Below, in pieces: positions 1-64,000 of a stretch of 64,000 bases of DNA (positions are counted from its first letter, which is position 1; the number at the start of each line of letters is the position of its first letter). Position numbers and translations under genes: made by a program. Under the pieces are notes generated by a model. The model was given only the letters and a program-made list of their open reading frames with translations, was not told the DNA's origin and did not search any database. The stretch is taken from positions 1,811,501 to 1,875,500 of the forward strand of contig NZ_LR134266.1 in assembly GCF_900636365.1 (NCBI RefSeq). The letters run 5' to 3'. The stretch comes from Streptococcus viridans (GTDB lineage: Bacteria > Bacillota > Bacilli > Lactobacillales > Streptococcaceae).

Positions 1-1778
1 TATGCACCATTTGTTAATTGACTATTTGGTGAAAGGTGACCAATGTTATCTCCCAAGAATGGAACGAAGACAGTCTTCTTCGGTGTGTATCCAGCAGCTG
101 TTTGGAAGTCAAATGAAACTTCTTTCCCGTCTGGATGGTTTACACCTTTACTATCTGTGAAAGGAATGGTGTGAAGTGGTGATTTCTTAACTGCTAATTC
201 TTGTTTGTTATAATCACCTGGTTTAATCGGCTTGGTTTCTGCTAACAACATGTAGCCATCTGTTTCCAAGGTGCCATCAGAACGTTTACTTTGTTGTTTT
301 GGATCAAGAAGATAAACACGAACTACTACTGATCCATCTTCACCTACGATTTCTTTAATCCGTTTAATTCCTGCACGCTCAGCGTCCATGAATTTAGTAC
401 CAACTACGTAAGGACGACTTACAAAGCCAGTTGTCGAATCTGGATTTGCTGTTTGGTAAAGTTTGTATCCATCAAATTGACGCTCACCAGACGCTGTGAA
501 ATGTTGTCCTTCCATAGCTTTAGTTGCATATTTAGCTAAATCAACTTCATTACCATTTGGTACGTAGTCTTGAACTGTTACATCAGTTTTATTTGCATTG
601 AATGTAGCATTATTTTTATCGACTACTCTATAGTAAGTCGGTTTTTCGACAAATTTTGGAATTTTAGCGTTTGAATCAGTAATTGTACGACCGTTATAAG
701 CTGGTTCCACAACGTTAATAATATCAGTTGATGTACGAGCGTTATAAACATCTTGATATAATTTTTGTTCAGCTTCATTTTTTGGATTTACTAAAGCTTG
801 AATACTAGCACCAACTTCATAACCAAATTGAATAAATGGTTCGTCAGTTTTACCAGCTCCTGCTCCTAAACCTTTGTCGTAATCATATTTCACAGTTAAT
901 TGACCATTAGAGGCCGCAGTTGTAGTTGTGAATTTTTGAATACCGCTTGACGCAGAAAGAGTTCTAGTTTCTACTACATTACCAGTAGTTTTATCAATTA
1001 ATTCAACAGTTGTTTCTGTAGAATCATCAAATCTTTTATACGCACGGGTATAATAATTTGTATTATATCTCTCATTGAAGCGAGTAAGGTCTATGATACT
1101 GTAAGTATACACATCTCCTTCTTTTCTTGCGTACCCAGCTGGTACAGGTTGAGAGCTTACAGTTGCACCGTTAGCATCTTTGATTTCTGGAGTTACTTTT
1201 TCCCCATCTTTTAAGTAAGTACTTACGGCTACTGGGTTAGAGTTGTGGTCTCCAGTTACAGCTTCATTCGTAGCAGCACGACGATTACGTACTCGTGGCT
1301 TGTTTGATTCATCTGTAGCAGGTTTTGCTTCAGTTGCTGCTGGTTTTGCTTCAGCTACAGCTGGTTTAGTTTCAGCTGCTTTTTCTGCTGGTTTAGCAGC
1401 TTCTTCAGCAGTAACGCCTGCTTCAGTTGTAGCTGGTTTTGCTTCCTCAGCTTTTTCTGAAGTTGCAGCTGGAGTTTCCGTTGCCGCTTTTGCTTCAGGT
1501 GCTAAAGCAGTGTTTGAGAGATCCACTTTAGGTGCTGTTGCTCCCTCAGCATAGGTCTCACCTGGAGCTGTAGTAGCAGTATCTTGCGCCGTTTGAGTCG
1601 ACTCAGATTGAACGCTTGCTACTGTTTCCTTGCTTGTGTCAGTAGGCGCACTAACGTCATCCGCAGCTACTGTCGGAGCTCCGACAGCAAAAAGCGCTGT
1701 CCCTAGTAATACAGAACAAACGCCAACGCTATACTTTCGCAAAGAAAAGCGCTGACGTCTATTAAACATTTCCTTCAT
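1..1778 (-). CDS. CshA-like fibrillar surface adhesin, N-terminal part (cut by window edge)
   Basis: The gene runs off the left edge; 592 N-terminal residues are visible. It opens with a YSIRK-type signal peptide (RFSLRKYSVGVCSVLLGTA, about residues 10-28) that ends near VAADD. An Ala/Pro/Glu/Lys-rich low-complexity stretch follows (residues 30-165). Then comes a globular domain with motifs such as YTYSIIDLTRFNERY, DEPFIQFGYEVG and EIVGEDGSVVVRVYLLDP, which I recognise as the CshA NR2 type. In Streptococcus gordonii, CshA NR2 binds fibronectin and is followed by many about 100-residue fibril repeats and an LPXTG anchor. Those parts would lie outside this window. The start at 1778 has GGAG about 10 bases upstream; an in-frame ATG at 1769 is the alternative. 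The family call is from memory of the CshA sequence, not from a search. Confidence 0.8.
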   Translation of the reverse strand, partial: MKEMFNRRQRFSLRKYSVGVCSVLLGTALFAVGAPTVAADDVSAPTDTSKETVASVQSESTQTAQDTATTAPGETYAEGATAPKVDLSNTALAPEAKAATETPAATSEKAEEAKPATTEAGVTAEEAAKPAEKAAETKPAVAEAKPAATEAKPATDESNKPRVRNRRAATNEAVTGDHNSNPVAVSTYLKDGEKVTPEIKDANGATVSSQPVPAGYARKEGDVYTYSIIDLTRFNERYNTNYYTRAYKRFDDSTETTVELIDKTTGNVVETRTLSASSGIQKFTTTTAASNGQLTVKYDYDKGLGAGAGKTDEPFIQFGYEVGASIQALVNPKNEAEQKLYQDVYNARTSTDIINVVEPAYNGRTITDSNAKIPKFVEKPTYYRVVDKNNATFNANKTDVTVQDYVPNGNEVDLAKYATKAMEGQHFTASGERQFDGYKLYQTANPDSTTGFVSRPYVVGTKFMDAERAGIKRIKEIVGEDGSVVVRVYLLDPKQQSKRSDGTLETDGYMLLAETKPIKPGDYNKQELAVKKSPLHTIPFTDSKGVNHPDGKEVSFDFQTAAGYTPKKTVFVPFLGDNIGHLSPNSQLTNGA

Positions 1779-1825
1779 TTATTTGTATCTCCTTTTTCAT
1801 ATTTTTATTGTTTGATACATAACAA

Positions 1826-1888
1826 ATATTACCAGACTTGTTGACTACCGTCAACTAAATATATCAAAGTTGTTACTTACCGTAAAAC
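1826..1888 (-). promoter_or_regulatory. Promoter and palindromic operator candidate of the CshA-like gene
   Basis: On the minus strand, -35 TTGACG (1849-1854) and -10 TAATAT (1826-1831) are separated by 17 bases. The perfect palindrome GTTGACTACCGTCAAC (1840-1855) covers the -35 box. A related sequence, GTTACTTACCGTAAAAC, lies just upstream at 1872-1888. Two similar sites over and above the -35 box suggest a repressor or activator site. The regulator is unknown. Confidence 0.55.
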
Positions 1889-2006
1889 TTTCTGAATATT
1901 CAGATGAATTTTCCCTCTATTTTTTAACATTTTTTTACTTTTTTTCCCATTTAGTCCATTTTTTTATCATTCATTTTTTGACACTTTTTTATTCTTAATA
2001 ATATAG

Positions 2007-2037
2007 AAAAAAGTTGAGACCGAAATCTCAACTTTTT
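2007..2037 (-). terminator. Rho-independent terminator after the yfhO-like gene
   Basis: The arms AAAAAGTTGAGA and TCTCAACTTTTT flank a six-base loop. The hairpin lies about 27 bases past the yfhO-like stop codon and ends in a T-run on the minus strand. Confidence 0.8.
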
Positions 2038-2063
2038 AAGAAATTTATTACACCTGGGGAAGC

Positions 2064-4988
2064 TTAAGAATGCTCCTCTTTCCATCTTTTTCTAATGATG
2101 ACGAGACTCATAACTGCGACAATAGACAGTAGGGCACCGATTAAGCTTCCTCTGGTTTTGAAGACAAACTCGACCTGATGTTTTCCTTTGGTGATTGGGA
2201 AAGATAGGAAGCTATTCCAGGCTCTTTCGGTCGTGACAGCTTGACCATCCACTTTCACCTGCCAGCCGGCACTGTATGGGATGGAGGTCATCATGACATC
2301 ACTATCATCTGTAATAGTGACCTCCCCCTCGATATGAGTATTGCTGAACTTGGTCACCTTCAAACCTTGCTGCTTGCGCTTCTCAAGTACTTCTTGGATC
2401 TGATCCAGCTCGGCCCGATAGACACCCGCCTGGCTCATGTCAATGGTATCCGTTCTAAAGCGAAACTCAATCACCGACTCTTGATTTTCGGTCATGTCCG
2501 TCAGTTGCCAGATTTGCCTTTGGGTAAAGGTCTTACTATTTGGCAACCATTTGTTGTTGACCAGGACAGAGTAATCTTGCTTGGGAATCAAGGACGCCGG
2601 CACAAAGAAGTAATAGGTATTGTTGGAACGTGGAATGACCTTATAGCGGATAATACCTTCCTTAGAAGAATCTGCCCGTCGATAGACGGCCTCTCCTGTC
2701 TCCTTGTTGACCTTTTCTTCTATTAAATTCTCCGTTTCAATCCCAGTGAAAGCCAAGGGTTTGAAATACTCTACATAATCGCCTGTGTTCTTTTGATGGC
2801 CTTCCATCGAGTTGAGGATAATGTTCTGGTTGGCAAAGGCATTATTAGCCCCAAACTGAATATTCTTCACGAGGGAATTGGTCCCATAGGCCAAAGGGAA
2901 GGAATGAGGGTTTTTATAGACGACAAAGCGATTGTCTTCATAGACTGTCTCTGTGTAGTAACGCCCCATGTCAAAGCGGTTGGTAAAACGATAGAAATAC
3001 ATCTTTTCTGGATGTGCTTCCATCTCTTTTGGATCGAACTCCTTGGCATGCATGTAATAGCGAACACCGTACAAGGCATCCGTCAAAGGCGTCCCATTGG
3101 TATACTCTGTGGCTGCATTGACCCCTAGATCTCCCATGTAAGCAAAGTGGTCCATGGTCGACCGTTCTAAGCTCGAGCTGAAGGTACTCAAGCCCGGATA
3201 AGATACCAAGGATGGGACTGTTCGAGAATAGGCAAAGTCGGTCGCAATCCGGTAAAACTTCTCATCCGCATCAGCCTGGACCTTGTCCGTCACACGCTTG
3301 ACCGAGACAGCAGCATCTGCAAACTTATGGACACTGTCATAGCCTAAGGTCACCTGAGAGAGATAGGCATTGTAGCCCAGCTCAAAAAAGGTCAAGGCGG
3401 ATAAGATCACGACTGACAAGCGAGACCATTTTTGGTTCAAGACCAGAAGGACAAGCAAGTATATCAGAACGGTGATCCCGACTTGGGACAACAAATAACC
3501 TGCTTTTAGAAGAACAAGGGCAAGGACAAGGAAGCCAGCTGTCCAGCCAATCCGAATGAGCTTTTCTTTCTGGCTCTTCTTGGACTTGTCCCAATAGCTA
3601 TAAAAGCCATAGGAGGCAACAACCAGGAGCGCCAACAAATGAAGGGCGGTAAAGCGGGTGATGTAACGGGTGACACCAGACGGTTGAAGTTTGGCAATGA
3701 AGCTATAGTTCTGCGAATAGACATAGACAACTGCCAACGCTAACACCAGACCAATCACTAGGTTGGCCAGGCGAGAAAGCACCATTTTTTCTTTCATCGC
3801 TTGGTAGGCCAGAATGAGCATAAAGAAAGAGAATAGCCAAGAGAAGCGGAAAAAGAAACCAGCTGGATTTTGCCCCATATGCCAAATCTTGCTGACGAAT
3901 TCATTGACAAAAGAAATAAAGAAGACGAGGGTGACCAGACCGGCAGCCCACTTCTTGACTCTGACAACTTTTTTCGACAAGAAATAGGATACAAAGCCTA
4001 GTAGGCCCAAAGCTCCGATATAGATATTGGGAAGGTTTGGCCCCGCAGACCAGCCTGAGGTGTTATCAAAGCCACCCACAACTAGCTTGGCAAAAATATC
4101 TAAGGGATTTATTTGAAAGGCCAATGAGAAGGTCATCCCTCCTCCGACCTGGCCCTTACTTTCAATGAGGTTGAAAAAGACCGGTAAGAGAATGACTGAG
4201 GCTAGCGCAATCCCGATAATCGAATAGATCACTGCCTGCAAGAGGGGAAGACTGACGTTTCTTATTTTCTTCTTCCAATCTCCTTCGACCGTCAGCCTTG
4301 GCGATACATAGTAGCATGCATACAAGGCGATGAAAATGGAGATCATATAGCCCATATAGAATTGGAGCAAGACGGTCAAGCCTAAGGCAAAGGCATAGCG
4401 ATAGGGAGCGCCTCCATCCAATAGTTCTTCTAGGTAGACGATGACGATGGGAAGCATGATCATGGCATCATAGAAAATGACATTCATCTGATACGACACC
4501 AGCATCCCTGACAGAGCATAAGCCGTCGCAAAGAGGGGCACCAGCCATTTCCTAGACTCCAAGCCCTTATACCGCTTGATCAAAAGGAAGGCAAAGGCCA
4601 TCCCAATAGCTCCGTAACGAAGCCAAATGGTCAAGAAGACCGCAAACCCAAAGTACTTGAGGGGCGTCAAAATATAGATGATATTAAAAGGACTCATCAA
4701 ATAGTAGCCGAGCACCCCTATCATATCTCCCCCCAGAGACTTGGTAAAGGAATAGCTCAAACTAGATAAATCTCCGGAGAGCACGGCATTTTTTAACAAG
4801 CCAAAGAAGCTGATGTATTGTTGACCAAAGTCAACAGCCATCAAGCTTTTGTCTCCAAAGGGAAAAGTACCCATAAAAGCCCAAACGACCAGCATGATGG
4901 CCATTGGGAGCATGGCGCTAAAAGCATACAGCAAGCCCTTGGGTTTTCTCTTCCAAAGTTCTTGCCAAGGCTTGGTCCAGACAAACAT
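2064..4988 (-). CDS. YfhO family multi-pass membrane protein (predicted GT-C glycosyltransferase)
   Basis: This 974-residue protein has about a dozen hydrophobic segments in residues 20-540, then a large extracytoplasmic C-terminal domain and a last membrane helix (about residues 945-965) ending in basic residues. The early motif VDFGQQYISFF after the first helix and the overall plan match the Bacillus YfhO family. In B. subtilis, YfhO works with the polyprenyl-phosphate sugar transferase CsbB to decorate lipoteichoic acid with GlcNAc. Here the adjacent upstream gene is a CsbB/GtrB-type transferase, 20 bases away on the same strand. A role in moving a sugar from undecaprenyl phosphate to a surface polymer is therefore likely. 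Sugar and acceptor are not visible in the sequence. Confidence 0.85.
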   Translation of the reverse strand: MFVWTKPWQELWKRKPKGLLYAFSAMLPMAIMLVVWAFMGTFPFGDKSLMAVDFGQQYISFFGLLKNAVLSGDLSSLSYSFTKSLGGDMIGVLGYYLMSPFNIIYILTPLKYFGFAVFLTIWLRYGAIGMAFAFLLIKRYKGLESRKWLVPLFATAYALSGMLVSYQMNVIFYDAMIMLPIVIVYLEELLDGGAPYRYAFALGLTVLLQFYMGYMISIFIALYACYYVSPRLTVEGDWKKKIRNVSLPLLQAVIYSIIGIALASVILLPVFFNLIESKGQVGGGMTFSLAFQINPLDIFAKLVVGGFDNTSGWSAGPNLPNIYIGALGLLGFVSYFLSKKVVRVKKWAAGLVTLVFFISFVNEFVSKIWHMGQNPAGFFFRFSWLFSFFMLILAYQAMKEKMVLSRLANLVIGLVLALAVVYVYSQNYSFIAKLQPSGVTRYITRFTALHLLALLVVASYGFYSYWDKSKKSQKEKLIRIGWTAGFLVLALVLLKAGYLLSQVGITVLIYLLVLLVLNQKWSRLSVVILSALTFFELGYNAYLSQVTLGYDSVHKFADAAVSVKRVTDKVQADADEKFYRIATDFAYSRTVPSLVSYPGLSTFSSSLERSTMDHFAYMGDLGVNAATEYTNGTPLTDALYGVRYYMHAKEFDPKEMEAHPEKMYFYRFTNRFDMGRYYTETVYEDNRFVVYKNPHSFPLAYGTNSLVKNIQFGANNAFANQNIILNSMEGHQKNTGDYVEYFKPLAFTGIETENLIEEKVNKETGEAVYRRADSSKEGIIRYKVIPRSNNTYYFFVPASLIPKQDYSVLVNNKWLPNSKTFTQRQIWQLTDMTENQESVIEFRFRTDTIDMSQAGVYRAELDQIQEVLEKRKQQGLKVTKFSNTHIEGEVTITDDSDVMMTSIPYSAGWQVKVDGQAVTTERAWNSFLSFPITKGKHQVEFVFKTRGSLIGALLSIVAVMSLVIIRKRWKEEHS

Positions 4989-5008
4989 TCTTCTATCTCC
5001 TATCTTCC

Positions 5009-5968
5009 TTATCCGATACTATCTTCTTTCGCCTTCTCAATATTGGTGTCTTCAATAATGAAATGAGGGCGACGTTTCACTTCGTAATAAATCTTCCCGA
5101 TATATTCTCCAAGAATTCCGATAAAGATTAGCTGCACCCCACTAAAGAGGATGATGGCCGCAATGGTGGTGAAATACCCACTCACATAATCCCCCGGAGC
5201 AAAGATATACTTCATCAACTCAAAAGCCAAGTAAAGAATAGCCAAGCCCAGACAGATAAAGCCAAACTGGATACAAACTCGAAGAGGGCGATCGTTGAAG
5301 GAAATAATCCCTTGAATGGCATAGTTCATGGATTTCTTGAAGCCAAACTTACTCTTTCCAGCCTTGCGAAGTTCATTTTTGTAGGGGATGACTTTCTCCT
5401 TGAAGCCAATCCATTCGTACAGACCTTTATTAAAGCGGTTGTATTCTGGCATGGAGACAAAGGCGTTGATAGCCTTGCGACTAAGAAGTCTGAGCTCGGA
5501 TTTCCCATCCGTCAAATGGACATCCATCGATTTGTTAGATAGGAAGTAAAAGAGACGAGCAAAGGTACTCCCCACAAAGGACTCACCGTCACGAGTCCGC
5601 TGACCACTGACAATATCGTAGCCTTCCTTGTAGGCCTCTAAAAAGAGCGGGATGAGATAAGGCGGATGTTGCAAATCACCATCCATGACCATGACCGCAT
5701 CTCCCGTCGCATACTTAAAGCCAGCCAAGATACCACTCTCTCGGCCGAAGTTTCGACTAAAGCGAATATATTTGACCCGATTATTGTCTCTGGCAATTCC
5801 TGCAATCAGCTCAAAGGTCCTGTCATTGCTCCCATCATCAATATAAAGGATTTCATAATCCGAAAGATCTTTCCCAAGCATGTCTTCCAGCTGGGCCGAA
5901 ATAGCTGCATGAGTCTGAGCTAGTACTAATTCCTCATTGAGTAGTGTAATGAGTATTGATAATTTCAT
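5009..5968 (-). CDS. GtrB/CsbB-type family 2 glycosyltransferase (polyprenyl-phosphate sugar synthase)
   Basis: The 319-residue protein has an N-terminal GT-A domain (SILITLLNEE at the start, IDDGSNDRT near residue 45, metal-binding MDGDLQHPP near residue 95). Two C-terminal membrane helices follow (about residues 232-252 and 264-288). This is the dolichol-phosphate-mannose-synthase-like plan of GtrB, CsbB and YkcC, which charge undecaprenyl phosphate with a sugar on the cytoplasmic face. It precedes the YfhO-like gene and the two form a probable operon. No GtrA-like flippase lies between or beside them. The start is MKLSILITLLNEE; the leader is short because a terminator of the upstream gene ends only about 26 bases away. 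Confidence 0.88.
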   Translation of the reverse strand: MKLSILITLLNEELVLAQTHAAISAQLEDMLGKDLSDYEILYIDDGSNDRTFELIAGIARDNNRVKYIRFSRNFGRESGILAGFKYATGDAVMVMDGDLQHPPYLIPLFLEAYKEGYDIVSGQRTRDGESFVGSTFARLFYFLSNKSMDVHLTDGKSELRLLSRKAINAFVSMPEYNRFNKGLYEWIGFKEKVIPYKNELRKAGKSKFGFKKSMNYAIQGIISFNDRPLRVCIQFGFICLGLAILYLAFELMKYIFAPGDYVSGYFTTIAAIILFSGVQLIFIGILGEYIGKIYYEVKRRPHFIIEDTNIEKAKEDSIG

Positions 5969-5994
5969 CCCTTTTCTCCATCTATCGTTCTCCC

Positions 5995-6022
5995 AAAAAA
6001 GAGAGAGCTTTCGCTCTCTCCA
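5995..6022 (-). terminator. Terminator after the Thr/Glu-repeat surface protein gene
   Basis: The stem GAGAGAGC with loop GAAA and arm GCTCTCTC is followed by TTTTTT on the minus strand, 20 bases after the stop codon at 6042. It separates this gene from the glycosyltransferase pair. Confidence 0.85.
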
Positions 6023-6041
6023 TCATACGGAAACTCTTTGT

Positions 6042-7565
6042 TTATTTATTAGAAATTTTTCGTTTTAACACGATCGCACCGATGAGGACAATGACTCCTG
6101 AAATTACAAGACCAGTTGCTACGACTTCACCTGTACTTGGAAGAAGTTTCTTACGACCTCCACCAGTACCACCTCCCGGTGTTGGTTCAGCGGTTTCACC
6201 AGTAGTTGGACCACCTGGAGTTGTTGTTGTCGTAGTGGTTGTTGGACGTCCTCCACCAGTCGTAGTTGTCGTAGTGGTTGTCGTCGTAGTTGACGTAGTT
6301 GTTGGTTCCTCAGTCGTCGTAGTCGACGTGGTTGTTGGTTCCTCAGTCGTCGTAGTTGACGTGGTTGTTGGTTCCTCAGTCGTCGTAGTCGACGTGGTTG
6401 ATGGCTCCTCAGTCGTCGTGGTTGACGTGGTTGTTGGTTCCTCAGTCGTTGTGGTTGACGTAGTTGTTGGCTCCTCAGTCGTCGTTGACGTGGTCGTTGG
6501 TTCCTCAGTAGTGGTTGTGCTTGTTGTAGTAGTTGTAGTAGTCGTCGTGGTTGTAGTTGTTCGATCCCCACTACCGCTACCTGAAGCACTTTCCAAACGA
6601 GTCAAGGCGTTGATTGAGCGAGACTTGTCAAAATTGCTAGCTGACCATTCTAGGACATTGGCCACTTTACTTCCTTCAGGAAGTGCTGACTTCAACTCTG
6701 TTGTGTACTCAATGTACATAGCCCAGTTCCAGTTATCCCCAAAATTAATCGTGAATCCTGTAATATCACCATCAGCATTTCTGGTAAACTCGGCTTTTTT
6801 GCTAAAGTTATCAATTGGATCCAATTTAAGAAGAGCCGCCTCATTCGGAATCTTCTCTGGCTGAGTTGCATAACGAACAGCACGTAGAGAACCTTCTACT
6901 AAGACTTGTCCGCTGTCGCTGAAGTCGTCCTTGATGACCATATTGTTCAACTTGTCTTGAACCGCATTCAAGACAATACGCCATTTTATCCGCTTAGGAT
7001 TTTGTGGATCTTGGTAACCATACTTCATTTCATAGTCACCAGCTTCACCATCGTCCTTGTTGTAGTTCAATGTGAAGTCAGTGCTACCAAATGTAAAGTA
7101 GTAAGTCCCCGTCTTTGGCAGGTTTGCTGCATTTGGACGGACATTGTACTTCAAGGTCATTACCTTATCTTTGTAATTCTCAGTGAAATAGTTTGTAAAG
7201 GTAATGGTCACCTTTTGCGTACTTGGATCTGTCACTGCATTGGCAATTACTTCACCATTTTCGTGTACAATCGGAAACTCTAGCTTGGTCACCAGGCCTA
7301 GTTCTTTTGGAAGATCTAAAACCAATGTGTCACCAGCATTGATCTGCTGTGAGTCAGGGAAACTAATCTCGTTTGTCGCCTCCATCGTTTGACCAGTAGT
7401 GATCTTCGTGTCGGCAGTTAACGGTTGGTTATCAACCTTAATTTCAGTTTTTATCGTATAACTGGTTACTTCAGTCGCAAAGACTGTCGTAAAAACTGTC
7501 AAGGATAAAACTAAAAGACTCATAAATGCTAAAACTCGCTTCACGCGTGCTTTTGTGGTCTGCAT
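6042..7565 (-). CDS. LPXTG-anchored adhesin with Thr/Glu repeat stalk
   Basis: The protein has 507 residues. A signal peptide (KRVLAFMSLLVLSLTVFTTVFA, about residues 9-30) precedes an adhesin head (residues 32-325). The head contains motifs typical of staphylococcal Sdr/Cna-like Ig-fold pairs, such as YTIKTEIKVDNQPL, KWRIVLNAVQDKL and VIKDDFSDSGQVL. A stalk (about residues 335-445) consists almost only of Thr, Ser, Glu and Pro, with seven EEPTTTS-type units of 10-11 residues. The C-terminus has KKLLPSTGE, a membrane helix and basic KRKISNK, so sortase A anchoring is expected. The ligand is unknown. The stalk DNA is repetitive, so its length probably varies among strains. Its mirror frame is open but is only a shadow of the repeats. 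Confidence 0.88.
   Translation of the reverse strand: MQTTKARVKRVLAFMSLLVLSLTVFTTVFATEVTSYTIKTEIKVDNQPLTADTKITTGQTMEATNEISFPDSQQINAGDTLVLDLPKELGLVTKLEFPIVHENGEVIANAVTDPSTQKVTITFTNYFTENYKDKVMTLKYNVRPNAANLPKTGTYYFTFGSTDFTLNYNKDDGEAGDYEMKYGYQDPQNPKRIKWRIVLNAVQDKLNNMVIKDDFSDSGQVLVEGSLRAVRYATQPEKIPNEAALLKLDPIDNFSKKAEFTRNADGDITGFTINFGDNWNWAMYIEYTTELKSALPEGSKVANVLEWSASNFDKSRSINALTRLESASGSGSGDRTTTTTTTTTTTTTSTTTTEEPTTTSTTTEEPTTTSTTTTEEPTTTSTTTTEEPSTTSTTTTEEPTTTSTTTTEEPTTTSTTTTEEPTTTSTTTTTTTTTTTGGGRPTTTTTTTTPGGPTTGETAEPTPGGGTGGGRKKLLPSTGEVVATGLVISGVIVLIGAIVLKRKISNK
6235..6560 (-). repeat. Tandem 30/33-bp repeats encoding the Thr/Glu stalk
   Basis: Seven units of 33 bp (one of 30 bp) encode EEPTTTSTTTT-like segments. 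Longer runs of Thr codons flank them on both sides. Units differ by a few silent changes and one Thr-to-Ser change. This is coding repeat DNA, not CRISPR: there are no unique spacers. Confidence 0.85.
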
Positions 7566-7960
7566 ATTATGCTCCTTTATAAATTATTTGATTATTATTG
7601 TAACATATCTGTTTATAAATGCAAGATTTTTTAATTATTTTTCACTAATTGTTCAGTTTTTTGTCAATTCGATTTCATAGAAGAGCCAAAGACTCTCAAA
7701 CACTGAAACGAAGGCTATCGTCAGCGATTCGATGCCTAGCGAAAATCGTCTTATTGTTCATGTTTTTCATTAAATTTTCACAAGCTTTTCTTGGTTTTTC
7801 AGATGTCGTTTTCATTACTTCAGGAACAAAAGAAAGCGACCTATATAAAAAAACAGTAGTCACTATGCAACTACTGCCTTCTAAAATCGTCTATTATGAT
7901 GAAAATATCTCAGAAAATATGTTGATGAATGCTAATCAAACAGACGAGAGAACCGCTTTT
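7566..7960. other. 395-bp intergenic region: promoter of the repeat adhesin plus DUF2079 terminator
   Basis: The adhesin promoter is visible near its start: minus-strand TTGCAT, 16 bases, TACAAT (about 7596-7623). The DUF2079 terminator lies at 7847-7876. Between about 7640 and 7840 I see no convincing gene. A 109-codon open frame on the plus strand overlaps the end of the neighbouring gene, has no good ribosome binding site and resembles nothing I know. Confidence 0.6.
7847..7876 (-). terminator. Terminator after the DUF2079 gene
   Basis: The minus-strand stem CAGTAGT and ACTACTG is followed by seven T. It lies about 85 bases after the stop codon of the DUF2079 gene. Confidence 0.75.
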
Positions 7961-9976
7961 TTACTTCACCTTCTCTAAAATATAAACGTGAGCGGACGAA
8001 TACTGACTCTCCCGGTATCCTAAAGCTTCATAACCCGCTAATAATTGATTGTATTCTTCGTTTTGATCCTTTTGAGATTGAGGGATCACAATATAATCAA
8101 TTGTCTGATCCGCCTTCTTATCATTGTGATAGAAAATATCAAAGAGTTTTTTATGACCTCTAAGAGATGGCGTATAGGCTCCCTCAGCTAAGATTGAAGT
8201 ATCCTTTGGCAAACTTCCTAAAGTCTTTTGGATTTCGTCAAACATTTCTTTATTTTGACGGTAATATCCGATATTAAAGGACCAATTATGAGTAAAGTGG
8301 TGTAGAAGACTACCAGAAAAAATAATTCCTACTATCACGATAGCTACCGCCATTTTTTCCTGTAGGATGTTAGTTTCTTTCAAATCCTCTAATGCTAGAA
8401 GAGCCATGATGAAAACCAAAGCACCACTTCCATAACTGTATTGGAAACCAATATCATACTGATAGGACCAATTGGACAATAAGTTAATCACTATTAGTGG
8501 AAGCACAAGAAAATAAGTCGACCAACGCCGTTGGAGTAGTCCTAAGAAACATAACGGAGCAAACATTAAGAATAAATACCCTAATCTTTTGGCAGTCAGT
8601 AGCGTACTAATGACATAGCCTGGATGGAAGAATAGATTCTTAATCACCATTACCATCCCGCTTTCCCCATTGAGCAAGAATCCGTCATACCGTGAAATCA
8701 TTCCTCCCTCACCATAGGCACTCAGAAAATACATGGCAAAAACGAAATAGACGATTGGCAAGACAATCTCTGTAAAGAAAAGCCATCTTTTTGTCTGTTT
8801 GGATAAATCAAATCGTTTTTGAAAAAGGAAGAACAAACCCATACTAAGTACATAGATAAAGGCATCTTCTTTCACGAACAATAGTAACATGGTCGCTAGT
8901 AGAATCTTCCATTTTTGTTCCGAAATAATAAAATAGAATACCCAAAACACTAATGGGACTAAAAAGCAATTTTCATGCAGATGAAATCCCCCTGCCGTTG
9001 TCATCACTGGCAACAACACAAACCATAAGACGGCCAAGGTATTTGTGAGATTGGAAAACTTTAATTTACGAAGGATTAATCTCAATGGGATAATCCCTGA
9101 AAAAACTACGAGCAACTGTAAAACTTCTAAAGTCTCTACATATGGGAAGAGATTATAGAATGGCAACATTAGATAAAAGATCGGTGAAATATGGACAGCA
9201 AAATGAGAGAGTACTCTATCTCTTTCTAAGGTCGTTATCGGAGTCAAATCGTGATTCATCCGTTCAAACATTTGAGAAAAGATCCCAATATCAAACGATG
9301 ACAACTCATTCGTCCTCACTTTGTAAACCACTACAACAGAAAGATAAAAGACGTAAACTAGAACTAGCGAAAACACGATTGTTTGAACTATTTTTTTATG
9401 TCGCTCTAAATAGTTAAAGATTGGAAATTTGAGATAGAGGATCATAAACACAATTGAGATAATGGAGGCAATAACGACCGGCCAGATGATTGAAAGAAAT
9501 CGGGTACTGGAAAGATCAACAGCATGGAAGCCAAGTACTTGATCTTGAAAATTCGAGCTTCCCAAAGTTAGTAAACGCGGTATGGCTAGCAAGATGACCG
9601 ATAAATACAAATAGGAAGACTTTTCTTTATTAAACATCCCTCCTATAAACAAAATCAGAGCTAAAAGAATTAAACCCAACGATAAAAAGAAGGACATACT
9701 CTTATAAATAGCTACGAGGAGAGTCACACAAGAAAGATTCATCGTGATACTACCTATATCTGAGTTCGTCAACTTGTCATGTAAACAAATTAAGGCACCT
9801 CCCACAATAAAAAAGGTTCCCACTTTTAATATGGACAAGGGAGCGAGTGTCAAAAACAGATCCTGTGAGGTCGCACTCAACAGGTCTACTATAAGCATGG
9901 TCAAATAGGCACTGATACCGCACATAATAGCATAATCCGTTTTCGCAAACAAATCGCTAAAAACTTTTTTTATCAT
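7961..9976 (-). CDS. DUF2079 family polytopic membrane protein
   Basis: This 671-residue protein has about 14 membrane segments. Diagnostic motifs are NELSSFDIGIFSQMFERM (about residue 228), HFAVHISPIFYLMLPFY (about residue 258) and GGFHLHENCFLVPLVFW (about residue 325). They match the DUF2079 family, which is regarded as GT-C-like membrane glycosyltransferase relatives; the acidic and His residues after the first loops fit that fold. No polyprenyl-phosphate sugar synthase is adjacent, but the CsbB/GtrB-like gene lies 4 kb away. The start at 9976 is followed by MIKKVFSDLF and preceded by GGAGGAA. Function is inferred from fold only. Confidence 0.8.
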   Translation of the reverse strand: MIKKVFSDLFAKTDYAIMCGISAYLTMLIVDLLSATSQDLFLTLAPLSILKVGTFFIVGGALICLHDKLTNSDIGSITMNLSCVTLLVAIYKSMSFFLSLGLILLALILFIGGMFNKEKSSYLYLSVILLAIPRLLTLGSSNFQDQVLGFHAVDLSSTRFLSIIWPVVIASIISIVFMILYLKFPIFNYLERHKKIVQTIVFSLVLVYVFYLSVVVVYKVRTNELSSFDIGIFSQMFERMNHDLTPITTLERDRVLSHFAVHISPIFYLMLPFYNLFPYVETLEVLQLLVVFSGIIPLRLILRKLKFSNLTNTLAVLWFVLLPVMTTAGGFHLHENCFLVPLVFWVFYFIISEQKWKILLATMLLLFVKEDAFIYVLSMGLFFLFQKRFDLSKQTKRWLFFTEIVLPIVYFVFAMYFLSAYGEGGMISRYDGFLLNGESGMVMVIKNLFFHPGYVISTLLTAKRLGYLFLMFAPLCFLGLLQRRWSTYFLVLPLIVINLLSNWSYQYDIGFQYSYGSGALVFIMALLALEDLKETNILQEKMAVAIVIVGIIFSGSLLHHFTHNWSFNIGYYRQNKEMFDEIQKTLGSLPKDTSILAEGAYTPSLRGHKKLFDIFYHNDKKADQTIDYIVIPQSQKDQNEEYNQLLAGYEALGYRESQYSSAHVYILEKVK

Positions 9977-10111
9977 AAAATTCCTCCAACTGATATTTTA
10001 TCATAATTTTATACTTCAAACCTAGTTTGGACTAATATTTTTGCAACCTCTCTAACCATTTGATTCCTTATATTTTCAACCCCTATCAATTTTCAGTTTC
10101 ATCTTTGCATA

Positions 10112-10142
10112 CAAAAACCGTTAGCCGAAAAGCTAACGATTT
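10112..10142 (-). terminator. Terminator after carbonic anhydrase
   Basis: The minus-strand stem CGTTAGC, loop TTTTC, GGCTAACG is followed by GTTTTTG, directly after the stop codon at 10146. Confidence 0.8.
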
Positions 10143-10145
10143 ACG

Positions 10146-10643
10146 TTAATCTGTCACCTCAGTGATCAATCCTGTATCGACATCATAGACAGCTCCTGAG
10201 ATAATGACGTCGTCTGGAATCAGTGGCGATGCTTTTAAGAGAGCAACATCCTCACGGACGCTCTCGTAGATATCTTGAAAGGGTAGGAAGTCTTGGTCTC
10301 CAACATCAACTCCCAGTTCCTTCTTCAGATGCTGACGGAAGCCTTCATTCTCAAAGGTTTGTGCTCCACAGTCTGTATGGTGCAAGACCACGATTTCTCG
10401 AGTCCCCATCTGTTGCTGTGAGATGACCAAGGAACGAATCATGTCCTCTGTCACGCGCCCACCTGCATTCCGCAAAATATGGGCATCTCCCAAAGCAAGC
10501 CCCAGTGCTGGTGCCACGTGAAGACGAGAGTCCATACAGGTCACAATGGCCACTTGCGTTTTCGGTTTGATCGGAAGATGGAGATCTCCGTGCAATTCAA
10601 CATAGGCTTGATTGGCTTTTAAAAAATTCTCAAAATAGGACAT
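10146..10643 (-). CDS. Beta-class carbonic anhydrase
   Basis: The 165-residue protein carries the zinc ligands of beta-carbonic anhydrases: CMDSRLH (about residue 36) and HHTDC (about residue 88). The AGGRVTEDMIRSL segment of the substrate pocket lies between them. The enzyme interconverts CO2 and bicarbonate in the cytoplasm, supplying bicarbonate for carboxylations. The start MSYFENFLKANQ at 10643 has AGGAAG just upstream; a longer frame to 10685 lacks a better site. In pneumococcus the homologous gene follows radA. Here a gene for an AIM24 protein with its own terminator sits in between. Confidence 0.92.
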   Translation of the reverse strand: MSYFENFLKANQAYVELHGDLHLPIKPKTQVAIVTCMDSRLHVAPALGLALGDAHILRNAGGRVTEDMIRSLVISQQQMGTREIVVLHHTDCGAQTFENEGFRQHLKKELGVDVGDQDFLPFQDIYESVREDVALLKASPLIPDDVIISGAVYDVDTGLITEVTD

Positions 10644-10740
10644 TAGGAACTTCCTTTCTGGTTGGTAAAATAGTTTGAACACCAAATTATTTACACTCTA
10701 TCTTACCATCTTTTTCCCAGATTGTCAGTTGTCAGCCTAC

Positions 10741-10786
10741 ATGAAAAAGGAGAGCAAAAGCAAACCGACTTCTACACTCCTTTCTT
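10741..10786 (-). terminator. Terminator after the AIM24 gene
   Basis: AAAGGAG and CTCCTTT arms with a long loop, then TTTTTC on the minus strand just past the stop at 10790. The long loop makes this weaker than the other terminators. Confidence 0.55.
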
Positions 10787-10789
10787 ATC

Positions 10790-11485
10790 TTATGATCGTC
10801 TTGGTAAATAGCGATTCAGCAAGCCAGCAAAGGTTTGAAGGTTGAGACTTTGAACATAGATCTCACCAGTCCCTCTAAAGGTATTGACGACTCCCTCTCC
10901 TGTTCCGATTGATTGCCAGAAACCATTTTCCAAATGAATACGATAATCCAACGACTGGCTCCAAGCAACGACATGGGCATTATCAATCGTGATTTCTTGA
11001 TTGTTTAGCTCAATTTTTTTAATAGAGCCGTAGGCATTCACCAAGAGAGTTCCCTGACCTTGGGTCGTCATGACGAAGAATCCTCCCTGACCACCAAAAA
11101 GAGCCTTACCGATTGATTGGAACTCCATTGTATAGAAGGCCGTTCCATCAAGGGCTAGAAAGGCACCATCGTTCAATCGATACTGCTTTTCACCCAAATA
11201 CAGTGGTACAACCTGACCTGGTGAGTCAGGCGCCAAGGCTAGGTAAGCATTATTAGACTGGGCAAAAACCTGGGTGATAAAAGTACTTTCACCCGAAACC
11301 ATTGACCGTCCAACTGCTTTTACAAAGCGTCCTACACCGGAGCCGCTGGCATTTAATTTGGTGTTGAGGGTCACATTAGGTGTATGGTAGACCATACTCC
11401 CTCGCTGAATATAAACAGTCTCACCTTGATTGAGAGATAGCTCGACCAAAGGGAACTGCACATTGTTATCTGTAAAAAATTGCAT
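10790..11485 (-). CDS. AIM24 family protein
   Basis: The 231-residue protein is rich in short beta strands and Gly turns. The motifs GETVYIQRGSMVYHTPNV near the start and a central GQGGFFVMTTQGQGTLLVNA fit the AIM24/TIGR00266 family of trimeric beta-prism proteins. No catalytic residues are known for the family. In yeast a member acts in mitochondrial membrane organisation; the bacterial role is unsettled. No signal peptide or membrane helix is seen. It starts 81 bases after radA. Confidence 0.85.
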   Translation of the reverse strand: MQFFTDNNVQFPLVELSLNQGETVYIQRGSMVYHTPNVTLNTKLNASGSGVGRFVKAVGRSMVSGESTFITQVFAQSNNAYLALAPDSPGQVVPLYLGEKQYRLNDGAFLALDGTAFYTMEFQSIGKALFGGQGGFFVMTTQGQGTLLVNAYGSIKKIELNNQEITIDNAHVVAWSQSLDYRIHLENGFWQSIGTGEGVVNTFRGTGEIYVQSLNLQTFAGLLNRYLPRRS

Positions 11486-11566
11486 GATAATTAACCCCTA
11501 TCTTTAAGTAAGTATAGACAAAGTATAGCACAGGAAAAACCTTTTTGCAAACGATTCCAAATTCTG

Positions 11567-12928
11567 TTAAGAAAAGACTCTTTTAAGAACCTCTCCTACA
11601 GTAGAGACAGCTATCACTTGAATGCCATTTGGGATCGCGATGCCTTGGAGAGAATTTTTTGGCGCATAAATCTTAGTGAAGCCAAGTTTAGCCGCTTCGT
11701 TGATCCGTTGCTCAATCCGAGTCACGCGACGAATCTCCCCAGTCAAGCCAATCTCACCGATAAAGGCCTCTTGAGGATTGGTTGGAAGCTCCTTGTAGCT
11801 AGAAGCAATGGCCACCGCTACGGCTAAGTCAATGGCTGGTTCGTCCAGTTTGACACCACCAGCTGACTTGAGATAGGCATCCTGATTTTGGAGAAGAAGT
11901 CCGCAACGTTTCTCTAACACAGCCATGATGAGGCTGACCCGATTAAAGTCAAGACCCGTTGTCGTCCGCTTGGCATTTCCAAATACAGTCGGTGTCACCA
12001 AGGCCTGAACTTCCGCCAAGATTGGTCTACTTCCTTCCATGGTGACGACAATGGCAGAGCCAGTCGCCCCATCCAAACGTTCTTCTAGAAAGACCTGACT
12101 GGGATTGAGGACTTCGACCAGTCCACCTGATTGCATCTCAAAGATTCCAATCTCATTGGTCGAGCCAAAGCGATTTTTCACCGCTCTCAGGATCCGGAAG
12201 GTGTGGTGGCGTTCCCCCTCAAAGTAGAGCACCGTATCCACCATGTGCTCCAGCATACGCGGGCCCGCCAAGGTTCCTTCCTTGGTCACATGACCGACGA
12301 TAAAGATGGCGATGTTATTGGTTTTGGCCAGCTGCATGAGCTCAGCCGTCACCTCGCGCACCTGAGAAACCGATCCCTGTACCCCTGAAATCTCCGGAGA
12401 CATAATGGTCTGGATGGAGTCGATGATAAGGAAGTTAGGCTGGATGCGTTCCACTTCCGCACGCACGCTTTGCATATTGGTCTCAGCATAGAGGTAAAAC
12501 TCGCTATCGATATCCCCCAAGCGCTCTGCCCGTAACTTGATCTGCTGGGCCGACTCCTCGCCACTGACATAGAGAACTGTTCCCACTTGAGATAGTTGGG
12601 TCGATACTTGAAGGAGGAGAGTAGACTTCCCAATCCCTGGATCTCCCCCGATGAGGACGAGACTTCCTGGGACGACACCACCTCCAAGGACGCGGTTGAA
12701 TTCCTCCATTTCCGTCTTGGTACGATGGACATTGATAGAGGTCACATCCGCCAGTTTCATGGGCTTGGTTTTCTCACCTGTCAAGGACACACGGGCATTC
12801 TTGACCTCGGCGACCTCAACCTCCTCGACAAAAGAAGACCAAGAACCACAGTTAGGACAGCGCCCTAGATACTTAGGTGAATTGTAGGCACAATTTTGAC
12901 AAATAAATGTCGTTTTTTTCTTAGCGAT
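11567..12928 (-). CDS. radA: DNA repair/recombination protein RadA, apparently starting at AUC
   Basis: RadA (Sms) is a RecA-fold, DnaB-like helicase that extends branches during homologous recombination, including transformation. The 453 residues comprise an N-terminal zinc finger (ICQNC at residue 9, RCPNC at residue 23), Walker [11 protein letters not shown] near residue 95, the RadA KNRFGS motif, and a C-terminal Lon-protease-like domain ([17 protein letters not shown]). The first ATG/GTG/TTG in frame is a GTG at 12790, which would delete the whole zinc finger. Upstream, the frame stays open with perfect homology to an ATC at 12928. That codon lies about six bases after AGAGG and is followed by GCTAAGAAAAAA. 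An in-frame TAG lies 24 bases before it with no standard start codon between. The resulting length equals that of pneumococcal RadA. Confidence 0.9.
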
Positions 12929-12941
12929 AAGATACCTCTTT

Positions 12942-13481
12942 CTAAATCTCTATCTCACACTCAATCACTTGACAAAAATCAATCTTCTCATTTGGCACAA
13001 ACTGGCGCATGAGCATTCCGTGAGTTACAATGATAATAGTTTTATAATTTTTATATTTTTCCAAAGCTCTTAAAAAACGATGACGCATCTCTAGATCAGT
13101 TTCATAGCGATAAGGAGAATCTTCAGCTAAACCTCCTTGATGTTTTAGATAATATTCATGAGCTACCAATACACTAGTTAAATCAGAGTTAGTGCCATCT
13201 AAGTCTGGACGCCACTCATGAAAAAACGGCTCCACAAATAAGTCCAATCCTGTTTCAACTGCTATATAATGTGCTGTTTCTAAAGCCCTCGTCACAGACG
13301 ATGAAATAATAATCTCTGCCTTTCCAAAACATGCAGTTTTAGCAACTTCTTTTGCCAGACTGCGACCTTTTCCTGTCAATGGTGCTAAATCACGACCAAA
13401 ACCACTATAGAGTTGCGGATTTTCAAGTTTATCAAGCATACTATAATCTGGCTCCCCATGACGGACAAAGATAATCTTCAT
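12942..13481 (-). CDS. Histidine phosphatase (phosphoglycerate mutase) family protein
   Basis: The 179-residue protein starts [14 protein letters not shown], where RHGEP is the phosphate-accepting RHG motif. A second catalytic His is in [12 protein letters not shown] near residue 155. This places it in the histidine phosphatase superfamily; the substrate cannot be read from sequence. The start at 13481 lies one base past the dut stop codon, so translation is probably coupled. radA begins 13 bases after its stop. The dut - phosphatase - radA order is the one known from pneumococcus, where this operon is a late competence operon. Confidence 0.88.
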
Positions 13482-13482
13482 C

Positions 13483-13929
13483 TTAGTGCCCTGTTGACCC
13501 AAATCCACCGGTCCGTACGCCATCCGCCTCATCTCCATCTGCAATTAAGAAAGGAGCAAAGACAGCCTGAACCACGCGTTCACCAACTTCAAGAATAACT
13601 TCCTGGTCGGTAATATTTTTCATCTGAGCAAAGATATGGCCTTCATTGCCTGGATTGCCATAGTAGTCTCCATCAATAACCCCCACAGAGTTGATCAAAA
13701 CCAAGCCCTTCTTACGAGGATTAGAGGAACGGTCGTAAAGATAAAGCACCTCTCCAGCTTGCATATAGGCCTTGACCCCAGTTGGAACGAGGACGATCTC
13801 TCCTGGTGTAATCACTGTACGTTCTGCCACCTTTAAGTCGTAGCCAGCCGCATGGGCTGTCTCCCGTTTTGGCAGCAATTCTTGATTGGTATAGCTTGAT
13901 ACAAGTTCAAATCCACGAATTTTTGTCAT
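13483..13929 (-). CDS. dut: dUTP diphosphatase
   Basis: This 148-residue trimeric dUTPase hydrolyses dUTP to dUMP. Its motifs are AGYDLKVA (motif 1), DRSSNPRKKG (motif 2), GVIDGDYYGN (motif 3) and C-terminal RTGGFGSTGH (motif 5). Two adjacent ATG codons (13932 and 13929) are possible starts; the second has better spacing to AGAGGAA. The gene heads the operon with the phosphatase and radA. A SigX-type cin-box lies about 80 bases upstream, and a vegetative -10-like TATAAT also lies in the leader. Confidence 0.93.
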   Translation of the reverse strand: MTKIRGFELVSSYTNQELLPKRETAHAAGYDLKVAERTVITPGEIVLVPTGVKAYMQAGEVLYLYDRSSNPRKKGLVLINSVGVIDGDYYGNPGNEGHIFAQMKNITDQEVILEVGERVVQAVFAPFLIADGDEADGVRTGGFGSTGH

Positions 13930-14009
13930 CATGATTCCTCTTTTATTCTAAATAGTTTCTATCTCTTCTATTATACCATCACTTTGCCCTAGCGTCTCCC
14001 CTATACTAC

Positions 14010-14017
14010 TATTCGTA
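14010..14017 (-). promoter_or_regulatory. cin-box (SigX/ComX promoter) for dut-phosphatase-radA
   Basis: The minus strand carries the exact octamer TACGAATA preceded by a run of A. This is the streptococcal combox/cin-box recognised by the competence sigma factor. It lies about 80 bases upstream of dut, in the correct direction. Confidence 0.75.
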
Positions 14018-14036
14018 TTTTTTCTGACAAAGACAC

Positions 14037-14124
14037 AAAAGCCCCCTCAAACGAGGAGACTTTTGCAGGAGATTATATGAAAAAAGTAAACTGTATCAAA
14101 CAAAGTTAGGAGGTCTTTGTTGAT
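14037..14124 (-). ncRNA. Cia-dependent small RNA (csRNA), copy A
   Basis: The predicted RNA is about 88 nt. It begins with a hairpin whose arms are AACAAAG and CTTTGTT with CCTCC in the loop. An unpaired stretch follows containing CATATAATCTCC, complementary to a ribosome binding site plus AUG. It ends in a strong terminator (GTCTCCTC, GTTT, GAGGGGGC, TTTT). This is the plan of the CiaR-controlled csRNAs of streptococci, which base-pair with translation starts such as that of comC. The promoter carries a CiaR-type repeat exactly 10 bases before the -10 box. Confidence 0.85.
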
Positions 14125-14130
14125 GAGACT

Positions 14131-14163
14131 AGTCTACCCCTTTCTCCTTAAAAAATCCTAAAG
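14131..14163 (-). promoter_or_regulatory. CiaR-dependent promoter of csRNA A
   Basis: On the minus strand CTTTAG, 5 bases, TTTAAG (14147-14163) matches the CiaR repeat NTTAAG-N5-WTTAAG with one mismatch. Ten bases later comes -10 TAGACT (14131-14136). The spacing equals that at the second csRNA in this window. Confidence 0.8.
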
Positions 14164-14166
14164 AGT

Positions 14167-14856
14167 TTACAATTCTTGCAACAGATAGCGGAAGAGTTCG
14201 AGATTGCCTTTTTCTTCTTTGACTAGGAACTCTGGATGCCATTGCAAGCCGATGATGCGATGACCATCTACTGCTTCGATGGCTTCAATGGTCTGATCTC
14301 GTGGATCAATGGCAGTCACTCGAAAGTTGGGCGCCAAGTCCTTGATACTTTGGCGATGAACAGAATTGATCTGGCTAGCTTGCCCAAAGAGACGCTCCAC
14401 CACACTGCCTTTTTTGGTCTCAATTGAATGAGAAGTGCCAAAAGGAAGGCCCTGCCAGTGTCCTTCCACTTCTTGATGGAGAGTCCCACCGAAGGCGACA
14501 TTAACCAACTGAACCCCTCGGCAGATGGCTAGAACCGGCTTGTTTTGACGGACCGCTTCTTTTAACAAGGCCAATTCAAACTGATCACGCTCGAGATTGT
14601 AGTCGTCACTCTCAATGGCGATCTTTTCTCCATAAAAGCTAGGATGGACATTTTGTCCCCCACTGAGGATGAGCTTGTCCACTGTTTCGATGTAATCTTT
14701 GGCAAAAGATGGGTCCCCCACTGGGATGACCATAGGAAGGCCACCTACTTGCTTAATGGTTTCCGCAAATTTACAAGATACAGACGAATGGATATTTTTC
14801 CCATCTGGATCCACTGCACATAGATTGGCAGAGACTCCAACAATCGTTCTACACAT
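14167..14856 (-). CDS. Class I glutamine amidotransferase-like protein (gamma-glutamyl-GABA hydrolase family)
   Basis: The 229-residue protein has the triad of class I glutamine amidotransferases: Cys in AICRGVQLVN (about residue 117) and His/Glu in QWHPEF (about residue 212). LSGGQNVHPSFYGE (about residue 65) is typical of the PuuD/gamma-glutamyl-gamma-aminobutyrate hydrolase branch (peptidase C26). It would cleave a gamma-glutamyl amide bond in the cytoplasm; the natural substrate in streptococci is not known. It stands alone between the csRNA and a large adhesin gene, with a good GGAGG before ATG 14856. Confidence 0.88.
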   Translation of the reverse strand: MCRTIVGVSANLCAVDPDGKNIHSSVSCKFAETIKQVGGLPMVIPVGDPSFAKDYIETVDKLILSGGQNVHPSFYGEKIAIESDDYNLERDQFELALLKEAVRQNKPVLAICRGVQLVNVAFGGTLHQEVEGHWQGLPFGTSHSIETKKGSVVERLFGQASQINSVHRQSIKDLAPNFRVTAIDPRDQTIEAIEAVDGHRIIGLQWHPEFLVKEEKGNLELFRYLLQEL

Positions 14857-14964
14857 GGCCTTCCCTCCTTTAATATTTCTATTCCCTATTTTATCATCCC
14901 ACCCTTAGAGCGTCTAATATGTATTTTTTAAGGGCCTGATAAATATTTTTTATCACCCAAAGCA

Positions 14965-15008
14965 AAAAAACAGGCTTGTCTAGCAAGGCTAGAACAAAAC
15001 CTGTTTTA
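14965..15008 (-). terminator. Terminator after the 1420-residue adhesin gene
   Basis: A long stem (AAACAGG plus CTAGC pairing with GCTAG plus CCTGTTT) is followed by seven T on the minus strand, right after the stop codon. Confidence 0.85.
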
Positions 15009-15012
15009 GAGA

Positions 15013-18000
15013 TTAATTCTCACGTTTTTTGTAAACCAAGGCACTTCCAGCAACCGCCAATGCGAGTCCTGTAGCCACTAGTCCTTCACTCATTGATTGA
15101 CCAGTAGAAGGAAGAACTTCTTTTTTATCCTCTTTTGGAGGATTTGATGGAATTTCTTTTTCTGGTTTTTCAGTAGAAGGTGGTGGGGTTTTCCCTTTTG
15201 GAGGATTTGATGGAATTTCTTTTCTTGGTTTGTCAGTAGAAGGTGGTGGGGTTTTCCCTTTTGGAGGAGTCAGTTGATTGACAACATTCCCTTTATCTAC
15301 TACCAAATCTGTCGCAGCAGTTAATTCCGCTGCAGAAACAGTGATTGAATCGGTTGAAAGTTGGTATCCTGCTGGAGCAGTCAATTCTTTCACCACATAA
15401 TCCTTAGCCTCAAAACCTACAAATCTTACAAGACCATTGGCATCAGATGTTGCAGTCGCTTGACCTTCGCCATATGGATTCGCAACTGGTGTCACACCAT
15501 CTGCTTCAAAGAGTCCGAAGACTGCTCCTGCTAGAGATTGGTAGAATGGATTTATCTTGTGAAGCTGAATGGTATAAAGCTTCAATTCTGGTTTCTCAAC
15601 CACTGGTGGAGTTGGTGGAATAGCAGTGAATGGTTTATTGACTACTTTACCTTGATCAAGTACTTGATCAGTTGAAGCAATCAATTGACTAGATGAAACA
15701 GTAATCGCTTCTTCAGAAAGTTGGTATCCTGCTGGAGCAGTGATTTCTTTCACTACATAATCCTTTGCTTCAAGTCCTGTAAAGGTCACAAGACCGTTAG
15801 CATCGGATGTCGCTGTCGCTTGACCTTCGCCATATGGATTTGCAACTGGTGTCACACCATCTGCTTCAAAGAGTCCAAAGACTGCTCCTGCCAAGGCTTT
15901 GCCTTCATTGTTAACTTTGTGCAATTGAATGCTGTAGAGAGTCAATTCCGGTTTCTCAACTACTGGCGGAGTTGGTGGGATTTCAGTAAACGGTTGGTTC
16001 ACCACATTTCCTTTATCCACTACCAAGTCTGTCGCAGCGCTCAATTCTGTTGCAGAGACAGCGATTGAAGCAGTTGATAGTTGGTAACCTTCTGGTGCTG
16101 TCAATTCTTTCACTACATAATTCTTAGCCTCAAAGCCTACAAAGCTTACAAGACCATTAGCATCAGATGTCGCTGTCGCTTGACCTTCGCCATAAGGGTT
16201 GGCAACTGGTGTGCTACCATCCGCTTCAAAGAGTCCAAAGACTGCTCCCGCTAAAGCTCGACCTTCACCATTCACCTTGTGAAGCTGAATCGTATAAAGC
16301 TTAGCTTCTGGTTTTTCAACGACTGGTGGTGTTGGTGGGATTTCACTTGTGACAAAGGTATTGGTGAAGGATGTCTTCGCACCATATGCCACTGTAGCCT
16401 TGATGGTATTGCTTGCATCATCTTTCGTAACAGTTACTGTAACTTCGATGCTCGCTTGGTCGTAGGTCATTCCTTTTTCTTGAGATTGAGGGATTACTTC
16501 CTTAATCGTGTAGTGGAAAGTTTTTCCTGCATCTTCTTGTGAATAAGAAATTTCGTCAAATGCTACAGAACCATCTGCTGCATTTTGTTTTGTTTGAAGA
16601 ACTTCTCCAGCTTCATCCAACAAGTTAAAACTGAATTCGCCATCTTTTAGGTCACGACCTTCTAAAATCTTGCTGGCTGAAATCTGAGCTTTTGCTGGAC
16701 TTGGAGCTGAGTAAGTATTTGCAAAGACCTTGCTTTCTGGATAGACAACTGTTGCTTTTAGGTTGTCTCCATCTTTAGTTACCTGAACGGTTACTTGTTT
16801 TTCGGCTGTATCGTATGTGATACCTGGTACGTTCCCCTTGACTTCCTTCACAGTGTAAGTGTGTTCACCTTCTGCTGTGTAAGAAATCGCATCAAAGCTT
16901 ACTTTACCAGCTTTGTTGGTAACAGTTTGAAGCTTGTTAGCTCCTTCGTACAATTCAAAACTAAATTCGCCATCTACCAAGTCACGACCTGTCAACTCTT
17001 TCGTCAACTCAATTGTTGCAGTCGTTGCGTTTGGTGTGAAGGCATTAGTAAATGTTTTGCTTTCTGGATAGACGACTTCTGCCTTCAAGGCATCTCCATC
17101 ACGAGTAACTTTAACAGTCACTTGTTTTTCAGAAGCATCGTAAGCAATCGTAGCATTGTCCCCTTTGACCTCTTTAACAGTGTAAGTGTGTTCACCTTCT
17201 GCTGTGTAAGAGATAGCATCAAAGGTTACTTTGCCAGATTTGTTGGTAACAGTTTGAAGTTTGTTTGCACCTTCGTACAACTCAAAACTAAACTCACCGT
17301 CTACCAATTCACGACCTGTCAACTCTTTAGACAACTCAATTGTTGCAGTCGTTGCGTTTGGTGTGAAGGCATTGGTAAATGTTTTGTTTTCTGGATAGAC
17401 GACTTCTGCCTTCAAGGCATTTCCATCACGAGTAACTTTAACAGTCACTTGTTTTTCAGCTGTGTCGTAAGCAATAGTGGCATTATCGCCTTTGACCTCT
17501 TTCACAGTGTAAGTGTGTTCACCTTCTGCTGTGTAAGAGATAGCATCAAAGGTTACTTTGCCAGATTTGTTGGTAACAGTTTGAAGCTTGTTAGTACCTT
17601 CGTACAATTCAAAGCTAAACTCACCGTCTACCAAGTCACGACCTGTCAACTCTTTCGTCAACTCAATTGTTGCAGTTGTTGCGTTTGGTGTGAAGGCATT
17701 GGTAAATGTTTTGCTTTCTGGATAGACGACTTCTGCCTTCAAGGCATCTCCATCACGAGTGACTTTAACAGTCACTTGTTTTTCAGAGGCATCGTAAGTA
17801 ATAGTGGCATCATTACCTTTGACTTCTTTTACAGTGTATGTATGTTCACCTTCTGCTGTGAACTCAATCGGTTCGAATGTAATTTTCCCACTTTGGTTAG
17901 TCGTTGTTTGAAGCTTGTTTTCACCTTCGTACAATTCAAAGCTAAACTCGCCGTCTACCAAGTCACGACCTGTAAGATTTTTATCCAGCTCGATAGTAGC

Positions 18001-19275
18001 TTGAGTTTTGGCTGGCTTCTCTTTCTTGTTTACAATTGTTTTGCTAACAGGTTTCGTTGGTGTCGTAAATTCACTAGCTTCAACAATTGTATCTTCTGCC
18101 AACCCATAGCCTTCCGGAGCTTGAATTTCTTTGATGATGTATTTGTCACGAAGGATGTTCTTGACAGTAAATTCACCGTTCGCATCTGACTCGAATTCAC
18201 CAATCACTTGACCAGTTGCTTGTCGAACAACTTGGAATTTTGCTCCTTTAAGAGGTCTGTTTTGTTCGTCTACCTTAGTAACTTTAATACTAAATTCGTA
18301 ACCAATACCTTCACCACCAGCAATTTGGATTTTCACTGTACTATTTGATGAGTATTCATCCTTATTGCTTCCCTTGATAGTAGCTTGGTTAAGAATTTTT
18401 TCACCATCAACAACAGCATAGTTTACATCTGTCCCATATTCAATAGCAAATTGATCATCAGCAGCAATATTACCTAGATTAATAGAAAATGAATTTCCAT
18501 TAATATTCACTGTATAGTCAGCGGTAACATCTTTTGCGTTTTTGAGTTCCCATTTACCATTGTTATATTCCCAAGTTCCTTTTTTAATCTTGAAACTTCC
18601 TGGCTTGTAGGTGATACCTGGCGATTTCAAGGTATCTGTAACAACAGCATCATTAATGACTTCATTCGTTCTGTTTACAGAAATTCGGAAGCCAAGCTCT
18701 TTGTTTCCTTTTTCGCTCCAACCCGATTTAATGATAGAGTAGCGGTTACCTCCACCGATTGTCCCACTTGTAACTTTTCCTGTGAATTTCACTTTATCAT
18801 TTACAGAAACCTTAACTGGAACCTCTCCATCATTTGGAGATTTTACTTTATTAACTTGAGCATAGAAGAAAAATGAACCTGAAACATCATTTTTTTCTTC
18901 CACAAATTTTGTAAAGGTCAAGATAATTTTACCAGTCGCAGCGTCAACCTTTGCATTAGCGATCAATTTACCAGTAATTGAGTCATTAATCTCAAAATCT
19001 TGAGATTTGATATCTATTGGAGAGGCAACGCTAACTTCTGTGGTATCTCCAGCTTTAACATTTTTTCCCTCCAAAGCAAACTTTGCATTCAGACGAAAAC
19101 TATCGTATCGACCAACCGGTCCTGTCAAAGCTTCACCTTTATCATTTTGAATCTTTACATCCGTGATGACATCCACTTTTTTTGACGTTTCTGCATTTAC
19201 AATTTTTGAAAAAAGCGTAAAGCTTACCATCAACAATGAAAGCGTCATCAATAGATATATTGCCAACTTTTTCAT
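15013..19275 (-). CDS. Large LPXTG adhesin with FctA-like and SpaA-like isopeptide domains
   Basis: The protein has 1420 residues. A signal peptide ends near NAETSKK. The adhesin head (about residues 30-320) contains Sdr/Cna-like Ig motifs. One Cna-B domain follows (about 325-415; KVTKVDEQNRPLKGAKFQV). Next come five FctA/Spy0128-like domains (about 426-975) of which four are nearly identical 109-residue units. Three SpaA/Cna-B-like domains follow (about 980-1340, each with LAGAVFGLFEADG and VVKE). A Pro/Lys wall spanner ends in LPSTGQ with a membrane helix and KKREN. Such domains usually self-crosslink by Lys-Asn isopeptide bonds. No pilin sortase or partner pilins are adjacent, so it is probably a single-protein stalk anchored by sortase A. 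Start 19275 has GGGGAG and lies just after the promoter; the frame extends to 19392, but that is upstream of the -10 box. Confidence 0.88.
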   Translation of the reverse strand: MKKLAIYLLMTLSLLMVSFTLFSKIVNAETSKKVDVITDVKIQNDKGEALTGPVGRYDSFRLNAKFALEGKNVKAGDTTEVSVASPIDIKSQDFEINDSITGKLIANAKVDAATGKIILTFTKFVEEKNDVSGSFFFYAQVNKVKSPNDGEVPVKVSVNDKVKFTGKVTSGTIGGGNRYSIIKSGWSEKGNKELGFRISVNRTNEVINDAVVTDTLKSPGITYKPGSFKIKKGTWEYNNGKWELKNAKDVTADYTVNINGNSFSINLGNIAADDQFAIEYGTDVNYAVVDGEKILNQATIKGSNKDEYSSNSTVKIQIAGGEGIGYEFSIKVTKVDEQNRPLKGAKFQVVRQATGQVIGEFESDANGEFTVKNILRDKYIIKEIQAPEGYGLAEDTIVEASEFTTPTKPVSKTIVNKKEKPAKTQATIELDKNLTGRDLVDGEFSFELYEGENKLQTTTNQSGKITFEPIEFTAEGEHTYTVKEVKGNDATITYDASEKQVTVKVTRDGDALKAEVVYPESKTFTNAFTPNATTATIELTKELTGRDLVDGEFSFELYEGTNKLQTVTNKSGKVTFDAISYTAEGEHTYTVKEVKGDNATIAYDTAEKQVTVKVTRDGNALKAEVVYPENKTFTNAFTPNATTATIELSKELTGRELVDGEFSFELYEGANKLQTVTNKSGKVTFDAISYTAEGEHTYTVKEVKGDNATIAYDASEKQVTVKVTRDGDALKAEVVYPESKTFTNAFTPNATTATIELTKELTGRDLVDGEFSFELYEGANKLQTVTNKAGKVSFDAISYTAEGEHTYTVKEVKGNVPGITYDTAEKQVTVQVTKDGDNLKATVVYPESKVFANTYSAPSPAKAQISASKILEGRDLKDGEFSFNLLDEAGEVLQTKQNAADGSVAFDEISYSQEDAGKTFHYTIKEVIPQSQEKGMTYDQASIEVTVTVTKDDASNTIKATVAYGAKTSFTNTFVTSEIPPTPPVVEKPEAKLYTIQLHKVNGEGRALAGAVFGLFEADGSTPVANPYGEGQATATSDANGLVSFVGFEAKNYVVKELTAPEGYQLSTASIAVSATELSAATDLVVDKGNVVNQPFTEIPPTPPVVEKPELTLYSIQLHKVNNEGKALAGAVFGLFEADGVTPVANPYGEGQATATSDANGLVTFTGLEAKDYVVKEITAPAGYQLSEEAITVSSSQLIASTDQVLDQGKVVNKPFTAIPPTPPVVEKPELKLYTIQLHKINPFYQSLAGAVFGLFEADGVTPVANPYGEGQATATSDANGLVRFVGFEAKDYVVKELTAPAGYQLSTDSITVSAAELTAATDLVVDKGNVVNQLTPPKGKTPPPSTDKPRKEIPSNPPKGKTPPPSTEKPEKEIPSNPPKEDKKEVLPSTGQSMSEGLVATGLALAVAGSALVYKKREN
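15180..16350 (-). repeat. Coding repeats: three SpaA-like units and a wall-spanner duplication
   Basis: Three copies of about 360 bp encode IPPTPPVVEKP plus a SpaA-like domain each. Near the C-terminus, a segment of about 60-70 bp encoding KGKTPPPST and KEIPSNPPK is duplicated. Confidence 0.75.
16690..18000 (-). repeat. Tandem 327-bp repeats encoding FctA-like domains
   Basis: Four consecutive 327-bp units (109 codons), starting at 18000, 17673, 17346 and 17019 on the minus strand, encode ATIEL...NAFTPNATT-type domains. The middle copies are almost identical at the DNA level, which points to recent expansion or gene conversion. A fifth, more diverged unit follows to about 16350. Confidence 0.85.
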
Positions 19276-19312
19276 TTTTTCTCCCCTTATATTCATAATA
19301 ATAAGTGAAATT

Positions 19313-19340
19313 ATTATACCACAAACTAGTAGTAATGCAA
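19313..19340 (-). promoter_or_regulatory. Promoter of the 1420-residue adhesin gene
   Basis: Minus-strand -35 TTGCAT (19335-19340), 16 bases, then the extended -10 TGTGGTATAAT with the hexamer at 19313-19318. It supports translation from 19275 rather than a longer frame. Confidence 0.7.
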
Positions 19341-19459
19341 CTATAAAGTAACATTTTTTATTTAGTTTCCTTCCAAAATGAATTGTCTTCACAAAACAAT
19401 TGATAGTTATACAAGTTTTTTTGCCTATATTATGTTAAAATAGAGAGAAGAATAAGATC

Positions 19460-19519
19460 ATTCTTCAAGGCTCTCTTGGAGCGTTTTTGAAGATGCAAGT
19501 CCTAGATTTCTAGACTTGC
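19460..19519 (+). promoter_or_regulatory. Two-hairpin leader upstream of gpsA
   Basis: Two consecutive hairpins lie just before gpsA. The first is CTTCAA paired with TTGAAG, with an inner CTC/GAG. The second is GCAAGT-C-CTAG paired with CTAG-ACTTGC, ten base pairs with one bulge (19494-19519). A TAAAAT -10-like box lies at about 19436-19441. There is no T-run after the second hairpin, so it is not an obvious terminator. Confidence 0.45.
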
Positions 19520-19549
19520 TTGAAAATAGATATAGAAATGGAAGATACA

Positions 19550-20566
19550 ATGGAAAAACAAACCGTTGCAGTATTGGGTCCTGGTTCATGGGGAACAGCC
19601 CTTTCACAAGTCCTCAATGATAACGGCCATGAAGTCCGTCTCTGGGGAAATATCCAAGAACAGATCGATGAAATTAACACCAATCATACCAATCAGCGCT
19701 ATTTTAAAGATATCGTTATTAGTGATCAGATTACCGCTACGACCGATCTGAAAGCAGCCTTGGACAGTGTAGATGCCATCCTCTTTGTGGTTCCGACTAA
19801 GGTAACCCGCTTGGTAGCTAAACAAGTCGCTGAGACTCTGGACCATCCTGTCAAAGTCATGCACGCGTCCAAAGGTTTAGAACCAAACAGTCACAAACGG
19901 ATTTCTCAGATCTTAGAAGAGGAAATCCCTGCTTCTCTCCGTAGCGAGATTGTGGTCGTATCTGGGCCAAGTCATGCTGAAGAAACCATCGTTCGTGATA
20001 TTACTCTGATTACAGCAGCTTCTAAGGATTTAGAAACAGCTCGTTACGTTCAAGAACTCTTTAGCAACCACTACTTCCGTCTCTATACCAATACAGATGT
20101 GATTGGGGTAGAAACGGCTGGAGCTTTGAAAAATATTATCGCTGTTGGTGCTGGAGCCCTCCATGGACTCGGCTTTGGGGACAATGCCAAGGCTGCCATC
20201 ATCACACGTGGACTAGCTGAAATTACCCGTCTAGGTGTTAAACTAGGTGCCAGCCCCTTAACCTATAGTGGACTATCCGGAGTTGGGGACCTGATCGTGA
20301 CAGGGACTTCCATCCACTCTCGGAACTGGCGAGCTGGGGATGCCCTCGGTCGCGGTGAAAAACTGGAAGATATCGAAGCCAACATGGGCATGATCATCGA
20401 AGGGATTTCAACCACTAAGGCTGCCTACGAACTGGCTCAAGAGCTAGACGTCTACATGCCAATCACACAAGCCATCTACCAAGTAATTTATGAAGGGCAA
20501 GATATTCGTGAAGCCATCAACTTCATGATGAGCAACGAATTTAAAGAAGAAAATGAGTGGAACTAA
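19550..20566 (+). CDS. gpsA: NAD(P)-dependent glycerol-3-phosphate dehydrogenase
   Basis: GpsA reduces dihydroxyacetone phosphate to sn-glycerol 3-phosphate for phospholipid and lipoteichoic acid synthesis. The 338 residues start [18 protein letters not shown], with the Rossmann motif GxGxxG variant GPGSWG. They also contain [17 protein letters not shown] and catalytic-region [20 protein letters not shown]. The start at 19550 has GGAAG five bases upstream; earlier in-frame ATG (19538) and TTG (19520) codons are less likely. galU follows after 61 bases, the same pair order as in pneumococcus. Confidence 0.95.
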
Positions 20567-20627
20567 GGAATTCTTCCTTCCCAATCAGATCAACAACCAA
20601 TCATTCTTCAGTTAGAAAGGAATTATT

Positions 20628-21536
20628 ATGACAAAAGTTAGAAAAGCAGTCATTCCTGCGGCTGGACTTGGAACTCGTTTCCTACCTGCTACTAAAGCCC
20701 TGGCCAAAGAAATGCTGCCAATCGTGGATAAGCCAACCATCCAATTCATCGTTGAGGAAGCCCTTAAGGCTGGCATCGAGGATATTCTCGTTGTCACTGG
20801 TAAATCAAAACGTTCGATCGAAGACCACTTCGACTCAAACTTTGAACTTGAGTACAACCTCAAGGAAAAAGGGAAAAATGACCTGTTGAAACTGGTCGAT
20901 GAAACTACCGGGATGCGCCTCCACTTCATTCGTCAAAAACATCCGAACGGCCTTGGAGATGCTGTCCTTCAGGCGAAGGCCTTCGTTGGGAATGAGCCTT
21001 TCGTCGTGATGCTGGGTGATGACCTCATGGATATCACAGATGATACAGCGACTACGCTCACCAAGCAATTGATGAATGACTACGATGAGACACATGCTTC
21101 AACCATTGCTGTCATGAAAGTTCCCCATGAAGAAGTTTCTTCCTACGGTGTCATTGCTCCTCAAGGGGAAGGCATCAACGGACTCTATAGCGTTGAAACC
21201 TTTGTCGAAAAACCGGCACCTGAAGAGGCACCGAGTGACCTTGCCATTATCGGTCGCTACTTATTGACTCCAGAAATCTTCCAGATTTTGGAAAACCAAA
21301 AACCAGGCGCTGGAAATGAAATCCAATTAACGGATGCCATTGATACCTTAAACAAGACCCAACGAGTATTTGCCCGTGAATTTAAGGGCAGACGCTACGA
21401 TGTGGGGGACAAGTTTGGTTTTATGAAAACATCTATTGATTATGCCTTGCAACACCCACAGGTTAAAGATGATCTCAAACAATACATCATTGATCTTGGA
21501 AAAAAATTAGAAACATCTGAACAAACTTCGGACTAG
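20628..21536 (+). CDS. galU: UTP-glucose-1-phosphate uridylyltransferase
   Basis: GalU makes UDP-glucose, the precursor of capsule, glycolipid and teichoic acid glycosylation. The 302 residues begin with [20 protein letters not shown], the nucleotide-binding and pyrophosphorylase signature. Other family motifs are [18 protein letters not shown] near residue 128 and [11 protein letters not shown]. It has a good AGAAAGGA site before ATG 20628 and forms an operon with gpsA. Confidence 0.96.
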
Positions 21537-21560
21537 ATCATATACGAATCTGAAGGATGC

Positions 21561-21624
21561 AAAAGAGACTGACCATATGGTGTAAGTGGTTCGCCACTCT
21601 ACAAAATGGTCAATCTCTTTTTTC
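21561..21624 (+). terminator. Terminator after galU
   Basis: AAAGAGACTGACCAT pairs with ATGGTCAATCTCTTT, enclosing a smaller inner hairpin (AGTGG/CCACT), and is followed by a T-run on the plus strand. Confidence 0.85.
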
Positions 21625-21637
21625 TTGTAAAAAAGAA

Positions 21638-21743
21638 GAGAGTGGGACAGAAATCGGTCATTCGTTAGAATTCGATTTCGTCGTCCCACCTCTGCATAAT
21701 TGAGAGGCTAGGACTTTTGTCCCAGCCTCCTCTTTCATTTATT
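21638..21743. repeat. Double-hairpin intergenic element between galU and the dipeptidase gene
   Basis: Two stem-loops follow each other. The first pairs GTGGGACAGAAATCG with CGATTTCGTCGTCCCAC. The second pairs GAGGCTAGGAC with GTCCCAGCCTC around TTTT. I recall similar GTGGGAC-containing elements as common in streptococcal intergenic regions. The second hairpin could terminate the convergent transcripts. No second copy was seen in this window. Confidence 0.55.
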
Positions 21744-21761
21744 CTCTTGTTTATCTATTTT

Positions 21762-23726
21762 TTAAGGATGAACATTGTAAGAATAATTTGTATTTGGGTA
21801 AGTCTCAATTTCACCTGGATTGAAATTAGAACCGAAGCGATTATTGTTGTTTACACTGTTTCCTGCTACAGGAGCTTCAGCTGGAGCTTGAACAGTTTCT
21901 TCAGGCTTCACAGGAGTTTCTACTTTAGGAGATACAACTGGTTGTTTATCCTTGTTAGCAGCATAGCCAAAGCGATTGTTTGGATTTCCTTCTGCATTTG
22001 CTGGGATATCCTTATTAGAAGGGGTAGCCCTATAATAAGAAGCAGGAATTTCAATTTTTGTAATATTTCCGTCAACTTGTGGTTTTTCTGGAACTTTTGG
22101 TGTGTCTGGTTTCTTAGGCTCTTTAGGATCTTTAGACTCTTCAGGATCTTTATAATTATCTGGTTTAGAAGCACGATAAGGATCTGACTTGCGTCCAGCT
22201 GCCTCTAATTGTTTTTCCATTAATCTTTCATAATCTTTGAAGTGTTGGAAAAGGCGATCAGACAAGTCAAGGGCATCTTTCGTTACTTTATCTTCAGCAG
22301 CTTTTGCAGCTTCCGGTTGATCTTTTAGTGAATAATATTCAATATCCTTCTTCTCTTGATCAGCAATAAATCCTTTTTCTAGTGCTTTCCAATGTTCTTG
22401 GACGGTTTTTCCAAAGATATCTTGGTTGTTGATTGCCATGTTGTCAATATGCCAAACAGTCCAATACCAAGAATTTGGATCATAGGTTTCTGTTTGTGGT
22501 TTAAAGACTTCATGGGTGTCTTTCACATTTCCATAGAATGGGACATATGGAGTGTTCCGTGATGGTCCCATTCCTAGCCAAACTGTACCACCAAATGATT
22601 TTGGTAGTTTTGGATTAATTTGATAGACATGGGCATCGATAACATTTTCATTCCCTAGTGCATATTTGTATTGATCCTTGCGAACTGTGTCGTTTGCGCC
22701 ATTGTCACCTTGTTTCTTGACACCGATTTGATCGTCCGGTACGAAGCGTCCATTTAAGTGTTCAAAGCGATTCCGTTGCATAGCAAAGGCATCTTCTAAA
22801 GTAAATTTCTTATTTGGATCAGTTGGAGAACGGAAGAGTTCGTATTCATCATCCTCGTAAGTCACTTTAGACTCTGGATCAAGTACTGTAATCCCAGCAT
22901 AAGTCCGAGAACGGTCCCCTTCTGCATATTTTTCAGGTCCGTAAGATTTAGCAATATGGAAGTTGCCATCTTTATCAGTCTTGTAACTTCCTGATTCTTT
23001 AGCTACTTTTTCAACATCTTTTGAAGCAATCACATTTTCCTTATCATTCAAATCAACATGACCGAGGTAATAAGTATTTGCAAAGACTGCGTATTTATCT
23101 TCTGGTACCTTCACCGCTACATATTGGTGACCTGAAAGAATTTCCATATACCATGTCTCATTTTGGTCAGCAACTACAACTGTATTTCCTTCAGCTGATC
23201 CCTTTTCTTCGATAACTTTTCCAAGTAATTCGATTGCTTCACGAGCTGTTTTTGCACGAGGTAAGATTACGTCAAGCATTGCAGCTTCTGGAAGTCCATC
23301 TTCTTTTAGTGGATCTTTTTCTAATACCTTTTTATTTGGAATTGCTGTAACAGTGGCAGTCATGGAAACACCCGCTTCGTTAAAGCCATGTTCCCCAAAT
23401 GCACCATTGCTACCATCTCCACGAGCGGAATCATAAGCAGCTGTGTATTTCATTTCGCTGGCAGCATGAGGATAGGTGAAACCATTGGATTCGTCCTGAA
23501 TTTTGTCCCCTTCCTTATAATTCTTGGCATCAACAACAACATAGTTTTTGTTGTGTTTTCCGCCATTTGGATAATAAGGATAGTCCTCGGTCCGACCAAA
23601 CAGGGTGGTACCATCCTTGGTCAACTGACGTCCAATGATAAATCCACAACAAGCCTCAACAGCTTGAAACGGAAGGAGCAATATAGCCATCGCTACTAAC
23701 GAGAGCTTAATCAACCATTTTTTCAT
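21762..23726 (-). CDS. Secreted C69 (U34) family dipeptidase
   Basis: The 654-residue protein has a signal peptide (KKWLIKLSLVAMAILLLPF) ending at AVEACCGF. In this Ntn-hydrolase family the Cys exposed after processing is the nucleophile. GRTEDYPYYPNGGKH, EAGVSMTATVTA and NTVVVADQNETWYMEILSG are typical of peptidase family C69 (PepD). The catalytic part covers about residues 27-500. A Pro/Lys/Glu-rich tail follows, with two NNRFG motifs and no LPXTG, so the protein is probably secreted or loosely cell-bound. The lipobox is poor (VEAC), so lipid attachment is not expected. The start at 23726 has AAGGAG; the frame extends upstream without a better site. Confidence 0.88.
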   Translation of the reverse strand: MKKWLIKLSLVAMAILLLPFQAVEACCGFIIGRQLTKDGTTLFGRTEDYPYYPNGGKHNKNYVVVDAKNYKEGDKIQDESNGFTYPHAASEMKYTAAYDSARGDGSNGAFGEHGFNEAGVSMTATVTAIPNKKVLEKDPLKEDGLPEAAMLDVILPRAKTAREAIELLGKVIEEKGSAEGNTVVVADQNETWYMEILSGHQYVAVKVPEDKYAVFANTYYLGHVDLNDKENVIASKDVEKVAKESGSYKTDKDGNFHIAKSYGPEKYAEGDRSRTYAGITVLDPESKVTYEDDEYELFRSPTDPNKKFTLEDAFAMQRNRFEHLNGRFVPDDQIGVKKQGDNGANDTVRKDQYKYALGNENVIDAHVYQINPKLPKSFGGTVWLGMGPSRNTPYVPFYGNVKDTHEVFKPQTETYDPNSWYWTVWHIDNMAINNQDIFGKTVQEHWKALEKGFIADQEKKDIEYYSLKDQPEAAKAAEDKVTKDALDLSDRLFQHFKDYERLMEKQLEAAGRKSDPYRASKPDNYKDPEESKDPKEPKKPDTPKVPEKPQVDGNITKIEIPASYYRATPSNKDIPANAEGNPNNRFGYAANKDKQPVVSPKVETPVKPEETVQAPAEAPVAGNSVNNNNRFGSNFNPGEIETYPNTNYSYNVHP

Positions 23727-23751
23727 TGCAAATCTCCTTTTATTTAATATT

Positions 23752-23774
23752 TTATCCATTTTATGAATGGATAA
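23752..23774 (-). promoter_or_regulatory. Palindrome in the dipeptidase leader
   Basis: Perfect nine-base arms TTATCCATT and AATGGATAA flank a five-base centre, 26-48 bases upstream of the start codon. This could be an operator or a leader hairpin. Confidence 0.4.
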
Positions 23775-23818
23775 GAAAGATATTTACAATTGTTAGTTTA
23801 CTCCTTTTCAATCCTTTT

Positions 23819-23832
23819 TGCAAGCGCTTTCT
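23819..23832 (-). promoter_or_regulatory. cre site candidate upstream of the dipeptidase gene
   Basis: TGCAAGCGCTTTCT (plus strand) matches the CcpA consensus TGNAARCGNTTNCA except at the end. It lies about 95 bases upstream of the start codon. Confidence 0.55.
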
Positions 23833-23900
23833 CATGTTGTCTTTATTCACTTTTCGAGCAACTTTTTGAGTGTAGCTGCTTGTTTTTGGATTTTATATAC

Positions 23901-23928
23901 AAAAAAACTGAGACTTCACTCAGTTTTC
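23901..23928 (-). terminator. Terminator after the rhomboid gene
   Basis: AAAACTGAGTGAAGTCTCAGTTTTTTT on the minus strand (arms ACTGAG/CTCAGT) lies about 25 bases after the stop codon. Confidence 0.85.
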
Positions 23929-23953
23929 AGATAATTTACAAATTCGTTACAAA

Positions 23954-24640
23954 TCATAAAAAGGGATGAGCAAGTAAAGGCCAAGAATAAAGAAGAATGG
24001 CTCCAGCTGTGTAAAGGACTACGGCTCCCCAGCGCCAGCTTTTTTTCACGCTATCTTGCTCACCATAGACCGGAAAGACAACGGCTAGAATCCCTCCTCC
24101 TATCAGGCCTCCTAAGTGACCGGCTAGACTAATCCCTGGCATGAAGCTAAAGAGGAGATTGATCAAAATCAAGGAGGTATAACGTTGGCCCAGATAGCGA
24201 ATATAGGGACTACGGGCGATAAAACGTAAACTGACAATAGCACCAAAGATACCAAACAAGGCTGTCGAAGCCCCAGCTGCGACGACTTCTGGAGAAAAGA
24301 CCAAGACAAAAAGATTGCCCATCAAGCCGGATAAGAGGTAGAGGGCTAAAAAGGCCTTCGAGCCAAATAAATCTTCTGCGATTCTTCCGATAAAATAGAG
24401 GATAACCATGTTCAAAACAAAGTGTTGCAAGCCAACATGAACAAACATGGCAGCAAGCAAACGCCAGCTCTGGCTCGGATCTACCTGGATTTCATCTCCT
24501 AGGACACCTCCAAAATCGTAGACAGTCTGGACCGATTCATAGTCAAAGCCACGAAGTAATAACATGGATAGAAAAACGCCGGTTGTTAATAGAAGCAAGC
24601 TACTGGTCACTGGGTATTTCTTATCAAATAGTTGATTCAT
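23954..24640 (-). CDS. Rhomboid family intramembrane serine protease
   Basis: The 228-residue protein has about seven membrane helices. The catalytic Ser is in GASTALFGIFGA (about residue 123) and the catalytic His in SLAGHLGGLIGG (about residue 174). The conserved loop motif is LQHFVLNMVILYFIGR. It would cleave membrane-spanning segments of unknown substrates. The start at 24640 lies inside the end of the 5-FCL gene, overlapping it by 17 bases, with AGGAGG nine bases upstream, so the two are translationally coupled. In pneumococcus the same genes neighbour galU. Confidence 0.92.
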   Translation of the reverse strand: MNQLFDKKYPVTSSLLLLTTGVFLSMLLLRGFDYESVQTVYDFGGVLGDEIQVDPSQSWRLLAAMFVHVGLQHFVLNMVILYFIGRIAEDLFGSKAFLALYLLSGLMGNLFVLVFSPEVVAAGASTALFGIFGAIVSLRFIARSPYIRYLGQRYTSLILINLLFSFMPGISLAGHLGGLIGGGILAVVFPVYGEQDSVKKSWRWGAVVLYTAGAILLYSWPLLAHPFL

Positions 24641-25163
24641 CCACAAGAACCTCCTGTACTGGGATATCATGGGAAGCCGGTGAAAAGTCTACTTCTTGGC
24701 AAGCATAGATGGTGCTGACAGTCGCTCCGTCGAAATCTGCCAAATAGCGATCGTAATAGCCTCCTCCATAGCCCAGCCGGTAGCCATCCTTTTGAAAGGC
24801 CACTCCAGGAACATGGATCAGGTCAATCTCCGACTGATCTATTGCTTGGCTCCCCTCCTCTGGTTCCAAGAGGCCAAAGGATGTTTGTTTCAACTTCTGC
24901 GAATCATAGACTACAAATTCCATACGTCCTTTTGGATAGGTTTTCGGAATGACGACCTGCTTGCCATCGGCTTGAGCTGCGTCAATCAGAAAACTCGTAT
25001 CCACCTCATGCGGGAAGGACAAATAGGTCGCTATCACACTTGCTTCTTGGTAAGCTGGCAAAGAGCGCAACCGCTGGATTAAGGACTGATCGGCAACCCG
25101 TTTGATTTCCGGCTCCAATCCTTTCATCTTCTTCAACACACTTTTTCGAATACTTGCTTTCAT
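24624..25163 (-). CDS. 5-formyltetrahydrofolate cyclo-ligase
   Basis: The 179-residue enzyme converts 5-formyl-THF to 5,10-methenyl-THF with ATP. It shows the family motifs IATYLSFPHEVDTSFLI, VIPKTYPKGRMEFV and the C-terminal GYRLGYGGGYYDRYLADF phosphate-binding region. The start MKASIRKSVL at 25163 is chosen by family length; an ATG two codons earlier (25169) has nearly the same site. It lies between the dapL and rhomboid genes in a tight operon. Confidence 0.9.
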   Translation of the reverse strand: MKASIRKSVLKKMKGLEPEIKRVADQSLIQRLRSLPAYQEASVIATYLSFPHEVDTSFLIDAAQADGKQVVIPKTYPKGRMEFVVYDSQKLKQTSFGLLEPEEGSQAIDQSEIDLIHVPGVAFQKDGYRLGYGGGYYDRYLADFDGATVSTIYACQEVDFSPASHDIPVQEVLVDESTI

Positions 25164-25175
25164 TTCCATCTCTCT

Positions 25176-26309
25176 TTATTGGTTGGCTTTCATTTGTAAG
25201 AAAGGACTAATGGCTTTGACACCAAAGTGCAGGGCTTCTTCCTTGGGACTCATCTGAGGATGATGGAGGGCATAAGGACTATCCACTCCCAACCAGAACA
25301 TGGCTCCATCCACTTTTGACAAGAGGTAACCGAAATCTTCTCCAGTCATTGCGGGCAGGATATCAATCAGGGCCACATCTTCTGCTTGATCAAAGAAGGT
25401 CATCAGTTCATCTGCCAAGTCCGGATTGTTTTCCACCGGCAAATAGCCCCCTTGCTTAAGTTCAAAATCTAGCTCCATATCAAAAGCATCTGCAACCCCT
25501 CTCGCAATCGTCTCGAGTCGCTTCTGAGTCAAGAGGTTCATTTCCATGGTCAGGGTCCGAATCGTCCCATGCAGAAAGACCGTCTCCGCAATGACATTAT
25601 TGGTCGTTCCCGCATGCATGGAACCGAAGGTCACAACTGCTCCCTCGATAGGATCGACATTTCGGCTGACAATGGTTTGAACCTGGGTGACAAAATAGCT
25701 GGCAGCGACTAGGGCATCCTTGGCTTCATGGGGAAAGGCGGCGTGCCCGCCCTTACCTTTAAACGTAATTTTCACCTCACAGGTCCCTGCAAAGAGCGTC
25801 CCCCGATTGGTCGCAATCTCGCCTACCTTTAAGTCTGGACGGACATGGAGGCCGTAGAATTGATCAGGCAACCAATCTCCAAAGGCCCCATCCTCATACA
25901 TGAGCATGCCTCCAGCTTCATTTTCCTCAGCAGGCTGAAAGAGGAACAAGAGATTGTTCTTCGGTTGTACTTGGACCAGTTGCTCCAACAAGCCCAAGGC
26001 CAGCGTCATATGGACATCATGGCCACAGGCATGCATCCGACCTTCGTGGCGGGAGGCAAAGTCAAGACCAGTCTGCTCAACAATAGGCAGTCCATCGATA
26101 TCCGTCCGCCAGCCAATGGTCTTTTCGGGATTGGAACCTTTCAGAAAAACCATGATCCCCGTCCGCCAGGTCCGTTGCTCGACGAATTCTTTTCCCTCGG
26201 TGATTTCTGCGATGCGCTCCAAGAGATAGGCTTGTGTTTTAAATTCTTCTAGTCCAATTTCCGGGATTTGATGCAGGTCCTGCCGAATTCTTACTAAATC
26301 AAGTGTCAT
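25176..26309 (-). CDS. N-acetyldiaminopimelate deacetylase (M20 family)
   Basis: The 377-residue M20D metallopeptidase carries the metal ligands [10 protein letters not shown] (about residue 91), the general base in [11 protein letters not shown] (about residue 125) and the dimerisation insert [11 protein letters not shown]. It shares the pathway with the dapH gene 62 bases upstream, supporting removal of the acetyl group from N-acetyl-LL-diaminopimelate in lysine synthesis. A broader aminoacylase role cannot be excluded from sequence alone. Confidence 0.9.
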
Positions 26310-26371
26310 ATCAGTCTTCCTCTTTTGAGAAGAAGCCGAGGTATCCCCCAGCTTCCTACTTCTATATTCTC

Positions 26372-27070
26372 TTAAAGGTTACGCAAGGCATCCTCAAGTG
26401 CGGTTTTTTGTTGCGTCTGTTCGTCAATCTTCTTGATCACGCGCGCAGGTACACCGGCTACCACTACATTTTCAGGCACATCTTGGGTAACAATCGCACC
26501 CGCCGCTACGACGGAGCCATTACCAACTTGAACCCCTTCGATGACGACGGCATTGGCTCCCACCAAGACGTTATCCCCGATTCGGACTGGTTCTGCAGAG
26601 GCTGGCTCAATCACACCGGCAAGGACTGCTCCTGCTCCGATATGGCTGTTTTTACCAACCGTTGCACGGCCACCAAGAATAGCTCCCATATCGATCATGG
26701 TTCCCGCACCAATTTCAGCCCCGATATTGATGACGGCTCCCATCATGATTACCGCATTGTCTTCAATGGTCACCTGGTCTCGAATGATCGCACCCGGTTC
26801 AATCCGGGCATTCAAATAACGCTTGTCTAGCAAAGGCACTGCCGAATTACGCCCATCTTGCTCTACGATATAGTCTTTGTTTTCTGTTAGGTTAGCAAGA
26901 AGGGGCTCAATCTCTTTCCAGTCTCCAAATAGGACATTACCTAGTTTTACAACGGATGCTGGAAGAGATCCTACCAATTCCCCTTCGAAGGTTACTTTTA
27001 CATTGGTTTTCTTTTCTGCATTTCCGATAAAGGCGATAATCTCTTGTGCAGTCATTTTTTGTGCAGTCAT
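26372..27070 (-). CDS. dapH: 2,3,4,5-tetrahydropyridine-2,6-dicarboxylate N-acetyltransferase
   Basis: This 232-residue trimeric left-handed beta-helix enzyme acetylates tetrahydrodipicolinate with acetyl-CoA, opening the acetylase branch of lysine/DAP synthesis. Hexapeptide repeats run from about residue 88 to 205 ([33 protein letters not shown]). The start [20 protein letters not shown] at 27070 fits family length. It heads a run with dapL, 5-FCL and rhomboid genes. Confidence 0.94.
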
Positions 27071-27141
27071 GGCGATACCTCTTGTTCTATGTAGTCAGTC
27101 CTCTAGGAAGATAGGCTCCTTTTAAACTCTTTGATTTTACT

Positions 27142-27170
27142 ATTATAGCATAATTTTAAGAGTCCTTTAA
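27142..27170 (-). promoter_or_regulatory. Promoter of dapH operon
   Basis: Minus-strand TATAAT (27142-27147), 17 bases from a weak -35 TTAAAG (27165-27170), about 70 bases upstream of dapH. Confidence 0.5.
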
Positions 27171-27234
27171 ATCACTGGCAGATGAAGTAATCTTAAGATC
27201 CTAATGTATCTTTGTACTATCTCCCAAAATCATG

Positions 27235-28215
27235 CTATGGTTTCTTTTTAACAGCTATTCCTTTTAGATACCACTGCTCAGAGTTTTCCTCGAAATTTAG
27301 GGAAACTTGTTCGTTATCTACTGTTGAATAGGAGAGGGTGCAGGAGTATACTTTCTGAGAAGATGAGATGGAAAAATGCGTGACTTGAGGAGTTCCCATT
27401 TGAGAAATAACGTCATGAATTTCCTGTCCATCTTGAGAAAAGAGAGCTCTAAATTCTTCTGTTGTTTTAGTTGGTTCTTCCAAAGATGTAGCGTAATATC
27501 CCATATAGATATTAGTGACCCTATACTTATCGTCATGCCCCAATAAATTAAAACTGACATTTCCACGATTATCCGGTAGTTCATATTGTAAAGTGATTCC
27601 CCGATTGTCTGCACTTACATCAGAAAAATAACCTCGTTTAGCTTTTCCATACTGATTCACAAGTTCTTCTGCGGTCACATTGGATAATTTATTTTTTCGA
27701 CTGAGAACCAATAACTCGTCTAAATTAAAGGCACGAATCCCATTCTCCCCATCTATATAGGGAGAATTATCGGCAGTCAATTGTCCCGATTTCTTATCTG
27801 ACTCACTCTTCTCTTCCTTTGTTGAGCTAGAAGATTCTGATGTTTGGCTTGAGGAGGCAGATGATGAGCTAGAGGATGCCGAACTGATAGAATGACGGTC
27901 CTGTTTCTTACTTACAGGGGTAGCCTGCTCTGTCTTTTGGGAAGATTGACTCACATAGCCAATGACCCCAATGATAAAACTAAAGAGAAGAACCAACCCC
28001 ACTCCAGCTGCTAGAAGCGAACCAAAACGAGGCAAGCCTGCTCCTCGAAAAGCATCCTCACGGACGCTTCTCTTCACCCCTTTTTGATAGCTCCGAAGAC
28101 TGGGACTCTCAAAAGCTTCTCCTTCAGGCCCACGATCCGAAAAGACCTCAGACACTTCCCGATTCCTACTTGGGAACCTAGACCATTCTCTTTGAATCTG
28201 TCTACCTTTTTCCAT
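27235..28215 (-). CDS. Single-pass membrane protein with duplicated extracellular domain (paralog 5 of 5)
   Basis: Not recognised as a named gene. The 326 residues comprise a basic cytoplasmic part (1-63), one membrane helix (about 64-88), a Ser-rich linker (105-135), and two related domains (about 163-240 and 253-322). The first domain has the pattern FNLDELLVLS, then TAEELVNQYGKAKRG, then short strands ending in YRVTNIYMGY. The same pattern occurs in the four genes upstream. The folds look like the small alpha/beta SmpA/BLIP-type domains by strand pattern, which is inference only. It is the last gene before the dapH promoter. Confidence 0.75.
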   Translation of the reverse strand: MEKGRQIQREWSRFPSRNREVSEVFSDRGPEGEAFESPSLRSYQKGVKRSVREDAFRGAGLPRFGSLLAAGVGLVLLFSFIIGVIGYVSQSSQKTEQATPVSKKQDRHSISSASSSSSSASSSQTSESSSSTKEEKSESDKKSGQLTADNSPYIDGENGIRAFNLDELLVLSRKNKLSNVTAEELVNQYGKAKRGYFSDVSADNRGITLQYELPDNRGNVSFNLLGHDDKYRVTNIYMGYYATSLEEPTKTTEEFRALFSQDGQEIHDVISQMGTPQVTHFSISSSQKVYSCTLSYSTVDNEQVSLNFEENSEQWYLKGIAVKKKP

Positions 28216-28236
28216 TCCATTTTCCCTTCTTTTTAC

Positions 28237-28974
28237 TTAACTTTGTTTCTTAGGATCTAGTTGACTCTTGCGCAACAAGGAATAGGAACCGTCTACCTGT
28301 TCCAACTCCAATAAATACGTTTTTCCCTTCTCATCCTGATAGGATAGTTGAAAACCTTCCTGATCAGGCCCGATCTGGTGTCGAACGAAGGATTGTAAGC
28401 CCTGATAGCTACCTAGAAGTGCTTTCAGATCCATCTTTTCTCCAGGTTCTAAGCTCTGGTAAACTTTTTCTGAAAAAGCTTTGTTCCCCTCCCGGTCTAG
28501 ATTGGCTAGACTGGCGTCGATCTCTTCTAGCAGATAGCTCCCATCAGCCCCCTTGCTAAAAAGCAAACGGATGGAGGCTCCCTTTCCCCTATCGTCCCAT
28601 CGATAGAGCAGGGAGAGACTGGGTTGCTTACTTGCTGTAGATTGAAAGAGAACTTTCTCTTGGGGGTGCCCCATCTCCTTCAGAAGGGTCTCCAGGCGAC
28701 TTCCAGTCTGCTTCAGGCTACCGTTTTGGTTCTTTATCGACAGAGGGAAGCGCTCGATCTGGTCCAAGGTCCATGGCGAATCCTTTTTTTCATTCGTTTC
28801 TTTTAAGAGTCGCTCCCCTTGAAATTCTTTCGCTTTAAAAGTTGATAAGTTCCTTATTTCACTTATCGCTGTAGAACTTTTCGGCGGATGACTAAGGACC
28901 TCTAACCCCATCCCTAGGAGGAGCGCTAGCAGCAGGAGACCAGGAATTGTTAACTTCTTGATGACTGTATCCAT
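28237..28974 (-). CDS. Signal-anchored protein with duplicated extracellular domain (paralog 4 of 5)
   Basis: The 245-residue protein has an N-terminal signal anchor (KKLTIPGLLLLALLLGMGLE). Two diverged copies of the cluster domain follow (about residues 68-150 and 165-240). The first has SRLETLLKEMGHPQEKV in place of the paralogs' AEELV..YG.A segment, and the second ends SYLLLRKSQL-like: SYSLLRKSQLDPKKQS. The start at 28974 has AAGGAGG overlapping the stop of the gene before it, ten bases away, so the genes are co-transcribed. Function unknown. Confidence 0.75.
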   Translation of the reverse strand: MDTVIKKLTIPGLLLLALLLGMGLEVLSHPPKSSTAISEIRNLSTFKAKEFQGERLLKETNEKKDSPWTLDQIERFPLSIKNQNGSLKQTGSRLETLLKEMGHPQEKVLFQSTASKQPSLSLLYRWDDRGKGASIRLLFSKGADGSYLLEEIDASLANLDREGNKAFSEKVYQSLEPGEKMDLKALLGSYQGLQSFVRHQIGPDQEGFQLSYQDEKGKTYLLELEQVDGSYSLLRKSQLDPKKQS

Positions 28975-28984
28975 TTACTCCTCC

Positions 28985-29716
28985 TTATTCGACCTTGACT
29001 AGATGATAGCGAGCATCTTTTTGGGCTTGCAAAGTGAGAAAGACCAGCCCCTCTTGTGCACGGTAGGTTAGGACCAAAACTGTCTTTCCATCCTTACGAT
29101 TCAAAAGCAATGATTGTGGCAAGCCAACCTTTTGCAAAATGTCTTCTAGTTCCATGCCTGTTTTCTCTTTCCCACTAGCAAGACTGGTCAAGGCTGCCTT
29201 TTTCAGCTGTTTACTTTCTATATTCTGCTTAGAGGTTGGTTGATAGCCCTGAATAGCTGTTAGATAGTAGCCATCCTTCATATGGGTAAATTCAAATTGG
29301 TATCTATCTCGACCATCTTGTGTCGTTCCATAGCTGAGACGAAGGAGCTGCGTTCTAGCTTTTGACTCAAGCCGAGCTTGCTTGGCTCCCCCTAATTTTT
29401 TGACCAGGGTCTCTGGTGTCGTCCCCTTGGTGCTTGGTCCACCAGTCCCATCTCCTATTTTAAATTCCAGCAATTCCTCCAAATGCACCCCAACTTCTGG
29501 TCGATCTGATTTCGCAAGGAAGGCCTGCAGATAAGCTTCTTCCTTACGAAAGGTCACTTGCTGGTCTGGATTTAGCTGGTCTTGTGGCCTTCCAGAAGCA
29601 ACAAGGCCGTAGCCTACGCCCAGCATTGCGAGGACCCCGAAAATAATCCCTCTTTTTTGGATGAAAGCTAAGAGGGTCTTCAGATGTTTTCTTGTTGTTT
29701 CCTTTACATTATCCAT
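28985..29716 (-). CDS. Single-pass membrane protein with duplicated extracellular domain (paralog 3 of 5)
   Basis: About 243 residues from ATG 29716; a TTG at 29749 would add 11 residues, and neither start has an ideal ribosome binding site. One membrane helix (GIIFGVLAMLGVGYGLVASG) follows a basic N-terminus. Two copies of the cluster domain follow, seen as VHLEELLEFKIGDGTGG with TPETLVKKLGGAKQARLES, and then GMELEDILQKVGLPQSLLL. Function unknown. It is the first gene after an internal terminator, so the cluster probably has two transcription units. Confidence 0.72.
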   Translation of the reverse strand: MDNVKETTRKHLKTLLAFIQKRGIIFGVLAMLGVGYGLVASGRPQDQLNPDQQVTFRKEEAYLQAFLAKSDRPEVGVHLEELLEFKIGDGTGGPSTKGTTPETLVKKLGGAKQARLESKARTQLLRLSYGTTQDGRDRYQFEFTHMKDGYYLTAIQGYQPTSKQNIESKQLKKAALTSLASGKEKTGMELEDILQKVGLPQSLLLNRKDGKTVLVLTYRAQEGLVFLTLQAQKDARYHLVKVE

Positions 29717-29783
29717 TCTGCGATCGTATCTGTATCCCTTTCCGTCCAACTGTTCACACGTGTTTCCTTTGTCAACATATCCT

Positions 29784-29792
29784 ACTATACCA
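29784..29792 (-). promoter_or_regulatory. Promoter candidate for paralogs 3-5
   Basis: An extended -10 TGGTATAGT with no good -35 box lies on the minus strand, followed by AGGATATG. The TATAGTAG sequence equals the half-site of the palindrome upstream of paralog 1. Confidence 0.4.
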
Positions 29793-29817
29793 TAAATAGC
29801 CAGTCCTCGCTAGAACA

Positions 29818-29852
29818 GAAAAAGATCTGAAAATACTATTCCAGATCTTTTT
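29818..29852 (-). terminator. Terminator between paralogs 2 and 3
   Basis: Arms AAAAAGATCTG and CAGATCTTTTT (one mismatch in the loop side) with a short loop and T-run. The hairpin can end transcription in either direction and lies about 75 bases after the stop of paralog 2. Confidence 0.8.
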
Positions 29853-29925
29853 AGGGTTTTAAGTGAATGGATTTTTCCTCCCTTACATCTTTCGAAAAGA
29901 ATGAATGAAGAGCCCTTCTTCATCA

Positions 29926-30720
29926 TCATTCTTTTTCAGATAAGAGGAAATCACCATCTGATTGTCTCACAAAAGTCAACCTATATTCAGAGGAACTTGA
30001 GGATTTAAAAGATACTCTCATTGTAGTCACAATATCATGAGTTTTGTAGTCCTCTTCTGCAGACATTGAAAGACTAGAAATAGTATGATCCTTAATCACT
30101 TCCTTGTAGGATACACCATCCTTACCAGTTTTGGCATCTCCCACTTTCAGTTTATCATAGTAAGATGAGGTCATAAAATCATCCTCAGCTTCTTTATAAT
30201 TTCCTGAATAATAGAGGTCTTTTAAATAATAATTGTCTCCATTCTTCTGAAACGTAAGGCGCATTTCACGAACAGTACGATAAGAAGGCAGCGTATCATC
30301 CTGATCTTCGTCTAACTCGCCCCATTCTAAATCAATTTTATCTCTTCGAAACGTGCCTTTCAAAGCCTTGCCATGTGCATCCACAACATCTTCAATGCTT
30401 GTTCCTAAATCTGGAGTTTCGTATGTACCAAACTCTAAATCAGCTAAATCATCAATGTTCCAAGAAAATTCGGCTTCTTCCGGATTAATATACTTCCCAG
30501 CCTGATCGCGTTTTGATTCCCCTGCATCAGCTTTTGGATGAAGGGCTGGTTCGCTACTTTTTGCATTTGTTGCACCAAAAGAACGGCCAAGAAATAGACC
30601 TGCAATGACTCCTAAGACTGCAAAAACACTAACACAAGCGATTAACAGACCTTTCCCTGGCTTCTTTTGATTACCAGTTTCTGGCACACCAAATGGTGCC
30701 TGTGATTGATTCATATTCAT
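29926..30720 (-). CDS. Single-pass membrane protein with duplicated extracellular domain (paralog 2 of 5)
   Basis: The 264 residues begin with a short cytoplasmic tail containing QAPFGVPETG, then a helix at about 24-48 (GLLIACVSVFAVLGVIAGLF). Domain 1 (84-172) has FSWNIDDLADLEFG and SIEDVVDAHGKALKG. Domain 2 (188-262) has YDKLKVGDAKTGKDGVSYKE and ends with RLTFVRQSDGDFLL. Paralog 1 shows matching segments, including the same PFG motif in the tail, the same LK.GD..TG motif and the same C-terminal R.V.QPDGDFL type ending. The gene follows paralog 1 by 21 bases. Function unknown. Confidence 0.78.
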   Translation of the reverse strand: MNMNQSQAPFGVPETGNQKKPGKGLLIACVSVFAVLGVIAGLFLGRSFGATNAKSSEPALHPKADAGESKRDQAGKYINPEEAEFSWNIDDLADLEFGTYETPDLGTSIEDVVDAHGKALKGTFRRDKIDLEWGELDEDQDDTLPSYRTVREMRLTFQKNGDNYYLKDLYYSGNYKEAEDDFMTSSYYDKLKVGDAKTGKDGVSYKEVIKDHTISSLSMSAEEDYKTHDIVTTMRVSFKSSSSSEYRLTFVRQSDGDFLLSEKE

Positions 30721-30741
30721 CTTTCATCTATCTCCTCTAAA

Positions 30742-31845
30742 TTAATAACGTTCTGGACCAATGTATAAGAAATCTCCATCTGGTTGTGCTACGAAGCGTA
30801 ATGTCTTATAATCGTCACCGACCTTAAAGCTTACGGTTGCAATAACACGAGTAGAGTCATACTTTTCTCCGTCCTCAGTCATTTTTGTTTCTGTTCCAAT
30901 TCGAACAACACTTAATTTATGCTTTTTCAAAATTTCTGATAGGGAAGTTCCACCTTCACCAGTTTTCTTATCTCCTGTTTTCAGATTTTTGAATTCTTTT
31001 GTACTTAACTCACGATCTGCAGAAGTATCTTCATCTTCATCGTCTTCATCTGCATAGAATTCTTGCAAATCATAAGCTTCCACAGTTTTCAAATAATAAT
31101 TGCCATCCACTTTTTCAAATCGGAAATAAACATTCTGATGTTCAGCATTCTTTGCGCGATCCCAATAAAGAGTAAGGCTATTCTTATCGTACTCTACACT
31201 AGAAGCCAATCCATAGGTTTCAACAATCTGATCAGCAGTCAACCCATAACCATCCTTGTTGGTATAACTCAAGGTAGCAAGGTCTTTAAGAGTCCAGGTG
31301 AAAACAGTCTCCTTCTTTTCTGTAATGAAGCTGTTCTTTATCTTCTTTGCTTCTTCATTAGCGCGTTCTAAGCGTTTTGTTCGATTAGCATCTGCTTGAG
31401 GCTTAGATGAATTTCCCCAGAAATAGCCTGCTCCGCCACCAATTAACCCACCAAGAAGAAGTGCAAGTAGGGAGAAGACAACAAATTTCGTCCATCCACG
31501 CTTCGGTTTTGGCTGAACATTCCATTGCGATTGGAAGGCTTGAGGGTTCCCTTGTTGGTAGAAAGGATTGTTTTCTACCTGAGGAGCTTGATTTTGGAAA
31601 TATTGTTCCTGTCCTCCAGCTTGTGGTCCTTCTACTGGAGAAGCCTGTTGAAAGCCTTGCGCTCCTGGTGCTCCAAATGGCTCATAAGCTGTTTGGCCAT
31701 TTTGTGCTCCAAAAGGTTCTTGAACAGTCTGCCCCCCTTGTGCTCCAAAAGGCTCTTGAACAGTTTGTCCCTCTTGTGTTCCAAAAGGCTCTTGAGAAAC
31801 GTTCTCCTCTTGTGTTCCAAAAGGTGTCTTGTCTTCTGTTGTCAT
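30742..31845 (-). CDS. Membrane protein with PFG-repeat cytoplasmic tail and duplicated extracellular domain (paralog 1 of 5)
   Basis: The 367 residues start with a Gln/Pro/Gly-rich cytoplasmic tail of about 118 residues with five PFG motifs in 12-residue repeats (QEPFGTQEGQTV type). A helix follows at 121-143 (FVVFSLLALLLGGLIGGGAG) and a charged coil at about 150-172. Domain 1 (181-260) has FTWTLKDLATLSY and TADQIVETYGLASSV, domain 2 (285-365) has FKNLKTGDKKTGEGGTSLSE and ends FVAQPDGDFLYIG. An acidic run DEDDEDED separates the domains. It heads the cluster under a palindromic promoter. Low-complexity tails of this kind often mediate protein contacts; that role is inference. Confidence 0.8.
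   Translation of the reverse strand: MTTEDKTPFGTQEENVSQEPFGTQEGQTVQEPFGAQGGQTVQEPFGAQNGQTAYEPFGAPGAQGFQQASPVEGPQAGGQEQYFQNQAPQVENNPFYQQGNPQAFQSQWNVQPKPKRGWTKFVVFSLLALLLGGLIGGGAGYFWGNSSKPQADANRTKRLERANEEAKKIKNSFITEKKETVFTWTLKDLATLSYTNKDGYGLTADQIVETYGLASSVEYDKNSLTLYWDRAKNAEHQNVYFRFEKVDGNYYLKTVEAYDLQEFYADEDDEDEDTSADRELSTKEFKNLKTGDKKTGEGGTSLSEILKKHKLSVVRIGTETKMTEDGEKYDSTRVIATVSFKVGDDYKTLRFVAQPDGDFLYIGPERY
31666..31824 (-). repeat. 36-bp coding repeats for PFG motifs
   Basis: Four to five imperfect 36-bp units encode the 12-residue (Q)EPFG.Q.GQTV repeat at the N-terminus of paralog 1. Confidence 0.8.
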
Positions 31846-31911
31846 AATCTCTCCTTTACTAACAACCTGCGCCCGTCATTCTCCCCACTTTTCGTGACCA
31901 TAGTTTGACGT

Positions 31912-31964
31912 GCAAAGTATAAATATAGTAGTTCTACTATATCATAAAACAGTCTATTTTTCCA
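31912..31964 (-). promoter_or_regulatory. Promoter with 20-bp perfect palindrome upstream of the paralog cluster
   Basis: The palindrome ATATAGTAGTTCTACTATAT (31923-31942) includes a TATAGT -10 box with a weak -35 TGGAAA 17 bases before it. A second -10-like TATACT lies just downstream (31912-31917). A site of this size over the promoter is a likely repressor operator; no regulator gene is adjacent. Confidence 0.5.
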
Positions 31965-31991
31965 CCTCATTCTGAGATATTGAAAGCGATT

Positions 31992-32019
31992 AAAAAACGA
32001 CCTCTTGCGAGATCGTTTT
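31992..32019 (-). terminator. Terminator after pgi
   Basis: AAAACGATCTC and GAGGTCGTTTT arms around GCAA, followed by T on the minus strand, directly after the pgi stop codon. Confidence 0.85.
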
Positions 32020-32027
32020 GTTGTCTA

Positions 32028-33377
32028 TTATAGACGAGCGTTGAGTTCTTTGCTCAATTCTTCAAATCCTGGTTTACCAAGAAGGGCAAACATGTTACGT
32101 TTGTAAGCTTCAACACCTGGTTGGTCAAATGGGTTGATCGCGTTTAAGTAACCTGAAAGGGCGATGGCCAATTCGAAGAAGTAGATAGTGTAACCAAGAG
32201 TGAAGGCATCTTGCTCAGGAAGAGTTACGTACATGTTTGGTACGTCACCGTCAGTGTGGGCAAGAAGAACACCGTCAGTCGCTTTTTTGTTAACGAAGTC
32301 AACGTCTTTTCCTTGGAGGTATCCAAGTCCGTCAAGGTCTTCTTCCAAAGTAGGGATGATCACATTCTTACGAGGTTTGTCAACGCGGACAACTGTTTCA
32401 AACATGATACGAGTTCCTTCTTGGATAAATTGACCCAATGAGTGCAAGTCTGTTGAGAAGTTAGCTGAAGTTGGGTAAATCCCTTTTTGGTCTTTCCCTT
32501 CTGACTCACCAGCCAATTGTTTCCACCATTCTGAGAAGTATTGAAGCGATGGCTCATAGTTTACCAAGATTTCAGTTGCATAGCCTTTACGGTAAAGGAT
32601 GTTACGCACTGCAGCATATTGGTAAGCTTCATTTTCAGCAATCTTATCTGAAGTGTAGTCTTTGCGAGCTGTATTAGCACCTTCCATAAGGGCTTTGATG
32701 TCTGCACCTGATGCAGCGATTGGAAGCAATCCAACTGCTGTCAATACTGAGAAACGTCCACCAATGTCATCTGGAACAACAAATGTTTCCCAACCGTTAG
32801 CATCTGCTTCAACCTTAACAGCACCTTTTTGGCGGTCAGTTGTTGCGTAGATCCGTTTGTTAGCTTCCTCTTGACCGTATTTCTTCACCAAGAGTTCTTT
32901 GAAGACACGGAAAGCGATGGCTGGTTCAGTTGTTGTACCTGATTTAGAAATCACGTTTACCGAGAAGTCTTTGTCTGCTACGTACTCTACCAAGTCAGCA
33001 AGGTATGTTGATGAGATTGAGTTCCCAGCGTAAAGGATTTGTGGTGCTTTGCGTTCTTCTTTTGTTTGCAAGTTTGCAAAGTGATGGTTCAAGAAGTCAA
33101 TGGCAGCTTTCGCACCAAGGTATGATCCACCGATACCGATAACGACCAAAACATCGCTGTCAGCTTTGATTTGCTCAGCAGCTTTCAAGATGCGGTCAAA
33201 TTCTTCGCGGTCGTAGTTTTCAGGAAGGTCCAACCAACCCAAGAAGTCGCTACCAGCACCAGTTCCTTTACGGATCAATTCGTCTGCTGCTGTAACTTGT
33301 GCTTGCATGTAGTCCACTTCATGTGGGGCAACAAATTTACCCAAAACTTTTGAGTAGTCAAATTTAATATGAGACAT
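32028..33377 (-). CDS. pgi: Glucose-6-phosphate isomerase
   Basis: The 449-residue glycolytic enzyme interconverts glucose 6-phosphate and fructose 6-phosphate. It has [15 protein letters not shown] (about residue 80), the signature [19 protein letters not shown] (about residue 138) and the C-terminal [10 protein letters not shown] with catalytic Lys. The start [13 protein letters not shown] has GGAGGAA upstream. A cre-like site lies about 75 bases before the start. Confidence 0.96.
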
Positions 33378-33446
33378 GTTATTCCTCCAAAATTTCTTCT
33401 TCTCTATGATATCGCTTTACTGGGATTTAATCAAGGGAAACCATCC

Positions 33447-33461
33447 TGTAAAACGTTTTCA
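33447..33461 (-). promoter_or_regulatory. cre site candidate upstream of pgi
   Basis: TGAAAACGTTTTACA on the minus strand matches the CcpA-site consensus at most positions and is nearly palindromic. It lies about 70-85 bases before the pgi start. Confidence 0.5.
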
Positions 33462-33639
33462 TTTGCTAATTTTTTTATTTTCACAAATCAAGCAACGACG
33501 CAATAGCAATCGTTTGCATATAGAGCCTTATTTTGAACGGAACAGACAAAAAAAGGAGCCTCTTCCGAAGCTCTATTTTACGCTATTATTCTTTGAATCC
33601 ACTAATGAATTTCGAGATAATGCTAGTGAATTATAGCCC

Positions 33640-34100
33640 TCACGTCGCAAAGCTCCTCAGGATCAATATCTCTAAACTCATCTGCGATTTGCAGGCTTGT
33701 TTCGTTAAGGTACTTTATTCAGCGACTAATTGTTCATCCCCAAATAAATTTTAGTTAAGCAATTTAACGCAGTAGCTGATTTGTTTCTTCTTTCGCTTTT
33801 TAAGCTCCGAAGAAAACATAATCAGCTTTGCGGGGGTGGAACTACGAACAAACGTTCTGTTCCACTCCCATCCATTGCTCTAGGATTCATCTACGCCTTG
33901 CAGGCATGATTCACTACGTTCATTTATCGGAACGTAGTTCTCGCTTTGCTCGAACTGCGTCAATGTACCTAAGTTCATCTTCGTCCCTTGGACTTGATTC
34001 ACTAAGAACTATCATAGGTTTACAGCTTTTTCCCTAGCGGGAAAAACTGCATCCATTGCTCTAAGATTCATCTGCGCCTTGCAGGCTTGATTCATCAAGA
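33640..34100. repeat. Degenerate array of about 43-bp hairpin repeats between pgi and SRP RNA
   Basis: Four related units lie at about 33664-33706, 33875-33917, 33968-34008 and 34055-34097. The best two share CTARGATTCATCTRCGCC and TTGCAGGCWTGATTCA. Perfect hairpins lie between the units: CTACGTTC/GAACGTAG (33915-33940), AGTTC-GAG/CTC-GAACT (33940-33957), TTTTTCCC/GGGAAAAA (34027-34045) and GGGGTGGAAC/GTTCCACTCCC (33833-33869). There is no plausible protein-coding gene in this stretch. Its identity is unknown. Confidence 0.6.
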
Positions 34101-34106
34101 GCAATA

Positions 34107-34184
34107 GAAAAGAGCACACAGTTCACTTCGCTTAGGGCTGCTGGATTCCTCCCCTGACCCGCTTCACGCAGAACTGTTGCTCCG
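34107..34184 (-). ncRNA. ffs: Signal recognition particle RNA (small, 4.5S type)
   Basis: The about 78-nt RNA folds into one long hairpin: GGAGCAACAGTTC pairs with GAACTGTGTGCTC. The conserved tip contains GGTCAGGGGAGGAATCCAGC then AGCCCTAAGCG, which I recognise as the streptococcal SRP RNA core that binds Ffh. T-residues follow the stem. Its position beside tadA is also seen in other Firmicutes. Confidence 0.88.
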
Positions 34185-34190
34185 ATAGGT

Positions 34191-34219
34191 ATTATATCAT
34201 AATTTGTGGATTTTGCAAA
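34191..34219 (-). promoter_or_regulatory. Promoter of SRP RNA
   Basis: Minus-strand TTGCAA, 16 bases, TATAAT (34191-34196), placing transcription start near 34184. Confidence 0.75.
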
Positions 34220-34229
34220 GGTCCGGTTT

Positions 34230-34754
34230 TTATTCTTGTGTTTCGGCCTTGGCTGCGAGTTTGGCTTGTTTTTTTCGTTCTCGGCCTTGGCGGAAAAAGG
34301 TCTGCATAATGGCTGCACATTCTGCTTCCAAGATTCCTGTTTCTACTTCCACCCGGTGATTGAGACGTTCATCTGTCAAAATGTCGTAGAGACTCCCTGC
34401 TCCACCAAACTTCTGATTGGTCGCACCGTAGACTACCTGAGGGATCCGGGCCAGCCCGATGGCACCACTGCACATGACACAGGGTTCAATGGTCACAAAT
34501 AGGGTGGTATCCAGCAAACGCCAGCTCTCTTCGTGCTGATTGGCTTCTTCGATCGCCATTACCTCCGCATGCATGACCGCTCGCTGCAATTCTTCTCGCG
34601 CGTTGTGCCCACGTCCAATGATCTCGCCGTCTTTGACAATGACACAGCCAATAGGAATTTCCTCATGGGCCAAGGCGATCTCTGCCTCTTTTAAAGCCTC
34701 TCGCATAAAAGCTTCTTTCTCTTCTAGGGTATAGTCTCTCACTTGTACACTCAC
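34230..34754 (-). CDS. tadA: tRNA-specific adenosine deaminase
   Basis: TadA deaminates A34 of tRNA-Arg(ACG) to inosine. The 174 residues contain the zinc site MHAEVMAIEEA (about residue 63) and PCVMCSGAI (about residue 92), with catalytic Glu in HAE. The C-terminal tail is basic and somewhat longer than usual. The gene sits between SRP RNA and a csRNA, on the same strand as purA upstream. Confidence 0.94.
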   Translation of the reverse strand: MSVQVRDYTLEEKEAFMREALKEAEIALAHEEIPIGCVIVKDGEIIGRGHNAREELQRAVMHAEVMAIEEANQHEESWRLLDTTLFVTIEPCVMCSGAIGLARIPQVVYGATNQKFGGAGSLYDILTDERLNHRVEVETGILEAECAAIMQTFFRQGRERKKQAKLAAKAETQE

Positions 34755-34794
34755 TTACTTTTTATGTTCTTGTTCTATTATATGATGAAGCCAG

Positions 34795-34883
34795 AAAAAA
34801 AGCCACCAATGGTTGACTTCTTATAGGGAGATATTATGAAAAAAAGTTTGGATTCTAAACAAAGTTGGGAGGTCTTTGTTTAT
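34795..34883 (-). ncRNA. Cia-dependent small RNA (csRNA), copy B
   Basis: The predicted RNA is about 89 nt. Its 5' hairpin is ATAAACAAAG, CCTCCC loop, CTTTGTTTA. The middle has CATAATATCTCCC, complementary to a GGGAGATATTATG translation start. The terminator pairs AAG..CAACC with GGTGG.CTT and ends in seven T. Organisation, spacing and key segments match copy A at 14037-14124 while most other bases differ, as expected for paralogous csRNAs. Confidence 0.88.
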
Positions 34884-34889
34884 GGTCTT

Positions 34890-34922
34890 AGTATAGACCA
34901 CAGGGCTTAAAGTATTCTTAAG
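34890..34922 (-). promoter_or_regulatory. CiaR-dependent promoter of csRNA B
   Basis: Minus-strand CTTAAG, AATAC, TTTAAG (34906-34922) is a perfect NTTAAG-N5-WTTAAG repeat. Ten bases later comes the -10 box TATACT (34890-34895). This is the published architecture of CiaR-activated csRNA promoters. Confidence 0.88.
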
Positions 34923-34925
34923 ACT

Positions 34926-34957
34926 CAAAAAAGTTGAGAGAGACTCCCAACTTTTAT
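34926..34957 (-). terminator. Terminator after purA
   Basis: AAAAGTTGGGAG pairs with CTCTCAACTTTT, followed by TT on the minus strand, five bases after the stop. It immediately precedes the CiaR site. Confidence 0.8.
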
Positions 34958-34961
34958 TGAA

Positions 34962-36361
<1,400 letters not shown>

Positions 36362-36550
36362 GGAGGGTTCATCATTTCATTTGTTTTTTCTCTTATGTAG
36401 ACGAATTACATTTTTACAAAATATGTATTTTCTGAATTTTAGTACTTAATTTAAAATAAAAGTTCGGAATTTTTGTAAAATCGTAGCGGAAATTTGCTTT
36501 CTTTTTCCGTTTGTAATAGACTAAAATAACTACCATAGGACGGTGAAACG

Positions 36551-38806
36551 ATGACGATTAATCAATTACTGCAGAAACTGGATACATCAAGCCCTATTCT
36601 CCAAGCGACCTTTGGTCTGGAGAGGGAAAATCTGCGAGTGACAACTGATGGACACTTAGCTCAAACTGCTCATCCGAGTCAGCTTGGTTCCCGCAATTTC
36701 CACCCGACCATCCAAACAGACTTCAGCGAACAACAACTGGAACTAATTACACCTATTGCTCACTCTACTAAGGAAGCGCGGCGCTTACTGGGAGCTATCA
36801 GCGATGTGGCAGGCCGCTCAATTGACCAGAGTGAATGCCTGTGGCCTCTGTCCATGCCACCGCAGCTGACTGAAGAAGATATTATCATCGCCCGTCTGGA
36901 AAACGAATACGAACGCCACTACCGAGAGGGTTTAGCGAAAAAATATGGCAAAAAACTACAGGCCATCTCTGGTATCCACTACAACATGGAGCTAGGGAAA
37001 GATCTGGTCGCTGCTCTCTTTCAAGTCAGCTCCTATCATTTACTCAAGGACTTTAAAAATGACCTCTATCTCAAACTGGCTCGAAACTTTCTGCGTTTCC
37101 GATGGCTCTTAACCTATCTCTACGGTGCTGCTCCTCTGGCAGAAGCCGGCTTCTACAGTCAGGAATACCCGCAGCCTATCCGCTCTTTTCGCAACAGCGA
37201 CTATGGCTATGTCAATGACGAGAATATTCAGGTGTCCTACACTTCTTTGGAGCAATATGTAACCGATATTGAAAACTACGTTCAGTCTGGCGAGCTCAGT
37301 GCTGAAAAAGAATTTTACTCAGCCGTTCGCTTCCGTGGACAGAAGCACAATCGCGCCTATCTGGAGCAGGGTATCACCTATCTGGAATTCCGCTGCTTCG
37401 ATCTCAATCCTTTTGACCATTTGGGCATTAGCCAAGAGACCTTAGATACTGTCCATCTCTTTTTACTGGGCCTGCTCTGGCTAGATGATGTAGAAAATGT
37501 TGATGCAGTATTAAAAGCTGCTCATGATTTGAACCAGAAAATTGCTTGTAGCCACCCGCTGACTGCCCTGCCAGATGAGGCAGACAGCTCAGCCATTCTC
37601 CAAGCCATGGAAGGGCTCATCCAGCATTTTGAACTGCCAACTTACTATCAAACTTTGCTGGACCAGATGAGAGAGGCTCTCTTACATCCTCAGCTGACAC
37701 TGTCAGGACAGCTCCTGCCCCATATCCAGCAAGATTCCTTAACAGCTTTTGGTCTAGAAAAAGCAGAAGAATACCACCGCTATGCCTGGACTGCTCCTTA
37801 TGCCCTCAAAGGCTACGAAAATATGGAACTGTCCACCCAGATGCTACTCTTTGATGCTATTCAAAAGGGGCTAAATGTCGAAATTTTAGATGAAAAGGAC
37901 CAATTTCTCAAGCTTTGGCATGGTAGTCATGTAGAATATGTCAAGAACGGCAATATGACCTCCAAGGATAACTATGTCATCCCTTTGGCCATGGCCAATA
38001 AAACAGTCACCAAAAAGATTTTGGCAGCAGCTGACTTTCCCGTTCCGGCTGGAGCAGAATTTTCTTCTCTAGAAGAGGGACTGGCCTACTACCCTTTGAT
38101 TAAGAACCGAGAAATTGTTGTCAAACCCAAGTCAACCAACTTCGGACTGGGCATCTCTATCTTCCAAGAGCCAGCTAGCCTGGAAGCTTATCACAAGGCT
38201 CTGGAGATTGCTTTTTCAGAAGATGTCGCCGTCTTAGTGGAGGAATTTATCGCTGGAACGGAGTACCGCTTCTTTGTCTTAGACGGACAATGCCAAGCAG
38301 TCCTCTTGCGAGTGGCGGCCAATGTCGTCGGAGACGGTCAGCATACCGTGAGAGAATTGATTGCCATCAAAAATGACAATCCTCTGCGGGGCCGAGATCA
38401 TCGTTCACCGCTTGAAATCATTGAACTGGGGGACATTGAACTGCTCATGCTGGACCAGCAAGGCTATGGAGCAGATGATATCCTGCCTGCTGGAGTCAAG
38501 GTTGACTTGCGGCGCAATTCCAACATTTCTACTGGCGGAGACTCGATTGATGTCACAGACAGCATGCACCCATCTTATAAGGAACTCGCTGCGGACATGG
38601 CAAAGGCTATGGGAGCCTGGGCCTGTGGCGTTGATCTCATCATCCCTGACAGCTCTGCTATTTCCACAAAGGAAAATCCCAACTGTACCTGCATCGAGCT
38701 CAACTTCAATCCTTCTATGTATATGCACACCTATTGTGCTGAGGGGCCGGGACAAAGCATTACTCCGAAAATACTAGCTAAACTTTTCCCAGAAATAGAC
38801 CTATAA
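36551..38806 (+). CDS. gshF: Bifunctional glutamate-cysteine ligase / glutathione synthetase
   Basis: The 751-residue GshF makes glutathione in one protein. The N-terminal part (about 1-450) is GshA-like (ATFGLERENLRVTTDGHLAQ, DFSEQQLELITP, YLEFRCFDLNPFDHLG). The C-terminal part (about 490-750) is an ATP-grasp module (VVKPKSTNFGLGISIF, VLVEEFIAGTEYRFFVLDG, IELNFNPSMYMHTY). Its length agrees with other streptococcal GshF proteins. The start has AGGACGGTG upstream. It is monocistronic, with its own terminator, between purA and a decayed gene. Confidence 0.95.
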   Translation: MTINQLLQKLDTSSPILQATFGLERENLRVTTDGHLAQTAHPSQLGSRNFHPTIQTDFSEQQLELITPIAHSTKEARRLLGAISDVAGRSIDQSECLWPLSMPPQLTEEDIIIARLENEYERHYREGLAKKYGKKLQAISGIHYNMELGKDLVAALFQVSSYHLLKDFKNDLYLKLARNFLRFRWLLTYLYGAAPLAEAGFYSQEYPQPIRSFRNSDYGYVNDENIQVSYTSLEQYVTDIENYVQSGELSAEKEFYSAVRFRGQKHNRAYLEQGITYLEFRCFDLNPFDHLGISQETLDTVHLFLLGLLWLDDVENVDAVLKAAHDLNQKIACSHPLTALPDEADSSAILQAMEGLIQHFELPTYYQTLLDQMREALLHPQLTLSGQLLPHIQQDSLTAFGLEKAEEYHRYAWTAPYALKGYENMELSTQMLLFDAIQKGLNVEILDEKDQFLKLWHGSHVEYVKNGNMTSKDNYVIPLAMANKTVTKKILAAADFPVPAGAEFSSLEEGLAYYPLIKNREIVVKPKSTNFGLGISIFQEPASLEAYHKALEIAFSEDVAVLVEEFIAGTEYRFFVLDGQCQAVLLRVAANVVGDGQHTVRELIAIKNDNPLRGRDHRSPLEIIELGDIELLMLDQQGYGADDILPAGVKVDLRRNSNISTGGDSIDVTDSMHPSYKELAADMAKAMGAWACGVDLIIPDSSAISTKENPNCTCIELNFNPSMYMHTYCAEGPGQSITPKILAKLFPEIDL

Positions 38807-38811
38807 AGTAA

Positions 38812-38841
38812 GAAAACGCAGAAGATGTCTCTGCGTTTTTG
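38812..38841 (+). terminator. Terminator after gshF
   Basis: AAAACGCAGA, short loop, TCTGCGTTTTT on the plus strand. Confidence 0.85.
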
Positions 38842-38879
38842 TTTTGTAACCGAGGTAGAGTTTTAGATGATAACCTAAA

Positions 38880-39188
38880 AAGATTAAGCATGGTCTCTCC
38901 TACAAGTTTAAAATAGCAAGCCATTTGCTGTAAAATCATCCTCTAACAAGCAAATTTCAAACCTCTCCTGCATATAGCAGAGGAAATCTTCCCTTTTTCC
39001 CAAAAAGAATCATAGGTCGCGAATACAAGGCTAGTATCATCTGAACAAGTTCCAGCCAGTTACTGTTGGCTTCCATAGCCCACCATCTCAATCGCTTTAA
39101 AACTGCCTCGGGTTAAAAATTCATACGGAACCCCTAATGCATCAGCTACCGCCAAACCATAGACTGCCGCTTTCAAAGATTGGTTCAT
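38880..39188 (-). pseudogene. Decayed ADP-ribosylglycohydrolase gene (N-terminal remnant)
   Basis: An intact AAAGGAGG site precedes ATG 39188, and translation gives [20 protein letters not shown], then PYEFLTRGSFKAIEMVGYGS. This is the typical start of ADP-ribosylglycohydrolase (DraG/MacroD-unrelated) family proteins. An in-frame stop then follows, after which the same frame reads LAGTCSDDTSLVFATYDS, matching the family motif AGTWSDDTSL. Later homology (QERF...LLEDDFTANG) is in another frame, so there is at least one stop and one frameshift. The C-terminal two thirds are missing. Confidence 0.78.
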
Positions 39189-39248
39189 GCTAGCCTCCTT
39201 TGTTTTATTATGCTATTTTTGGTCTTAAAATTCTTCCTAACCCCAAAA

Positions 39249-39276
39249 AACAAGCGCAGGCCTGCGCCTGTTTTTC
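39249..39276. terminator. GC-rich hairpin upstream of hslO
   Basis: ACA-AGCGCAGG and CCTGCGC-CTGT arms with almost no loop, followed by TTTTTC on the plus strand. It lies 25 bases before the hslO start. It may insulate hslO from upstream transcription. Confidence 0.5.
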
Positions 39277-39299
39277 TATTTTGTGTTAAAATAAAAGGT

Positions 39300-40172
39300 A
39301 TGGACAAAATTATCAAAACTATCTCAGAAAGTGGCTCCTTCCGTGCCTTTGTACTAGACAGTACAGAGACCGTGCGAGCAGCCCAAGAATACCATCAGAC
39401 ACAAGCAAGCTCAACTGTGGCCCTCGGTCGGACCCTGATCGCAAGTCAAATTCTCGCCGCCAATGAAAAGGGAAACACCAAGATAACGGTGAAAATCCTC
39501 GGTACTAGCTCACTTGGTGCTATCATCACTGTGGCAGATACTCAAGGAAACGTCAAAGGCTACGTGCAAAATCCTGGTGTGGATATCAAGAAAACAGCGA
39601 CCGGTGAAGTCGTGGTCGGACCATTTGTCGGAAACGGGGAATTCCTAGTGATTACCGACTACGGCACAGGCAATCCTTATCATTCCATGACACCTCTCGT
39701 CACTGGAGAAATCGGTGAAGACCTAGCTTATTACTTGACTGAAAGCCAACAAACTCCATCTGCAGTGGGGCTCAATGTCCTTCTTGATGAAGAAGACAAG
39801 GTCAAGGTTGCCGGTGGTTTCTTGGTGCAGGTCTTGCCAAATGTCAAGGAAGAAGAAATTGCCCGCTTTGAAAAACGTATCCAAGAAATGCCGGCCATTT
39901 CTACCCTTTTAGCCTCTGACGACCATATTGAAGCCCTTCTTACTGCCATCTATGGCGAAGATCACTACAAACGTCTCTCTGAAGAAGAGATCCGCTTCCA
40001 ATGTGACTGTAGCAAGGAACGCTTCATGGATGCCTTGGCTAGCTTGCCAGCCAAAGACCTTCAAGAAATGAAGGACGAGGACCAGGGAGCAGAAATTGTT
40101 TGCCAATTCTGTCAGACGGCTTATCACTTTGATAAAAACGACTTGGAGGAACTCATTCGTGACAAATCTTAA
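39300..40172 (+). CDS. hslO: Redox-regulated chaperone Hsp33
   Basis: The 290-residue cytoplasmic chaperone is activated by oxidation and zinc release. The zinc centre is CDC (about residue 235) and CQFC (about residue 268). The N-terminal part ([37 protein letters not shown]) is typical. The start at 39300 matches family length; the frame extends upstream only over the hairpin. dusB starts inside its end. Confidence 0.95.
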
Positions 40173-41139
40173 TACACCTTTTATGATTGGGAATGTCGAG
40201 ATCCCAAACCGGACGGTCCTTGCACCTATGGCCGGTGTGACCAACTCAGCCTTCCGCACGATTGCTAAAGAACTCGGGGCAGGGCTTGTAGTCATGGAAA
40301 TGGTCTCTGATAAAGGAATCCAATACAATAACGAAAAGACCCTGCATATGCTCCATATTGATGAAGGTGAAAATCCTGTATCGATTCAGCTCTTTGGTAG
40401 CGATGAGGACAGCCTGGCACGCGCAGCTGAATTTATCCAAGAAAATACCAAAACTGATATCGTTGATATCAACATGGGCTGCCCAGTTAATAAGATCGTC
40501 AAAAACGAAGCGGGTGCCATGTGGCTCAAGGACCCAGACAAGATCTACTCTATCATTAACAAGGTTCAATCCGTCCTTGATATCCCCCTCACTGTTAAAA
40601 TGCGGACAGGTTGGTCTGACCCTTCTCTAGCAGTTGAGAATGCCCTCGCAGCTGAAGCTGCAGGTGTCTCCGCCCTTGCCATGCACGGACGGACCCGGGA
40701 GCAAATGTATACGGGTCATGCGGATCTTGAGACCCTTCACAAGGTTGCACAAGCACTGACCAAGATTCCATTTATCGCCAACGGAGATATCCGGACGGTG
40801 CAAGACGCCAAACAACGGATCGAAGAAGTCGGTGCCGATGCGGTCATGATCGGCCGTGCTGCTATGGGGAATCCTTACCTCTTCAATCAAATCAATCACT
40901 ACTTTGAAACAGGAGAAATCCTGCCTGATTTGACCTTTGAAGACAAGATGAAGATTGCTTATGAGCACTTGAAGCGCTTGATCAATCTCAAGGGTGAGCA
41001 CATTGCCGTTCGCGAATTCCGCGGCTTAGCTCCTCACTACCTCCGAGGAACCTCAGGCGCAGCCAAACTCCGCGGAGCCATTTCGCAAGCTAGCACTCTA
41101 GCTGAGATTGAAGAACTTCTTCAATTAGAAAAAGCTTAA
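40159..41139 (+). CDS. dusB: tRNA-dihydrouridine synthase
   Basis: This 326-residue FMN-dependent TIM barrel reduces uridines in tRNA D-loops. The motifs are [34 protein letters not shown] (active Cys in MGCPV) and [12 protein letters not shown]. It most likely starts at GTG 40159, overlapping the end of hslO by 14 bases with GGAGGA upstream; this gives [12 protein letters not shown], the usual N-terminus. hslO-dusB is a common streptococcal gene pair. Confidence 0.93.
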
Positions 41140-41143
41140 TGAC

Positions 41144-41178
41144 AAAAAAACAGCATCGAAATATTGATGCTGTTTAAA
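41144..41178 (+). terminator. Terminator after dusB
   Basis: AAACAGCATC and GATGCTGTTT arms directly after the stop codon on the plus strand. Confidence 0.85.
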
Positions 41179-41263
41179 ATATGTACTAACTATTTTTAAC
41201 ATAAAATAGCTAGCTGGTTTTTCAAAAAAACTGACATATTTTTTTAGTCAGTTATGTAAATCT

Positions 41264-41450
41264 AAAACTTTCCGCTGTGAGAAAAGCGCCTGAAACACAA
41301 ATGTTTCAGGCACTCGGAATTATTGAGAGTAAAACAGTTTGGGGAACTGTTTTAGCCTGAGCCCAGAAATTAAAGAGCGAAGGGCTCAATAATTAGTCAT
41401 GGAACTTCGAAGAAGTTCGCTGACGTCCGTACTCACTTAAGGAAAGTTTT
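41264..41450 (+). repeat. Modular structured repeat, copy A (187 bp)
   Basis: The ends are perfect inverted repeats AAAACTTTCC and GGAAAGTTTT, reinforced by inner GTGAG and CTCAC. Inside are hairpin P2 (GCCTGAAACA/TGTTTCAGGC), a long P3 arm (AATTATTGAG/CTCAATAATT) that carries two sub-hairpins (AAACAGTT/AACTGTTT and GAGCCC/GGGCTC), and P4 (GAACTTC/GAAGTTC). GCTGACGTCCGTACTCAC ends it. A shorter copy lies in inverse orientation at 60837-60966. No gene is present between 41179 and 41505. Confidence 0.85.
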
Positions 41451-41471
41451 TAGAAGAACTTATCTTCATTT

Positions 41472-41501
41472 GACAGCATCAACTTTTTGATGCTGTTTTT
41501 G
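41472..41501 (+). terminator. Second ACAGCATC terminator beyond repeat A
   Basis: ACAGCATCAA, short loop, TTGATGCTGTTTTTG on the plus strand. Its stem is almost the same as that of the dusB terminator at 41144-41178, so the repeat is bracketed by two like terminators. Confidence 0.75.
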
Positions 41502-41505
41502 TATC

Positions 41506-42303
41506 TTATTGATCCGCTTGAGATTCACTTTCTTTCCAGCGATAGGTCTTGCGCGGTTTTTTCTTAGGCACCCGCTTAACCCCCACTTCTTCGACATAGG
41601 ACCCATAGGTCACGAGGAAGTTGTTGGTCAAAATTTCCTTATCTGGATGGATTAGGTTCACCAATTCGGTTGCTTCGTATACGGTAAAAGGCTCTTCTAA
41701 GAGATGGAGGAAAGTCGGATTCCAAGTTAAGCGCCCTTGGATCCGCTTGATGGATTCTTGCACAATCTCATAGTGGTCAAAGGCAAAATCTTCAGCTGCC
41801 AAGACACGACCATCTAGGGAACATTCCCCTTGTTTGAAGTCCACATCGAGGAAGAGAACTTCTTTGGCATCATCTCCAGCTCGGACCATATCTACCGCTT
41901 CAGCTGGCAAATAAACCAAGTGAGCAATGGTAATGACCCAACCCCGAGGGTCCCGACCAGGAGTAGAAACTGTCATTAACTGCTCTACCTTTTGAGGCGT
42001 TAATTCTAGTCCAACTTCTTCTTGAACCTCTCGGATACAAGCTTGAATAGCGTCTTCATGCTTTTGCAAGAACCCCCCCACCAAGGCTACCCGATGCTGA
42101 CAAGGATGCGTTTTCCGGCGAATCACCAAGAGCTTCAAGCGCCCCTCCACAAAGCAGTAGGCCACCATATCCGCTGTCACACTTGGATTTTCATAGGTAG
42201 GGTAATCCTGCTCCTTGTACCAGCGGAGGAATTCTTCCTCACTGACGACCCTTTCGTAGTATTCCTTTTCGTTCATTCCTTCCGGAATGCTTGTTGCTGT
42301 CAT
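41506..42303 (-). CDS. nrtR: NrtR-like Nudix hydrolase / transcriptional regulator
   Basis: The 265-residue protein has an N-terminal Nudix domain with an intact box: GFLQKHEDAIQACIREVQEE then VGL (about residues 78-101), all catalytic Glu present. A C-terminal winged-helix part follows (about 165-245; WNPTFLHLLEEPFTVYEATE, TNNFLVTYGSYVEEVG). This is the plan of NrtR, the ADP-ribose-sensing repressor of NAD genes. It follows pnuC with the start codon directly after the pnuC stop, in an NAD salvage operon, so self-control of nadR-pnuC-nrtR is likely. Because the Nudix box is intact, an ADP-ribose pyrophosphatase activity is also possible. Confidence 0.85.
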   Translation of the reverse strand: MTATSIPEGMNEKEYYERVVSEEEFLRWYKEQDYPTYENPSVTADMVAYCFVEGRLKLLVIRRKTHPCQHRVALVGGFLQKHEDAIQACIREVQEEVGLELTPQKVEQLMTVSTPGRDPRGWVITIAHLVYLPAEAVDMVRAGDDAKEVLFLDVDFKQGECSLDGRVLAAEDFAFDHYEIVQESIKRIQGRLTWNPTFLHLLEEPFTVYEATELVNLIHPDKEILTNNFLVTYGSYVEEVGVKRVPKKKPRKTYRWKESESQADQ

Positions 42304-43086
42304 TTAAGCAACCTCCTTTTTCACTGCTTTACTCCACTGATACCAACCGACAAGACTGTTAAGGGTATAGACCCAGTACATGCCTTGAATATGGATGCTC
42401 TTTCCCCACCAGAGGTAGATACTGAAGAGGTTGGTCGCAATCCAGAAAATCCATTGTTCGCGATAGAGACCGGTCATGAGAAGCTGTCCGACACCATTGG
42501 TCGCATCTGTTATACTATCACGGAAAGGGCGAGCACTGTGGATGCTTTTATAGGCGTATCCCATCCCGATCCAAATCAGAGCTGTTAGGACCAAATACTT
42601 GATCCATTCCATTAGCGTTAATTTCTTGGCCTCAAAGTGAGATTCTTCTGCATCCCCCTGGTCATTGATCCGATTTGACAACCAAACATAGAGACCAATT
42701 GGTTGCATCACGAAGAAGTACAGGGTCGTCAAAACTTCTCCATAGAAGTTTTTGTTCAAGGCTAGGACGAGGTAAATCGCTGAGTTCACTGCTCCAAAGA
42801 GATAGTTACTAGCCCGACCTTCTGCTACTAGTATAACACAAACGATTCCTGTCCAGGAGGCAAAGAGCCCTAACCAATCGTGACTTGCTTCCTGATTGGT
42901 AAACTCTAGGACAAAGGGCACGCTAGATAAAGCAAGCAAATAGAGCCATTGTGTCAGAGTGCGACCTGCAAATAGGTCTTGCCAAAGGAGTTTCATAATT
43001 CCTACGAAGCCACGTTTGCCAGCTTCTCGATGGACATTTTTTAAATGCTCCCCAAATGTTTGAATTTTTTCTTGTAGTCGTTTCAT
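42304..43086 (-). CDS. pnuC: PnuC-type nicotinamide riboside/mononucleotide transporter
   Basis: The 260-residue protein has about seven membrane helices after a 45-residue cytoplasmic start. Motifs WLGLFASWTGIVCVILVAEG, NYLFGAVNSAIYLVLALNKN and the C-terminal IYLWWGKSIHIQGMYWVYTL are typical of PnuC vitamin carriers. It imports nicotinamide riboside down its gradient, trapped by the NadR kinase encoded upstream. It lies 12 bases after nadR. Confidence 0.93.
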   Translation of the reverse strand: MKRLQEKIQTFGEHLKNVHREAGKRGFVGIMKLLWQDLFAGRTLTQWLYLLALSSVPFVLEFTNQEASHDWLGLFASWTGIVCVILVAEGRASNYLFGAVNSAIYLVLALNKNFYGEVLTTLYFFVMQPIGLYVWLSNRINDQGDAEESHFEAKKLTLMEWIKYLVLTALIWIGMGYAYKSIHSARPFRDSITDATNGVGQLLMTGLYREQWIFWIATNLFSIYLWWGKSIHIQGMYWVYTLNSLVGWYQWSKAVKKEVA

Positions 43087-43098
43087 GCTGTTTCTCCT

Positions 43099-44157
43099 TT
43101 AATCAGCTTGATAAATCGTATCGATGACACGCTTTGCTTCTTCGTAATTCCCCAAGTAGTCTTGCCCGAGATAGGCTGTTGGGATATCTGCGAGGTATTG
43201 GTGGCGGAGGTGATCCAGGTGATTTGAAAAACTGGTGCGAATTTCATCATCTGCCATGGTCATATCACGGAAGCCATCATTGACATAGGATCCAATGGGT
43301 TGGACAAATAAGATCAAATCCCATTTTTCCTTAGCGAGGATACTAACGAATAGGTTATCAAAGGTATCCGTCATACTGGTCTCTTGGCCTTCTACTTCCA
43401 TATAGTAGTCGTAATAGCCCTTGGTCACTAGCGAATTCGTATCCGCAATCACTAGCCCTCGATTGGCACTACTATCGATTAATTTTGAGGTTTGATCGTA
43501 TTGTCCGAGTAGGAGATAATAATAGTCCTTGGGGGTCAGCTCATCATCCCGTACATTGTTTCTGATCTGGTACTCGCGAGCATATTCTAAGCTCACTGGC
43601 GCATCATAGAAGCGGGCCAAATCTTTTGCCAAGGTCGTCTTCCCGTTACTAGCACTCCCCATAATGAGGACCTTTTTGGTAAACTGACGACGGAAGGGTT
43701 GCGCAATGTATTTCCAATACTTGCTGGGATTTTCCCGGATAAGGGTTCCTGAGATGCCAAACTGGCGCTCCTGTAAGTGCGCTTGAAAGCCTCTCGCTTC
43801 AAGTTCCTCTTGATACGTTTTTTCCCCAACATAGAAGATGAGCTCTTCTCTCTCAGCATCATATTGAATGGTTTCTAAGGCTGTTTTCAACCAAGGCTCC
43901 CATCCTAATGGATAGCGAGGAAGTTCTGTCTCGTCTAATTTATAAATTTGGGTGAGTTCATCATTTGAAAAACCTTCTCGAATATAGCGAAAACGTTTCT
44001 GCAAAGGAAGACCAACTTCTTCTCCTCGGTCACCTTTGTAACCAGAGACAATCACACAAACGCGGTCACATTGGCGTTTTGCCCGTTGAATTAAATCAAT
44101 ATGCCCTTGATGAAGGGGGGCAAACGTTCCAAATACTACTGCCACTTTTTCTTTCAT
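43099..44157 (-). CDS. nadR: Bifunctional NMN adenylyltransferase / ribosylnicotinamide kinase
   Basis: The 352-residue protein has an N-terminal nucleotidyltransferase domain (VVFGTFAPLHQGHIDLIQRA, with HQGH, and GISGTLIRENP) and a C-terminal kinase domain with Walker A GSASNGKTTLAKDLA (about residue 167). It phosphorylates nicotinamide riboside and adenylates NMN to NAD. No DNA-binding helix-turn-helix precedes the first domain, unlike the E. coli protein; regulation is probably by the co-encoded NrtR. It heads the operon. Confidence 0.94.
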   Translation of the reverse strand: MKEKVAVVFGTFAPLHQGHIDLIQRAKRQCDRVCVIVSGYKGDRGEEVGLPLQKRFRYIREGFSNDELTQIYKLDETELPRYPLGWEPWLKTALETIQYDAEREELIFYVGEKTYQEELEARGFQAHLQERQFGISGTLIRENPSKYWKYIAQPFRRQFTKKVLIMGSASNGKTTLAKDLARFYDAPVSLEYAREYQIRNNVRDDELTPKDYYYLLLGQYDQTSKLIDSSANRGLVIADTNSLVTKGYYDYYMEVEGQETSMTDTFDNLFVSILAKEKWDLILFVQPIGSYVNDGFRDMTMADDEIRTSFSNHLDHLRHQYLADIPTAYLGQDYLGNYEEAKRVIDTIYQAD

Positions 44158-44182
44158 CTAACTGGCTCCTTTATCATAATGT

Positions 44183-44235
44183 CAAAACATGTTTTGCTTA
44201 TGATTTTATTATAAACTATAATTTCAATCTGTCAA
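44183..44235 (-). promoter_or_regulatory. nadR operon promoter with palindromic operator candidate
   Basis: Minus-strand TTGACA (44230-44235), 16 bases, TATAAT (44208-44213) is a near-consensus promoter. The perfect 14-bp palindrome CAAAACATGTTTTG (44183-44196) falls just after the expected transcription start. That is a typical repressor position, and NrtR is the obvious candidate. Confidence 0.7.
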
Positions 44236-44276
44236 TACCTTTTTATAAAAAAATATATTTTTATAAAATAAAAATT

Positions 44277-44322
44277 AAAAAGATTCAACTCTGTATGTTA
44301 TTATACAGAATTGAATCTTTGA
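44277..44322. terminator. Strong hairpin terminator between the lipoprotein gene and nadR operon
   Basis: An 18-bp nearly perfect stem (AAAGATTCAA-TCTGTAT with ATACAGA-TTGAATCTTT) has a short loop. The A-run on one side and T-run on the other let it act on the minus-strand lipoprotein transcript. Confidence 0.8.
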
Positions 44323-44359
44323 TTTCAATCATTTTTTAAATTTTCTCAGTGGCGAGCCA

Positions 44360-45094
44360 TTATTCCCGAACCAAGGCATGCGCATGGCCATTTTCTGTCA
44401 CTTGAACACTTGCCACTTGACCATCTTGACCGACAACTATATCCAGGCTAGCTGCAGATCCATCTTGGGTGGAAATCAAGCCAGCATGGTAATGACCTTG
44501 ATCCAAGTTGTATTCATAGCTTCCAATTGTATAGCCAACTGCATCGCCACCAGGAGTTTGAATGGTTACTTTTCCACCCTGTCCGATGCTTACGCCTGTA
44601 TCGCGACCGTCGGTCCAACTACCTATTGCTCCAGAATAATCCCCTGAGGCATAAGCTAATACACCTTTATAGCGTGGGTTCTCTGTCTTAGAGGCTTGTT
44701 CTTTGGCAGTCGTGCGACCTTCTTCCAAGCTAGGTAGTTTTGGTTTTTCAGGTGCTGGAGTCACTGCTGGTTTTGTTTCTTTGGAAGGAGTTGGAACCAG
44801 GCCTTGACTGACTTCTGGAACTCTTGGTGTCACTGGAGTTGACGGATTCTCTTGGCTCGCTTGTGTTTCGCTCGAAGCGATGGCAGGAGATTGTGCAACT
44901 TCTGTGCTTTGTGTGGTTTTGCTTGTGGTCTTTTTCTCTTCTTTTTTACTTGTAGAGCTTTGTTTCACTTGCGCAATTTTACTAGTTGAAGATGGACTGG
45001 TTTCCTTTTTCTTTTCTGATCCACAGCCGCTTAAGAGAAGAACAGCTGTTAGAGCAAGGGTAGATAGACTAAACAAGGTTCCTTTCGTTTTCAT
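44360..45094 (-). CDS. Lipoprotein of unknown function with conserved C-terminal beta domain
   Basis: The 244-residue lipoprotein has a signal peptide with lipobox LLSGC (Cys about residue 24). A Ser/Thr/Lys/Pro-rich linker follows (25-130). The C-terminal domain (about 140-240) has NPRYKGVLAYASGDYSGAIG, VTIQTPGGDAVGYTIGSYEY and ENGHAHALV. It is rich in Gly, beta turns and His, and I cannot name the family. The start at 45094 has GAGAGG. Its promoter region holds TGTTACA repeats. Confidence 0.8.
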   Translation of the reverse strand: MKTKGTLFSLSTLALTAVLLLSGCGSEKKKETSPSSTSKIAQVKQSSTSKKEEKKTTSKTTQSTEVAQSPAIASSETQASQENPSTPVTPRVPEVSQGLVPTPSKETKPAVTPAPEKPKLPSLEEGRTTAKEQASKTENPRYKGVLAYASGDYSGAIGSWTDGRDTGVSIGQGGKVTIQTPGGDAVGYTIGSYEYNLDQGHYHAGLISTQDGSAASLDIVVGQDGQVASVQVTENGHAHALVRE

Positions 45095-45114
45095 GGCAAT
45101 ACCTCTCTTTTGTA

Positions 45115-45152
45115 ACATTTGTTACATTTCGTAATATAGTTGTAACATTAAT
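45115..45152 (-). promoter_or_regulatory. TGTAACA repeat operator candidate
   Basis: Plus-strand TGTAACATTTGTTACA (45115-45130) is a perfect 16-bp palindrome. Another TGTAACA lies about 14 bases further, at 45146-45152. They lie within 60 bases upstream of the lipoprotein start. The arm spacing does not fit GlnR (one base short) or WalR/VicR. Confidence 0.45.
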
Positions 45153-45206
45153 CTATAGGGAAGTCAAGAGGATTTGCAAGTCTTATAAAAAATAGAAACT
45201 AGTTTC

Positions 45207-45256
45207 AAAAAAAGAGTGAACAAATGGAGCCCTACTCCAAGCATTCACTCTCTTTC
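45207..45256 (-). terminator. Terminator after the DUF4430 gene
   Basis: AAAGAGAGTGAA and TTCACTCTTT arms with an inner GGAG/CTCC, followed by TTTTTTT on the minus strand at the stop codon. Confidence 0.85.
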
Positions 45257-45661
45257 TTATTGATAAACTTCTTGATAAAATTCGATGGTATCTCCATCTT
45301 GGACAGTAGTTTCTGCTGCCCCTTTTGGTGCCATCTCTCCATTGATTTTGTACATCCAATAGAGTCCCTTGCTTTCATCCTGGGCTACGCCATCGATTGA
45401 GGTGATGAGGCCACTCTTCTCCTCAATCTTGTAGTTAGCTTTCAGGACTTCCATCAGGTTGGCTTTTTCAGCAACCTTTAAGGTCTTGCTTTGAGCTTCT
45501 TGCCCTTCAGGGGCGATACTGACCGTAATGGTAATTTGTTTTTCTTTCGCTACTTGTGAGCTAGAAGCTGAGCTTTCCGTAGTCGATGATTTGCTTTGTC
45601 CGCAACTGACCAATACAAGAGCTGCTAGGACAGCAAAGAAGCTATAAAGTGTTTTTTTCAT
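45257..45661 (-). CDS. DUF4430 domain lipoprotein
   Basis: The 134-residue lipoprotein has lipobox VLVSC (Cys about residue 20), a Ser-rich linker, and a domain (about 45-134) with EKANLMEVLKANYKIEEKSG, GLYWMYKINGEMAPKGAAET and DGDTIEFYQ. This is the DUF4430 fold, related to the C-terminal domain of transcobalamin/intrinsic factor. It overlaps the end of the upstream ECF S-component gene by 20 bases, so it probably serves the same uptake system, perhaps as a surface-exposed binding accessory. Ligand unknown. Confidence 0.82.
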   Translation of the reverse strand: MKKTLYSFFAVLAALVLVSCGQSKSSTTESSASSSQVAKEKQITITVSIAPEGQEAQSKTLKVAEKANLMEVLKANYKIEEKSGLITSIDGVAQDESKGLYWMYKINGEMAPKGAAETTVQDGDTIEFYQEVYQ

Positions 45662-46130
45662 GATACAATCTCCTAAATACTACATAAAGTAGAGGGTAAA
45701 AACAGGCGGTGGAAAGGGCGTGAGCCAGGTTAAAGCTAAAGCCATTCACCAGGGCATAGGTCCACCAAGGCATGTGGTAGAGGACAGCATAAAGACTGTC
45801 AATCACTATCCCGTAGAGAAAGGATAAGATGCCGACTACCAGAGTTTGGACTTGCAAAGACAAGTGGCGGTAAAGCCCCCGCCAAAGAGTCAAGAGGAGG
45901 CCAAAGGCCAGTATCTGAGCGACCACCACTGGGCTCATCCCCAAGAGAAAAGCCGAGGTAAACATGGTGACCGCCATCACCAAACAGGCAAATTGCCAAT
46001 CTTCAAATAGCACCAGTAAAAAGAAAATGGCACTAATGGGTTGGACATTGGGCAAGAAGGCAAAGGCTTGTCTCAATACCACACAGAGGGCTGCTAAGAG
46101 GGTGATTCGGGTCAAGCGTTTGAGAGGCAC
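45642..46130 (-). CDS. ECF transporter substrate-binding (S) component
   Basis: The 162-residue protein has about five to six membrane helices. RITLLAALCVVLRQAFAFLP at the start and NVQPISAIFFLLVLF fit small ECF S-components, with a conserved Ala-rich face in the first helix. The likely start is GTG 46130 with AGGAGG seven bases upstream; the nearby ATG is out of frame. It begins 11 bases after clpC. The shared EcfAA'T module is not in the window. Vitamin specificity cannot be read from sequence. Confidence 0.78.
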   Translation of the reverse strand: MPLKRLTRITLLAALCVVLRQAFAFLPNVQPISAIFFLLVLFEDWQFACLVMAVTMFTSAFLLGMSPVVVAQILAFGLLLTLWRGLYRHLSLQVQTLVVGILSFLYGIVIDSLYAVLYHMPWWTYALVNGFSFNLAHALSTACFYPLLYVVFRRLYHEKNTL

Positions 46131-46141
46131 TGCATATCCTC

Positions 46142-48571
46142 CTAGTCAATCGTAAAGTTAAGCTGACCAGACTTAACACCTACCTTGAGGGTTTGCCCTT
46201 CAGCCACTTCTCCTCTCAAGAGGATCTCTGCCAAGTAGTCTTCCACCTGGGTCTGGATGGTCCGGCGCAAAGGACGTGCTCCCATCTCTGGATCATATCC
46301 GTGAGTCGCCAGCCATTTAAGAGCAGACGCTTGGAATTTCAGAGTAATGCCCTTCTCTGCTAGAGATTGAACCAGCGGTTTCACCATAATCTTGACAATC
46401 TCATGCATTTGGTCACTGGTCAAGCTATGGAAGACAACCTTCTCATCAATCCGGTTGATAAACTCTGGTCGATAGGTCTTCTTCAACTCTTCAAAGATGC
46501 GTTTCTCCATATTGGCTTGGTCAAAGCGAATATCCTTGGCGCCAAAGCCAACTGTCTTATCATCTCGTAAAGCGGTAGCTCCCAAGTTTGAGGTCATGAT
46601 TATAATCGTATTAGAGAAGTCCACCTTGCGTCCCTTGCTGTCGGTCAAGACACCGTCATCCAAGACTTGCAAGAGAACATTAAAGATATCTGGATGGGCT
46701 TTTTCCACCTCATCAAACAAGAGGACTGAATAAGGTTTGTTGCGGACTTTTTCCGTCAACTCGCCCCCTTCTTCATAACCGACATAGCCTGGAGGGGCAC
46801 CGTTGAGACGACTGGCCGCAAATTTCTCCATATATTCACTCATGTCAAAGCGGATCAAAGCAGACTCATCATCAAAGAGGACCTCTGCAAGGGCCTTGGC
46901 AAGCTCGGTTTTCCCGACCCCAGTCGGACCGAGGAAGAGGAAGGAACCAATCGGCCGCTTGTGAGACCGAATTCCCGACTGATTACGACGGATCGCTCGG
47001 CTGATACTTGAGACAGCCTGATCCTGACCGATCACGCGCTTATGAAGTTCTGCTTCCAATTCAAGGTATTTCTTAGCCGCTGTTTGGGTTAGTTTCTCCA
47101 CAGGAATGCCTGACAATTGACTGAGCGTCTTCAGGATATCCTCTTCCTTGACTTCTAGCTGGTAGCCTTTTGGACTGGCATCTTCTTTTAGCAACTGAGC
47201 AACTTTTTTCCACTGCCCCTTGAGCAAGGCTTGATCAGCAGCTGTCAAGTCGGACTGAAGACCGGCTTGAGGCCCCTCATTTTGCACGGTCGCTGCTGCT
47301 TCATCCAAGAGGTCAATGGCGGAGTCAGGCAAGAGGCGACTGGTCAAATAACGATTGGCATAGACAACAGCTGTCTCAATAGCCGCATCCGTAATATGGA
47401 CGCGGTGGTGACGTTCATAGGTCTTCTTGAGCCCTTGCAAAATCGCGATGCTATCTGCAACAGAGGGTTGCTCAATCAAGACCTTGGCAAAGCGGCGTGA
47501 CAGAGCAGCGTCTTTTTCAATGTGTTTTTGGTATTCTTCTTGCGTGGTCGCTCCTACGGTCCGCAAGGTGCCGCGAGCCAAGGCAGGCTTCAAGATATTG
47601 GCCGCATCCAAGGTAGAGTCAATCCCAGAGCCAGATCCCATAATGGTATGGAGCTCATCGATGAAGAGGATAACATGGCCATCTTCTTCAATATCATTGA
47701 TGATGTTGTTCATCCGCTCTTCAAAATCTCCACGGAACCGCGTCCCTGCGACAACATTCATCAAGTCCAACTCTAAGACCCGCATCTTAGCCAGCTCCGT
47801 CGGGACATCTCCACTGGCAATCCGTTGGGCCAAGCCCAAAGCCAGAGCAGTCTTTCCGACACCGGCATCACCGACCAGGACCGGGTTATTTTTCGTTTTG
47901 CGGCTCAAAATCTGAATCATCCGCGAGATTTCTTGACCCCGACCAATCACCGGTTCCAAACTGCCATTGCGAGCCATTTCTGTCAGATCTCGGGTGTAGT
48001 CTTCCAAACCACCGCTGGTAGAGGCTGGCATGCCCATCATATTTCCCATGGTTTGACGATTGGGTTGCTGGGCCCGATAGAGAGAACGAATGGCCTTGAC
48101 AGCTTCCTTGTCCCAACCTGCTCGTTGTTCCAAGCTCTTACGAAGCTCGACGATTTTAATGCCCTCTTCCTGATCATCATAGCGGAAGCCGACATACTCC
48201 AATACTTGAGAAGCCAAGGTCCCCCGCTCTAATAGAAGCGCCAAGAGGACATGCTCTGTTCCAAGACTTTTGGCATGGACTGCCTGGGCAATCTCTTGGG
48301 AACGTTTCATGATTTCTTCGACACGGAAAGAAAAAGGAAATACCTCATAGCGGCCATCCCGTTGGTAGACTTGACCCGTAATGTGCTCAGCCGCATCTTG
48401 AAAATCATCAATCTGCATAGGATAGTCACTTAAGACGGAACCAGCTACACTATAAGGATTATTGGCTAGGGCCACTAGGATATGCCAGGTATCTAGCGTT
48501 TGGGACTCAAAATGACCCGCCAAGATTTGAGCGGCTTCAATCGTTTCTAATAGGGCTTTTGAATAGTTCAT
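46142..48571 (-). CDS. clpC: ATP-dependent Clp protease ATP-binding subunit ClpC
   Basis: This 809-residue AAA+ unfoldase delivers substrates to ClpP. It has an N-terminal double Clp_N domain (MNYSKALLETIEAAQILAGH, LGTEHVLLALLLERG). D1 contains GDAGVGKTALALGLAQRIAS (about residue 205) and D2 GPTGVGKTELAKALAEVLFD (about residue 545). A short middle domain lies between. The start MNYSKAL at 48571 lies eight bases after the ctsR stop. The N-terminal 150 residues differ more from pneumococcal ClpC than the AAA parts do. Confidence 0.95.
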   Translation of the reverse strand: MNYSKALLETIEAAQILAGHFESQTLDTWHILVALANNPYSVAGSVLSDYPMQIDDFQDAAEHITGQVYQRDGRYEVFPFSFRVEEIMKRSQEIAQAVHAKSLGTEHVLLALLLERGTLASQVLEYVGFRYDDQEEGIKIVELRKSLEQRAGWDKEAVKAIRSLYRAQQPNRQTMGNMMGMPASTSGGLEDYTRDLTEMARNGSLEPVIGRGQEISRMIQILSRKTKNNPVLVGDAGVGKTALALGLAQRIASGDVPTELAKMRVLELDLMNVVAGTRFRGDFEERMNNIINDIEEDGHVILFIDELHTIMGSGSGIDSTLDAANILKPALARGTLRTVGATTQEEYQKHIEKDAALSRRFAKVLIEQPSVADSIAILQGLKKTYERHHRVHITDAAIETAVVYANRYLTSRLLPDSAIDLLDEAAATVQNEGPQAGLQSDLTAADQALLKGQWKKVAQLLKEDASPKGYQLEVKEEDILKTLSQLSGIPVEKLTQTAAKKYLELEAELHKRVIGQDQAVSSISRAIRRNQSGIRSHKRPIGSFLFLGPTGVGKTELAKALAEVLFDDESALIRFDMSEYMEKFAASRLNGAPPGYVGYEEGGELTEKVRNKPYSVLLFDEVEKAHPDIFNVLLQVLDDGVLTDSKGRKVDFSNTIIIMTSNLGATALRDDKTVGFGAKDIRFDQANMEKRIFEELKKTYRPEFINRIDEKVVFHSLTSDQMHEIVKIMVKPLVQSLAEKGITLKFQASALKWLATHGYDPEMGARPLRRTIQTQVEDYLAEILLRGEVAEGQTLKVGVKSGQLNFTID

Positions 48572-48578
48572 AAGGAGA

Positions 48579-49037
48579 TTACATTCCCTTTCTATCGACT
48601 TGTTGGATAATTTTTCGTAGGATATTGGCTCGTAAGCGATGGGCTTCACTTCCCAGAACCTCGTCTGTCGTCGTCACTGACAAAAGCTCTGCCTCTCTCT
48701 TTGTAAGGAGTTTTTCTTCAAATAGCATTTGAAGGATATCGCCAAAAACAGTCTGACTGATTTGTTCTCTGATGCTTGCGCCAAGCTCTTTTAGCATCTG
48801 GTGTTGATCTGAAAATTGGACCTTGCCAATCCGGATATAACCGCCACCTCCACGCTTGCTCTCTACGATATAGCCTCGACTTTCGGTGAAGCGGGTTTTG
48901 ATCACATAATTGATTTGACTAGGAACAACTTGGAAGACATCCGCTAATTCGCTTCTCTTGAGCTCTGCGATGCCTGCTTGGGCCAGTAGCGACTTGATAT
49001 AGGCCTCAATGCTATCTGATGTATTTTTACTTGCCAT
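48579..49037 (-). CDS. ctsR: Transcriptional repressor CtsR
   Basis: The 152-residue repressor controls class III heat shock genes (clp, groE). It starts MASKNTSDSIEAYIKSLL and has a helix-turn-helix (LKRSELADVFQVVPSQINYV) with the beta wing ESKRGGGGYIRI, whose Gly-rich tip senses heat. The start at 49037 has AAAGGAG; the frame extends upstream to 49061. It is followed by clpC, the ECF gene and the DUF4430 gene in one operon. Confidence 0.95.
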   Translation of the reverse strand: MASKNTSDSIEAYIKSLLAQAGIAELKRSELADVFQVVPSQINYVIKTRFTESRGYIVESKRGGGGYIRIGKVQFSDQHQMLKELGASIREQISQTVFGDILQMLFEEKLLTKREAELLSVTTTDEVLGSEAHRLRANILRKIIQQVDRKGM

Positions 49038-49122
49038 GATGCTCCTTTCTGACGTTTTCATTCTAGATAAGTTCTCTGCTTTTCAGAGAATCAAAAATGG
49101 TCTCACCATCCATGATGTTATT

Positions 49123-49145
49123 CTTGACCTTATCTGACTATTATA
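49123..49145 (-). promoter_or_regulatory. CtsR box and -10 box of the ctsR operon
   Basis: Minus-strand AGTCAGA, TAA, GGTCAAG (49123-49139) matches the CtsR heptamer tandem with a three-base spacer. It directly follows the -10 hexamer TATAAT (49140-49145), so CtsR bound here would block its own operon. Confidence 0.82.
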
Positions 49146-49225
49146 CAATTTTTACGCCTGTAAATAAAGCAAAGACTACGTCGAGATGGAATCGGAGGGC
49201 CCTTGTTGGTAGCCAGAAGGAGGCC

Positions 49226-49257
49226 AAAAAAGAGGCTAGCTATTGCTAACCTCTTGT
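49226..49257 (-). terminator. Terminator after the surface alpha-fucosidase gene
   Basis: AAGAGGTTAGC, AATA, GCTAGCCTCTT, then TTTT on the minus strand, just past the stop at 49268. Confidence 0.85.
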
Positions 49258-49267
49258 AGAAGGGACT

Positions 49268-52200
49268 TTAGGATTTCCTACGAGCGTATTTCACTCTTCC
49301 GCCTAAGAAGCCTAAGCCGAGTAGTCCGATCCAAGCTAAGAAACTTGCCTTCTCTGATCCTGTCTGTGGCAGTTTTTCTTTCGACTGCACAGCATCTGGA
49401 TTTACGGCTTCTGATGTAGACACAGGAGAAAGAGGAGTCGCATTTAGCGCCGTCGGTGTCAACATCCGAGAAATTCCACTTTCTTTTTTGTCTTCTAGCG
49501 GAAGCAACGGTTTCGTTTCTTGTGAGTCTTCACTTGGACTTGTTGGTAGCGGCACATCCGGAATAATTGGATTTTCTTCTACCACTCCTGTTCCGACTTC
49601 TGTTATCTGGTCCTGGGCTTCTACTTCGACAAAGGCATCGACTTCTGTCCGAATTTCTTTGCCTTCTTCTTGTCGAACCTCGATTAACTTCAACCGGCGT
49701 CCAACCTTCCCTGCTTGAAGGATCCGGCTTTCGCCCTTGGCCAAGTCCTTGTTTTCACGCGTTTGACTCTCAAATGGAATCTCCTCCGCTTCGATGAGCA
49801 GTTCTGGCTTTTCAAGAATCAAATCCCGAACACCTTCGTCTGGGCGTGTCTGCGTCAACGGTTCATAATTGTGAGCATCTTCTAAGATGGTTTTAAGGGC
49901 TTCCACTTGATTCGCTGCAACAACCAAATCTGGTCGCTCTTGATTCAACAACTGAGTCAATTCAGTCAATTGATGTTGAATAGTCGGTTTGAGGGCTGCT
50001 TTCAAGCGATCGAGAGAAGTAGCCTTGATCTTTTCTACTCCTTCTTTGATAATCTGTTGTAGCTCTTCTTGACTGAGCAACTGACTATCTTTTCCTGATA
50101 GGACAAACCGGTCTACCTGGATGGCTCTAGATGACTGAGGATCATTGAGGGCTGGATCTAGGTGCAAGCGTAGCTGGTGGTAGCCTTTTGCTAGACCTTG
50201 CAGATTGACCAAACTCTGATCGAGCTTGCGTTGGTCTCCATAGCCACTGAAGTAATGATCGCCTTCAATCTCATAATCATGACCACGTCCTTCTTCAAAG
50301 GCGATTTCTTTTCCGTCTAGGGTGACGCTGTAGAGACCATGGCTTGGATCAACCACTCCTCGAACCTCCACACCAGTTCCCTTAAAGGTGATGGTCACAT
50401 CAATGTGTTTCTTGCCTTCCTCATCGGTCACTTGGTTAAAACTCGACCAAGATTCTGTGCCATTTGAGAAATTTTGATTGTCTGTCTCATGATGCCAGCC
50501 TTGGCTGTAGTACAGTTTTGGATTTTGGTCGTCCACTTCTTTACGATTTTCTGGAAGCAGGTCCTCGTTCATCACTTGGACTGTCAGCTCTGGAATAAAG
50601 CCGACCAGGCTTCCTTGATCCGGATGCAACAATTTGACCTTAAAGTCATAGACATCTGTCGCCTTGCCTGCAAAATCAAGGGTTGGGACTTGGACTGTTT
50701 TTTCTGTCTCTCCATCTGCAAACTCGAGAGTGACATTGGTATCTTTATAAACCTTGCCATGAACCCCTGTTCCTGGTTCTGTGATTAATTTAAGACTGGC
50801 ACTTCCTTTAGAGCCACCCTTTCTCTTGACAACGACTTGCGCTGGGTCGCCTTTCTTAACGGCTAGGGTTGGCTGGGCAAACTCAAAGAGACCCTTTTCT
50901 TGGTTATTGAGGGCATAAATCCCTTCCGTTGCGATCGCATCTCCCTTGCTATTGACCAAGGTCAAAGTATGGGCTCCTGCTTTCAAATCCGGTGTTTCAT
51001 AAACCTTTTGGCTGCGTTTGCGGGTTGGACTTTGGGTATTAACCGTCGCTAGTTTTTGGCCATCGACATAGACATCCATTTCCCCATGACCAGGGTCTAC
51101 GGTTGCGACCACATAGGCTTTGGTCCCTTCGAACTGATAGGTTGCAGAAGCTCCCTTTTCCTTGGTCCACATAGAGGTGCCTCGAACGCCTTCTCCCTCT
51201 TCATTCCATTGGCTATTGGCACGGTCAGCAGTCCGGTCAGAATGATAGGCCAAACCAAGCGGATAGCCATCGGTTTCTTCAATGCTAGATGGCGTCTTAT
51301 AGACAGAGACGCCGTTCAAGATTGGAGTGGCTTGGGCATCGGTGATGGACACCCGGAGGTAGCGACTATCAACTGGTTGACCTTTGATCAAACGGCGGTA
51401 TCCAACGGTTGAACCAGCACCAAAAGGAACCCATTGCCCATTCACCGCTACATCGATGGTGAAACCGGAAATCCGTTGGCCTTTCTCGATGGTTTCTTTG
51501 AGCTCTACCACATCAAAATGTTGCTCTTTTCCAAGATCGAGGACAAAAGATCCGGTCTTGGCATCATCGGCAGGTGCCCAACTGGTCTTCTCATCTCCAT
51601 CCGTCAAATGGCTGGCTGAGTAATGAGAATTGCGCCGTGTCGAGTCAGCTTCTACCAAAGCGCCCGCCGCATAGTCCACGCTGTAGAGTTGGTCCAAAGT
51701 CTGGCGGAATTCTTTCAAACGGGCCACATCGGCATCCGCAAATTTCCCATCTTGATTCGGTGGAATATTAAGCAAAAGCGGGGTTCCACGGCCGACCGAT
51801 TTGAAGTAAATGTCCATCAATTCGCGCAAGGACTTAGGCTCTTGGTTGTCATGGTAGAACCAGCCGGAGCGAATAGAAACATCCGCTTCTCCCACTGAGT
51901 ATTGCTTCCCTTCTGGATCCCCGTGATTGAGGTAACTATTAGATGGATTGTTACGAATCTTATCTGGATTGACCTTATGCCAAACTGGATCTCCAGCGAT
52001 CCCCTTCTCATTTCCGATCCAACGAACATTGGTGGGCTCAGCCGAGAAGATGGCAATGTCCCCTTGGGCCTTACGAATGGCATCAAACCACTTGTCGAAG
52101 GTATAGGTGACTTTTTGAGCCCCATCGCCCCGCGCTCCATCCATCCAGACTTCTACGAACTTGCCCTTGTTACCATATTTTGGATCTTCAAGGATTTCTT

Positions 52201-52963
52201 TGAGCTGGTTGAGATAGTATTCGTTGTATTGGTCCTCTGTATCCACATGGTAGAGCGGGCTGTGAGCATCCCAAGGCGAGAGGTAGACCCCCATATCCAT
52301 GTCATACTTGCTGGCAGAAGCAGAAACCTCGGCTAGGATATCGCCTTTCCCTTCCTTCCAACCACTTTTGGCAATGGTATGGTCGGTGTATTTAGAAGGG
52401 TACAAGAGGAAGCCATCGTGGTGCTTGACGACCATGATGGTCCGTTTGAAACCAGCATCCTTCAGGGTTTTGATCCACTGATCGGTATCCAGATGCTCTG
52501 GATAGAAATAATAAGGATCTTCTTGCCCATCTCCCCACTCACGATCGTAATAAGTATTCATCCCAAAGTGGATGAAGGCTGCTAGTTCTTCGCGGTGATA
52601 TTGCATTTGGGCCTTACTTGGAAGCGGTCCGTAATCCGCAATCTCAGGCTCCTCATCTAGAGAAGTGGCTGGTTGGGTTGCTTCTGTCCCTTGGCTGACT
52701 GCTCGGCTTTCTTTCTCACTCGTTACGGGTGAGGAATGTTCTGATTCTTCTTGGTGCTCTTTCACAGCTGTTTCCTCCTCCCCTTGATGTTCGACATCAC
52801 TTGTGTCGACTCGTTCTTCACGAGTCTCACTCCTCTCAGCTTGTTCCTCTGCATAACTGGTAGTGACTCCTAAAAAACAAGTCGCTACCACTACGGAGCA
52901 AACCCCTACTGAGAGTTTGCGAATGCCAAATCGATTTCTCTGATCAAATAATCTTTTTCCCAT
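49268..52963 (-). CDS. Surface-anchored GH29 alpha-L-fucosidase
   Basis: The 1231-residue protein has a YSIRK-type signal (RFGIRKLSVGVCSVVVAT) and an acidic linker to about residue 100. A GH29 domain follows (about 105-440), with FIHFGMNTYYDREWGDG and the probable nucleophile Asp in EVWMDGARGDG (about residue 275). Next come an F5/8C (CBM32-like) module (about 455-575; SHLTDGDEKTSWAP) and further beta modules. A G5-like domain follows (about 1010-1110; LLIEAEEIPF, EVDAFVEVE), then LPQTGSE, a membrane helix and RRKS. It would release alpha-linked fucose from host glycans outside the cell. The beta-galactosidase gene lies directly upstream in the same direction. The start at 52963 is preceded by AAAGGAATGG; the frame continues upstream without signal-peptide logic. 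Confidence 0.9.
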   Translation of the reverse strand: MGKRLFDQRNRFGIRKLSVGVCSVVVATCFLGVTTSYAEEQAERSETREERVDTSDVEHQGEEETAVKEHQEESEHSSPVTSEKESRAVSQGTEATQPATSLDEEPEIADYGPLPSKAQMQYHREELAAFIHFGMNTYYDREWGDGQEDPYYFYPEHLDTDQWIKTLKDAGFKRTIMVVKHHDGFLLYPSKYTDHTIAKSGWKEGKGDILAEVSASASKYDMDMGVYLSPWDAHSPLYHVDTEDQYNEYYLNQLKEILEDPKYGNKGKFVEVWMDGARGDGAQKVTYTFDKWFDAIRKAQGDIAIFSAEPTNVRWIGNEKGIAGDPVWHKVNPDKIRNNPSNSYLNHGDPEGKQYSVGEADVSIRSGWFYHDNQEPKSLRELMDIYFKSVGRGTPLLLNIPPNQDGKFADADVARLKEFRQTLDQLYSVDYAAGALVEADSTRRNSHYSASHLTDGDEKTSWAPADDAKTGSFVLDLGKEQHFDVVELKETIEKGQRISGFTIDVAVNGQWVPFGAGSTVGYRRLIKGQPVDSRYLRVSITDAQATPILNGVSVYKTPSSIEETDGYPLGLAYHSDRTADRANSQWNEEGEGVRGTSMWTKEKGASATYQFEGTKAYVVATVDPGHGEMDVYVDGQKLATVNTQSPTRKRSQKVYETPDLKAGAHTLTLVNSKGDAIATEGIYALNNQEKGLFEFAQPTLAVKKGDPAQVVVKRKGGSKGSASLKLITEPGTGVHGKVYKDTNVTLEFADGETEKTVQVPTLDFAGKATDVYDFKVKLLHPDQGSLVGFIPELTVQVMNEDLLPENRKEVDDQNPKLYYSQGWHHETDNQNFSNGTESWSSFNQVTDEEGKKHIDVTITFKGTGVEVRGVVDPSHGLYSVTLDGKEIAFEEGRGHDYEIEGDHYFSGYGDQRKLDQSLVNLQGLAKGYHQLRLHLDPALNDPQSSRAIQVDRFVLSGKDSQLLSQEELQQIIKEGVEKIKATSLDRLKAALKPTIQHQLTELTQLLNQERPDLVVAANQVEALKTILEDAHNYEPLTQTRPDEGVRDLILEKPELLIEAEEIPFESQTRENKDLAKGESRILQAGKVGRRLKLIEVRQEEGKEIRTEVDAFVEVEAQDQITEVGTGVVEENPIIPDVPLPTSPSEDSQETKPLLPLEDKKESGISRMLTPTALNATPLSPVSTSEAVNPDAVQSKEKLPQTGSEKASFLAWIGLLGLGFLGGRVKYARRKS

Positions 52964-52983
52964 ATTCCATTCCTTTATGTCAT

Positions 52984-53028
52984 CAGGTAAAGAGGGTGGA
53001 GACTCCCCCATCCTCTTTCTGTTACCTG
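52984..53028 (-). promoter_or_regulatory. Intercistronic hairpin between the bgaA-like and fucosidase genes
   Basis: CAGGTAA-AAAGAGG pairs with CCTCTTT-ACCTG over about 45 bases, directly before the fucosidase ribosome binding site. No T-run follows, so it is not a normal terminator. It may be an mRNA processing or stabilising element. Confidence 0.45.
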
Positions 53029-53068
53029 TGAATTTTTCACCGTATGTTTACTGATTTATCCAGCTTTT

Positions 53069-56000
53069 TTACTTGGCCTTATCGGCTCTTTTTTTCTTAT
53101 CATCCAGCACAGCACCAGCAAGTCCTGCTGCTAGGATTCCTGCTACAAGGCTTGCGACGCTTTCTTCCGTTCCCGTATTTGGTAATCTACCTTCGGAAAC
53201 TGAAGTTACTGAAACTGCTGGTGTTTGAGCTATTTTCTCGACTTCCTTCCCTGCTGAAACGATTCCTTTCTGACTGACAGGGTCCACCCCAACAGATGAC
53301 TTAGAAGTTTCTGCTAGCTCTGGTCTTTCTGAGGCATGAGGATGTTCTGAGTTCGGAAGCGGTTGTGGCTCTGGTTGTGGTTGTAGTTGTGGCTGCAGCT
53401 CTGGCTCTGGTTGCGGCTGTGGTTGTGGTTGTGGCTGTGGTGTTGGCTTGTCACTTGGATTTTCCGTTGGAACTTCCTTGGTGCCGACTTCTGTGATCTC
53501 TGCTACCGGTTCCACCTCGACAAAAGCATCGACTTCCTTACGTGTTTCCACTCCGTTTTCTTGTGATACTTCTACAAGATGGAGCTTGCGTCCTGCTTGG
53601 CCTTCTTGCACAAGCTTCTTCTCACCTTTCGGCAAGCTATCATTTGGACGTTCTTCATGCGCAAAATCAAGTCCCTCTGCCTCAATGATAAGTTCTGGCT
53701 TCGTATGAACCAGATTCTTAACCCCTTCTTCAGGAATGGCCGAGCCTGTAGGTGCTTTTGCGGATAGAGAAAGTTGATATACTTTTTCGAGCTTGCCATC
53801 TTCTGAGACAACCTTGACAAGAACCGGAGCATTGGCACTTTTAGCATCCACGACCGTAACGGCTGTTCCATTCTTGCCTTGTGCTGAAACGATTGGACGT
53901 TCTCCCTCATACTCTAGATGATAATCTGTCACATCTGCTTTAAAACCTTCTAGGTCTTTGCCATTCACTTGGATCGTGACATCAGTTGTTGCCTGGGCCT
54001 CTTCTGTTGGGGCATAGGCGCTCAATTCAACGATTCCGATTCCTTTAAGATTTTCATCACGGACCATTCTTAAACGGATGGCTTTGGTTCTGGTTTCGTT
54101 GAAGCTGAGGTTAGAGATATAACCAGGCTCAAAGGCATAATCCAAGCTGTAAGGAATTTCTTCCCAGTTAGAGGCCTGGTTAAATGGATGATCTGGAAGA
54201 TTCTTCAGATTGCCATAATCATCCGGAACATCAAAGTCTGGACCAATGTAGCGTTCAAGAACCGTTTTCGTTGGCAGACCTGTTTCCTGATCTGCAAAGA
54301 AATCGACTGCTACTTTATTGACTAAGCGCTCTGTTACTTGACCATTTTTCTTGAAAATGAGACCAGCAAACACTTCGGTTTGATCTGGCTCTCTCTTCCA
54401 GTTGGTCCAACGGTAGTACTCGTTGTAGCCACCATCATTGATGTAATCGATATAGTCGATTTGATTTGGATCGAGATCGTTGGTTTCACTAGCAAATGCT
54501 CTGGTATCCTCTGCATTGTAGTCACGGTTCACAGAGAGGATTTCTCCTGTCTTTTCTGACACCCGGACGGTCAGCTGAGCTGTCAGATCATAACCGAGGA
54601 CCTTTCCTTCTAACGTGAAGTTGCCTTCATGAGAAAGTGCATCAGCTGGGATAGCCTGCCAGTCCACCGTCAGTTCCTTGCGTTCATAACCTGTGTCCCC
54701 TTTGAAGTAGACACCTACTGTAGATGGTAGAACCAGATCTTGACCGACTTTGACAAAACGTCTGCCTGCTTCTACTGCTACTGGGGTAGCTTGTTTCAGT
54801 TTTTCTGCATCACTTGTGAGATGGAGGCGGTATTCTTGTAAGATAGTACCATCTTCTGCTTTATGGATGACACGGATTGGCTCACCTTCATGGACGCTTG
54901 GCACAACCGTTGCAAGACCGTGATGGCTAGCCGTCGCTTCCACTTGTGGATAAGCCCGATCACGCGCATCGATGTAGTAATCGGTCACACTTGGATTAAC
55001 TCCTGGTAAAACCTCACCGTTGACACGAATGGTCACCTGGCTCTTTTCTTCTGCCGCAACCTTATTGGCAAATACCTGAATCTCTGAAATAGAGCTTCCA
55101 CGTTTGCCTTCTGGTGTCTTCATACGGATACGAACAGCATAGGTGTCGACTTTATCAAAACTGAAATGATTCATCTTGCCAGCTGCTACCGGTTCTTCAA
55201 CGGTTAGGTTGCTGACTTCTTTCCAGTTGGCTGGATTGTTAAATGGATGGTCTGTTTCGTCTTTGACGCGATTTGGATTGCTTGGAACAGTTGGGATTTG
55301 TTCCCCTGTATAGTACTCAATCACATATTCACTTGGAGCCCCAACGCCGTGGTCTTCGTGGAAACCAACATGGAGGTTGTCCACTGCTCGCTTGGTCAAG
55401 ATACCAGAATCCCCAAACAAGATACCAACAGAATCTTCCGCATTGTCACGGCCCCAGTTGGTCCAACGGTTAGCTGGAGCATCGGTAAAGGAGATGACCT
55501 TATCATTGACCTTAGCAACTGGATCCGCATCGTTAGAGTCACTTGCAAAAGCGAGTGGCAAGACTGATCCTGTCCATTGCTCAGCTACATTGGCTCCCTT
55601 GACTGTGGTGCTAGAAACACGAATATGAAGACGTGTTGGAAGGTTGGTTCCTTCTACACGGCCTGCTATGACAACTTCTCCTTCTTGGGCCAAGAGTTGC
55701 GGATCGACCGCATCCCAGGCCACCTTGGCAGCATAGGTCTTGCCATTGGAGTGATAAGTCCGCACGCTTTCTGGAAGGGCTGGTTTTTCACCAACTGGCG
55801 TTGTCGTGCTGACTTCTTCTACAGCGATAATGCCTTCAACGGTGACTTGAGCTTGGGCTTCTTTTTCCACACCCTCTACATGACCTGTGACTGTAAAGCT
55901 ATGGTAATCCTTGACTTGATCTGCTGCCACGGTATCCCAGGTCACACGTTTTTCTTTCGGGAATCCCTTATCATACTCGACCAAGACGGTCTCTGGAAGA

Positions 56001-59000
56001 GCTGGCAAAACGTTTCGATCGGTGCTGATCCGTACAGGACGCACCTTGACAACCGTCTTTTCTTCAGGATTTGGCGTGATGGTAAAGGTGACTTCTCCCG
56101 TTTGTCCTTGGAAGCTAGCTTGTAAATGAACCAATCCTGCTTCTCGCAATTCCAAACCTTTATTGGTTGCGACTGCTTTTCCTTGACTTCCCGCTGCTGT
56201 TGCCACATCGATTTGATCTGCTTTGAGACTTGCCTGGCTACCATCTTGGTAATGAGCAATGACTTCAAGTAGTACTGTTTGGTCTTCCTTGAGTTCTTGC
56301 CCTTCTGGCAGACGCAATTCTAAACGTTGGATCTGTGGACTTTCTTCTTGGAATTGGACCACATAGGTCTGTACAGCTCCCGTATCCTTAGCGGTAACAT
56401 AGATTTGAGCTTTCAAACCATTTTCACGGCTAGCTTGTAGTACCGTCACTTGGGCATTTTCTGCACTTGCTGTGACTTGACCTGGCTCTTGCCCATAAGC
56501 GAGGGAACGGAAAATGGTATGGTTGCCACTACCAAATTTTGGAAGGGCTACCCCATCTAGCTGAACCGTTGGTTTCTTAGCCTTGGCTACATCTCCTCCT
56601 GCAACCACTAGCGTCGCTTGGACCGTTTCCCCATTGCCTAGGAGACCTGTCGCCTTCAAGCGAGCACCTGGTGTGGACAACTGATCTTCTTGACCAGCTT
56701 CCAAGGTCCATTGATCAACTTCATAGCTAACTGTCCGGCCATCTGTGAAGACCAATTGCACTGTCTTATCCACTGTCGTTAGATCTGCTCCCTGTGGGAT
56801 TTGTTTGATAACTGGAAGGACTTGCTCCACACCGATCACATCGACCAGAGCTTCGACCGTCCGTCCTTGAACATGACCTGTCACCCGGACTTGGCCAGCA
56901 CGACTATAGTCTGCTGCATCCCATTCGACGGCTTCTTCTTGGGCCTTGCCATCACTATAGACGACAGATACGTGACTTGGAAGTTCAGGATTTTGTCCCA
57001 AGTACACTTGAGTTCGAACCGGTTCGACCCCCAAGACAGAGCGTTCTTCCTGGTCCTTCTTACCAGTAAAGAGGCTAACTTGGTCTGACTGCAAGCGGTC
57101 TGAGTCTGCATACAGGGTAAAGGCACCTGCTTGCTCAGTCGATTTGACAATGACAACCCCTTTGCCGTTAAAGGCCCGACGTTGCCATGAGCCATCTTCC
57201 TGCGCTTTGTAGCGTTCCCGGCTGGCTTGTTCCCCGTTATCGACACCGACAATTTGACCTTGCCCATGCAGATGGAAATGCACCAAGTTATTGGCAGTTG
57301 GGACCACACGACCTTCTTCATCGACGATTTCATAGGTAATATAGGTCAGATCCTTGCCGTCTGCTGCAATCGCGTGTTCTTCTTTCAATAGACGAACACC
57401 GGCTGGCTTCCCAGCTGTCTCGATCTGATCACGGGCGATCACTTCGCCTGCTTCGTTGCGCGCAATAGCTTCCACTTTACCTGGTACATAAGGAACCAAC
57501 CACTCTAGATAGAGTTCATCCGGATTTGCCCCTTCTTGGTAGGTCCGGCCATCTGCTGTGGTCTTCTTGGTAAAGGTCTTGACCCCTTGTGATTCCCCAT
57601 TGACAATCAATTCCACACTGTGGGCATTAGAGAAGGACCGAACAGGGATCCGACCTTCTTCATCCATGACACGATTGGCCAATTCTGGATTTTCCCAGTT
57701 CCAATGCGGTAAGAGATGGACCATTGGATGTTTCTCAGCTGACAACCATTGACTTTGGTACAGGTAAAAATCATTCTTCGGAAGGCCGGCAGTATCGACA
57801 ATACCGAAATAAGAACTTTTCACAGGTGTGTCATTTTGGTTGTGCCATGGTGTTGGCTCACCGATATAGTCGGTACCTGTCCAGATAAATTGCCCTGCAT
57901 AGCCGGCATGATCGCGGTCAAAGGTCCAAGAGGCTGTCGCTGTCCGACCCCAACCAACCCGGTCATTGCCGTAGTCTGATTGTTCATAGTGGCGGTCTTC
58001 TTGGTTGCTTCCGACCCATTCTCTTTCAGGGTGGTAGTAAGAGCCCCGTGTCCGCGTCGCAGAAGAGGTTTCAGAACCATAAATGAGCCAGTTTGGGTGT
58101 TTAGCTCGTAGGCTTTCATAGTTGGCCTCTGAATAGTTAAATCCAACTGCATCGAGCTCTGCCGCTACCTTTTCATGCCCTCCTGATCCATCACCAAAGC
58201 GGAATTTATCAGCTCCCATGGTGACATAGCGAGTTGCGTCCACTTCCTTGATGGTCTTTACGAGACGACGAACGGTTGCGACAGACTTATCAGATCCATC
58301 TGCCTCACCGATTTCGTTACCGATTGACCACATCACAATAGAAGGATTGTTCTTGCCTCGCTCTACCATGGTTCGAAGGTCATAGTCAGACCACTTATCC
58401 CCTTTACGAGCTTCTGGATGCGTTGCATCCTTTTCAAAGAATCGACCGTAATCGTATTGTTTCTTACCACCATACCAAGTATCAAAAGCTTCTTCTTGGA
58501 CCATCAAGCCCAACTCGGCCGCAATTTGCAAGGTTTGTTCACTGGCTGGGTTGTGGGTCGTCCGGATGGCATTGACTCCCATGTCCTTCATCTGTTTGAG
58601 GCGACGGTATTCAGCCTTGTAATTTTCCTCAGCTCCGAGAGCCCCATGGTCATGGTGAAGGGAAACACCGTGGAATTTCGTAGCCACTCCGTTAAGGAAG
58701 AAGCCCCCTTCTGGTGTCCAGTTCAGATAGCGGTAGCCAAAGCGTTCCTTTTGCACATCGACCAACTGCGAATCCCGATAGACCCGCGTATACAGCGTAT
58801 AGAGAGCTGGGTTATTGGTCTTCACATCCCAGAGGGTCGGTTTTTCAACATGAAGAGTATGAGACAGGTTGATCTCTTGACCAGCCAAAACGGATTGAAC
58901 TTCACTACGTACCTTTTCACTGACCACTTGACCATTTTGATCGACGATTTCGTATTCTGCATAAATACTATGGGCTTGATCATCTTGGTTAACAATACGA

Positions 59001-59923
59001 CTCTTCACAAGAGTATCGACTGCCCCATTCTGTTGTTCTTCTAATTTTGAACTCGTGATGGTGGTCCCATACTTAGCCACATGAACCTTGTCCGTCACAC
59101 TGAGTTTGACATCACGATAGATCCCACTTCCAGAATACCAACGACTACTTGGTTGTTGGTTGACTACATGAACCGCGATGGTATTTTCACTTCCATCCGC
59201 ATTCAAATAAGGAGTAATATCATAAGAAAAAGCATTGTAGCCATTTGGATAATGACCAACAAATTGCCCATTTACATAGACTTTCGAATCCATGTAAACT
59301 CCACCAAATTCCAAACGCACCTTCTTATCGAGGTCCTTGTCTTCCAAACGGAAGGTCTTGCGATACCAAGCATCCCCACCGTTTAATTGTCCCCCTTCAT
59401 TTTGAGCCGGAGAGTTGTGATCGAAGTCAAAGAAGATTGACCAATCGTGGGGTAAATCTAATTTTTTCCAGTTTTTAACATCCACCTGGCGACCTTCTGC
59501 ACCAGGAGCTGCATTTAATTTGAAATACCAGTCCTTGTTAAAGTCTCGTTCGCGATCTTGCACCATGTCCTCCGCTACCTGTTTTTGGTCTTTCGTAGCC
59601 TCTTCAGTAGCCCCAGCAGAACGTTCACTTGTTTGAGGTTCCACCTGTGGCTGTTCGACTTCGCTCTCATTTCTTTCAGGAGTAATGACAGCAGGCGCCT
59701 CTAAGGTTGTTGAAGCTTTATCACTTGTCACAACCTCTCCATTCGTTACCTCTGACGCTTCCCTTGTGGACGTCATCTCCTCTTCTGTTACAGCTCTTCC
59801 TTCTTCTTCTGCCAATACTGATGGAGCTCCAAAAAAAGATACACCGATTAAAACAGAACAAGCTCCAACCGCGAGCTTGCGAATACTAAATACACTGCGC
59901 TTTTCAAAAAAAGACTTTCCCAT
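53069..59923 (-). CDS. bgaA: Giant surface beta-galactosidase, BgaA-like (GH2)
   Basis: The 2284-residue protein has a YSIRK-type signal (VFSIRKLAVGACSVLIGVSF) and an acidic linker. The GH2 sugar-binding, Ig and TIM-barrel modules follow (about 125-760), with acid/base Glu in MWSIGNEIGEADG (about residue 535) and nucleophile Glu in IYGSETSSATRTRG (about residue 617). Many Ig-like (Big_4-type) and carbohydrate-binding-like modules follow (about 950-2040). Next are a G5-like domain (about 2060-2145), a Pro/Gln repeat wall spanner (QPQPQPQPQPEP) and LPNTGTE with a membrane helix. Pneumococcal BgaA (2233 residues) has the same plan, cleaves terminal beta-1,4-galactose from host N-glycans and also acts as an adhesin. 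The start has GGAGG six bases upstream. Confidence 0.93.
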   Translation of the reverse strand: MGKSFFEKRSVFSIRKLAVGACSVLIGVSFFGAPSVLAEEEGRAVTEEEMTSTREASEVTNGEVVTSDKASTTLEAPAVITPERNESEVEQPQVEPQTSERSAGATEEATKDQKQVAEDMVQDRERDFNKDWYFKLNAAPGAEGRQVDVKNWKKLDLPHDWSIFFDFDHNSPAQNEGGQLNGGDAWYRKTFRLEDKDLDKKVRLEFGGVYMDSKVYVNGQFVGHYPNGYNAFSYDITPYLNADGSENTIAVHVVNQQPSSRWYSGSGIYRDVKLSVTDKVHVAKYGTTITSSKLEEQQNGAVDTLVKSRIVNQDDQAHSIYAEYEIVDQNGQVVSEKVRSEVQSVLAGQEINLSHTLHVEKPTLWDVKTNNPALYTLYTRVYRDSQLVDVQKERFGYRYLNWTPEGGFFLNGVATKFHGVSLHHDHGALGAEENYKAEYRRLKQMKDMGVNAIRTTHNPASEQTLQIAAELGLMVQEEAFDTWYGGKKQYDYGRFFEKDATHPEARKGDKWSDYDLRTMVERGKNNPSIVMWSIGNEIGEADGSDKSVATVRRLVKTIKEVDATRYVTMGADKFRFGDGSGGHEKVAAELDAVGFNYSEANYESLRAKHPNWLIYGSETSSATRTRGSYYHPEREWVGSNQEDRHYEQSDYGNDRVGWGRTATASWTFDRDHAGYAGQFIWTGTDYIGEPTPWHNQNDTPVKSSYFGIVDTAGLPKNDFYLYQSQWLSAEKHPMVHLLPHWNWENPELANRVMDEEGRIPVRSFSNAHSVELIVNGESQGVKTFTKKTTADGRTYQEGANPDELYLEWLVPYVPGKVEAIARNEAGEVIARDQIETAGKPAGVRLLKEEHAIAADGKDLTYITYEIVDEEGRVVPTANNLVHFHLHGQGQIVGVDNGEQASRERYKAQEDGSWQRRAFNGKGVVIVKSTEQAGAFTLYADSDRLQSDQVSLFTGKKDQEERSVLGVEPVRTQVYLGQNPELPSHVSVVYSDGKAQEEAVEWDAADYSRAGQVRVTGHVQGRTVEALVDVIGVEQVLPVIKQIPQGADLTTVDKTVQLVFTDGRTVSYEVDQWTLEAGQEDQLSTPGARLKATGLLGNGETVQATLVVAGGDVAKAKKPTVQLDGVALPKFGSGNHTIFRSLAYGQEPGQVTASAENAQVTVLQASRENGLKAQIYVTAKDTGAVQTYVVQFQEESPQIQRLELRLPEGQELKEDQTVLLEVIAHYQDGSQASLKADQIDVATAAGSQGKAVATNKGLELREAGLVHLQASFQGQTGEVTFTITPNPEEKTVVKVRPVRISTDRNVLPALPETVLVEYDKGFPKEKRVTWDTVAADQVKDYHSFTVTGHVEGVEKEAQAQVTVEGIIAVEEVSTTTPVGEKPALPESVRTYHSNGKTYAAKVAWDAVDPQLLAQEGEVVIAGRVEGTNLPTRLHIRVSSTTVKGANVAEQWTGSVLPLAFASDSNDADPVAKVNDKVISFTDAPANRWTNWGRDNAEDSVGILFGDSGILTKRAVDNLHVGFHEDHGVGAPSEYVIEYYTGEQIPTVPSNPNRVKDETDHPFNNPANWKEVSNLTVEEPVAAGKMNHFSFDKVDTYAVRIRMKTPEGKRGSSISEIQVFANKVAAEEKSQVTIRVNGEVLPGVNPSVTDYYIDARDRAYPQVEATASHHGLATVVPSVHEGEPIRVIHKAEDGTILQEYRLHLTSDAEKLKQATPVAVEAGRRFVKVGQDLVLPSTVGVYFKGDTGYERKELTVDWQAIPADALSHEGNFTLEGKVLGYDLTAQLTVRVSEKTGEILSVNRDYNAEDTRAFASETNDLDPNQIDYIDYINDGGYNEYYRWTNWKREPDQTEVFAGLIFKKNGQVTERLVNKVAVDFFADQETGLPTKTVLERYIGPDFDVPDDYGNLKNLPDHPFNQASNWEEIPYSLDYAFEPGYISNLSFNETRTKAIRLRMVRDENLKGIGIVELSAYAPTEEAQATTDVTIQVNGKDLEGFKADVTDYHLEYEGERPIVSAQGKNGTAVTVVDAKSANAPVLVKVVSEDGKLEKVYQLSLSAKAPTGSAIPEEGVKNLVHTKPELIIEAEGLDFAHEERPNDSLPKGEKKLVQEGQAGRKLHLVEVSQENGVETRKEVDAFVEVEPVAEITEVGTKEVPTENPSDKPTPQPQPQPQPQPEPELQPQLQPQPEPQPLPNSEHPHASERPELAETSKSSVGVDPVSQKGIVSAGKEVEKIAQTPAVSVTSVSEGRLPNTGTEESVASLVAGILAAGLAGAVLDDKKKRADKAK
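53370..53450 (-). repeat. Pro/Gln codon repeats in the wall-spanning part of the BgaA-like gene
   Basis: Short repeats alternating Pro and Gln/Glu codons encode PQPQPQPQPQPEPELQPQLQ-type sequence. Low-complexity DNA here can slip in length. Confidence 0.8.
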
Positions 59924-59952
59924 ATTTAACCTCCTATTGGGATTTTTTTAAA

Positions 59953-60038
59953 ATGTAAGCGCTTTCTAAAATGCGTTTGCAAATAAAGAAACTCTACATT
60001 TTAACTATACCAAAAGTTGAGCCTTTAACAAGAGAACA
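59953..60038 (-). promoter_or_regulatory. Promoter and two cre sites of the BgaA-like gene
   Basis: ATGTAAGCGCTTTCTA (59953-59968) is a near-consensus CcpA site. TTTGCAAACGCAT (59971-59983) is a second, weaker one. A promoter candidate lies upstream: minus-strand TTGTTA, 16 bases, TATAGT (60006-60011). The cre sites would thus lie in the early transcribed region, acting as roadblocks in glucose. The remaining bases to 60317 show no gene apart from the leader of the next, plus-strand gene. Confidence 0.65.
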
Positions 60039-60317
60039 GGCAAAGAATATATAGTTTGTACTAAAAGAACTATACTTTGTCGAACTGATTCTTATGAGCA
60101 TAAAATAGGATTGTGTAGAGAATAAATCTCTTTCATATACAAGAAATTGATAAAGAAGATAGTGCTGACGATCATCATTCAGTATAAAAGATTCAAGACC
60201 TCCTCTATATCCTGTTTGATTTTTTCTATGCCCTAAAAAGGGATTCTCCTGTCTGAAATAGTTGTCATTCCAGCGGAGATAAGGTAGAATGAAAAGTATG
60301 AATTGAAAGGATACCAC

Positions 60318-60788
60318 ATGAACTACATTATTACTTTTTTGATCTCCATGATTCCTCTGATAGAACTTCGTGGAGCTGTTCCCTATGCTATCTCTAGCGG
60401 AATTCCTCTCTGGCAAGCTCTTTTGATTGGGGTGATTGGAAACATGCTTCCTGTCCCTATTATCTTCTTTTTCGCTCGCCATATCCTGGAGTGGGGAAAA
60501 GAAAAACCTGTGATTGGGAATTTCTTTACTTGGTGTCTCAACAAGGGCCATCGTGGAGGTCAAAAATTGGAAGAAGCTGCAGGTGATAAGGGAATCTTTT
60601 GGGCCCTACTCCTCTTCGTCGGCATTCCCTTGCCAGGAACTGGAGCCTGGACTGGTACCCTCGCCGCTTCTATTCTAGACTGGGACTTCAAACGGAGCGT
60701 TTTAGCGGTCATGTTGGGAGTCATTCTAGCAGGGCTTATCATGGGAACCCTCTCGCTCCTCTTTGGACTCAATACCTTTGCGCATTAA
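60318..60788 (+). CDS. COG2426 family (small multi-drug export-like) membrane protein
   Basis: The 156-residue protein has about four membrane segments. MNYIITFLISMIPLIELRGA with PYAISSGIPLWQALLIG, and the later VGIPLPGTGAWTGTLAAS, match the COG2426 family, annotated as putative small multi-drug export proteins. The PGTGAWTG loop resembles half-repeats of DedA/SNARE-associated membrane proteins. Transport function is unproven. The start at 60318 has GAAAGGA; a TTG five codons upstream is less likely. Confidence 0.85.
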   Translation: MNYIITFLISMIPLIELRGAVPYAISSGIPLWQALLIGVIGNMLPVPIIFFFARHILEWGKEKPVIGNFFTWCLNKGHRGGQKLEEAAGDKGIFWALLLFVGIPLPGTGAWTGTLAASILDWDFKRSVLAVMLGVILAGLIMGTLSLLFGLNTFAH

Positions 60789-60836
60789 GAAAAAAATAAA
60801 AGCATGGTATCAGATTAGGAAATACCTTCTTCGATC

Positions 60837-60966
60837 CTTTCCTTATGTGAGTACGGACGTCAGCGAACTTCTACGAAGTTCCATGACTTAGTTTTGGATC
60901 TAAGGTTCCAAAACTCCCGAGTGCTTGAAACAGCAATGTTTCAAGTACTTTTCTCACGGCGGAAAG
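60837..60966 (-). repeat. Modular structured repeat, copy B (130 bp)
   Basis: Reads on the minus strand with ends CTTTCC-GCC-GTGAG and CTCAC-ATAA-GGAAAG. P2 is CTTGAAACA/TGTTTCAAG, P3 AGTTTTGGA/TCCAAAACT and P4 GAACTTC/GAAGTTC. The end sequences, P4 and GCTGACGTCCGTACTCAC are almost identical to copy A, while P2 differs by paired changes and P3 is a short unrelated stem. It lies between the COG2426 gene and the tsf terminator. No gene lies in the surrounding 60789-61080. Confidence 0.85.
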
Positions 60967-61080
60967 CCTCAGTATGTATTTGAATTAATTTTCAGTCAGA
61001 ATATCTCCGTTATTTTATGAATTCTAAGTTTTTAATAGTTAGAAAATGCCTAAAACAAATGTCTTAGGTATCTTCCTTAC

Positions 61081-61116
61081 AAAAAAAGAGGTTTCCACCG
61101 AAACCTCTTTTTTTTA
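61081..61116 (-). terminator. Terminator after tsf
   Basis: AAAGAGGTTTC, GGTG, GAAACCTCTTT, then T-run on the minus strand directly after the tsf stop codon. Confidence 0.88.
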
Positions 61117-61119
61117 TTC

Positions 61120-62160
61120 TTAGTTGTTAAGAGCTGCTGCCATTGTAGCTGCAACTTCTGCTTCAAAATCATTTGAAGCTTTTTCAATACCTTCACCAAC
61201 TTCAAAGCGAACGAATTCAACAACTGAAGCATTTACTGATTCAAGGTAAGCTTCCACTGTCTTGCTGTCATCCATGATGTAAACTTGTGCAAGAAGAGTG
61301 TAGGCTTGATCAACTTTCGTGTTGTCCAAGAAGAAGCGATCCATTTTACCTGGGATGATTTTATCCCAGATTTTTTCTGGTTTACCTTCAGCTGCCAATT
61401 CAGCTTTGATATCTTCTTCAGCTTGAGCGACAACTTCGTCAGTCAATTGAGCTTTAGAACCATACTTCAAGTGTGGAAGAGCTGGTTTACCAACCATTGC
61501 ACGGCTTTCGTTGTCTTGGTCGATCACGTGGTTCAATTGTGCCAACTCATCTTTCACGAATTGCTCATCCAACTCTTTGTATGAAAGAACAGTTGGTTTC
61601 ATTGCAGCGATGTGCATTGAAATTTGTTTAGCAAGTGCTTCGTCTCCACCTTCGACAACAGAGATAACACCGATACGTCCACCGTTGTGTTGGTATGCAC
61701 CGAAGTGTTGTGCATCTGTTTTTTCAAGCAAAGCAAAACGACGGAATGAGATTTTTTCTCCGATTGTAGCTGTTGCAGATACGTATGCTGCTTCAAGAGT
61801 TTCACCTGAAGGCATTGTCAAAGCAAGAGCTTCTTCGTTGTTAGCTGGTTTACCTTCAGCGATGACTTTCGCTGTTTCGTTTACCAATTCAACGAATTGA
61901 GCGTTTTTCGCAACGAAGTCAGTTTCAGCATTTACTTCAACTACTGCTGCAACGTTACCGTTCACATAAACACCAGTCAAACCTTCAGCGGCAACACGGT
62001 CAGCTTTCTTAGCTGCCTTAGCCATACCTTTTTCGCGAAGCAATTCGATTGCTTTTTCGATGTCACCATCAACCTCAACCAAGGCTTTCTTAGCGTCCAT
62101 GACACCAGCACCAGATTTTTCACGCAACTCTTTAACAAGTTTAGCTGTAATTTCTGCCAT
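61120..62160 (-). CDS. tsf: Elongation factor Ts
   Basis: EF-Ts recycles EF-Tu by GDP release. The 346 residues open with [20 protein letters not shown] and then [23 protein letters not shown] near residue 79 is the conserved EF-Tu contact. The two core subdomains follow. It is co-transcribed with rpsB across a hairpin. Confidence 0.97.
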
Positions 62161-62183
62161 TTTGATTCTCCTATATTTTTTTA

Positions 62184-62218
62184 AAAATAGGAGAGCCGGG
62201 CTAAGCCCCGCCCTCCTA
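62184..62218 (-). promoter_or_regulatory. Hairpin between rpsB and tsf
   Basis: TAGGAG-GGCGGGGC and GCCCGGC-CTCCTA form a GC-rich stem followed by T/A-rich sequence, between the rpsB stop and tsf. It is likely a partial terminator or processing site adjusting tsf expression. Confidence 0.6.
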
Positions 62219-62238
62219 GGTAATTACGATTGTAATAA

Positions 62239-63021
62239 TTAAGCGTTGTCGCCTTCTACAACTTCAACGATTTCTTCGATTGAATCTGCTTGAGTTTCAG
62301 TTGCTGCCAATTCAGCTTCAACTGATGCAACTGCATCTTCACCTTGACGTCCTTCGATAACAGCGTCAGCCATTTTCGCAGTGATCAATTTAACAGCGCG
62401 GATAGCATCATCGTTTGCTGGGATGATTACATCGATATCGTCTGGATCAGTGTTTGTGTCGACCATCGCTACAACTGGGATACCCAATTTCTTAGCTTCT
62501 TTAACAGCGATTTGCTCTTTGTGTGGGTCAACAACGTACATTACGTCTGGGATACGAGGCATATCTTCGATACCACCCAAGAATTTTTCAAGACGAGCGC
62601 GTTGTTTGTTAAGAAGTGCCACTTCTTTCTTAGGAAGAACATCGAAGATTCCTTCTTCTTCCATGCGTTTGATTTCTTTCAAACGAGCGATACGTTTTTG
62701 GATTGTTCCCCAGTTAGTAAGGGTACCACCCAACCAACGGTGGTTGATGTAGTATTGACCTGAACGAACAGCTTCTTCAGCAACAGCTTCAGCAGCTTGT
62801 TTCTTAGTACCAACAAACAATACAACTGCGTCGTTTGCAGCAGCATCACGCATGAAGTCATATGCTTGGTCAGCGTATTTTACAGTTTGTTGCAAGTCGA
62901 TAACGTGGATTCCGTTACGCTCAGTGAAGATGTACTTAGCCATCTTAGGGTTCCAGCGACGAGTTTGGTGACCAAAGTGTACACCAGCCTCAAGAAGTTG
63001 TTTCATTGAAATTACTGCCAT
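62239..63021 (-). CDS. rpsB: 30S ribosomal protein S2
   Basis: The 260-residue protein begins [20 protein letters not shown], the S2 signature region, and has the second signature [19 protein letters not shown] near residue 155. The acidic C-terminal tail is typical of streptococci. The start at 63021 has AAAGGAG; the reading frame continues upstream through the leader, which is not translated. Confidence 0.97.
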
Positions 63022-63171
63022 GAGTAAATTCTCCTTTTTGTTTTTTTCTCCTCTCCCAGACGTCAGCTTGCAACACGACCACAAGGGCAACGGTGCCACA
63101 ATGGTTCCGGGATGAGTATTTATTGCTTTACGCAACTTTATTAGTATAGCAGATTTAGAAGCTTTTTGCAA
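63022..63171 (-). promoter_or_regulatory. rpsB promoter and long structured leader
   Basis: Minus-strand TTGCAA (63166-63171), 17 bases, TATACT (63143-63148) is a strong promoter. The about 115-nt leader contains GGAACCATTGTGGCACCGTT and CCCTTGTGGTCGTGTTGC, with paired segments. S2 leaders that bind S2 itself are known in bacteria, so autoregulation is likely but not proven here. Confidence 0.65.
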
Positions 63172-63294
63172 GTCATTTGAGAGAAATTCCTAGACTTTCC
63201 TGCTTTTCTTCAGGACCTTCCTCCTTCCTTTTATTTTTTCTGCTCGATTCTCATTCTTTCCCTTTCAGAGGACTTTTGTCTGAAATTTTTTCTT

Positions 63295-63323
63295 GACCTT
63301 ATCTGATTTTTAAGATAAAATAG
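63295..63323 (+). promoter_or_regulatory. Promoter of tRNA-Cys
   Basis: TTGACC, 17 bases, TAAAAT, ending about ten bases before the tRNA. Confidence 0.65.
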
Positions 63324-63333
63324 AATATGTTGT

Positions 63334-63404
63334 GGCGGTATAGCCAAGTGGTAAGGCACGGCTCTGCAAAAGCTTGATCGTCGGTTCAAATCCGTCTACC
63401 GCCT
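63334..63404 (+). tRNA. tRNA-Cys (anticodon GCA)
   Basis: A 71-base cloverleaf: acceptor GGCGGTA/TACCGCC with U discriminator, D-arm AGCCAAGTGGTAAGGC, anticodon stem-loop with loop CTGCAAA (anticodon GCA), T-loop GGTTCAAATCC. CCA is not encoded. Confidence 0.95.
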
Positions 63405-63422
63405 TCACAAACAAATATCAAT

Positions 63423-63446
63423 GAGCCCAGCAATGGGCTTTTTTGA
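63423..63446 (+). terminator. Terminator after tRNA-Cys
   Basis: GAGCCCA, short loop, TGGGCTTTTTT on the plus strand. Confidence 0.85.
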
Positions 63447-63523
63447 TACATCAGCTTGATGGAATCTCACTTTCGCCCCTTTGTCAGTGATTGTGTTTTC
63501 CATTCATGAAAGGAAACGATATT

Positions 63524-64000
63524 ATGAAAAAAGTTACCTTATATGCTCTCAGCATCCTCTCTTTGGCCATGCTCGCTGCTTGCCAACCAGCACAAGAAGA
63601 GACTCACCAAAGAAAACCTCTTGTGAGCAGCTCTAAAAAAACCTCTAAAAGCTCTAAGAGTTCTAGAAGTTCATACTCTAAAAAGGCATCCAGCAAAAAG
63701 GATTTTTCATCAGGCTTCGACGATGATCATTCTCATATCTCTTCAGACTCTAACACGCGCGAGGATCCTAACTATACAATGAGCTTGATGGACCAAGGAG
63801 AATCACTGGAAGCTATCGGGGATATCCCTGAAATGCCAAAATGGGTTGCCTTCAAAGAGATTAAAGTGGAAATCCTCGTCGGAAATGAAGCCCTTGCCCC
63901 TACTACAAAAGATGAAGCCATCAGCAAGTTAGGCCCTACTGATTCCACTTCTGATAATAGTGGTTACTGGCATGGGGAGGGCAGTGGTATCATGATTAGT
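63524..64000 (+). CDS. Lipoprotein, N-terminal part (cut by window edge)
   Basis: Visible are 159 residues: a signal peptide with lipobox LAAC (Cys about residue 19), and a long Ser/Lys-rich linker (about 35-70). Then a domain starts with EMPKWVAFKEIKVEILVGNE, then PTTKDEAISKLGPTDSTS. The last segment resembles the T.EE(L/V)...(L/Y)G.A pattern of the domains in the 27-32 kb paralog cluster. The resemblance is weak and the gene is incomplete. Start ATG 63524 has AAAGGAAA upstream. Confidence 0.82.
   Translation, partial: MKKVTLYALSILSLAMLAACQPAQEETHQRKPLVSSSKKTSKSSKSSRSSYSKKASSKKDFSSGFDDDHSHISSDSNTREDPNYTMSLMDQGESLEAIGDIPEMPKWVAFKEIKVEILVGNEALAPTTKDEAISKLGPTDSTSDNSGYWHGEGSGIMIS

Follow-up and report, generated by a model that had tools for sequence, protein, structure and literature searches.

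The question raised by this locus is why two sequences lying 19 kb apart in the same window (the whole analysed stretch of 64,000 nucleotides) of Streptococcus viridans DNA keep a common fold while parts of their sequence are exchanged. The host is a member of the S. parasanguinis/australis clade. From the two sequences, termed here copy A and copy B, the original prediction offered two guesses, a non-autonomous mobile element and an RNA with a swappable module. As described below, the former is supported by empty sites and a duplicated target, and the latter by covariation and by modules exchanged among the copies.

Copies, anatomy and RNA fold

The shared parts of the two copies are all present as claimed: CTTTCC/GGAAAG and GTGAG/CTCAC as closing helices, the P4 hairpin, and an 18-base tail that does not differ between them. 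The tail GCTGACGTCCGTACTCAC occurs at 41419-41436 (+) in copy A and at 60847-60864 (-) in copy B, with 0.04 chance matches expected in the window, and over the whole host genome (1,998,575 bp) it occurs 36 times at up to 3 mismatches, 25 of them exact, with 0 matches to the reversed tail used as the control. Together with five diverged copies found with the Rfam model, the host has at least 41 copies, so that the number of two has to be given up. It is noted that the lack of further copies and of pairing conserved in relatives had been named as the refutation; both are clearly there. Both copies fold far better than shuffled sequence, with z = -7.3 for copy A and z = -4.9 for copy B. The features in the window are as follows.

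41150 to 41175, + strand: left terminator hairpin of the duplicated pair of copy A, ACAGCATCGAAATATTGATGCTGTTT, directly after a dusB-like gene
41176 to 41263, + strand: left arm of copy A, a diverged form of GAATGTAGACAAACTATT...AAGATG
41264 to 41450, + strand: structured RNA core of copy A, with P0, P1, P2, P3 with the long module, and P4 (covariance-model match 41263-41452, 130 bits, E 7e-30)
41286 to 41311, + strand: P2 hairpin of copy A
41316 to 41396, + strand: P3 arm of copy A, with the type-b base stem AATTATTGAG/CTCAATAATT
41329 to 41384, + strand: 56-nt exchangeable module of copy A, two sub-hairpins in the P3 apical loop
41396 to 41424, + strand: P4 hairpin of copy A, with the conserved internal loop
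41419 to 41436, + strand: conserved tail of copy A, GCTGACGTCCGTACTCAC
41451 to 41472, + strand: right arm and right tip of copy A, TTATCTTCATTTG
41473 to 41498, + strand: right terminator hairpin of the duplicated pair of copy A, identical in the stem and different in the loop
60813 to 60830, - strand: right outer arm of copy B, AGAAGGTATTTCCTAATC, inverted-repeat partner of 61061-61077
60831 to 60971, - strand: structured RNA core of copy B, with the short type-a P3 (covariance-model match 136.5 bits, E 1.8e-31)
60847 to 60864, - strand: conserved tail of copy B, GCTGACGTCCGTACTCAC
60887 to 60918, - strand: P3 of copy B, with the type-a stem GAGTTTTGGA/TCCAAAACT and the loop CCTTAG
61061 to 61077, - strand: left outer arm of copy B, AGGAAGATACCTAAGAC

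A third covariance-model match in the window, at 11492-11613 (-) with 23.7 bits, overlaps a radA-like gene and is judged to be due to chance. The window also holds two csRNA (Cia-dependent small RNA) genes at 14035-14124 (-) and 34796-34884 (-), a small SRP RNA at 34096-34191 (-) and, at 53069-59923 (-), a predicted 2284-aa cell-wall-anchored protein whose translation has LPNTG near the C-terminus and a beta-galactosidase-like N-terminal part.

When all the copies are compared, the conserved sequence extends beyond the limits predicted originally. In the high-copy clade the structured RNA element of about 140 nt sits within an element of about 250-300 bp, having a left arm of about 80-90 nt that starts with GAATGTAGACAAACTATT and a right arm that finishes with ACTTTATCTTCAATCTG. 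The tips of the element form an imperfect inverted repeat (11 of 15 positions, GAATGTAGACAAACT / CAGATTGAAGATAAAGT), and a search of the host genome with its two ends gives 22 and 23 matches, most of them at copies already known. The CTTTCC/GGAAAG repeat, which had been taken as terminal, does pair as claimed, but it closes the RNA core rather than marking the end of the element, which in copy A runs from about 41176 to 41472.

Within the core, the outer helices P0 and P1 are followed by the hairpin P2, a short CGG/CCG helix, P3 and P4. The pair change noticed in P2 is as described, CCTGAAAC/GTTTCAGG in one copy versus CTTGAAAC/GTTTCAAG in the other. For P3, the long arm with two hairpins in copy A is also as described, whereas the stem in copy B is not unrelated to it: the base stems are homologous and covary, AATTATTGAG/CTCAATAATT versus GAGTTTTGGA/TCCAAAACT, and these represent the two covarying types of the P3 stem, b and a. 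The 56-nt module in the P3 loop is present in 4 of the 36 copies, on both stem types, a longer module is present in 3 of the 36, and P4 is exchanged in 3. The same module on both types of stem, together with the P4 swaps, implies that the modules reassort among the copies.

The fold is strongly supported as a conserved RNA structure. When 30 copies from many species are aligned by sequence only, 94.8% of the cells are paired and compensatory changes occur at 27 of 37 pairs, compared with 16.3 ± 1.7 after shuffling (0 of 500 shuffles match), and the slid controls collapse. Among 77 distinct sequences in an alignment that was fitted to the model and hence leans towards it, 42 of 45 pairs covary, with a score of 0.66 versus 0.18 for shuffled and at most 0.12 for slid sequences. 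G-U pairs outnumber A-C mismatches by 74 to 39 (p = 0.001; 34 sequences versus 10), from which the RNA is assigned to the strand read here. Moreover, unpaired motifs, GAGACC..AGGCTC in apical P3 and AUGGAA/GCU in the internal loop of P4, are conserved in young mobile copies as well as in old residents. Note also that the G-U rate is low, about 2%, that the P4 loops occur as reverse-complement pairs (TTC/GAA and GTA/TAC) and that the terminator loops are inverted at loci L001 and L029; from the rarity of G-U and the inverted loops, a correction of the hairpin (palindrome) at the DNA level probably also shapes the stems. As a separate observation, the loops of the duplicated terminators at L001, L029, L004 and L020 and of many P4 hairpins are reverse complements with identical stems, which suggests that loop inversion is frequent in bacterial palindromes.

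Insertion at terminators with duplication of the hairpin

Many host copies lie between two copies of the intrinsic terminator of the adjacent gene. The best ungapped similarity between the left and right flanks reaches 14 or more at 13 of 35 host loci and at 0 of 1190 cross-locus pairs, the maximum for the latter being 11. Four loci (L008, L013, L017 and L025) have empty orthologous sites, where the relatives G007 and/or G063 have the same genes and one terminator with no element. The duplication is 30 bp at L013, 28 bp at L008, 23 bp at L025 and 22 bp at L017, in each case 1-2 nt more than the predicted hairpin span, and across eleven loci the excess of the duplication over the predicted span is 0-2 nt. 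The target-site duplication that had been proposed as a check is thus found in the host as flanking terminator pairs of 22-30 bp, and the insertion occurs at terminators with duplication of the hairpin, its length being the hairpin span plus 0-2 nt. Since the duplication length follows the hairpin length, this is genuine transposition into terminators. Terminator pairs are also present in other species, exact at L083 and with one mismatch at L074.

Copy A (L020) has its terminator pair at 41150-41175 and 41473-41498, and at its site in the relatives G007 and G063, as likewise at L002, a second dispersed repeat takes the place of the element. This second repeat, GAGGCTGGGACAAAAGTCCTAGCCTC ... 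GTGGGACGACGAAATCG, is seen at the same kind of site at 21704-21729 (-) in the window and at L028, L042, L213, L216 and others. For copy B no clear terminator duplication was detected, as for about half of the host copies; at its site, G063 has the same element, G142 the long-module form and G207 none. At L067 (G000:C1:235520-235580) a 60-bp mini-element, possibly a derivative by internal deletion, is made up of a pair of right ends that face outwards, and the terminators on its two sides differ from each other.

A target duplication of fixed length is rejected by the range of 22-30 bp that tracks the hairpin span. Also rejected is retrotransposition with a terminator carried from the donor, since the terminators on either side belong to the target gene itself. 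The features of a MITE are found, namely the target duplication and the empty sites in relatives, together with inverted ends, no ORF, short length and many copies. No autonomous partner with the same ends was found in the host or at 30 rve loci inspected in other genomes. A search for rve transposases gives none in the host, and among 30 related or element-bearing genomes the rve proteins all fall short of the IS1202 size, their open frames being up to 348 aa. With none in the host, wrong sizes in these 30 genomes and no matching pair of ends around the 30 loci inspected, IS1202 or another rve transposase is rejected as the local partner. A gene framed by GAATGTAGACAAACT...TTTATCTTCAATCTG within a duplicated terminator would be the autonomous partner.

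Distribution and the copies resident in operons

The covariance-model search over Streptococcus that had been suggested finds the RNA in 257 of 285 species, about 90%, in a survey that scored up to 11 copies per genome. The exact tail is narrower, occurring in 38 of the 285 species, about two dozen of which have 14-48 copies, and a variant of it is found in S. parasanguinis, S. australis, S. xiaochunlingii and relatives. The mobile form has undergone a young expansion in the S. parasanguinis clade, which includes both window copies. Outside Streptococcus the RNA is found in one sampled genome only, G398, of another Lactobacillales family, with 51 copies (L146-L175 among them), some in tandem; a second genome of the same genus has none, and horizontal acquisition followed by expansion is possible. 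A terminator duplication was looked for in G398 and none was seen. A phage or plasmid origin is rejected, since a search of 50,697 phage and 72,556 plasmid records, and of viral contigs, gave no match.

In the host, 29 of the 36 copies follow a sense gene and 21 of the 36 lie between convergent genes by a simple ORF call, which fits a 3'-UTR position. Another set of copies lies at fixed sites inside operons, i.e., grpE|dnaK, purD|purE, upstream of purB, glyQ|glyS, yqeH|yhbY and rfbC|rfbB; resident copies are present in the host at the first five of these. Where measured, namely before dnaK, purE, purB and rfbB, these resident copies are in sense, 16-42 nt before the start codon. Species that have one copy only nearly always carry it 17-42 nt ahead of rfbB, dnaK or purE, within the operon and in sense orientation, with a few gene starts in this survey assigned by eye from the downstream reading frame. 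The genes downstream of the resident copies have no common pathway, as would be looked for with a riboswitch or leader, though the positions are conserved.

In a tree of the cores, built on 139 positions and with moderate support, most of the dnaK copies (seven) cluster according to locus, as do the yhbY copies without exception and the two at purB. Of the 27 tips of the mobile type, 26 fall in one young clade. The rfbB copies fall into several clades, which suggests repeated recruitment at the same gap, a position preference being also possible. It is also observed that the S. pyogenes candidate SSRC 1 (PMC3675131, Table 3) lies upstream of purB, the adenylosuccinate lyase gene, where the resident purB copy (L076, L253) is also located; SSRC 1 was dropped for want of an RT-PCR signal (PMC3675131).

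Two proposed lifestyles, competing explanations and known systems

We propose that this genus-wide family of structured RNA probably has two lifestyles, a mobile, MITE-like form that duplicates terminators and a resident form inside operons. In the model, the mobile form is a non-autonomous MITE-like element of about 250-300 bp that inserts at an intrinsic terminator and duplicates the whole of it. Since the two strands of a palindrome have the same hairpin base, a trans-acting enzyme would nick each of them there when the palindrome is extruded, and fill-in after the nicking would yield a duplication as long as the hairpin; such nicks are the simplest explanation of the duplication tracking the hairpin length. 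The benefit of this targeting is plain from the arrangement: with the whole terminator duplicated, the upstream gene still ends in a terminator, and a second one at the 3' end of the element stops the transcript of the element itself. The P3 insert, the P4 variant and the hairpin loops are exchanged or inverted among the copies. The resident form comprises single diverged copies at fixed intra-operon sites on the sense strand, and our best guess for its fold is a cis-acting boundary in mRNA processing or stability that would uncouple the downstream cistron.

By contrast, it could be supposed that the element is a pure DNA parasite, in which nested palindromes are kept by hairpin template switching and the RNA-like covariation is a by-product with no RNA function. 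The rare G-U pairs agree with this supposition, the reverse-complement P4 loops and the inverted terminator loops (L001, L029) indicate that hairpin inversion does occur, and 21 of 36 copies lie between convergent genes, as with parasitic repeats. Against it, G-U exceeds A-C about two to one and unpaired motifs are conserved; moreover, the sense-oriented orthologous retention before start codons in many species, with the rfbB and the dnaK site each taken by independent clades, needs selection or extreme site preference. We regard a pure DNA parasite as unlikely. By analogy with bridge, seek and omega RNAs, the RNA might instead take part in its own mobility, the folded transcript being bound by, or guiding, the mobilising enzyme, in which case the fold would be conserved even in copies without a role for the host. 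The fold and the unpaired motifs are indeed kept in both young mobile copies and old residents, the G-U bias puts selection on RNA, and in S. pyogenes the homologue forms a stable transcript (PMC3675131). But no protein gene goes with the element, the short variable loops resemble inversions rather than target-matching guides, and the residents stay at fixed sites with no sign of movement, which makes a role of the RNA in mobility rather improbable.

An explanation that we consider highly improbable is a stationary regulatory RNA (a 3'-UTR sRNA, SSRC8-like) whose copies arose not by transposition but by gene conversion or recombination of the ordinary kind. The modules common to different copies imply that recombination among copies is real, and SSRC8 has been described as a putative trans-acting sRNA (PMC3675131); however, clean empty sites, and unrelated loci at which the target has its own terminator duplicated, are marks that transposition leaves and homologous exchange does not, and the four pairs of empty and filled sites largely refute it. 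Returning to the two lifestyles proposed here, they may be extended to a new mode of transposition, in which the target would be set by DNA secondary structure, i.e., any intrinsic-terminator palindrome, the carried RNA would be part of the machinery and the residents of housekeeping operons would be domesticated descendants; we put this forward as a doubtful extension. If targeting defined by structure is true, the duplication would be as long as the hairpin and the host gene would never lose its terminator. An element that inserts at terminators and copies them with a hairpin-length duplication makes such targeting directly testable, and the same RNA fixed before dnaK, purE, purB and rfbB and inside two more operons provides a system for studying how a mobile RNA becomes an mRNA control element.

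The original prediction had likened the repeats to BOX elements with variable parts and recognised them as neither BOX, RUP nor SPRITE; the former is apt as an analogy only and the latter holds. BOX of S. pneumoniae and S. suis is likewise a modular, structured and transcribed intergenic repeat with variable inner modules and a parasitic distribution (PMC3049150). The two differ in sequence and primer site, the target here is a terminator hairpin, and BOX occurs mainly in S. pneumoniae, S. mitis and S. suis whereas the element here is genus-wide. BOX membership is rejected, the BOXA1R primer sequence being absent from 221 loci and from the window at 3 mismatches. RUP and SPRITE of S. pneumoniae are also short dispersed streptococcal repeats, SPRITE lying near the 3' ends of convergent genes, but RUP is about 107 bp and SPRITE is a single terminator-like stem with AAAA/TTTT ends, and neither has the multibranched fold or the terminator duplication; by length and fold, membership of either is rejected. 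ERIC, Correia and REP are structured repeats able to act as mRNA processing or stability elements (reviewed in PMC3049150), with unrelated sequence and hosts and no terminator duplication. The IS1202 group (IS1202, ISSeq2) makes long target duplications, 27 and 28 bp in two streptococcal members (PMC10132070), the range in the family being 16-28 bp; here it is 22-30 bp but varies with the hairpin. The ends of that family are 5'-TGT/ACA-3' where described, whereas the tips here are GAATG.../...CAATCTG, and the IS1202-type rve transposase (394-507 aa) is not in the host or the related genomes searched; the resemblance is a lead only.

The nearest catalogued relative is Rfam RF02616, SSRC8_2, found at a relaxed threshold, to which copy A scores 35.2 bits (E 2e-8). 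Host copies are matched over the full length, and the gathering score of 72 bits is passed by three of them (92.3, 79.3 and 76.1 bits), most others, copy A included, being below it, and core matches elsewhere score 41-64 bits. The core fold (the P3 GAGACC-AGGCTC and P4, with compensatory pairs) and the flanking terminator pair are the same, and the outer stem of the Rfam model corresponds to the duplicated terminators plus the element ends. SSRC8 is an sRNA of S. pyogenes MGAS315, detected by three predictors, Northern blot and circular RACE, that falls in late stationary phase, and its 142-250 part has BLAST homologues in many streptococci (PMC3675131). It was treated as a single, putative trans-acting sRNA, and a discrete expressed transcript with its end at a terminator is shown for this S. 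pyogenes homologue only (PMC3675131). In the open-access literature we found no description of SSRC8 as a repeat, mobile or terminator-duplicating. What differs, then, is that RF02616 is known as one sRNA; it is described there neither as an intra-operon leader nor as a repeat that is dispersed, mobile or terminator-duplicating. With the present analysis the catalogued streptococcal small RNA takes its place in a repeat family that spans the genus and reaches tens of copies in the genomes of some species, and the one-member Rfam family is extended to a genus-wide RNA element, mobile and resident, i.e., a structured MITE-like repeat that was partly known.
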